Assembly: GCA_025359945.1 (NCBI GenBank)
Contig: JANYDD010000015.1
Span: 1-33,339, forward strand
Source of the DNA: Bdellovibrio sp.
Lineage (GTDB): Bacteria > Bdellovibrionota > Bdellovibrionia > Bdellovibrionales > Bdellovibrionaceae
Reading direction: 5' to 3'
Length of the DNA: 33,339 bases
Below, piece by piece: positions 1 to 33,339 of the stretch. Below the pieces are notes generated by a model. It searched no databases and was not told where the DNA came from. It saw only the letters and a program-made list of their open reading frames with translations. Position 1 is the first letter of the stretch. Each line of letters begins with the position of its first letter. The position numbers and the translations under genes are program-made.

Positions 1-111
1 CTTGAATACAACTGGTCATTAATACCCGTTGACTCAAACTCAATTAATAATTTAGAACAAGTCAGGAAACAAAATCAAATTAACGATGTATTAGAAAATC
101 TTATACATTGA
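1..111 (+). CDS. C-terminal end of an unknown protein (5' truncated by the window)
   Basis: The first frame is open from base 1 to a TGA at 109-111 and encodes 36 residues, ending ENLIH. It contains no start of its own that would make a convincing gene, so it is read as the tail of a gene that begins outside the window. The piece is Asn-rich and polar (SINNLEQ, KQNQIND). Too little is present to name a family. The next gene starts 47 bp downstream on the same strand, so the two could be co-transcribed. The frame could also be open by chance in AT-rich DNA. Confidence 0.4.
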   Translation, partial: LEYNWSLIPVDSNSINNLEQVRKQNQINDVLENLIH

Positions 112-157
112 ACTCGCAGACACAAAAAAAAAGACGCTACCCGCAAAAGCAGAATAA

Positions 158-646
158 ATGAACCTGATCAACTGTGGCAAAGTTGAACAAGTTAAGGATT
201 TTGCAAACCACGACTTTACCGGGTTAAGAATCAATTTAAGTGAACAAATCATGTTCAAAAAAATTCCCGGTGGCAAGGTTGAGGAAATTGGACTTAAATC
301 ATCCAGGGGATCCCACGACCTGTTCTTTTCAAATCCAAACATATCGAAAGATACCCCTACAATTGCAACTGTGGGGCTTTCGATGCTTGTTCGTCTCGTT
401 CAGCGCTCCGGGGATTTTATTTGTTTCGAAATGGATACCGACTTCTTTAAATCGGGCGCACCCTGGAAAATTTCTGCAGCAAAATCTCTTGTTGAGGCTA
501 TTGACGCCTTTGCTTTGAGCCAAAAGAACGAACAGTTCACAAGTGGCTATCGATTGAATGATCCCACCGGCGCCCAAGAAATTGGCGGTCGTTCGCAAGT
601 TAAAACGAACCCTAGAGCACAAGCGGCTAAACCTGGTAGAGAATAA
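158..646 (+). CDS. Hypothetical protein, 162 residues
   Basis: No family is recognised. The frame is closed by a TAA directly before the ATG at 158, so no longer start is possible; there is no clear ribosome binding site, and the next ATG is residue 32. The product has no signal peptide or membrane segment. Residues 50-130 look like a folded soluble domain with alternating hydrophobic segments (TVGLSMLVRLV, GDFICFEMD, AAKSLVEAIDAFAL), while the last 30 residues are basic and low in hydrophobics. Codon use looks natural, so it is probably a real gene, but it lies beside non-coding debris and could be a remnant. Confidence 0.5.
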   Translation: MNLINCGKVEQVKDFANHDFTGLRINLSEQIMFKKIPGGKVEEIGLKSSRGSHDLFFSNPNISKDTPTIATVGLSMLVRLVQRSGDFICFEMDTDFFKSGAPWKISAAKSLVEAIDAFALSQKNEQFTSGYRLNDPTGAQEIGGRSQVKTNPRAQAAKPGRE

Positions 647-853
647 TAGTGAACTAGTTATGGATGAGACATGTTTGTCTGGGGTCGGTTTAGGATGTGG
701 AAAATCGAAACGGCCGATCAGACCTGTTTCCCCCAATGATCCTCAGAGTTAAATTGACTTCTTGTCTGAGATTCCGACTTCTCTTTTACCATCAGACACG
801 ATGAGTTTTTTTAAAAATGTTCGTGCGATTTTTCAGAGTTTGCCGTCGGCCCT

Positions 854-918
854 GTACCGCATCCCTTTTTACGTAACGGGCCACCAAACGCGCAGTTACG
901 TAAAAAGGGATGCGGTAC
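854..918. repeat. Perfect 24-bp inverted repeat with 17-bp spacer
   Basis: The left arm (854-877, beginning GTACCGCATCCC and ending TACGTAAC) is exactly the reverse complement of the right arm (895-918). The 17-bp spacer is GC-rich. Each arm contains a TACGTA core and a run of five T or A. It is not followed by a T-run, so an intrinsic terminator is unlikely. A REP-type palindrome or a transposon-derived element fits better, but no other complete copy was seen in this window. Confidence 0.85.
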
Positions 919-1053
919 CTAGCCCGAGATCTTATCGAAGAAACTGAACCTTTGATCAAAGAAGCAAAAGACGAAGGCGTCTTTGTTTTTGCCATCGATT
1001 TGTTCGAACTTGGAAATCGATCGACCAAGGCCCTTCGGGGCAACCTCAATTAG
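910..1053 (+). CDS. Small open frame of 47 codons, possible gene fragment
   Basis: An ATG at 910, inside the right arm of the inverted repeat, opens a frame that ends with TAG at 1051-1053. The product (MRYLARDLIEETE... ending ALRGNLN) is protein-like in composition, with an acidic amphipathic helix, a hydrophobic strand (GVFVFAIDLF) and a basic end. There is no clear ribosome binding site, and a stop lies three codons upstream within the repeat. It may be a fragment of a longer gene cut by insertion of the palindrome. No family is recognised. Confidence 0.3.
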   Translation: MRYLARDLIEETEPLIKEAKDEGVFVFAIDLFELGNRSTKALRGNLN

Positions 1054-1204
1054 TGATCTATCGCTTTTTAACTATTCGCTTTCGCACTCTGTTCGACAAA
1101 TAGTGGTTCAAGGCTTTCTGACTAGATACCCAATTGCGACCCTATTTGTGCGCCTCCAACTTTCCTGAGCGAACCAAAAGATTCGGATGAGTTTTAAGCC
1201 AATT

Positions 1205-1561
1205 TTATAAATCTAGAAAATCTTTAATGGCGGCTTTAAGCACTTCTTGTAAGCCTTCGGGAAGAACGCCAAGTTCTTTTTTAAAAAGCGAAATATCCCA
1301 GGCAAGAATTTGATCGACCAGGGCTTCGCTCTCTTTTTCTAGGCCGCAAACGCCTGCGGGAACCTTGACCCGCAAGGGGTAGGCATCTTCCGCGGTGAGG
1401 TGGGTGGTCAGTGGAACGATCAGGGCCGAGTCCAATCCGGCTTCACAAAACTCCGAGGGCTGAATGCAAATGCAAGGGCGCTGTTTGCCAGGTTTTGTAC
1501 CAATACGAGGTTCTAAGTCTACGACGTAAAGATGCCAACGGGCGGGCAGAATCACGCCCAT
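1205..1561 (-). CDS. MazF/PemK-type endoribonuclease toxin
   Basis: A 118-residue protein of the MazF/PemK family, toxins that usually cleave mRNA and are held inactive by a partner antitoxin. The N-terminal part carries the family signature: a short strand followed by VDLEPRIGTKPGKQRPC (residues 14-30), which contains the Gly-Lys/Arg-Pro loop of the RNA-binding site. This is followed by a strand with VPLTTHL, where the conserved Thr of the active site lies. Length is normal for the family. The ATG overlaps the last 10 bp of the upstream antitoxin gene, the usual arrangement for translational coupling. Both genes should be autoregulated through the palindrome at 1797-1838. Target specificity cannot be read from the sequence. 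Confidence 0.88.
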   Translation of the reverse strand: MGVILPARWHLYVVDLEPRIGTKPGKQRPCICIQPSEFCEAGLDSALIVPLTTHLTAEDAYPLRVKVPAGVCGLEKESEALVDQILAWDISLFKKELGVLPEGLQEVLKAAIKDFLDL

Positions 1562-1791
1562 TTCTTAAACCGATCCTTGGTTTGAAACTCTTTTAGGACT
1601 TCTAGGCTTGTTTTTCCAACTCGTAGAGTTGCAGATTGCCAGCGCTTAATCCGCTCTGCCCGAATGACATCGGCTTCTAATAAATTCAGCGCCCAGCGCA
1701 CGACCTCGATTTTAGTCTTCGCACCAAGCTTTACTTTGAGCTTTTCAATTCGGTCGTCGTCCTCGATCTGAATCATTAAGGGTTTTCCCAA
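1552..1791 (-). CDS. Ribbon-helix-helix antitoxin of the MazF/PemK toxin
   Basis: A 79-residue protein expected to bind operator DNA with its N-terminal half and the toxin with its C-terminal half. The N-terminus has a strand with MIQIED followed by two helices (RIEKLKVKLGAKTKIEVVRWAL, split by a Gly-Ala turn), the pattern of a ribbon-helix-helix domain. The rest is charged and lacks a hydrophobic core, as expected for a toxin-wrapping tail. The start chosen is TTG at 1791 because AGGAGG stands 5 bases upstream. The first ATG is codon 6 and would leave about 20 bases to that site. It is the first gene of a two-gene operon and overlaps the toxin by 10 bp. Confidence 0.75.
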   Translation of the reverse strand: MGKPLMIQIEDDDRIEKLKVKLGAKTKIEVVRWALNLLEADVIRAERIKRWQSATLRVGKTSLEVLKEFQTKDRFKKWA

Positions 1792-1796
1792 GGGGG

Positions 1797-1838
1797 CCTC
1801 CTATATACTTTACAGTATATACCGAAGTATATAGGAGG
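1797..1838 (-). promoter_or_regulatory. Palindromic operator of the toxin-antitoxin operon
   Basis: A perfect 14-bp inverted repeat (CCTCCTATATACTT at 1797-1810 and its complement at 1825-1838) lies directly upstream of the antitoxin start. Inside it are three copies of the 8-mer AGTATATA or its complement (1802-1809, 1814-1821, 1826-1833), the last two spaced 12 bp apart. Repeated half-sites at such spacing are typical for ribbon-helix-helix repressors. The antitoxin's own AGGAGG ribosome binding site is part of the left arm. Binding by the encoded antitoxin is inferred. Confidence 0.7.
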
Positions 1839-1847
1839 TCAATGGGC

Positions 1848-2630
1848 TCAATGCTTTTGGTTGGCTAGCATTCGATCGACTGGCTTGCTCAGTTGATTCA
1901 GGATAAATTGCGGAGCTAGGCGGCTCATCATTTTCAACTGATTGGCTTGGCCAGGTCGAATTTCAAACTGATCATTTTGCATTCCTTTGACTGCGGCGGC
2001 GACCATTTGGTCGACCTTCATCACGGCAATCCCTTTCATATCTTCGGGATCCCAATCACCCAGCAATTCTGTTTGTGTGGCCGGAGGCGCCAGTTCAAAC
2101 ACTTTAATATTTGTTTTTTTCAACTGAACCCTGAGGGAAAGAGTGAACGAATGTAATCCCGCTTTTGTCGCGCAATAAACTGGCGACATGGGGAGCGGTA
2201 CAAACGCCAATCCCGAAGATACGTTCATGATTGCCGCCTGACTTTTCTTTTTGAGGTGAGGCAAAAACTGTTTGGTCATGCGCATCGGGCCCATCAGGTT
2301 TGTCGTGATTTCCTGGGTCAGGTCTTCGATTTTGCCGTCGTCGGCGTGCAGGTTGATGGTCTTCATAATGCCCGCATTGTTGATCAAGATATTCATTTCA
2401 GGAAATTCTTTGGTCACTCGATCATACAAAGTTTGAATGGCTTTGAGATCGCTGACGTCGCTGGCAATGGTGTGAACCTTTGGCAATAATTTTTGCGTTT
2501 TCCCCAATTTTGCACTGTCGCGGCCAGTGATGATCACCGTATTTCCCAATTGCAAAAGTTGTTGGGCCAGTTCAAATCCAATCCCGCTAGTTCCGCCCGT
2601 AATTAAAATCGTGTTTTGAGTGAGCTTCAT
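1848..2630 (-). CDS. Short-chain dehydrogenase/reductase (DltE-like)
   Basis: A 260-residue classical SDR oxidoreductase. It has the nucleotide-binding TGGTSGIG motif at residues 11-18, the NNAG motif near residue 85, the catalytic Ser in NVSSG near 137, and the catalytic YxxxK in YCATK near 152-156. An Arg shortly after the second strand (TGRD) suggests NADP(H) preference. The ATG has a good ribosome binding site (GGAGG, 7-base spacing). The overall pattern (NLMGPMRMTKQFLPHL, SGLAFVPLPMSPVY) resembles the DltE group, whose substrates are unknown. It stands alone, downstream of and parallel to no obvious partner, although the antitoxin operon follows 57 bp later on the same strand. Confidence 0.9.
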   Translation of the reverse strand: MKLTQNTILITGGTSGIGFELAQQLLQLGNTVIITGRDSAKLGKTQKLLPKVHTIASDVSDLKAIQTLYDRVTKEFPEMNILINNAGIMKTINLHADDGKIEDLTQEITTNLMGPMRMTKQFLPHLKKKSQAAIMNVSSGLAFVPLPMSPVYCATKAGLHSFTLSLRVQLKKTNIKVFELAPPATQTELLGDWDPEDMKGIAVMKVDQMVAAAVKGMQNDQFEIRPGQANQLKMMSRLAPQFILNQLSKPVDRMLANQKH

Positions 2631-3029
2631 AAACTAACCTCCGTGTGTTACTAAATGGTGCCGACCCAAAATGCGCTTGTCACGCGGGCATTCTATTGCG
2701 GCTCAACTTTGAAGCCCTTGAAAGAATTCAAGTTTCGGGCCAGTTCATTTAAGGCCGGGCATTCCAGGGTCAGTGACTTGCAGTTTAATTATTTTCGAAT
2801 CGGGCGCAAGCCCCGGGGCTGAAACGCTGATTGCCATCTTAGAGTTTCCAATTTCCTCAAGGTCACGCCACACATTATAGGCGACGGCATCAGTGCACCC
2901 GCAAATTCGAGCTGCCTGTCCAGTCTCACCAAATCGGGCAGGTCAAAATTAAATGGTCCAAGTCTGATTTTAAAAGCAAGGCGAAAGGCTAGGCGCTGAA
3001 AGATTAAGACTTTCTTCTGACTGGCCGAA
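2631..3029. other. Intergenic region of 399 bp
   Basis: This divergent intergenic region separates the minus-strand dehydrogenase from the plus-strand exported-protein gene and must hold promoters for both. No convincing gene, repeat or RNA was recognised. A minus-strand open frame reaches into it from the coding region to the right, but it has no start signal and atypical composition, so it is treated as chance. Confidence 0.4.
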
Positions 3030-5615
3030 ATGGATGGTATGCAACTTTTTTTAATATTCATTCTAGTTTCGTTTGCTGCGGAGAATTGGGAAGATAGTTT
3101 CAGTGATGTGTGTCGCATCGATGTGAAATACTGCTTGAAGCTCAAGACAAGTGATGGCGGTTGGTTGAAGCCAAAAACCGAAATTATGGTCCTCCTGAAA
3201 GATCCTGAAATACAAACTGAGATCAAATCTGCCGCTCAAAAATACGGCGTGTCCACCACCGCAATTGCAGGGGCTATTGTTGCAGAAAACTCATTAAATG
3301 TTGGGCTCAAAGATCAAGTTCAAACTTGGCTCGCTTCAAGGTTGAACATTACGTCGCTCCCCGGTGGAAAGGCGTTTTCGTTCGGGTTGGGACAAATTAA
3401 AATGCCTTCTGCTATGAGCGCTGAGAAGTATATTGCTGACAAAGAAGGGCGCGCGCCTCGAACTGAAAAGGAAATGACAACAGAATTATCAAGCCCTTTT
3501 GGATCCATTCGCACAGCTGCTATGATTTTGCGGCAGGTACAAGATGACTACAAGGCGGTCGGTTTCGATATTGCAAATCAGCCGGAAATTTTGACTACAC
3601 TTTACAATCTTGGAGAGTCCGAGGTCCGCGCAAAAAAAGCTAAGGATAGCGGTTTGGCACCACAGATGAACTATTTCGGCTTGTTCGTTAAAAAGTACGC
3701 ACCTGATATCGACCGATATGTAGCAGCTGTACCCCCCCCCACGTCGCCGATTCAAACCACAGCTAACCCAGCAACATCACCAAATAAAGAATTAAAAAGT
3801 GTCGCCGACGGTATTAGAAAAAAGAGAATATCGGCAAGCGGATCCGATCCCAAGTCACGCGCGACGGGTGGGAAGTCAATCGCCGGTCCAGTTGTGCAGA
3901 ACAATCAACCTTCGGGTAGGGCCCAATTGAAATTGGCCGCAGCTGCCATGCTCGATGCGGCAGCTGATAATGTTGTGGCGGACTCAAAACAAACGGAGCC
4001 AATTGTTGATGAAAAAACAAATCGCGTCTTAGCCACTGTGATTTCCTCGCCGTTGCCACTCACAACTGCTCCATTCTTGTGTGAAAAAGATGATCGCCCC
4101 AAAGAGCGGCAAAATCGATACGGTCAAGACGTCAATTCAGAAACAAAGGAATCGGGATATGGTTCGCCCAGCGGTGTCGCTGAAGCGGGCCAAACTTTCG
4201 AAGAACTAAGTCGCGCACTCGATTGCAAATCTGTGGCCTGGACGTTGATCAAAACGCAGAATGGGCAAATTGGTTGGGTGGGTGCTGACCAGCTTGAATC
4301 CGCAACGGAATCAAAATTAGTTTCAAAAGCAAATTCTTGTGATGACACGGCAGCGCAATCCGAATGTACCGACAACTTGTCTAAAACGCTTGAAAAAAGG
4401 TTTATAGCAAAAGGTGAAAATGGATTGCTGTACTTGCGACCACATGGGGTGCAAAGCCAAGTTGGTTTCGAGGAAATAGATGCTCGTTGTGGTGAAACAA
4501 GCAGTCGTAACGAATCGGCGCCTCGGGTTTACGCCGGGTCATTTGGTGGAGGTATCGGTCCTTCCGGCGCTTATTATGCGGGTACGCCCAAAGTGCCATT
4601 CGAAAAAACAGGGAAAGATCTCATTGCGCTCAACCTGAAATTTGCAAACTTGGCCGATAGTGAACTCAATCGGATGGCAGAGAAAACGCAGATTAGCAAA
4701 GATCAACTTCTAGATGCTGAAAATGCTTACAACGAAGCCGCATTTTTTCTCACGACACAAAAAAACATGGCAGAATCATGTACTAAATCGTTCACGTCCG
4801 AAGCTGTCACATGTTTTGATTTGAACGAAAAAAAACTTGAGGAATATGCAACGGCACTTAATGCCATCCGATACAAGAATGAACCTGATTATAGCGACAT
4901 CAATAAAATGAGAACCCTTTTTGATGACGGGCCTTTCCGTAAATATGAGTTTAAAAGACAAAGCATTTATTTGCCTCCGCTTGACGAAGCAGCTAAATTT
5001 GACCCAGGGGAACTGCAAAAAAGGGTAAGAGCTTGCGAGCGCAAAATTTCTACTAAAACGAAATTAGACATCGGGACCAGCACTTCCATTTTTAATTCCA
5101 TTGCAAGAGCTTCAAACGAGGGTATTTTAAAGGTTGCAGGACCAGTAGCAGCATTCGCCAATCTTTGCGAATCAAGGTTGAGTTTATTGAACGATGCTGA
5201 TGAAGACAAAAATAACCCAATGCCAAATTCAAATAAATGTAACCCAGAAAACTTTTTTACAGAACACACGGTCTTCAGCAAAAAAATAGTCAGTCAGATT
5301 TATCAGAAAGACCATTACCTTTTTTTGGTTGACCTTGCAGATGTTGGGAACGCCATTCTGACTAATGATATACGAGATCAGCTATTAGGTACACAAAGTT
5401 CGCAGTACTACAGTTCCTACATGACCTATTGTCCAAATCGAACGGCAGACTTTATCGAAGAATTGCTGAAAGACCCGTGCGTAAAAAGGGTTTACGTCCC
5501 AACACGGTATTTATCAAACAAGCTGAACGACTTGTCGCCGAAAGTGATTTTTCGTCGGTTTGAAGAAAGAGATCGTTTTGCTGTCGAAGTCGGAGGCAAT
5601 GAATGCAAAAAATAA
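3030..5615 (+). CDS. Large exported protein with lytic-transglycosylase-like N-terminal domain
   Basis: An 861-residue protein. Residues 1-20 are hydrophobic (MQLFLIFILVSFAA) and may be a signal peptide, though the start is unsure: ATG at 3030 or 3039, neither with a strong ribosome binding site. Residues 55-230 resemble a DUF1402 or lytic-transglycosylase-type fold: Glu86 in AIVAENSL as possible catalytic acid, FGLGQI at 118-123 and LYNLGE at 191-196, matching the E, GLMQ and YN motifs of peptidoglycan-cleaving enzymes. A Pro/Ala/Thr linker follows (232-345). Residues 345-425 look SH3-like (NGQIGWVGADQL), a cell-wall-binding fold. The remaining 430 residues, with several Cys, are unrecognised. 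The next exported-protein gene overlaps it by 13 bp. A role in cell-wall attack or remodelling is inferred only. Confidence 0.7.
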   Translation: MDGMQLFLIFILVSFAAENWEDSFSDVCRIDVKYCLKLKTSDGGWLKPKTEIMVLLKDPEIQTEIKSAAQKYGVSTTAIAGAIVAENSLNVGLKDQVQTWLASRLNITSLPGGKAFSFGLGQIKMPSAMSAEKYIADKEGRAPRTEKEMTTELSSPFGSIRTAAMILRQVQDDYKAVGFDIANQPEILTTLYNLGESEVRAKKAKDSGLAPQMNYFGLFVKKYAPDIDRYVAAVPPPTSPIQTTANPATSPNKELKSVADGIRKKRISASGSDPKSRATGGKSIAGPVVQNNQPSGRAQLKLAAAAMLDAAADNVVADSKQTEPIVDEKTNRVLATVISSPLPLTTAPFLCEKDDRPKERQNRYGQDVNSETKESGYGSPSGVAEAGQTFEELSRALDCKSVAWTLIKTQNGQIGWVGADQLESATESKLVSKANSCDDTAAQSECTDNLSKTLEKRFIAKGENGLLYLRPHGVQSQVGFEEIDARCGETSSRNESAPRVYAGSFGGGIGPSGAYYAGTPKVPFEKTGKDLIALNLKFANLADSELNRMAEKTQISKDQLLDAENAYNEAAFFLTTQKNMAESCTKSFTSEAVTCFDLNEKKLEEYATALNAIRYKNEPDYSDINKMRTLFDDGPFRKYEFKRQSIYLPPLDEAAKFDPGELQKRVRACERKISTKTKLDIGTSTSIFNSIARASNEGILKVAGPVAAFANLCESRLSLLNDADEDKNNPMPNSNKCNPENFFTEHTVFSKKIVSQIYQKDHYLFLVDLADVGNAILTNDIRDQLLGTQSSQYYSSYMTYCPNRTADFIEELLKDPCVKRVYVPTRYLSNKLNDLSPKVIFRRFEERDRFAVEVGGNECKK
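3732..3740 (+). repeat. Homopolymer tract of nine C inside the exported-protein gene
   Basis: Nine consecutive C bases encode part of VPPPT at the start of the linker behind the transglycosylase-like domain. A change by one base would truncate the protein after the N-terminal domain. Confidence 0.95.
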
Positions 5616-5974
5616 TTTTAATTGCAGTTTTATTTCTTACTCCGGTCAGTTGGTCGAAAGAAAAATGTTCCACCGCGAAATGGCCTTTTTCCCACAAAAT
5701 CGAGCGCTTTACTGGCGACGACCTCAAATCGTTCAATCGAAAACATCTGTTTTCCTATTTGTATTTTGAATTGACGGCGGAAAATAAAAGTCGGATCCCG
5801 AAATTGGCGCCGCTCTTGATGCGATTTTTAACGAAAACTGAATTAAAGGATGATCGATATAGAATGCTTCAAACCATGGATTGGATGGCGGAATTAAATT
5901 CTTCAAATCCCAATGTTTTGCTTCTCAAGGATATTTGTTTTTTACATCAAGCGGTTGAAGGGCTTCAGAAGTAG
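5603..5974 (+). CDS. Small exported hypothetical protein, 123 residues
   Basis: The product begins with a clear signal peptide (MQKIILIAVLFLTPVSWS, cleavage expected around residue 18) followed by a mature part of about 105 residues that is mainly helical and carries Cys at 22 and near 113. No family is recognised. The ATG has a strong ribosome binding site (GGAGG with 6-base spacing) located inside the end of the 861-residue gene, which it overlaps by 13 bp, so the two are very likely translated together. It may be an accessory or regulator of that exported protein in the periplasm; this is inferred from position only. Confidence 0.65.
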   Translation: MQKIILIAVLFLTPVSWSKEKCSTAKWPFSHKIERFTGDDLKSFNRKHLFSYLYFELTAENKSRIPKLAPLLMRFLTKTELKDDRYRMLQTMDWMAELNSSNPNVLLLKDICFLHQAVEGLQK

Positions 5975-6042
5975 CCTTGGGTTCTAGAAACATTTTCGTT
6001 ACCAATATCGATTGCTTGCACCACGGCCTCCTTTAGATTTTT

Positions 6043-6527
6043 TTAAGCTTTCGCTTGCGATTGGGACTCGTGTTGTCGGATTGGAGTCATGGGACTGGAG
6101 GGCATGTTTCGGTTAAAGCGTCCCAGCAGATTTGGTCGATAGGGTCTGGCTGGCACCACCGCAAAGCCCCAGTGATTTGCAAAATCAATGAAGGCTGGAT
6201 TCATATCCGGATCATACAAATGTGCTTTATCGACCGCAGCTTTCTGATTGTCCACGGTCACGTAAGGAGTCACGCCTCCAAAAAATCTAAACGCATTTTC
6301 CATTGAGTGCATCAGATCGTCGGGCTTTTGGGTCAACGTAAATTCACCAAAGGTCATCGAACTCATTTCCATGCCCCCCGTTCGATGAAATCGGCCATGC
6401 AGAGAAGCGAGGTTTTCGTGATCTCGCCAGTTTCGCGATTAACGATATCTATTCCTTTGGTGCAATCGAAAAAGCATTTCTCCCCTTGCTTGGTTTGTGT
6501 GTACCACACTATTTTGGTCAACCAAAT
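6043..6527 (-). pseudogene. Decayed IS21-family transposase gene (istA remnant)
   Basis: Two minus-strand frames together carry pieces of an IstA-type DDE integrase. The upstream piece (about 6527-6365) reads TKQGEKCFFDC...NRETGEITKTS, resembling the start of the IstA catalytic core. The downstream piece (6372-6043) reads FRFFGGVTPYVTVDN, NPAFIDFANHWGFAVVPARPYRP, matching the region around the second catalytic Asp and beyond. A frame change and loss of sequence separate the pieces, and the expected residues after RPYRP are missing, so the gene cannot encode an active enzyme. No terminal inverted repeats were identified. After its stop comes a strong AAAGGAGG and a short GTG-started frame, possibly the lost start of istB. 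Confidence 0.75.
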
Positions 6528-6612
6528 CGGGGTAAGACCAAATTTCAGTGAGCGTTCGGATGTGTACGCATGAAAAGTTGTGTAAGGAAGGGTCATTTGA
6601 TAGCATCGGAGA

Positions 6613-7212
6613 ATGCGCCAACCACTTCTTGAAATTGTCGCCGGCCCCAACGGCAGCGGAAAATCCACTTTTGCTGAATCTTTTTTGGTCGCCTTCAAAG
6701 GGCGCAAAAACTACCTTAACCCCGATCTCATTTCAGCAGCGGTATCACCTGGCGCCAATGTCGCCGGCCTGTTTACGGCAGGCCGGATCTTGTTACAACA
6801 AATTGATGAGCATCTTTTCCAGCATTCGGACATTGCTTTTGAGTCAACGCTTTCAGGCAGAACCTACTTAAAAGTACTTCAACGGGCAAAAGCTGAAGGC
6901 TATTTTATTCGGATCTACTTCTTGTACCTGCGCAGTTCGAGGATCAATTTAGCAAGAGTCAAACGGCGTGTTCAATTGGGCGGTCACAATGTGCCTAGAA
7001 TCGACGTCCTTAGGCGATTCCCGCGCTCCTACTTAAATTTCTGGAACCACTACCGACTTTTAGCGGATGACTGGATTTTGGCTGATAACACCCAACCCAG
7101 GCCCGTGTTCACCTTGTCCAAGACCCGGTTTGAAAGCTTAGACAAACACGACCAAGCTGCATTCGCAAAAACTTTTACAAAAGGAAAAGTGGATTTGCAT
7201 GCGAAAGACTAA
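6613..7212 (+). CDS. Zeta-toxin-like P-loop kinase
   Basis: A 199-residue P-loop protein of the zeta-toxin/COG4185 type. Walker A is GPNGSGKST at residues 11-19. NPDLIS follows near 36-41, the position of the substrate-binding Asp in zeta toxins, and FESTLSGR lies near 75-82 with a conserved Glu and Arg. The region RVKRRVQLGGHNVP (about 115-130) matches the lid with Arg residues that contact ATP. True zeta toxins phosphorylate UDP-N-acetylglucosamine; whether this group does so is not established. The start has only a weak ribosome binding site. A 58-residue gene overlaps the 3' end by 14 bp and is a candidate partner. It lies beside transposase debris, suggesting transfer. Confidence 0.85.
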   Translation: MRQPLLEIVAGPNGSGKSTFAESFLVAFKGRKNYLNPDLISAAVSPGANVAGLFTAGRILLQQIDEHLFQHSDIAFESTLSGRTYLKVLQRAKAEGYFIRIYFLYLRSSRINLARVKRRVQLGGHNVPRIDVLRRFPRSYLNFWNHYRLLADDWILADNTQPRPVFTLSKTRFESLDKHDQAAFAKTFTKGKVDLHAKD

Positions 7213-7375
7213 AGCTTTCGAAACCGAAATCAACCCGAAAGAACTCGAAAAAGTTTTCGACATGTTCCCCGAGATTGTGCGCAAGAAAAAACTCCAAGCA
7301 AAACACAAACGGCGCATCCTAAAAAACTTCGAAGCCTTCTCAAAAGACCTGGCAAAAAGAATCAAAGACCCCTGA
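7199..7375 (+). CDS. Small charged protein (58 residues), candidate antitoxin for the zeta-like kinase
   Basis: An ATG at 7199 inside the end of the kinase gene opens a 58-codon frame ending TGA at 7373-7375. The product is strongly charged (many Lys, Arg and Glu) and predicted helical: a first segment NPKELEKVFDMFPEIV and a second AKHKRRILKNFEAFSKDLAKRI. No family is recognised. Overlap of 14 bp with the kinase implies coupled translation, as in toxin-antitoxin pairs, though classical epsilon antitoxins are encoded upstream of zeta. It ends 12 bp from a convergent gene. The antitoxin role is an inference from position, size and charge. Confidence 0.6.
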   Translation: MRKTKAFETEINPKELEKVFDMFPEIVRKKKLQAKHKRRILKNFEAFSKDLAKRIKDP

Positions 7376-7387
7376 ACGACCTTGAGC

Positions 7388-8164
7388 CTAGTTGTCTAGT
7401 GCGATCCATTCGATGGTGATTGTGGGGGAGAAGGCTGTGACTGGCACTTCCGTATTGTCGGCCTTTGTTTGCACCCCGTAGAGAAAAGCTTGGCCGGTGA
7501 TCAGGCCTGCTTGGTTACGTTTGTTTTGGGCGATTGGCAGACTTGGGATATAAACGTCGCAGTCGCTCACATTTGTGTTTGTGGTTCGGCTTGCCAAGAC
7601 GTCTCGCGTATCGACCACCTGGGTGGATTGAACTCCATTGACGGTTACTGTGGCCGTGCCTATGGATGGGTTTGTCGGAGGATCATAAAAAATCTTTTGT
7701 GCCGAGGTCGACGAGGTTGTATCGACGGCTAATTTTTGTGATCGCCATCCTGTCCACAATTCCTTATCGCCGTAGGTGTAAACATAGGTCCCGCCGGTCA
7801 ACAAATTGCTGGAAAATTTAAATCGCAAATAAATCAAACTGAAAGTGCCCTCGCCGGTCCAGTTGATGGTCAAGTTTCCCAGTGAAGCGTATGGAAAACC
7901 TACGTCTCCGGTTGTCATTGTAGGATTTGTGGTGCACGAGCCTGATAGCACACAATTTGCTTTTGCCAGGTTATAGTCGGCGCGGGCCGAACAGGAGGTT
8001 CCCTTAGCATCGATGGCCGAAGCCCGTCCAAAATCAAAGCTTACGGCTACTTTTGAATCCTCTTTTTTTCCGCAACTGGCCAGGGTCATGAACAGTGCAC
8101 CCAGTACAGTCGTCTGTTTCACCATCAATAAAACCTTTAAATGTTTCAAAGGTATTGTTCTCAT
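7388..8164 (-). CDS. Lipoprotein of unknown function at the end of the pil cluster
   Basis: A 258-residue predicted lipoprotein. The signal ends in a lipobox LASC with Cys31 (Cys18 if translation starts at the internal ATG at 8125). The mature part is Thr/Ser/Asn-rich and beta-like (GNLTINWTGEGTFSLIYL, TYVYTYGDKELW) with several Cys. No family is recognised. The ATG at 8164 directly follows the pilQ stop, with GAGGAA inside the end of pilQ as ribosome binding site, so it is in the same operon. In Myxococcus the gene after pilQ is tsaP, which carries a LysM domain; none is visible here. An outer-membrane partner of the PilQ channel is possible but unproven. Confidence 0.75.
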   Translation of the reverse strand: MRTIPLKHLKVLLMVKQTTVLGALFMTLASCGKKEDSKVAVSFDFGRASAIDAKGTSCSARADYNLAKANCVLSGSCTTNPTMTTGDVGFPYASLGNLTINWTGEGTFSLIYLRFKFSSNLLTGGTYVYTYGDKELWTGWRSQKLAVDTTSSTSAQKIFYDPPTNPSIGTATVTVNGVQSTQVVDTRDVLASRTTNTNVSDCDVYIPSLPIAQNKRNQAGLITGQAFLYGVQTKADNTEVPVTAFSPTITIEWIALDN

Positions 8165-10168
8165 CTAGAGTTCCTCGCTGCCTTGAATTGTCTTCGGTCC
8201 CAAATCACCAATGAGTTTTGGAGTTAGAAAAATTAAAAGTTCATTTTTCTGGACGGACTTGGTTTTCGACTTAAACAGCCATCCGACAACAGGAATACTT
8301 CCTAGAACTGGAACCCGAGTTTCACCCTCGGTCACATCGTTCTGAAAAATTCCGCCAATCACTGCCGTTTGTCCATTTTTAATCAGGACTTTAGTTTTTG
8401 CCGAACGTCCGTTGATCGCCCGCTGACCGGTTGAAGGATCGGGCTCTGTAGGGATGTCTCGGGTCACGTCAATACCCATGATCACTGAACCCGCATTGGT
8501 TGCCTGAGGAGTGACGTTCATTTCCAATTTGGCGTCTTGGTAAGTCACCGAATTCTGTGGAGCACTTCCGGCAACCGGGGTTGATGTGACCACGGGAAAT
8601 TTTACGTTCTGGGTGATTTTAGCTTGCTCATTGTGAAGTGCCACAATCCGCGGAGAGGATAGAATTTTAATATTTCCTTCACGCTCGAAAAGGCTGAGCT
8701 GAGCGTTCAGGTCCCCCAACAAATCGACGGTTCCAAAATTAAAACCAAAACCAAATGACCCAGGCGAAATACCCGGCGATACGCTGGCGAAAGGACTTGG
8801 GGTAATACTTTGTGCCCCGCCCAGCTGCAGAGTTTTTCCGCCGGCCGTCCAGCTGATTCCGAATCGTTTCTCGAACTGCTCTGAGGCCTCGATGATTTTT
8901 CCTTCAATCAGAATTTGGGTGGGAGGAATGTCGATGCTTTCGACAAGCTTAAGAACCCGGTCTAAATTTTCTTGGATATCTGAAATCACCACCGCAGAAG
9001 TTCGGGTATCGCTGGTGATGCTACCGCGCTTGGAGAGAAAAGGTTTGACCTGCTTTTCAACCTCGGCCACCTGAGAGTAACTGATTGGAATTAGTTTTAC
9101 CCTGAGTGCTTCTGTATCTTTTAGCGTGTTGGCTAATTTAACGCTGTCGTCTTCTTCTTGTCGAATTTCGGACATCGGCGAGATCCGCAAAATATTTCCC
9201 GATCGCGTGTAACCCAATTTTTTGCTTTTAAGAACCAGGACTAGCGCTTGATCCCAAGGGACTTGGCGCAGTTTAAGACTCATTTTTCCTTTAATATCAT
9301 CAGAGACAATAAAATTAATTCCGGCTTCTTCGGAAATCAATTTGAACAGATCGCGAAGTTCCATGTCGTCGGTTTCAATGGAGATTTTTTTTCCGTAGAA
9401 CTGAGTATTGCTTTTAAGAAAGTCCTCGAGCGATGCCGAAGATAAGAGCGAACCTTTCTGGCCTTCAGATGCTGCCGCCGTTGGCGACCCCGGCGAATCC
9501 GAAGCCGCCATCTTTGTCAGAGCGCTGGAATTGCCCATAACCAAAAGAGCCGACCCGTCCTGCATCAAAGAAGGTTCGTTGTACCCAGCGCGCATCTGAA
9601 CCACAATTTTGGGGTGACCAGTCAGTTTGTCCACATAAGCATCGATCATTCCGAAAGGTCCTGGAATATCCCTAGCAATCATTGGTCGGGTCACTTTCTG
9701 ATCCAATCTGGCGTTTTGAATTTCGACAACGAATTGCTCAGTGGAAGAATTCATTTTCTTTGAAAAGGTCACAGGCTTATCTGACTGAATGACGATCGTT
9801 CCACCGTTTTCGTTAGCCTTGTACTGAAGTGAATAAATATTTGCTGGCGTTCCAGATGGTTCTTCGACAGCTAAAGGATTGGGAAGCTCGGGCGGAGGCG
9901 CTACTTCTGCGGCGGCAGCTGATGAGGGTGTTTCGTCTAAAAAGTCTTCTGATGGCGCGCTTTCAACGACGGGAGGTTGAGCAGCGGTCGTCGCGGGTGG
10001 CGATTTATTCTCGCCGTCTAAAGGACTGCTGCCCAAATCCAAATCAGAATCAAGACCCGCCGACGAGTTCGAGTTTGAAGTGGTCTGACAGCTGGTCAAA
10101 AAGCTGATCCAGGTTAGAAAAACCACGGCCACAATTGCGTTGGTGATAGGCCTTTTGAATGTGTTCAT
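8165..10168 (-). CDS. pilQ: Type IV pilus secretin PilQ
   Basis: The outer-membrane channel through which the pilus is extruded; 667 residues. Domains in order: signal with lipobox LTSC (Cys27, followed by Gln, which favours the outer membrane), acidic Ser/Pro linker to about 108, one AMIN domain (110-212, peptidoglycan binding), linker, N0/STN domain (260-330, DLFKLISEEAGINFIVSDDI), N1 domain (350-412, typical TSAVVISDIQENLDRV), and the secretin beta-barrel domain (418-660, with VPVLGSIPVVGWLFK). The ATG has AAGGAG with 8-base spacing. It lies 19 bp after pilP. Many PilQ proteins rely on a separate pilotin; a lipidated secretin would not need one, and this is the odd feature here. Confidence 0.96.
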   Translation of the reverse strand: MNTFKRPITNAIVAVVFLTWISFLTSCQTTSNSNSSAGLDSDLDLGSSPLDGENKSPPATTAAQPPVVESAPSEDFLDETPSSAAAAEVAPPPELPNPLAVEEPSGTPANIYSLQYKANENGGTIVIQSDKPVTFSKKMNSSTEQFVVEIQNARLDQKVTRPMIARDIPGPFGMIDAYVDKLTGHPKIVVQMRAGYNEPSLMQDGSALLVMGNSSALTKMAASDSPGSPTAAASEGQKGSLLSSASLEDFLKSNTQFYGKKISIETDDMELRDLFKLISEEAGINFIVSDDIKGKMSLKLRQVPWDQALVLVLKSKKLGYTRSGNILRISPMSEIRQEEDDSVKLANTLKDTEALRVKLIPISYSQVAEVEKQVKPFLSKRGSITSDTRTSAVVISDIQENLDRVLKLVESIDIPPTQILIEGKIIEASEQFEKRFGISWTAGGKTLQLGGAQSITPSPFASVSPGISPGSFGFGFNFGTVDLLGDLNAQLSLFEREGNIKILSSPRIVALHNEQAKITQNVKFPVVTSTPVAGSAPQNSVTYQDAKLEMNVTPQATNAGSVIMGIDVTRDIPTEPDPSTGQRAINGRSAKTKVLIKNGQTAVIGGIFQNDVTEGETRVPVLGSIPVVGWLFKSKTKSVQKNELLIFLTPKLIGDLGPKTIQGSEEL

Positions 10169-10187
10169 GGCGCGTTCTCCTTGAAAT

Positions 10188-10793
10188 CTATTTTTGCAGA
10201 CTCATCAATCGGGTTGAAGGGGTTTTCCCATCTTGAGACAACTCGAAAACCACAATTTCGCTTTCGCGAATGACACCGACAAAACCCTTGTTACGTCCAA
10301 TTTTAGATTGCTTTTTAATTAAAAAAACTTTGCCCGAAGGGCTCTGGATCATTGCTTTGGGAATTGGAACATCCCATAAAACACCGACCAGCTTCAGTTG
10401 TCCTAGGTCGTAGTTTTCAACGCTTTCTTTTTCGCCAGTTGCGGGTTTATCAGTCGCTGAGTTGGCAATTGTGTCCTGAAAATCAGTAATAAATGCTTTG
10501 AATGGATCGCGCTTGCCGGAGGGATCGTATATAAAATCTTGATTTGTTAACAGCGGCGGCATCAAGGTTTGGGGATCATTTACGGCGGGCGGGGGCGGCG
10601 GTATCGGCACGTTGGGGGTTGGCACGTTGGGGGTTGGCGCGTTGGGCCCGGAAGCGTTGGGCACCGGCGATGCATTAGGCTGTACCTGGGAATATGCTGC
10701 AGACATTGGCTGGATTTGAATTTTCTGTAAAGCAATTCCCAGCACAAAAAGACAAGCGGCCACTAATAATCCAATTTGAGTTCTCGAGATCAT
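10188..10793 (-). CDS. pilP: Type IV pilus inner-membrane-associated protein PilP
   Basis: A 201-residue PilP, which links the PilM/N/O complex to PilQ across the periplasm. Residues 5-22 are hydrophobic (IGLLVAACLFVLGIAL); Cys15 lies in a VAAC context, but the hydrophobic stretch continues behind it, so a membrane anchor is more likely than lipidation. Residues 38-75 form a Pro/Asn linker built from a short repeat (NAPTPNVPTPNVP). The folded C-terminal domain (about 105-200) has the family pattern RDPFKAF before it and GQLKLVGVLWD, AMIQSPSGKVFLIKKQSKIGRNKG. The start overlaps the pilO stop by 4 bp. Confidence 0.93.
   Translation of the reverse strand: MISRTQIGLLVAACLFVLGIALQKIQIQPMSAAYSQVQPNASPVPNASGPNAPTPNVPTPNVPIPPPPPAVNDPQTLMPPLLTNQDFIYDPSGKRDPFKAFITDFQDTIANSATDKPATGEKESVENYDLGQLKLVGVLWDVPIPKAMIQSPSGKVFLIKKQSKIGRNKGFVGVIRESEIVVFELSQDGKTPSTRLMSLQK
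10606..10668. repeat. 15-bp tandem repeat in the pilP linker
   Basis: Two exact 15-bp units (10606-10620 and 10621-10635, starting GGCACGTTGGGGG) are followed by degenerate copies. On the coding strand they encode the NVPTP repeat of the linker. The unit length is a multiple of three, so copy-number change would alter linker length without breaking the frame. Confidence 0.85.
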
Positions 10794-11416
10794 TTGGGCT
10801 TCTCCATAGATTTAGCGGCTTTGGGGTCTTTATTTTTATCTTTGTCGAAGTCGGCGATAAAACGGTAGCTAGTCACGATGGCTTCGAAACTTAACAGAGA
10901 ATCTTTTTTATCCTGTTTCGCGGTGAACGAAAAACTTTTAACTCTAGTGATTCTTTGAGTGCTAGCAATGTAGTACATGAGCATAGTTAGCTCGGCGTAT
11001 TTTCCCTCGGCACGAATCCTTAGCGGAATTAATTCTAAAAAATCTTGTTTCAAGGTGGCTTGAGGCTCTTTGTCTTTGATGGACACGCCCGAGGTACTGG
11101 CCAAAGCGTCGACGCTTCGAAGAATTTCGGACATTGTGAGCTCGTTGGGAAGCTGATCCGCGGCAATTTTGAATTGCTCTTCAAGAGCTTTAATATTGGC
11201 TTGAACTTCGTCCACTTGTTTAAGAGCACGTTCGGATTCGACCGACTTTGCTTGTTCGGTTTGAAGCTTTGCGCTGAGCTGAACGAGCTGAGCATCTAAC
11301 TTTGAACCATCATCATAAAATGAGCTGTTATAAAAAAGAAATCCAACGATCACGGCGCCGATTCCTACCTGCTGAAACGAAAGACCTGCTAATCGAAGAA
11401 GAAGATTATTAATCAA
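10790..11416 (-). CDS. pilO: Type IV pilus alignment protein PilO
   Basis: A 208-residue inner-membrane protein that pairs with PilN and binds PilP. A short cytoplasmic N-terminus is followed by one membrane segment (about 15-30, VGIGAVIVGFLFY), a periplasmic coiled coil (about 38-88) and a ferredoxin-like domain (about 90-190, with LIPLRIRAEGKYAELTMLMYYIA). The start is TTG, next to the pilN stop, supported by a GGAG site with 8-base spacing. A charged, Lys-rich tail ends the protein. The order and overlaps with pilN and pilP mark one operon. Confidence 0.94.
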   Translation of the reverse strand: MINNLLLRLAGLSFQQVGIGAVIVGFLFYNSSFYDDGSKLDAQLVQLSAKLQTEQAKSVESERALKQVDEVQANIKALEEQFKIAADQLPNELTMSEILRSVDALASTSGVSIKDKEPQATLKQDFLELIPLRIRAEGKYAELTMLMYYIASTQRITRVKSFSFTAKQDKKDSLLSFEAIVTSYRFIADFDKDKNKDPKAAKSMEKPK

Positions 11417-12061
11417 TTAAATTTCTCCCTCTTTTTTCCCGCCTTGTAAAAGACTGAGAGCACATTCGATATCAAATTTTTTGACGATCAGACTTCCGGA
11501 AGTTTGCTCGGTGGATTTGATCAGGTTTACTTTTGAAATCAGCGGGCTTCTAGACAGGGCTTCCATAAAACCGGTCAGTTCGGAATCCGTATAGGCAACT
11601 CCTTGAAAATTTATTTTTCCTTCGCGAATTTCAAGTTTTGACAGCCACATTTTTTCGGGGATTTGTTTTTGAATGAGGTCTAACAGCTGCACTTCATTCT
11701 GACGGTCCTTGCGAAGCCCGTCGATCGTCGAGATCTGCGCTTGCAGCTTGGTTTCATTTTCTTTAAATTTTTTATATTCATCGACCGCGTTCTTAGCCAG
11801 TAAGTTTCGGCTTTCCAGTCGACTGAGTTCGGACTGAACTTGCGCAAGCTTGGCCGATTTTCCTGGCAAATTATAACTTTGGAAAGCAAAAAGTGCCATA
11901 GGACCTAGCAATAGTCCCACTAAGCGAAGGACACCCTGCTTTTGTAAATCCGAACTGCTGACCATTTCAAGGTCGCCGCCACCACCTGCGATTGCGGTAA
12001 TACCGACGTTTGTGCCTTCGAAACTGCGTGGAGCCTTTCCAGCTAGATTAATTTTGATCAT
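11417..12061 (-). CDS. pilN: Type IV pilus alignment protein PilN
   Basis: A 214-residue inner-membrane protein. It begins with MIKINLAG, the conserved cytoplasmic peptide that docks into PilM. A membrane segment follows at about 44-61, then a coiled coil (70-125) and a ferredoxin-like periplasmic domain (130-205, LSKLEIREGKINFQGVAYTDSEL). Between the docking peptide and the membrane lies a Gly-rich stretch of about 30 residues (IAGGGGDLEM), longer than usual. The start overlaps the pilM stop as ATGA. Confidence 0.94.
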   Translation of the reverse strand: MIKINLAGKAPRSFEGTNVGITAIAGGGGDLEMVSSSDLQKQGVLRLVGLLLGPMALFAFQSYNLPGKSAKLAQVQSELSRLESRNLLAKNAVDEYKKFKENETKLQAQISTIDGLRKDRQNEVQLLDLIQKQIPEKMWLSKLEIREGKINFQGVAYTDSELTGFMEALSRSPLISKVNLIKSTEQTSGSLIVKKFDIECALSLLQGGKKEGEI

Positions 12062-13107
12062 CGATCACCCACTTTTCTTAATCCCAATCCTAACGCAATG
12101 GAAGAATACGCACTTAGATGGTGAAGTGAGCTTTGGTTCATAGACTTGGAAGGCTTTACTTTTAAAAACGGGTTCAAACTTTGGAAAGGAATTTGCGTGG
12201 CTGCAGAAACTTGTGTTGTTAACTGAGGCGTCAACGAACCGCCGCCGGTGCAAAAACATTGCTGGATGGAAAGCCCAGACATACTAGCCGAAAAAAAATC
12301 AAAACTATTCCTGATTTCATCGGTCAGGATTTCGTTGGTGTTGCCAATGACAGTGTTGACCTCGGGAGGGATCTCTTTTCTTGCGGACGCGCCCAGCTTA
12401 AAAGATTCTGCTTCGGAAAAAGAGATTCCAAGCTCTTTAGAAATTTCATTTGTGTATTGCGCTCCACCCAGAGGAAGATCCCTGCTAAATACAATTTCGC
12501 CCTCGTTCAGCACGACAAAATTGGTGATCGAGGCTCCGACGTTGAGCAACGCAATGGTTTGATTTTTTTGTTTGCCGTAGTTGAATTCAAAAATATTCGC
12601 CAGAGCGAAGCTTGCAATGTCCAGGATACTCATTTGAAAACCAGCCTGCACGAAAAGGCCAGTGTATTGGTTGACCAAAGCGTTCTGAGCCGCGACCAGA
12701 ATGACATCCAAGGCATCGGGCTGTTGCGAGCGAGGCAGTACGTGATAAGCCAAACTAATTTCATTCAGGTCGAAAGGGATGTATTGTTCAGCTTCAAAAC
12801 GAATTTGCTGATCCAACATTTTTCGATCGACTTTGGGAATAGTGATTTTTTTTACAATGACCGCGGTTCCACACAATGCAGAAGCTGCGTTTTTTCTTTT
12901 CACTTGAGTTTGCAACAGCAAAGATTGGAGGGTCTGCGAAACTGCTGGAAGATTCACAAGATCGCCGCCGTTGACTGATCCGGGTGGTGTTGGAACCATT
13001 CCAAAATTCACAATCTGTGCTGCATTTTTTGAAACGTCGAGCTCTACCAATTTGATGGAGCTTGCGCCGATATCTAGTCCAAGGACTTTCTTCGATGAAA
13101 AAAACAC
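12058..13107 (-). CDS. pilM: Type IV pilus assembly ATP-binding protein PilM
   Basis: An actin-like cytoplasmic protein that binds the N-terminus of PilN and links the pilus motor to the alignment complex. LGLDIGASSIKLVEL near the N-terminus is the phosphate-1 motif; ALLNVGASITNFVVL in the middle and CTGGGS later correspond to the phosphate-2 and adenosine motifs. The start chosen is GTG at 13107, which has AAAGG 8 bases upstream and gives 349 residues, close to the usual PilM length. An ATG at 13185 would add 26 residues without a ribosome binding site and would coincide with the start of a transcript from the promoter proposed just upstream. Confidence 0.92.
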   Translation of the reverse strand: MFFSSKKVLGLDIGASSIKLVELDVSKNAAQIVNFGMVPTPPGSVNGGDLVNLPAVSQTLQSLLLQTQVKRKNAASALCGTAVIVKKITIPKVDRKMLDQQIRFEAEQYIPFDLNEISLAYHVLPRSQQPDALDVILVAAQNALVNQYTGLFVQAGFQMSILDIASFALANIFEFNYGKQKNQTIALLNVGASITNFVVLNEGEIVFSRDLPLGGAQYTNEISKELGISFSEAESFKLGASARKEIPPEVNTVIGNTNEILTDEIRNSFDFFSASMSGLSIQQCFCTGGGSLTPQLTTQVSAATQIPFQSLNPFLKVKPSKSMNQSSLHHLSAYSSIALGLGLRKVGDR

Positions 13108-13188
13108 AGGTGAGGCCTTTCTAGCTGTCGTTAAAACAAACCCTTCGGCTTGCTTTAGGGTCCCAATCATTGAGACCGACTTCATTTA

Positions 13189-13217
13189 ATTATTTAAAAC
13201 GATAGGCCTAAAGTCAA
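13189..13217 (-). promoter_or_regulatory. Candidate sigma70-type promoter upstream of pilM
   Basis: On the minus strand TTGACT (13217-13212) and AATAAT (13194-13189) are separated by 17 bp in the 44-bp gap between pilD and pilM. Transcription would begin near 13182, which favours the GTG at 13107 as pilM start. This is based on pattern only. Confidence 0.35.
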
Positions 13218-13229
13218 ACTAACGTGGCC

Positions 13230-14027
13230 TTAGTCCATTAGGCCGGGAAGAAACAAGCCTAAGTACCAGGCACCTAGACCTTGGCCGCCGTAGATATGCA
13301 AGAGCGCACCCATTGCCAGGTAAGGTCCGAAAGGGATTGCGGTTTTTAAGCCCTCTTTTTTTCGGAAGGCGACGGCAAGACCGACGATTGTTCCGGCAAG
13401 ACTTGCAGCTAGGATTACGAATGGAATCGACTTCCATCCTAGGACAGCGCCAATCCAACCCAAAAGTTTAATGTCTCCGCCGCCCATGCCTTCTTCTTTT
13501 CTCCATAGAAAATAAAAGTACGAGATCAGCCACAGAAAACCGCCGCCCATGAGAATTCCAAGAAGTGAGTCCCAGACGGTGCGATCGGGACTAAAAAACG
13601 AAAACACAAGCCCGATGACAATTCCTGAGAGAGTAAAAGAATCGGGCAAAATCATATGGTCAAAATCAATAAAGCTAACAACGATCAATCCAAAAACAAA
13701 AAGGTCATATTCGAAAGCGGTGATTGAAATTCCGAAATTGAGATGATTGAGGTAAAATCCTGCGGCCATTAAAAATTCAACCAAAGGATAGCGCCACGAG
13801 TATTTGGACTGACACTGCCGACACTTTCCTCTGAGCGCAAACCAAGAAACAATTGGAATAAGATCATACCAAGGAATCGGTCGATCGCAACTGGCGCAAG
13901 CAGATCCGGGACGGACTAGGCTTTTTTTCAGTGGCATGCGGTGGATCACTACGTTGGCAAAGCTTCCTAAGCATGCGCCAACAAAAAAAATAAAAATATA
14001 AAAAACCGGGTTGTTGATATCAAACAA
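13230..14027 (-). CDS. pilD: Type IV prepilin peptidase / N-methyltransferase PilD
   Basis: A 265-residue polytopic membrane aspartic protease that cleaves and N-methylates prepilins. The N-terminal methyltransferase part has GSFANVVIHRMP (21-32) and the zinc-binding CxxC pairs Cys44/Cys47 and Cys69/Cys72. The catalytic aspartates are expected at Asp121 in FIDFDHMILPD and Asp185 in GMGGGDIKLL. About seven to eight membrane segments are present. The start is TTG at 14027, supported by GAGGAG with 8-base spacing, and overlaps the ABC permease gene by 8 bp. Its place between pilI and pilM is the same as in the Myxococcus cluster. Confidence 0.96.
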   Translation of the reverse strand: MFDINNPVFYIFIFFVGACLGSFANVVIHRMPLKKSLVRPGSACASCDRPIPWYDLIPIVSWFALRGKCRQCQSKYSWRYPLVEFLMAAGFYLNHLNFGISITAFEYDLFVFGLIVVSFIDFDHMILPDSFTLSGIVIGLVFSFFSPDRTVWDSLLGILMGGGFLWLISYFYFLWRKEEGMGGGDIKLLGWIGAVLGWKSIPFVILAASLAGTIVGLAVAFRKKEGLKTAIPFGPYLAMGALLHIYGGQGLGAWYLGLFLPGLMD

Positions 14028-14778
14028 GATCTTTTCTCCTCAGCAGCAGGGCGCTGAGCGTGAGAAAAAAACCAATCCAAAACAGGGCATGAATGGCGCT
14101 GGGAAAAAAGCTCTCAAGAATCAAATCTTTTTCTACCAAGTAACTTGATCGATAATTTAGTCGGTAGAACTGTGGAAAAATTGTCTGCACGATTTTGGAA
14201 AACTGAATAAAAACGGGGTCTCCGCTCTTAAAAGCGAAAAATACTAAATCTTTTTGCCAATGACCCACCAGAAAAAAACCAATCGATGCAAATAAAGCAA
14301 CTGCCGGCTTAATCCATAAACCCAAAGCCATCGCAATGCTTAATAGTAAAATCGCTTCAAGCAATATCCCGACCAGCGCCAGCGTGAACGAAAGTAAAGG
14401 AACATTAAAGTTCAGCAGCACAACAAGAGTTAATCCTAAAATCGCCCAAATTAAAACCTGAAGAAAAACGATTCCTAAAAATTTCCCCAAAAGAAATTCG
14501 TAACGATGCACGGGTCTGGATAAGAGAATTAGACAGGTTTGTCGTTCGATTTCTTTTTGAATTACGGATGACCCCAGGAAAAGGGAAAGCCCCAAAAGCG
14601 TTAAGTAGATGGCCAAAAATCCAAAATGAATCATCATTCTTTTTTGCTCTGAAAAGCTCATCTCTCCAAGAATTAAACTTAATGCAAACAGAAAAAGAGC
14701 GACGAAAAAGGAAATCAAAACAAAACGGTTTCGGACGTGTTCTAGAAAATGATTGGTGGCAAAAATTAGAATTCTCAT
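14020..14778 (-). CDS. pilI: ABC-2 type permease of the pilus cluster (PilI-like)
   Basis: A 252-residue membrane protein with about six hydrophobic segments and the typical ABC-2 permease pattern (IQKEIERQTCLILLSRPVHR near 78-97 between segments 2 and 3). It overlaps the ATPase gene upstream by 4 bp (ATGA) and the pilD gene downstream by 8 bp. In Myxococcus xanthus the genes pilG, pilH and pilI encode an ABC transporter required for pilus function and stand directly before pilD and pilM-Q. The same order here is the reason for the name. A general ABC exporter remains possible, since the sequence alone does not show the substrate. Confidence 0.75.
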   Translation of the reverse strand: MRILIFATNHFLEHVRNRFVLISFFVALFLFALSLILGEMSFSEQKRMMIHFGFLAIYLTLLGLSLFLGSSVIQKEIERQTCLILLSRPVHRYEFLLGKFLGIVFLQVLIWAILGLTLVVLLNFNVPLLSFTLALVGILLEAILLLSIAMALGLWIKPAVALFASIGFFLVGHWQKDLVFFAFKSGDPVFIQFSKIVQTIFPQFYRLNYRSSYLVEKDLILESFFPSAIHALFWIGFFLTLSALLLRRKDLV

Positions 14779-15677
14779 ATTTGAGTCTCGGGGGTTGAGC
14801 GATCGGCGCTGATCAGCTGGGAGAAAGCTTTCTCGATCTCAAGCTGTGCAGGAGTGATTTTTAAAATTTGGTTTTGCCCCTGACGAAGCCGATCAATTTC
14901 ACCTTGCAATTTTTCTTTGCCGACGATGATTTCTAGCGGATCCCACTTTTCCGTCGGCACATAGGTGATTCTGTAATCAATATTTGATTTGAGAATGAAC
15001 TGATTCATGGATCCTTCGTATTTCACTTGCCCCTGATGAATAATGACCAGATCTTGGCAAAGCTCTTCCATATCGCCCAGCAGATGACTGCTGAAAAAAA
15101 TGGTGGTGCCGCGTTTTTGTTCCTCTCGAATGATTTCTTTGATGATCAGGCGACCATCGGGGTCTAAGCCAGACATGGGTTCATCCAAAATTAAAAACTG
15201 CGGTTGGTGTAAAATAGCTTGGGCCATGCCCACGCGTTGAAGCATTCCTTTGGAAAAAGATTTTAATTTTTTGTGTCGAGCCTGCAGCAGGTTTACTTTT
15301 TCAAGAATTTGGCGACAAGCTAAATGAAAACCCTGGCCTTTGCCTGCAAGTCTCCAGTGAAACTTTAAAAACTCCTCAGCGGTCAGAAAGTCATAGTAGT
15401 AAGGGCGTTCCGGCAGATATCCTATTTGAGATTTTACTTTGGGGCCAATAGTTTGGTTATCAAAAAAAAGAATTTCACCCTGTTCAGGAAAAATAAAATT
15501 CAGTATGCATTTCAGCGAGGTTGTTTTTCCCGACCCATTCACGCCCACAAAGCCTGTCGTTTGCCCAGCCGCAACCTGGAAGGAAACTTTCTTCAAAACT
15601 TTTTTTTTGGTGCGCCAAAATCCATCCAAAAAAGTTTTCTCAAGATCTCGAACAATGAGTGCCTTCATAAAGTTCAT
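14775..15677 (-). CDS. pilH: ABC transporter ATP-binding protein of the pilus cluster (PilH-like)
   Basis: The ATPase subunit that pairs with the permease following it. Counting from the longest possible start (TTG at 15704), Walker A is GVNGSGKTT at 54-62, the signature region is SFSKGMLQRVGMAQAI, Walker B is FLILDEPMSGLD, and the switch His is in SSHLLGDME. The C-terminal 80 residues form an extra domain often seen with ABC-2 permeases. The start is uncertain: ATG at 15677 or 15668 (MKALIVRDLEKTF) or TTG at 15704; none has a good ribosome binding site. The gene follows the methyltransferase-like gene after a few tens of bases. Confidence 0.85.
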   Translation of the reverse strand: MNFMKALIVRDLEKTFLDGFWRTKKKVLKKVSFQVAAGQTTGFVGVNGSGKTTSLKCILNFIFPEQGEILFFDNQTIGPKVKSQIGYLPERPYYYDFLTAEEFLKFHWRLAGKGQGFHLACRQILEKVNLLQARHKKLKSFSKGMLQRVGMAQAILHQPQFLILDEPMSGLDPDGRLIIKEIIREEQKRGTTIFFSSHLLGDMEELCQDLVIIHQGQVKYEGSMNQFILKSNIDYRITYVPTEKWDPLEIIVGKEKLQGEIDRLRQGQNQILKITPAQLEIEKAFSQLISADRSTPETQI

Positions 15678-15707
15678 TATGAGAAGAAAAACGTGGACAG
15701 GCAAAAT

Positions 15708-16406
15708 CTATCTTGCAGTACCTTGGTCCAGGCTTACTCTTCGGTCATCTGAAAGACTATTTTTTTTCTTCGAAAATAAGTCAAACACTTCCAGTTTGGG
15801 CAAAAGGCGGCCGGTCTCTTGTGCATATTTCTCGAACTCGGGGAAAGTTTTACTCAAGGCTCTTTCTTCTAAGTTCATCGACTTGTGATAAACAACAGCC
15901 ATCAACAGTAAACAGAGGCCCACCAAAGCTGAACCCGATCCTAAAAAAAATCCGAAATAAATTAACAAGTTTCCTAAATAGATAGGGTGACGGATATAAC
16001 GATACAAACTTTTCTGAACTAAACTTTTCTGAACTAAACTTTTCGGAATATAGGAATTGAAAAGCGGTGTGTATGAGCTTCCTAATTCAAGCTTAGCGAA
16101 AGAAAAAATGCTAATTCCCATTGTCCCGAACACCATTCCTGCAAATCGCGCCAGGGAAGATGTCCAAAGCAAAAACGAGCCTTGAAACGGATAAAAGTAT
16201 TCCAAATTAGACGCAAGAAGAGTTATCAGCAATGAACCTTTGATCATCCAAGCGCTGCCTGGGACATGATCAATTTTTTCAACTTTTCCCGAATAGTATT
16301 TTTTGGCTCGATCTGTGCTGTAGAACGCAACCGATGTCAGCGCTATCACGTTGAAAAGGGAAATAAAAAACATATCCAAAACTGGGCTAATTTGTGATGG
16401 GATCAT
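15708..16406 (-). CDS. Isoprenylcysteine carboxyl methyltransferase-family membrane protein
   Basis: A 232-residue membrane protein with about five hydrophobic segments. The C-terminal half has the ICMT/PEMT hallmark: YRYIRHPIYLGNLLIYFGFFLG followed later by EERALSKTFPEFEKYAQETGRLLP (written here in parts; Arg-His-Pro-x-Tyr and the Glu-Glu pair bind S-adenosylmethionine and substrate). Bacterial members methylate diverse or unknown substrates. Just before the core motif the protein contains a repeated KSLVQ segment encoded by a 15-bp tandem repeat. The start overlaps the preceding gene by 4 bp (ATGA). It takes the place where pilG would be expected next to pilH, but no relation to PilG is visible. 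Confidence 0.75.
   Translation of the reverse strand: MIPSQISPVLDMFFISLFNVIALTSVAFYSTDRAKKYYSGKVEKIDHVPGSAWMIKGSLLITLLASNLEYFYPFQGSFLLWTSSLARFAGMVFGTMGISIFSFAKLELGSSYTPLFNSYIPKSLVQKSLVQKSLYRYIRHPIYLGNLLIYFGFFLGSGSALVGLCLLLMAVVYHKSMNLEERALSKTFPEFEKYAQETGRLLPKLEVFDLFSKKKNSLSDDRRVSLDQGTAR
16006..16046. repeat. 15-bp tandem repeat in the methyltransferase-like gene
   Basis: Two exact copies of AAACTTTTCTGAACT (16006-16020, 16021-16035) are followed by a third, partial copy to about 16046. On the coding strand they encode repeats of SLVQK directly before the conserved core, so copy-number change keeps the frame. Confidence 0.9.
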
Positions 16407-16999
16407 AATCCGAAACCTCGCTTCGGTTTTCGTGGTAGTGTTGGAACAAAAGGCTGAATCAGCACCAAACTAGTTTCATAAATAAAGCGAAGAATAGTTC
16501 GGGTGAAAAGTTCGGTTTTAGTCGCATAGTAAATTTCTCCTTTAGGAGAGTCTGGCAAAGTTGTTGACCCGTGATAAACAATTTTCGGCATAACCCTTTT
16601 CTGAATTTCGGCCACTTTTTCGGAAATTGAGCCACCAAAAACCCAGTGGTTACTGTGTAAAATCGTGTTGATAGCCAGGCTAAAGTATAGGAGGTTGCGA
16701 TCCAAAGGCGAGACTTTCGATTTATCCATCCAGATACAGCAAATTTCTGATGTCTGACCCTCTTTGAACTGTTTTAAAAGTGTCACAGATTTTTGATCTT
16801 CTACTGGGACCCAGTTAAAGTATCTTAAAGGAAAAACTGAATTAATTATGTAGCCTCCAACCAAGCTTCCTTTTTTGAAATAGCCAAAGACCAGAGCTCC
16901 TTTTAGAAACTCGATACCCAATGGATTTTTTGATCTTTTTAGAAACTCCTTTTGGAATTGAAAAAGTTCAAAATTATGTTTCAGAATTCGCATTTCCAT
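16403..16999 (-). CDS. Hypothetical protein, 198 residues, possibly acyltransferase-like
   Basis: No family is firmly recognised. The ATG at 16999 has AAGGAGG with 5-base spacing, so it is a real translated gene. The segment ALVFGYFKKGSLVGGYIIN (about 36-54) resembles the central strands of GNAT-type acyltransferases, in which a flexible Gly turn binds acyl-CoA, and CCIWMDK may be the next strand. The C-terminal 60 residues end with a hydrophobic segment (FIYETSLVLIQPFV) and a basic tail. It is translationally coupled with the methyltransferase-like gene by a 4-bp overlap, suggesting two enzymes acting in one modification pathway. Both points are inference. Confidence 0.6.
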   Translation of the reverse strand: MEMRILKHNFELFQFQKEFLKRSKNPLGIEFLKGALVFGYFKKGSLVGGYIINSVFPLRYFNWVPVEDQKSVTLLKQFKEGQTSEICCIWMDKSKVSPLDRNLLYFSLAINTILHSNHWVFGGSISEKVAEIQKRVMPKIVYHGSTTLPDSPKGEIYYATKTELFTRTILRFIYETSLVLIQPFVPTLPRKPKRGFGL

Positions 17000-17059
17000 T
17001 CAGTCCTCCTTATGAAAAGCCGATCTATACAAGGCTTAATGCAAAAAGCGAACTAAACA

Positions 17060-18382
17060 ATGATTTATATACAAAATGATACGATTCGAAAAAAGATTGG
17101 ACGGTTAGCAAAGGATTGGTTAAGCCAAAATTTTACTACTATTTTGGTGCAATCGTTTGCGTTTGGATTAATCACATCGTTTATCCTGATACCATTTGAT
17201 TACGCGTTCTTTGGTTCCGAGGCCATTAAGTATCTTTACTTTCGAATTCTTTCGATTTTAATTTTTTCAGTCCCGCTAATTATTTATTTGTGGAACGCGA
17301 AGAAAAACTTTTCCAAAATGAAAAAGCGGGCCCTTAACTATTACGCCATCGGCTCTCTGATCTTTTTCAATGGTTTCTATATTTATTTCCTCGAAACGAC
17401 AAAGGACGATCACAAATCAATTGTGATCGCGGCGCTATTTATGAATATTTTTGCCTGCCAACTTCTTTTCAACAAAGCATGGAAAAATCATGTTTCGATC
17501 CTGGGACTTTATGCTTGCGCATTTTCAGCTGGGACGGCTTTGTCATCTGCCAACAGCAATCTTTATAAGTCTTTTTTACTTTGGAATCTGATTCTTGGAT
17601 TTTTCTTTTGGTTTCAAAGACGGTCCTTTATGTCCAGCTTGTACCAGCAGTACTCACTTTTATTGTACCAGTATTCTCCCAGAATTGCGCGATCCATTCT
17701 GTTTAACGGTAATGAGTCCTCTTATCTTGAAGCTTTCAAACCGCAACTGCGGCCCTGTGTTTGCATTTGTATTGATTGGCGATCATTCCAGGAGTTGGCA
17801 GCGCGAAGTTCTCCAGAAACCATTTCTATGCTGTTGGAAAAATCGCATGAGGCTCTTCTTGATATTGTTTTTCAAGCCGTTCCCAATGAAACTTTTCACG
17901 CGGATTGGTCGGCGGATGAGTTTTTTGTTACACTTTATTCCGATAGCAATAACACCGATGAGCTTTTGCTGACGTCAACGCATCTTATTCAGTCTTTGCA
18001 AAATGATTTTTACAAAAAAGCCGAATCCTCGCTTGGAGCGCAGACTCCCATTATTGATTTGGGCGCGGCATATGGCGAATCCGTTGTTGGACTTGTTGGC
18101 CCGAAGAATATGAAAAAAATGACGGCCCTTGGAGACGTCGGAGGACGCGCTAAACGATATCAGACAGAGGCTAAAACCATTCGCGGGACCATTCGCTCCT
18201 TGGAAAAATTTTGTGTTGTGGTCGTTGACCCGGCTCTTTACCAAAGGATGGAAAATCAGACTTCGCATTACAAGGATTCATTTTTCAAACACCAAGCTGA
18301 GACTAAAAATATATCCGGAACCAGCATCTACTATTCAGTTGGTTTAGAATCAAAAGCCCCGTCGTTAAAACTAGCGTCTTAA
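17060..18382 (+). CDS. Membrane-bound class III adenylate/guanylate cyclase-like protein
   Basis: A 440-residue protein. Residues 25-190 contain about six membrane segments. The cytoplasmic part (230-430) resembles the class III cyclase catalytic domain: Asp239 in CVCICIDWRSF and Asp286 in ADWSADEFFV fit the two metal-binding aspartates, GAAYGESVVGLVGP (335-348) fits the TGEVVVGNIG strand, and ALGDVGGRAKRYQ (356-368) fits the GDxVNxAxR motif. In the last motif the usual transition-state Asn is Gly362, while the Arg (366) is kept. It may synthesise a cyclic nucleotide weakly or have lost activity. It is divergent from the neighbouring minus-strand genes, with only 60 bp for promoters, and ends 5 bp from carB. 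Confidence 0.7.
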   Translation: MIYIQNDTIRKKIGRLAKDWLSQNFTTILVQSFAFGLITSFILIPFDYAFFGSEAIKYLYFRILSILIFSVPLIIYLWNAKKNFSKMKKRALNYYAIGSLIFFNGFYIYFLETTKDDHKSIVIAALFMNIFACQLLFNKAWKNHVSILGLYACAFSAGTALSSANSNLYKSFLLWNLILGFFFWFQRRSFMSSLYQQYSLLLYQYSPRIARSILFNGNESSYLEAFKPQLRPCVCICIDWRSFQELAARSSPETISMLLEKSHEALLDIVFQAVPNETFHADWSADEFFVTLYSDSNNTDELLLTSTHLIQSLQNDFYKKAESSLGAQTPIIDLGAAYGESVVGLVGPKNMKKMTALGDVGGRAKRYQTEAKTIRGTIRSLEKFCVVVVDPALYQRMENQTSHYKDSFFKHQAETKNISGTSIYYSVGLESKAPSLKLAS

Positions 18383-18387
18383 CCTTA

Positions 18388-21300
18388 TCAAATCGATTTT
18401 TCCAGGGCACGGGCTGTGAGCTTTTGTGTTTGAAAGTATTTGAGGGCCAGCAAAAATGCTTCTGCGGTGTCGGTTTCGGTTAAGCATGGGATGCTGAGAT
18501 CTATGCAGGCGCGGCGAATGCCGAAGCTGTCTTCGATGGACTTTCTGCCGCGCGCAGTATTGATGACCAGCATCACTTTGCCGGCGCGGATGTTATCTAC
18601 ACAGTTGGGACGACCTTCGAACATTTTTTTATAAGACACTGTGGGCACATTTTGCTCATTGAAAAAGGCGGCGGTTCCAGAAGTTGCCGAAATCTGAAAT
18701 CCCATACGACTAAAATTTTTTGCGACCTCTAACATTTCGGGTTTGTCTTTTTCACGCAAGGAAAAAAAGACTTCTCCTTTTTCTGGAAATCGAATTTGAC
18801 TAGAGAGAAATGCTTTCAGCAAAGCTTCTGGATAATCGATACCCCGCCCCATACTCTCGCCGGTGGATTTCATTTCTGGTCCGAGAATTGAATCGGCCTC
18901 TTTAAACTTTTTAAACGGAAAGACCACACCTTTGACTGAAACTAATTTTGTTTTGCGCCAGTCGTAGCTGTCGATCCTGGCCTGCTCAGACGATAACCCC
19001 AACATGGCAGCGATCCCTAAGTCGACTATGGGTATTCCAGTGGCTTTTGCGACAAACGGAACCGACCGCGAGCTTCTAGGATTGGCTTCCAGAATATAAA
19101 TTCGGTCGTCTTTGATGGCGATTTGCAAATTCAAGTGCCCTATTACTTTCATCCGATGCGCTAGTTTCTCGCACGCCATTTCAACTTTGTTTTGAGTTTC
19201 TTCCTTCAAACGTTGCGGAGGAAGCACGCCCATGCTGTCGCCCGAGTGAACTCCTGCGGCTTCGATGTGCTCGACGACTCCACAAATCTTGACCCAGTCT
19301 TTAGCGCGAACCAAATCAACGTCTATTTCCAAAGCGCCCTCAAGAAACTGATCGATAAAGCAGGGACGCTGTGGACTGATCGCATCGGCGTTTCTGGAAA
19401 AGTAGGATTCCAATTCCGATTTGGTTTCGATGACTTCCATCCGCCGTCCACCTAAAACGTAACTAGGACGGCAAATCACTGGATAGCCAATGCGTTCAAC
19501 TTCAGAGATAGCATCTTCAACTCGACTGGCCAGGCCTGAATTTGGAATTTTCAAGCCCAACTCTAGGCAGATCTCGCTAAATCGGCGACGGTCTTCTGAA
19601 AGATCCATTGATTCAAGCGTCGAGCCCAACAGCTGATGGCCCCGCTGAATTAGTTTTTTTGCCATATTAATTGGGGTTTGCCCGCCCAATTGCGCGACGA
19701 AAGATTCACAACCCGTCACTCGCAAAACCTCGTCAACAAACTCGGCGTGCAATGGCTCGAAAAAAAGCAAATCGGCGGTGTCGTAATCGGTGGAAACAGT
19801 TTCTGGGTTTGAATTGATCATCACCACTTTACGCGAAAATCTTTGCAGAGCCTTGACCCCGCGAACGCATGAATAGTCGAACTCGATTCCCTGACCGATG
19901 CGATTCGGACCACCGCCTAAAATCGCGATGGGCTTTGAAACAAGCTTGGACAAAATATTTTTGGTCGAGGTCGACACCACACTGAGATCCCCCGCCCCAA
20001 CCCAATAGCTGGAATAGAAATAAGGAGTCTCGGATTTAAATTCGCCAGCGCACGTATCGACTTGAAAAAAACCTGGATGAAGTTTGTTCTGAAAGCGAAG
20101 TTCGCGAATCTCATTTTCACTGACTTTCGCTAACGTCGCCAGACGAGCGTCTGAAAATCCATAGCGTTTCGCCTGGACTAAAAGTTCAAACGACGGACTA
20201 GACAATTTGAAATTTTCTTTAAAATCCTTTTCAAAAGCGACAAGTTGGTCGATTTTTTCTAAAAAGTACTGATTGATTTGGGTCAGGTCTTGAAGCTGGG
20301 ACACCGTGTGACCCTCGCGAAACGCTTGAAACAAATGATAGATGCGAAGGCTGTTAGGAAAAGATATTTTTTCGATATCCAAACTGATGTCTGGTATACC
20401 TTCGGGATGAAGCTCCATCGAAAGCAAAGCTTTCATCAAAGATTCTTCCAGAGTTCTGCCGATTCCCATGGCCTCACCGACACTTTTCATTTGGGTGGTC
20501 AGCAGGTCTTGAGCACCTGGAAATTTCTCGAATGAAAATTTAGGGATTTTAGTAACGACATAGTCCAAAGCGGGTTCAAAACAGCAGGGGGTCTGCCCGG
20601 TAATATCGTTAGTGATTTCATTCAAATTGTAACCAATCGCCAGCAACGCAGCGATCTTTGCAATCGGAAAACCCGTGGCTTTACTGGCCAGGGCCGAAGA
20701 ACGACTGACCCTGGGGTTCATTTCGATAACAACCCGTTCACCCGTCTTGGGATGAACTGCAAACTGAATATTGGCACCGCCGGTTTGAACCCCGACCTTA
20801 CGAAGTATTTTGCAAGCTTCATCGCGCATGGCTTGGTAGTCTTGATCCGACAAAGTCTGTTGAGGCGCCACGGTAATACTGTCGCCCGTGTGCACTCCGC
20901 AAGGATCAAAGTTTTCGATGGTGCAAACCACAACAAAAGTCCCTGCGGCGTCGTGCATGACCTCAAGCTCGAATTCCTTCCAACCCAAGATCGATGCTTC
21001 AACCAAAACCTCGGAGGTTGGGCTTTCGTGCAATGCTATGCTCATCATTTTTTTATATTCTTCAATATTGTAAGAAATCCCACCACCGCCACCTCCTAGC
21101 GTGTAATTGGGCCTTAGTATCAGCGGGAATTTAAGCTTTTCAGAGGCTTCGATGGCTTGTTGCATATTTCGAACTAGAAAACTGACAGGATAGCGTGCGC
21201 CCACTTGGTCTAAAATATCGCGGAAAAGTTCGCGATCTTCGGCAGACTGAATTACCTTGGGATCAGCCCCTAGCATTTGTACGTTATGCTTTTTTAAAAT

Positions 21301-21618
21301 GCCCTGGCGATCTAATTCCAGAGCTAAATTCAGCGCCGTCTGCCCGCCCAAAGTGGGAATCAGCGCATCTGGCTTTTCGATCTCCAAAATTTTATCCAGA
21401 GAAATAGGCAAAAGGGGCTCGATGTAAACTCGGGTGGCAATATCCGGATCAGTCATAATGGTGGCGGGGTTTGAGTTCACCAGGATCACTTCAAGGCCTT
21501 CAGCCATCAAAGCTTTGCAAGCTTGGGTTCCCGAGTAATCGAACTCGCAGGCCTGGCCAATAACGATCGGTCCACTTCCTAAAATTAAAACTTTTTTTAA
21601 ATCATTTCGCTTTGGCAA
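18388..21618 (-). CDS. carB: Carbamoyl phosphate synthase large subunit
   Basis: Full-length CarB (1076 residues), which makes carbamoyl phosphate from bicarbonate, ammonia and two ATP for pyrimidine and arginine synthesis. The two homologous ATP-grasp halves are visible: the first opens with [21 protein letters not shown] and the second with [19 protein letters not shown] (near 585); each has its NPRxSRSS-type motif ([30 protein letters not shown]). The C-terminal MGS-like allosteric domain (about 940-1060) is present with TSGTAAFF and INTARGRKS. The start is TTG, since no ATG precedes the first conserved strand; GGGG about 8 bases upstream is a weak site. It begins 1 bp after orf227 and closes the operon. 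Confidence 0.98.
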
Positions 21619-21619
21619 T

Positions 21620-22303
21620 TTACAACCCCAACTTGTTCTCAGAAGAATAAATCATTTCAATTTTAACGTGACGATATCTTTCAAACTTGTATCTCATTTT
21701 TAAAAGCCGAAGAAAAAAATCTTCGTGATTCAGATCAGGATTTTTTTTATGCCTTTTGATTTCTTCCAAGATAAATTTCTTTCCTTCTTTGGGATGAAAA
21801 CATAAACCCCGAGTAAAAAAGAAATCCCCTTTTGCCGCTGCGGTGGGAATCAATCGGGCTTCAAAAAACTCTTGTGAGTCAAAGCCGTCGCTCCAAAAAG
21901 ATTTTTTAACTTTAAGCTTCTCACCCGAAAACAAATCCCGAATCATCAGTTCATCGGATTTCATTTTGATAAATTCAAAAATTCCGTGGCGGTGTTTGCG
22001 AAGCTGTTCGACAATCTGATTTTCGCTCTCAGGAAGCCGAAGCTCTCGAGTTAAAAAAACACTGTGTAGTGGGGTTTGCCCAAAACCCGACAAGGGGCGA
22101 GTAAAAAAATACCAATCGAAAAACTGCTGCATTCTGACTTCAAAAAGCTGAGTGTGTTCTTCTAAAACACCCGAATTGTCAAAAAATTCGGCCTTGGCTT
22201 TTTTAATGTCTTCTTTAAAAAGGGGACCTGCAAAATGGTTAAGAACTTTTTGAATCAAATCAAAAACCTCTAGTCCTTCGACTTTAATTGCAGCTAGCTC
22301 CAT
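21620..22303 (-). CDS. Unknown protein encoded between carA and carB
   Basis: A 227-residue soluble protein without signal peptide or membrane segment. No family is recognised with confidence. Residues 50-75 are rich in aromatic residues ([20 protein letters not shown]), then comes a stretch with [18 protein letters not shown], and the middle (105-160) reads like a small beta domain ([28 protein letters not shown]). The C-terminus is basic. The gene overlaps the carA end by 10 bp and ends 1 bp before carB, so it is firmly within the pyrimidine operon. Glutaminase and synthase subunits normally sit side by side. A role in the regulation or assembly of the synthase is possible but is only inferred. 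Confidence 0.7.
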
Positions 22304-23400
22304 TGTTGGGTCCTTCGTTGATAGATCATTTCGCTAAAAAAGAAATCAAAAAGTAATCGTGATTCGTGCGGTCCGGGATGACTTTCGGGGTGAAACTGAA
22401 TTCCCAAACAATTCAAAGACTGACTATAAATTCCAGCAACGGTTTGGTCGTTTAAATTTTTTTGGGTGACTTGCACTGTCGCCGGAAGGGTTTTCTCGTC
22501 CAAAGCATAACCATGATTTTGCGAAGTCATATAAATTTGTTTTAACAAAGTATCTTGGATGGGATGATTGGCCCCTCGATGACCGAATTTCAATTTGTAA
22601 GTTTTTGCTCCCAAAGCTAACCCTAAAATTTGGTGACCCATACAAATCCCAAAAATCGGAAGCTTGCCCAACAAAGCCCGAACCGTAGCGGGAGCTTTCT
22701 GAACATCACCCGGGTTTCCAGGTCCATTTGTTAACATCAAAGCATCTGCTTTTGAATCTAGGACTTGGGCGGCAGAAGCTCTGGACGAAAGCACAACTAG
22801 TGATGAAGCTTGTTGCTGGAGTTCACGGAGAATATTTTCTTTGCAGCCAAAATCAATCACCGCGATTTTGGGCCCCTTTGGATTTTTTCCAGAACGAATT
22901 TCAGATTCCTGGCGTGAAACCCGCCAAGCCCAATCCAAGTCTTGATTTTTCTTTTGTTGGATCAGATCTTTGGCCATTGCTTTCGAGCGGGTCAAGTCTT
23001 GTCCAGAGACAATGGCTCCCCAAGGTGTACCGCCATTTCGCAACCTTAAGGTCAATGCGCGCGTGTCGAACTGGCAAAGAGTTGGAACCTGATTTTTTTG
23101 CAATCGCTGCAACCAATCACTATTCCCGGGCGTATTTTGAATCTGCAAGGCCATAAAACCTTCGATCCAAATTTGACGAGACTCCCAAAAAGAATCCGAG
23201 ACTCCGTAATTCCCCTGCATGGGTTGAGTCATCAAAATAATTTGTTGAAAATAAGAAGGGTCGGTCGCGATTTCTTCATAACCCGAATGAGAGGTGTTAA
23301 AAACAACCTCGCCCGCCCGGGCTGCAGTTCCCTGGACCGACTGGCCTTGAAAAACTTCTCCAGACTCAAGAATCAAAAAACCCTGTTCCATTTTTATCAT
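22294..23400 (-). CDS. carA: Carbamoyl phosphate synthase small subunit
   Basis: CarA, the glutaminase that feeds ammonia to CarB; 368 residues, normal length. The N-terminal domain has GYEEIATDPSYFQQIILMT and the class I glutamine amidotransferase domain has the catalytic Cys in FGICMGHQILGLALG (about 250), the KFGHRGANHP segment and the His and Glu of GIQFHPESHPGP (near 337). The ATG at 23400 or the one three codons later could be used; GGAG lies 11 bases upstream. It is 3 bp downstream of pyrB and overlaps orf227 by 10 bp. Confidence 0.97.
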   Translation of the reverse strand: MIKMEQGFLILESGEVFQGQSVQGTAARAGEVVFNTSHSGYEEIATDPSYFQQIILMTQPMQGNYGVSDSFWESRQIWIEGFMALQIQNTPGNSDWLQRLQKNQVPTLCQFDTRALTLRLRNGGTPWGAIVSGQDLTRSKAMAKDLIQQKKNQDLDWAWRVSRQESEIRSGKNPKGPKIAVIDFGCKENILRELQQQASSLVVLSSRASAAQVLDSKADALMLTNGPGNPGDVQKAPATVRALLGKLPIFGICMGHQILGLALGAKTYKLKFGHRGANHPIQDTLLKQIYMTSQNHGYALDEKTLPATVQVTQKNLNDQTVAGIYSQSLNCLGIQFHPESHPGPHESRLLFDFFFSEMIYQRRTQQWS

Positions 23401-23403
23401 TAC

Positions 23404-24315
23404 TTAAAATTCTCCAAACACGTAACTCAAGACGGCTTCTCGCACGGAGACCCCGTTTCGAACTTGTTGATAAACCAAACACCTAGGATCGCCCAGCAAT
23501 TTTTCCTCGAACTCAATTCCATGATTGATGGGCCCAGGGTGCATCACCAAAGCCGACGGATTGGCTTGATTCAAAGCCTCTAAGGTCAGTCCGAACTGAG
23601 AAAAATAGTTTTTAGAATCAAAATTATTTTTCTGATGATCATGTCGCTCAAATTGAACTCGCAACACATACGCCACATTACACCACTCTAAAGCCTGATC
23701 TCGATCGGCAAAAATTTTTAAGTTGCTGGGTTTGGCAGGCCGCCAGGATTCTGGTGCCAAAACCCCAATCTGCAAACCCAGCTGGTGTAGCAATTCAAAA
23801 TGTGAGGACGCAACCCTGGAGTGAACGACATCACCGATAAAGACTATTTTTTGACCAGCCAGTTTATGCTTTAGTTTTTGTTGCAAGGTGAGCACATCCA
23901 ACAACGCTTGAGTTGGATGCCCCCTCTTACCCCAGCCCGCATTAATCAATGGAACCGAGATTTGCGCTGAAAGGGTTTGCAAATCCAAATCATCATTGCA
24001 CCTAACAACAATTCCATCGATCCCCATCGCAGCCAGATTAAACAATGTATCCTTAGGGCTTTCGCCCTTGGTGATCGAGGAACTTGCATTTTCAAGAATA
24101 ATATTTTGATACCCCAACCGATGGGAGGCCAATTGAAAGCTAAGCTTCGTTCGAGTACTGGCCTCGAAAAATGCAAAAGCCAAAACCCGGGGGCTTTTTA
24201 AATTTCTTTGGATCTCTGGATTTAGTAAATTTTGAGATATTGTTTGAGAGATTGTGAGAATTTTTTGCAAGTCTGTCAGGGGAATACTTTTAAGGTCTAA
24301 AAACGAGTGAGCCAT
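23404..24315 (-). CDS. pyrB: Aspartate carbamoyltransferase catalytic subunit
   Basis: PyrB, 303 residues, joins carbamoyl phosphate and aspartate in pyrimidine synthesis. The carbamoyl-phosphate site has FFEASTRTKLSFQLAS (near 51-66) and SSSITKGESPKDT, the second site has HPTQALLD and DVVHSRVASS, and the C-terminal loop has VMHPGPINHGIE. Small departures from the usual motifs are INAGWGKRGHPTQ and PINHGIE (commonly NRG). It is the first gene of the operon with carA, orf227 and carB; no pyrC or pyrI was seen next to it. No ribosome binding site or attenuator hairpin was recognised upstream of the ATG. Confidence 0.96.
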   Translation of the reverse strand: MAHSFLDLKSIPLTDLQKILTISQTISQNLLNPEIQRNLKSPRVLAFAFFEASTRTKLSFQLASHRLGYQNIILENASSSITKGESPKDTLFNLAAMGIDGIVVRCNDDLDLQTLSAQISVPLINAGWGKRGHPTQALLDVLTLQQKLKHKLAGQKIVFIGDVVHSRVASSHFELLHQLGLQIGVLAPESWRPAKPSNLKIFADRDQALEWCNVAYVLRVQFERHDHQKNNFDSKNYFSQFGLTLEALNQANPSALVMHPGPINHGIEFEEKLLGDPRCLVYQQVRNGVSVREAVLSYVFGEF

Positions 24316-24402
24316 TAAAATTCGACACTACTTGAGCCCCGCCCGCATGCCTACTACTTTTTTGCAGAAGCAGCGCGCGAGGTCTCTGGCAGAGAAATTC
24401 CT

Positions 24403-25477
24403 TCAGTGTGACATTTGTTGAATCACCTGATTGATAAAGTCATTTTGGTTTTGTTCGGTGACCAAATGGGAAGAGGGATCTGATTTTACCGCTTGCTCGG
24501 CCACATAATCCAAAATTGCGGCTAGTCGAGCTCCGCCTTTAATCAATGAGTCCTCGACCATCGGTTTGGCCCATTTTTCGATATATGCTTGATCTATCGG
24601 CTGGGATTTTACAGACTTTTCGTCAACAGAAGTTGCGCCCAGAATATTTTTTTCCTGGTCTTGATACCAAGAGCAATAGGGCCGGTTTTTATAGGCGTCA
24701 TTGGTGCCGCCCAAATTATCCGGGTAAATTTGCTCTCGTTTTTGAGCCGATTCGTCGATCCATTGAGAGAGATTGCCCCCTAAATTAGACGCTGTTAGAT
24801 TGGGTTTTTTGAAGTTCCAAGCAGAACCAGAATTGGCTTTTAGCAAGCGAACATATTCTGGATAGTAAGGCGCAAATCTAGATCTAGTTGATTGTCCCTT
24901 ATAGATCTCAGCCAATTTATTGACCATGCCGGTATCCCAAAGAGAATGAAAATTCGAGGATTCTCGAGCACCTAAAACCATCACCGAGCAAGCATTACCT
25001 CCTTTGTCAAAACCATTCCCAACATGCAAAGGCTGATGAATATCGCCCACAATGTGAATCAAATACCGAAGCGCGATTATTTTTTTCTCGCGAGGCTCTG
25101 CTTGAGAAATTAAAATTTTTGTGGCGCCAAGAATTGCCCCGTTAGAGTCTTTTGAGTCTTTGTTGGGGCGATTGGCATAGCTAAAACCGGTAGGGACTTC
25201 GGCAAATTGAAAGAGCCGAAAATCAAACTCTGAAAGTTGGCTATTAAAGCGGCTATCGTTTCGCACTTGGTCTGGCCACTTCGCAGCCACGGCCAAAGGC
25301 TCAATCCCTATAATACCACGGATAAATTCAAGGGTAGCAGGGCAGGCTTTAATTTCTGCAACTGCACCGACGATCTCGTGACCAAGGTCGCCCCAGGCCA
25401 ATGCGATTTTCGGAAATATTGGAAAAAATCACCGCCAAAAAGAGGGATGATAAATTTGTAAAGAAGCTCACGCGCAA
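24403..25477 (-). pseudogene. S1/P1-type nuclease, frameshifted in its signal peptide
   Basis: The frame from 25401 to 24403 encodes a mature S1/P1 nuclease (zinc-dependent single-strand nuclease): WGDLGH at the N-terminus (Trp and His zinc ligands), Asp44 in KWPDQVRND, LIHIVGDIHQPLHVG (His116, Asp120, His126) and NFHSLWDTGM (His152, Asp156). The family needs Trp as the first residue after signal cleavage. Upstream codons read KIALA before this Trp, a perfect cleavage site, but a stop precedes them. The missing signal (VSFFTNLSSLFLAVIF) lies in the other frame, starting near 25477 or 25471; one T less in the six-T run at 25423-25428 would join them. The His expected before the first conserved Pro is Gln65. 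It may be a pseudogene, a phase-variable gene or a sequence error. Confidence 0.75.
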
Positions 25478-25654
25478 CCCAACAGGTTCTTGGGCCGATG
25501 GGCCTTTGCCTTCGTTCAGCTTAAATTTTTCGGATATTATTAAATTCATTATCATAACCCACTTTTGTTTTTTAACTTTTATTAAACTAAGAGTGAGATT
25601 ATGAACCGCCGCAAATCATTTCTACGTGCACCGCTTTGCGCATTGGAAAAATTC

Positions 25655-26332
25655 TTAGAGTTCGGATAAAAATCGTTGGCGACGCCACTCGGGCAGCATC
25701 GACTTTCGATGCCAGGCTAGGGAAAGGCCAATAAAACTGACACTTCCTTCGACACTTCTCAGAGGAACGGTCTCCCAATTGTTATTTTCTTTGGCCAGAT
25801 CGCGCAGATCGCCCAACACAAAGACATGGCCCTGAGGCACTAAAATGCTTTTTTCGGAATGCTGAAGACGAAACGGCAGCGCCACTTTTCGCTGATGGTT
25901 AAACAGCGATTCTTCATAAAATTGAAACCCCGGAAGATCATCAACCCCGGGAGTTTGGGCCAATCGGTACACCGCCGGAACATCATTAACCCATAACTTT
26001 CCATTCTCGATGCGGATTCGGTCTCCGGCCAAACCAACTACGCGTTTTACATACAAAACTCGCTCGGCATGCGGGTATGAAAAAACCACGACAGTTCCCC
26101 GATCTGGTGAGCGTACAAAAATCTTTTGCTGCCAAAGTGGCACGCGAACTCCGTAGGGAATTTTAAATGAAAAAATATAGTCGCCAGGAATTAAAGTGGG
26201 CGCCATTGTAAATTTGGGAACTTGGTAACCGGTGACAACGAATGTGCGCGCAACCAAGGCCAAAAAAACCGCCACTAAAAGTGTTTCAAAATAGTCTTTC
26301 CAAACAGGTCGCGGATTTTCTTTGGAGCTCAT
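25655..26332 (-). CDS. lepB: Signal peptidase I paralogue with Thr in place of catalytic Ser
   Basis: A 225-residue member of the signal peptidase I family with one membrane anchor (18-36). The usual PSGSMxPT box reads PKFTMAPT, placing Thr42 (codon ACA) at the nucleophile position. The general base Lys96 is kept in LYVKRVVGLAGD. The last box, normally GDNRxxSxDSRYWG, is GDLRDLAKENNNWE. So it may be inactive, altered in specificity or a threonine-dependent variant. It is the last of three consecutive lepB genes on the minus strand, separated from the second by 319 bp. Confidence 0.85.
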   Translation of the reverse strand: MSSKENPRPVWKDYFETLLVAVFLALVARTFVVTGYQVPKFTMAPTLIPGDYIFSFKIPYGVRVPLWQQKIFVRSPDRGTVVVFSYPHAERVLYVKRVVGLAGDRIRIENGKLWVNDVPAVYRLAQTPGVDDLPGFQFYEESLFNHQRKVALPFRLQHSEKSILVPQGHVFVLGDLRDLAKENNNWETVPLRSVEGSVSFIGLSLAWHRKSMLPEWRRQRFLSEL

Positions 26333-26651
26333 CCCCTATTGTTACGCCAAGGCTTAAACCCCGCAAGACTAGGCCAGAAATTGCAGGACCAAAATCAAGT
26401 CGCCACAGTCTATTTTTCGCGCTCCCAGCGAAATTCCATCCCGAATCTCACGCTCATTTTTCGGCTCCGATTTAACTTTCGACGATTTTTTCCTAATACT
26501 GGCAGTCTAAAAGGTGAAGTGTGAGCCGGTTGGGTCAGCGCCAGATGTATTAGCACAGACAAATCCTGGAATTGTGACCCTTCACTAGACGCAAACCTTA
26601 GGGACGTAACAGATCTTTATATTCTAGAAGAATGATTGTTTGCAGTTAAAA
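26333..26651. other. Intergenic region of 319 bp between two lepB genes
   Basis: No gene, RNA or clear repeat was recognised. A short minus-strand open stretch (ending at 26507) reads like protein for about 23 codons but has no start signal. The gap is long for one operon and may hold a separate promoter for the Thr-type paralogue or decayed sequence. Confidence 0.4.
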
Positions 26652-27389
26652 TTAAATTTGGTCGGTGAGTATTTTGAACAAACGTGGCCATCGGATACTT
26701 TGAGGGGCGCAGATAAATGGCGATGAAGGCAAAGTGTCTGTGCACGAGAGCCATATAAATAATGGCCTTCCTATTAAATTTTGTTCGGGAACAAATCCCC
26801 AGTAACGCGAGTCTGACGATTGGTTTCTGTTATCACCCATCATAAAGTATTGGCCGTCAGGAACTTTTACGGGATCAAAGTTGGTTTGCTTTAGATCCAA
26901 ATATCTAACCCAGTGTCGATTTTCTAAAAAGTATTGAAATTCAAACCGATCTTCTTGAAGACTTGGATCCACGGGGAATTGACTTTTAAATTCTGTCTTC
27001 AAGCGTTGCTCAGAGAAAAACTCAAGAGGGAATTTTTCTCCGTTGACCCTGACTTCGCCCTCTTGAACTTCGATGATGTCGCCCGGAAGTCCTAGAATCC
27101 GTTTGATGTAAAAAACGTCGGGTTCTTTGGGATATCTGAAAACTACGATTTCAAAACGTTGAGGTTTTTTCCAGATCGTCAGAAAGGGATCTAGCCCTGG
27201 AATTTTTAAACCGTAGGAAAGTTTGCTGACCAAAATATGATCATGCACCAAAAGCGTGGGAATCATACTTCCCGAAGGAATTACAAAAGGTTCAGCCAAA
27301 AAAAATCGCACCACTAAAATCGCCAGCAAAGGCGAGAAGAACGTCACCAGCGCCTGGGGCCAAGTTCCTTTTTTACTTTTCGATGCCAT
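26652..27389 (-). CDS. lepB: Signal peptidase I
   Basis: A 245-residue signal peptidase I, which removes signal peptides from exported proteins on the outer face of the inner membrane. One N-terminal membrane segment (13-34) is followed by PSGSMIPT with nucleophile Ser41, the Lys base Lys96 in FYIKRILGLPGD, and the late box MGDNRNQSSDSRYWG. All catalytic elements are present. The ATG has GGAG 9 bases upstream. It lies in the middle of three lepB genes, and the 159-bp inverted-repeat element separates it from the one upstream. Confidence 0.96.
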   Translation of the reverse strand: MASKSKKGTWPQALVTFFSPLLAILVVRFFLAEPFVIPSGSMIPTLLVHDHILVSKLSYGLKIPGLDPFLTIWKKPQRFEIVVFRYPKEPDVFYIKRILGLPGDIIEVQEGEVRVNGEKFPLEFFSEQRLKTEFKSQFPVDPSLQEDRFEFQYFLENRHWVRYLDLKQTNFDPVKVPDGQYFMMGDNRNQSSDSRYWGFVPEQNLIGRPLFIWLSCTDTLPSSPFICAPQSIRWPRLFKILTDQI

Positions 27390-27411
27390 TTATTTTTGCT
27401 CCGGACCTTAA

Positions 27412-27570
27412 AGGGTGTTTGAAAAGTATCTGTCGGAGCGAAACTTTGTGAGAAAGTTCTGGCCGAGGCGGAGGGAGAAGCCGTAGGTAGCAGCTACGGC
27501 GCCGACTGACAACGAAGATCCAGGAGTTTCTCACAAAGTTTTTAGCCCCCAGATACTTTTCAAACACCCT
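27412..27570. repeat. 159-bp nested inverted-repeat element
   Basis: The ends are a perfect 21-bp inverted repeat (27412-27432, beginning AGGGTGTTTGAAAAG, and 27550-27570). A second pair of 22-bp arms with three mismatches lies inside (27441-27462 and 27520-27541, including a perfect 15-bp part), and a third pair, GCCGTAG (27480-27486) and CTACGGC (27494-27500), forms a central hairpin with a 7-base loop. The element starts 1 bp behind the stop codon of the upstream lepB and would fold as one long hairpin in the transcript. It resembles a miniature inverted-repeat element or REP-like repeat. No target-site duplication was evident. Confidence 0.9.
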
Positions 27571-27571
27571 C

Positions 27572-28318
27572 TTAGTTAACCGGATGAAAAAATCGAGCCC
27601 AACGAATCGTCAGTGGGTTGCATATAAAGCTGACCACCGGCAAAGTCTCTTCGCACGAAAGCCAAACTAAACTGGCCCGCCCTAAAATATTTTTGTGCGG
27701 TAAAAATCCCCAATATCTTGAATCCTTCGAATTATTGCGATTATCACCCATTACAAAAAGACTCTCGGGCGGCACCGTGACTGGTCCAAACGTGTCAGCA
27801 AATTCGCCCTTTCGGAGTAAAATGCTGTGATTTTTTTGATCTAGTTTTTCGATAAAGTGAACGTAGTTATCTTTGCTGTCGAAAAGATCATTGGGTCCTT
27901 GGAAGGCCTCGTCGCGCAACCAATCGGCTTCGGAGGGTCCTTCGGGGACTTGCTTCTCCATGGGCTTGTCGTTGATGTACAGAGTGCCGTTTTCGTAGAA
28001 AATTTTGTCACCGGGTACTCCAACGATTCTTTTAATAAAGAAAGTTGTCATATCTTGCGGGAATTTAAACACAATCACTTCGCCTTTTTGAGGCTCAGAG
28101 AATTTAACTAGAAAGTTCTCGCTGAACGGGATACGAAGGCCGTACACAAACTTGTTCACAAAAATATGGTCGTGAATCAATAAGCTTGGAAGCATGCTGC
28201 CCGACGGAATCACGTAAGCTTCAAAAAAAGCCCAGCGAATAAATAAAGCCACAAAAATAGCGACTCCAAAAGAACCAATCCCGTCGGTCCAAAATTTTTT
28301 CGATTTCCAGTCAAACAT
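27572..28318 (-). CDS. lepB: Signal peptidase I
   Basis: A 248-residue signal peptidase I with membrane anchor at about 14-34, PSGSMLPS with Ser41, Lys96 in FFIKRIVGVPGD, and the late box MGDNRNNSKDSRYWG, so it should be active. It is clearly the closest relative of the second copy (same spacing of boxes, 245 versus 248 residues), pointing to tandem duplication. It is the first of the three copies after lepA, with 165 bp between them and no strong ribosome binding site visible. Confidence 0.96.
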   Translation of the reverse strand: MFDWKSKKFWTDGIGSFGVAIFVALFIRWAFFEAYVIPSGSMLPSLLIHDHIFVNKFVYGLRIPFSENFLVKFSEPQKGEVIVFKFPQDMTTFFIKRIVGVPGDKIFYENGTLYINDKPMEKQVPEGPSEADWLRDEAFQGPNDLFDSKDNYVHFIEKLDQKNHSILLRKGEFADTFGPVTVPPESLFVMGDNRNNSKDSRYWGFLPHKNILGRASLVWLSCEETLPVVSFICNPLTIRWARFFHPVN

Positions 28319-28483
28319 ATAAATTAATCCCCAACTAGTTAGTATTCTTACCCTTACTTTTGATAACCTTCAGATCTCTTATCTTCTACCTAATTTTTAA
28401 ATTAGTCTTCAAATTAATCGGCTACGCATTAATCCGACTGCCTACTAGACAAAAACCTTCAAGTTTTTATTTTTTTCGGGTGA

Positions 28484-30283
28484 TCAATCTTCAACTTTAA
28501 GAATGGCTAGAAAAGCTTCTTGCGGAACTTCGACCGAGCCTATTTGCTTCATTCGCTTTTTTCCTTCTTTTTGGCGTTCGAGAAGTTTTCGTTTTCTAGA
28601 GATATCGCCGCCGTAACATTTGGCCGTGACGTCTTTACGCAAAGCCCCTAGAGTTTCACGCGCCACGATTTTTGCGCCGATCGCCGCTTGAATCGCAACC
28701 TGGTATTGTTGTCGCGGAATTAGTTCTCGCATTTTTTCAACCAATGATCGCCCCTTGGTATGGGCCTTCGCTCGATGGATAATCAATGACAAAGCATCAA
28801 TAGGATCGCCATTGATCAGGACATCCATGCGCACCAAATCCGAGGTCTCGAAATCTAAAAGCTCGTATTCCATCGAGGCATAACCTTTGGATATCGACTT
28901 TAACCGATCATAAAAATCCATCACGATTTCATTCATTGGAATTTTATATTCGATCATTACTTTTTTCTCGGTGACGTAATCCATTTTTATCTGCGTGCCA
29001 CGCTTGTCTTCGCAAAGTTTCAAGATCACTCCAATAAATTCTGTTGGCGTGTGCAGAGTGATCTTCACGTAAGGCTCTTCCATATGCTCAATGGCGGTTT
29101 CGATGGGTAATTGTGATGGGTTTTCAAGCTCGAACTTGCTTCCGTCAGTCAGAAAAACTTTGTAAACAACGGTTGGCGCTGTGGTGATTAAGTTTAAATT
29201 AAATTCTCGCTCTAGCCGTTCTTGCACGATCTCCATATGCAACAGCCCTAAAAACCCGCATCTAAAGCCGAACCCCAAAGCTGCGGATTTTTCGGTTTCG
29301 TAGGTTAGCGATGAATCATTAAGGCAAAGTTTTTCCAGAGCATTTTTTAAATTTTCAAAATCTGAAGCAATGATTGGAAAAATCCCGGCAAACACCATGG
29401 GCTTTACTTTTTGAAAACCGGGAAGGGGCTCCAACGCTGGCCTTCTGGTATCGGTCACCGTGTCGCCCACTTTGACGTCGCGGATATCTTTAATCCCGCA
29501 AATAATAAATCCGACCTCGCCAGCCGACATTTGGTCTACTGGTTCTGGAAAGGGTGTGAACTTTCCCATTTTTAGGATTTCGTAATCCCGATCGGTAGCC
29601 ATAAATTTGATATGATCGCCTTTTTTTAGCTGCCCGTCTTTGATCCGAACTAAAATCACGACACCTTGATAGGGATCAAACCAAGAATCAAAAATTAGAC
29701 CGCGTAAAACTTTGTCTTTGTTATCGGGTGGCGGCGGAACTTTTTTAACTATGGCTTCTAAAATATCTCGAATTCCTAATCGATCCTTGGCCGAGGCCTT
29801 GATAATTCCGTCGCAGTTTAACCCAATAGTTTCTTCGATTTGTTTTTTAACGCCGTCGGGATCTGCCTGGGGAAGATCAACTTTGTTTAAAACCGGGATG
29901 ATTTCAAGATTATTTTCGATGGCTAAATAAACGTTGGCAAGGGTCTGGGCTTCAACACCCTGAGCGGCGTCGACCACTAAAATGGCGCCTTCGCACGCCG
30001 AAAGCGAACGCGAGACCTCGTAACTAAAATCAACGTGTCCGGGGGTATCGATCAGATTGATCTGATATTCCAAACCGTCCAAAGCCAAATACTTTAAACA
30101 TACGGTTTGAGCTTTAATGGTGATGCCACGTTCACGCTCAAGATCCATGTTGTCTAGAAACTGCGCTTTTTCTTGGCGCGCGGATAATGACCCGGTCTCG
30201 TGCAAAAGCGCATCCGCCAGAGTCGATTTCCCATGATCAATGTGCGCGATGATAGAGAAATTTCGAATCCGCTGGGAATCCAT
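28484..30283 (-). CDS. lepA: Elongation factor 4 (back-translocating GTPase)
   Basis: LepA/EF4, about 599 residues, a ribosome-associated GTPase. The G domain has AHIDHGKST, the switch region [21 protein letters not shown] and NKVDLP; the C-terminal part has the EF4-specific domain ([21 protein letters not shown] in two parts, near the end), rich in Lys and Arg. The start chosen is ATG at 30283, which overlaps the metK stop as TGATG; a TTG one codon earlier is possible. Upstream of lepB genes, as in many bacteria where lepA and lepB are linked. Confidence 0.97.
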
Positions 30284-31479
30284 CAACTAAGAGTTTTTAC
30301 GACGTCTTTAATTTGCTCAACCTTATTTAATTTTTCCCAAGAAAACAGATCTCGGCCAAAGTGACCGTAAGCTGCCGTCTGGGCATAAATAGGTCGCAAC
30401 AAATCAAAGTCTTTGCAAATCCGCGCCGGTTTTAAACTCCACACTGTATTCACAGCTTTTTCCAAAACGGATCGATCGACTCGGCCAGTTCCAAAATCAT
30501 TCACCAAAATACTGACTGGTTCTGCAACACCAATCGCGTAAGCCACTTGCACCAAGCATTTTTGTGCCAAGCCTGCGGCCACAATATTTTTAGCAATATG
30601 TCGGGCAGCGTAGGCAGCTGAACGATCTACTTTTGAAGGATCTTTTCCAGAGAAAGCGCCACCGCCGTGGGCACCGTGACCGCCGTAGGTATCGACGATG
30701 ATTTTACGGCCCGTCAATCCCGCATCTCCCATTGGTCCGCCCGTCACAAATCGGCCAGTAGGGTTGATGTAATATTTTGTTTTTGCGTCCAAATACTGTG
30801 CTGGGATTTGCTTTTTAATAAGCTCTTCCATAATAAATTCTTTGATAGTTCCTTGGCTTGCGGCTTCGGAATGTTGAGTAGAAATCACCACGGCGTCGAT
30901 CCGCTTGATTTGATTGTTTTCATATTCCACAGTCACTTGCGATTTGCTGTCGGGTCGCAACCAATCCACTTTATTTGATTTTCGAAGGCTTGCTAGTTCG
31001 CGCATTAATTTGTGCGATAAAGAAATCGACAAAGGCATCATTTCCGGAGTTTCGTTCACAGCGTAACCAAACATTAAACCCTGATCGCCCGCGCCCTGGT
31101 CATCAGACAGCGTTTCTTTTACACCTTGAGCAATATCATTCGACTGTTGGCCGACAGCCACCATCACGCCACAAGTTTTGTAATCAAATCCTTTTTGACT
31201 GTCGTCGTATCCAATTTTTTTAATCGTATCGCGGGCCACTTCAGCGAAGTTCACTTTGGCAGAGGTTGTGATTTCTCCGGCGATAACCACCAAGCCGGTC
31301 GTTAACAAGGTCTCGCAAGCTACGCGGCCGCGGGGGTCTTGAGCTAAAATGCTATCTAGAACAGCATCGCTGATCTGATCGGCCATTTTGTCGGGATGTC
31401 CTTCGGAAACGGATTCGCTGGTGAACAAGTAACTTCCTCGAAGCAAAGCTTGCGAGTTTTGAGAATCGGCCTGGGACAT
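30283..31479 (-). CDS. metK: S-adenosylmethionine synthetase
   Basis: MetK makes S-adenosylmethionine from methionine and ATP. It has [21 protein letters not shown] near the N-terminus (read in parts: the His-Pro-Asp-Lys ATP site), [12 protein letters not shown] for adenine and methionine binding, and [22 protein letters not shown] with the phosphate-binding loop. The ATG at 31479 is preferred to a longer frame from 31566, because AAGGGG lies 6 bases upstream and the result, 398 residues, matches the family. It ends in a TGATG overlap with lepA. No S-adenosylmethionine riboswitch was recognised in the 207 bp upstream. Confidence 0.97.
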
Positions 31480-31553
31480 GTGAACCCCTTTTTTTTTGTT
31501 TTTAAAAAACTGCAGCAGCTTTTTAATGTTTGTCTTTATTTCCAATGAAAAAA

Positions 31554-31581
31554 AGCTAACAAACAATCAAAGGGGGGTCAA
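31554..31581 (-). promoter_or_regulatory. Weak candidate promoter upstream of metK
   Basis: On the minus strand TTGACC (31581-31576) is followed after 16 bp by TTAGCT (31559-31554), about 75 bp before the metK ATG. The -10 match is poor. The region between is AT-rich and without another gene. Confidence 0.25.
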
Positions 31582-31686
31582 AAAATAACTTTGTCGAATT
31601 TGTTAAAAAAGCTTCAAGCGCGCTGGTCTCGGTTTGTCGAAATCGCCAAGAATCTGCCGTTTTTGCGTCAAAAACGGAAGCTCGGT

Positions 31687-32139
31687 CTACGCGGATTTTC
31701 TTAATCGCTGAGGCTGATAGTCTAAGCCTGTGCTGATCAGGCGCAACTGGCCGGCTTTGGATTTGGGGAATTTTTTGTGGTCTTTTAGTTGCGATTTCAT
31801 TTTAAGGATTTGTTTTTCGACTTTGGCGCATGCATCTTGCAAGGCTTGTTCGAAGCTGGCGGCGTGGGCTTGGCCCTTGACGTGGCCCCATGATGTTTGG
31901 GCATCAACACTGACCTTGAAACTGGAATCTCCGGGAATCTTTTTTTGAAATGCAAAACCTGATTTCTGGGTCAAGGTCAGCTCTTGGTGGCGTTTGCTGT
32001 TGATCGAAGTTCTTGAAAAGTGAAAGGTCCACTGGATGGATTGGACCAACACTCGGTGGTATTCCTGAAGATGATGAGTGGCGAACTGTTCTAGTTCAGG
32101 AAGTTTGTCGGTTTTAGAATATTTAAATTTTAGATTCAT
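31687..32139 (-). CDS. Ribosome hibernation promoting factor-like protein (HPF/RaiA family)
   Basis: About 150 residues. The start is ATG at 32139, with AAGGAG 7 bases upstream; a longer frame reaching to 32310 has no such support. The product begins with a strand (MNLKFKYSKT), then a helix (LPELEQFATHHLQEYH), further strands, and ends the domain with FEQALQDACAKVEKQILKMKSQLKDHK, which matches the final helix of the HPF/RaiA fold that blocks the ribosome's A and P sites. The sequence is divergent and short of the long-form C-terminal dimer domain; a basic tail (QPQRLRKSA) ends it. It lies upstream of metK in the same direction. Confidence 0.6.
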   Translation of the reverse strand: MNLKFKYSKTDKLPELEQFATHHLQEYHRVLVQSIQWTFHFSRTSINSKRHQELTLTQKSGFAFQKKIPGDSSFKVSVDAQTSWGHVKGQAHAASFEQALQDACAKVEKQILKMKSQLKDHKKFPKSKAGQLRLISTGLDYQPQRLRKSA

Positions 32140-32236
32140 CGCTTTTCTCCTTGGGCTTTGAGCTGCCGATAGATCACTTGTCGGCACCAAGAGATTTAAC
32201 CTCAAGCGTCTTTTGTTGAAACATCCCAATTTGGGA

Positions 32237-33067
32237 TTAGTGGGCTGAAGTGCCGTGCGTAGGCCACCCTCCAAGGGGAAAATTTTGAATTTGAGAGCCT
32301 TCTGGATCAAGCATGACTTCCTTTCGAAGATACTTTCCGTCAGCAGCGCGAATGTGCAGAGTTAGCACGTGTTTAGAATCCAGATCATAACTGGTCAGAA
32401 AATCGTGGGGGCCCAAAGGGATTTCTTGAAAGTAAACATCAGAATTCGATAGTCCTCCGCCGGACTCTACCACTAACTTTTTTTCGTTTGATAAATGACG
32501 GGTGTTTATCTTTAGATTCCACCTATTTTCGGTCAGCAGACGAACAGTTTGCAATTCTCCGTCCAAGGTCCACCACAGAGTACGCGAGATCCCGTTTTTA
32601 TTCGAGGCAACGTCAATATATTCTCTGAAATAGCCATTTTCTTCGGCGGCAACGCTTGTGGTTTCTAGCTCACCCGTCAACTGAGGGGGCAGATCACCGG
32701 TCTCTCGAAAAACTTGGACTCGAATCCCCGCTTGGTCTTGGGGCATTCGCAAAACCAAATTAGGTTTTCCGCTAGCCGGACTTGCAAGCACCACGATCTT
32801 TTTTACGTCTGGGTCCGTGACGATCAGTTTTCCGTTGGAAAATCGTCGCCTGGCAAATAGTGGATTGCCGCGGATCTGGGTCTCGATAGTCCGAAATTCT
32901 TCTACGGTGACCTTTAGCGGTAAAGCACTGTAGTCAGGCTTTTTATCCCCAAAGAACAGCGCTTCAAGCACCTGATTAAAAGTTTTAGGAATCTCGGCAG
33001 CGACAGTGAAAGCACCGGAAAAAGCAATTCCCCAAATCAACATCGCACTGGTCATAGTTTTTTTCAC
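32237..33067 (-). CDS. Exported hypothetical protein
   Basis: A 276-residue protein with a clear signal peptide (MKKTMTSAMLIWGIAFSGA followed by FTVAA, cleavage before EIPK). The start chosen is GTG at 33067, which has AAAGGA 6 bases upstream; a GTG five codons earlier has none. The mature protein is beta-rich (KKIVVLASPASGKPNLVLRM, TLWWTLDGELQTVRLL, HVLTLHIRAADGKYLRKEV) and contains no Cys pattern. No family is recognised. Gly/Trp/Asp-rich repeats are not obvious. It is probably periplasmic or secreted. The HPF-like gene follows after 97 bp. Confidence 0.7.
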   Translation of the reverse strand: MKKTMTSAMLIWGIAFSGAFTVAAEIPKTFNQVLEALFFGDKKPDYSALPLKVTVEEFRTIETQIRGNPLFARRRFSNGKLIVTDPDVKKIVVLASPASGKPNLVLRMPQDQAGIRVQVFRETGDLPPQLTGELETTSVAAEENGYFREYIDVASNKNGISRTLWWTLDGELQTVRLLTENRWNLKINTRHLSNEKKLVVESGGGLSNSDVYFQEIPLGPHDFLTSYDLDSKHVLTLHIRAADGKYLRKEVMLDPEGSQIQNFPLGGWPTHGTSAH

Positions 33068-33216
33068 AACATTTCCTTTCACTTTGCAGGTTAAAACAAA
33101 ATGAACCCTTCCAACAATTTTATCGTGTCCTTAGCTTGAGCCAATTCGGAACTTGAGGTTTCGGTCAGTGTTTGTGTATTTTGTTTTCATAAAATCTCAT
33201 ATGCCTCTCCGGTTGA

Positions 33217-33339
33217 CTAAGGTTCGACCAGATTCCGCAGTGTTAGCGGCTTTCCTTGGGATACGATGCCGAGCAGGGTGCTGAAGGCAGCCATCGGATG
33301 TTCTCGTCGATTATATCGAAAAACGTATTCGTTAAGATA
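33217..33339 (-). CDS. C-terminal end of an ISXO2/IS1595-like transposase (truncated by the window)
   Basis: From the right edge the minus strand is open for 40 codons to a TAG at 33219-33217. It begins YLNEYVFRYNRREHP and continues with MAAFSTLLGI, the typical end of DDE transposases of the ISXO2/IS1595 type (Leu-Asn-Glu-x-Val-Phe-Arg-x-Asn-Arg-Arg). The rest lies outside the window, so intactness cannot be judged. The terminal inverted repeat of the element should lie between about 33100 and 33217 but was not identified. Confidence 0.7.
   Translation of the reverse strand, partial: YLNEYVFRYNRREHPMAAFSTLLGIVSQGKPLTLRNLVEP

Follow-up and report, generated by a model that had tools for sequence, protein, structure and literature searches.

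Integron attC sites lie behind stop codons and are characterized by a folded bottom strand and variable arms. The 23S rRNA IVS elements carry long hairpin arms. REP/BIME elements are extragenic palindromes that often lie behind genes and occur in tens of copies. REPs are described as palindromic, extragenic and multicopy with a strand-specific fold (PMC2817692). MITEs of the IS1031 subgroup (IS5 family) are short, multicopy elements with terminal inverted repeats and a 3-bp TNA target repeat. The IS1031 subgroup generates only 3-bp TNA repeats (PMC12016507). The hairpin analyzed in this study has features in common with each of these systems. By the features tested, it fits none of REP, attC, Rfam RNA, 23S rRNA IVS and the terminator with a U tract. 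It resembles the IS1031-subgroup MITEs in its short length, terminal inverted repeats, TNA target repeat and multiple copies, and differs from them in that its core is common to elements with unrelated ends and in that its terminal repeats are continuous with a hairpin spanning the full element. Overall, our analysis suggests, with a probability of roughly 0.7, that the element represents a new family of hairpin mobile elements and is carried in this genome as a MITE.

The window, i.e. the whole stretch of DNA analyzed, comprises 33,339 nt of a Bdellovibrio sp. contig (JANYDD010000015.1). The longest inverted-repeat pair in the window is a palindrome adjoining lepB. The whole element has exact limits at 27411-27571 (161 bp) and is read on the plus strand, which is the strand of the conserved core and antisense to both lepB genes. 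A TTA is present on either side of the element: the left copy (27408-27410) is identical to the right copy (27572-27574), and the latter, read on the minus strand, is the TAA at which the upstream lepB terminates. The left terminal repeat, AAGGGTGTTTGAAAAGTATCTG (27411-27432, plus strand), resembles and may be an IS5/IS1031-type end, and its inverted counterpart occupies 27550-27571 (minus strand). The inverted-repeat arms (27407-27462 and 27520-27575) are 56 nt long and 82% complementary. Pairing is perfect in the 21-bp outer stem (27412-27432 with 27550-27570), which is followed inward by an imperfect stem of about 22 bp; the imperfect inner arms lie at 27433-27464 on the left and 27517-27549 on the right (both plus strand), and the apex is a 7-bp stem, GCCGTAG/CTACGGC. 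The central 52 nt or so are not a plain stem and constitute the conserved core, GAGGCGGAGGGAGAA-GCCGTAG-loop-CTACGGC-GCCGACTGACAACGAAG (27465-27517, plus strand). Folding of 199 nt gave energies of -95.1 kcal/mol on the plus strand (z = -9.6, a value equalled by none of 200 shuffles) and -91.6 kcal/mol on the minus strand (z = -9.1). Arm pairing and folding in both orientations thus confirmed the original prediction of a palindrome at 27412-27570 built from a 21-bp stem, an imperfect stem of about 22 bp and a 7-bp stem.

Its placement between two signal peptidase genes was also borne out, as both neighbouring genes match the Peptidase_S26 profile (1.7e-49 and 1.1e-49). The directly upstream lepB (signal peptidase I; 27572-28318, minus strand) ends at the element, and the second lepB (26652-27389, minus strand) starts 21 nt past the left end of the element. 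The tail of the first gene and the leader of the second, which form the flanks outside the element, have a weak inverted similarity (p = 0.03) that is partly conserved coding sequence, and an inverted copy in these outer flanks is not claimed. Elsewhere in the window, a perfect 24-bp inverted repeat with a 17-nt loop, GTACCGCATCCCTTTTTACGTAAC, was found at 854-918 and a short 15-bp tandem repeat with the unit CTAAACTTTTCTGAA at 16001-16048.

A search of the window's own genome (G000; a draft that is 96% complete) revealed at least four copies, namely the window element, two further full copies and one decayed copy. The full copies are located at C104:12255-12422 (86% identity to the window element) and C103:37152-37330 (78% identity); the core of the fourth copy, in C18, has decayed. 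The own-genome matches in C65, C104 and C103 had E values of 9e-88 to 4e-35, and the other copies are 162, 175 and 162 bp in length. All copies in this genome have in common the terminal repeat GGGTGTTTGAAAAGTATCTG (with changes) and 54-bp arms. The C104 copy also adjoins a stop codon; the C103 copy sits between divergent genes, and the stop-codon rule is therefore not universal. Two further loci, L028 and L029 (G000:C39:139097 and C69:55985), each retain a single remnant of the terminal repeat found in the window element.

Two of the three MITE features tested were found in the element: terminal inverted repeats, which are perfect over 21 bp and common to four copies, and a 3-bp TNA target duplication, which is TTA/TTA in the window. 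Exact target repeats (TAA/TAA, TTA/TTA, TAA/TAA and TAA/TAA) also flank four elements with other ends in a related genome, G042 (assembly PSRN01, 'Bdellovibrio sp. isolate Amazon FNV 2010 18 1'); roughly half of the copies in MITE form have imperfect target repeats. Since TAA fits TNA, a stop codon hit by insertion is restored. An autonomous IS1031-type partner, in the form of a transposase gene bounded by the window element's ends, was not found in G000, where matches to these ends comprised only element ends and single remnants and where a PF13340 fragment at C96 had no such end; as this genome is a 96% complete draft, a partner IS could have been missed. The element differs from the IS1031-subgroup MITEs in this respect, and because no partner with shared ends was found, only MITE-like behaviour is claimed here and not membership of the IS1031 MITE family. 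The further copies in G000 and the 3-bp TNA repeats in both genomes support the earlier suggestion of a miniature mobile element, and it is quite probable that the window hairpin is a mobile, MITE-like element.

Elements in the related genome G042 have the same core of about 52 nt enclosed by three arm types. Two of these arm types have an end in common and different inner arms, and one arm type cannot be aligned to the other two (left-left scores no better than for shuffles). Element length is constant across the arm types at 159-162 bp, the G042 elements being counted minus their first and last base. The core consensus was found to be Y-GAGGCGGAGGGAGAA-GCYGTAG-loop-CTACRGC-GCCGACYGACAACRAA-R; on the plus strand G-C pairs are possible in the core, separated by G.A/G.A modules. 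The exact core pattern was also matched by two elements of another genus.

Of the 359 Bdellovibrionota genomes analyzed with a first covariance model (R1, the core plus 12-bp arms), 24 contained matches, and these represent 15 genera. A second model (R2), built from 35 matches, yielded 20, 20, 18, 10 and 4 matches in five genomes, and two genomes of one genus contain about 20 copies apiece. A 400-kb sample of G015, one of these five genomes, contained one strong and one marginal match, which indicates that false matches are rare. In some family members the apex is extended by a long segment that contains a second variable stem. No gathering match to Rfam was found in the window and nothing relevant at E<1 in eight loci; blastn against plasmids, phages and E. 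coli gave no convincing match, viral contigs contained none of the core patterns, and a search of assembled contigs with a loose core pattern gave matches only in the G042 assembly. A description of the hairpin family was not found in the papers searched, which is weak evidence of absence, and a sequence search of papers returned unrelated primers only. The core belongs to a broader family of small hairpins, dispersed through Bdellovibrionota, that has apparently not been described before.

Position and orientation of the elements are fixed in the genus studied (g4, the genus of G003-G026). Of the 52 cleanly placed family members, oriented with the core on the plus strand, 41 have an antisense gene on their right. 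In g4 the stop codon of this gene lies 10-17 nt from the modelled arm end in 28 of 39 cases, from which it follows that the extended arm begins at the stop codon. The genes preceding the g4 elements are unrelated to one another; two of them presumably are polA and phosphoglycerate kinase, as judged from the C-terminal sequences of the upstream genes. The g4 copies differ in their outer arms and are gained and lost between species. At the 3' end of polA the element is present in five of 24 species, where G005, G008 and G012 have one insertion in common and the arms in G023 and G015 differ. No gene end was found to be occupied in both the G010 and the G015 copy sets. Presence and absence between related species lends the proposal of a miniature mobile element further support at the level of the wider family.

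Comparison of empty and filled sites revealed how the outer arms of one copy relate to host DNA. The gene preceding the element in G009 (filled) is 98% identical to that in G003 and G006 (empty). The far arm in G009 is the original host sequence, including the start of the next gene, and the stop-side arm repeats that host sequence in inverted orientation (stop-side arm against the reverse-complemented empty site, p = 0.0004 for G003 and 0.019 for G006). This close empty/filled pair is the one clear case of an inverted target copy, and the other cases are weaker. Comparison of G018 with G016 and G023 agrees with an inverted copy, but the target there is itself a palindromic terminator, so that inverted and direct copies are indistinguishable; the inverted-copy test at polA in G023 and G016 gave a weak signal (p = 0.04). 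In G003, 54 bp next to the element are missing at the L155 locus and the stop-side arm is unlike those of G006 and G010, and a formal test of re-copying at this locus was negative (p = 0.46). The arms of the G006/G010 pair have changed in a coupled manner at L155, for which re-copying or selection could each be sufficient.

Compensatory changes among copies were sought and between-copy covariation proved to be very strong: pairing across 93 aligned members was 90% compared with 58% in shuffles, and the covariation score was 0.64 compared with 0.15 in shuffles and at most 0.14 in slid controls. Covariation was initially viewed as proof of a selected RNA structure, a view that was dropped after the comparison of empty and filled sites. 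Because an insertion duplicates neighbouring DNA in inverted orientation, the between-copy covariation of the outer arms can be mostly a by-product of insertion, and constraint is apparent only in the core and inner arms. The original prediction that pairing is kept by selection is thus retained for the core and inner arms, which look constrained, but not for the outer arms, which are explicable by inverted copying.

Arm columns read on the core strand contain 98 G.T against 18 A.C (16 columns against 3), although these counts are not independent since the copies are related. In g4 the ratio of G.T to A.C was 52:10 in the inner arms and 35:14 in the outer arms, and outside g4 it was 22:13 and 38:32, respectively; in G042 alone the wobble bias is absent (23 against 20). 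The tolerance of G-T over A-C on one strand of the inner arms points to a folded single strand. The wobble-tolerant core strand is antisense to the upstream mRNA, and the excess of G.T on it favours a folded core strand and argues against selection on an mRNA hairpin. The 98:18 bias hence bears directly on the alternative that the elements are 3' untranslated RNA structures of the upstream genes (terminators, mRNA stabilisers or RNase III sites) selected for RNA pairing. Such structures would account for the strong pairing of every copy and for the fixed orientation directly after stop codons, and a weak enrichment of T past the far arm, in mRNA sense, is in line with them (g4, 3.9 of 10 after the element compared with 2.9 before it). 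This enrichment is not the U tract right after the stem that marks an intrinsic terminator; most copies have no U tract and none follows the stem at the window element. The same gene end is empty in most species and sometimes has an ordinary terminator there, and in the cleanest case the outer arms follow local DNA. An RNA structure of this kind is therefore considered unlikely. The original suggestion that the element could process or stabilise the lepB transcript faces the same point, as wobble pairs are tolerated on the strand opposite to the mRNA.

A REP-type element mobilised by a RAYT (Y1 transposase) would also be a palindromic, extragenic and multicopy element with a strand-specific fold. 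The hairpins of this family are longer than REPs, are conserved at the apex, have unique arms and keep a fixed orientation at the stop codon, and their foot sequences vary from copy to copy with neither GTAG nor CGTC at the base, which makes a REP-type origin quite improbable. An attC-like recombination site, with the bottom strand folded directly behind a stop codon, would be consistent with where and in which direction the elements lie, with their folded antisense strand and with their variable arms, a comparison that concerns only how the elements may work. Whereas attC is conserved at its base (R boxes RYYYAAC and GTTRRRY), the base is unique in each g4 copy and conservation is at the apex; moreover, the elements are dispersed behind unrelated genes and form no cassette arrays, and this reading is very improbable. 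An accidental palindrome, which the original prediction would have accepted for a single copy with none in relatives and no covariation, is virtually impossible in view of the multiple copies, the conserved core and the shuffles.

Under the preferred reading of a mobile hairpin family that occurs in this genome as a MITE, the TAA that terminates the upstream lepB would be the insertion site of a MITE-like element, and the 3-bp target duplication would have restored this stop codon. The IS5/IS1031-type ends of the element make mobilisation in trans by a transposase of that type probable. Its cargo would be the conserved hairpin core of the wider Bdellovibrionota family, and the core strand would act as a folded single strand whose fold is stabilised by G-C and wobble pairs together with G.A modules. 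For the core family, for which no enzyme was found, a self-primed snap-back copying mechanism is put forward tentatively as the simplest scheme to link these observations. The hairpin, as a single-stranded DNA intermediate, would be joined to a free end behind the stop codon and then snap back; the snapped-back hairpin would prime synthesis, by which the adjoining host DNA would be copied in inverted form. Outer arms that are unique to each insertion yet match each other would be the result. Insertion beside an IS end would yield two inverted IS ends, i.e. an instant MITE, which could then be mobilised by an IS1031-type transposase; this would account for the copies in G000 and G042. In its broadest form the proposal is an undescribed kind of bacterial mobile element, a single-stranded hairpin of about 75-105 nt that inserts behind stop codons, builds palindromic arms by inverted target copying and turns neighbouring IS ends into MITEs, and in this form it is rather doubtful.

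Inverted target copying, if confirmed, would be unusual as the insertion signature of a bacterial element and would constitute a route from a single IS end to ready-made MITEs. It would also call for caution, as the insertion process, rather than selection on RNA, may underlie hairpin covariation between copies. The family, with about 20 copies per genome, high turnover and complete genomes available, represents a ready test system.

Similar to the 23S rRNA IVS elements, the window element has long hairpin arms; unlike them, it is located outside rRNA, between lepB genes, and contains no protein or IVP gene. PF05635 was not found in G000, and the IVP loci tested did not match the core model. 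A G042 element with a 23S_rRNA_IVP gene has the terminal repeat of some core elements. In the same genome a 691-bp element (L074:1500-2191; G042:C264) with the terminal repeat GAGCGCATCTAAGAAG, inverted arms of about 115 bp and a TAA/TAA target repeat contains an IVP gene only and is inserted in the stop codon of a rodA/ftsW-like gene. One end of the kind that the snap-back scheme calls for, GAGCGCATCTAAGAAG, occurs at L061-L090 of G042 in about 20 solo copies; they are partnerless, and some of them form a 30-nt mini-palindrome. A 1.4-kb IS5-family element (L134:803-2219; G042:C225) has PF13340 and PF01609 in two frames together with a 23S_rRNA_IVP four-helix-bundle gene, and its ends are 70-bp perfect inverted arms. 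Orphan 23S_rRNA_IVP genes outside rRNA were observed at five further loci (L097, L099, L104, L109 and L119), each with long inverted arms that are specific to the element.
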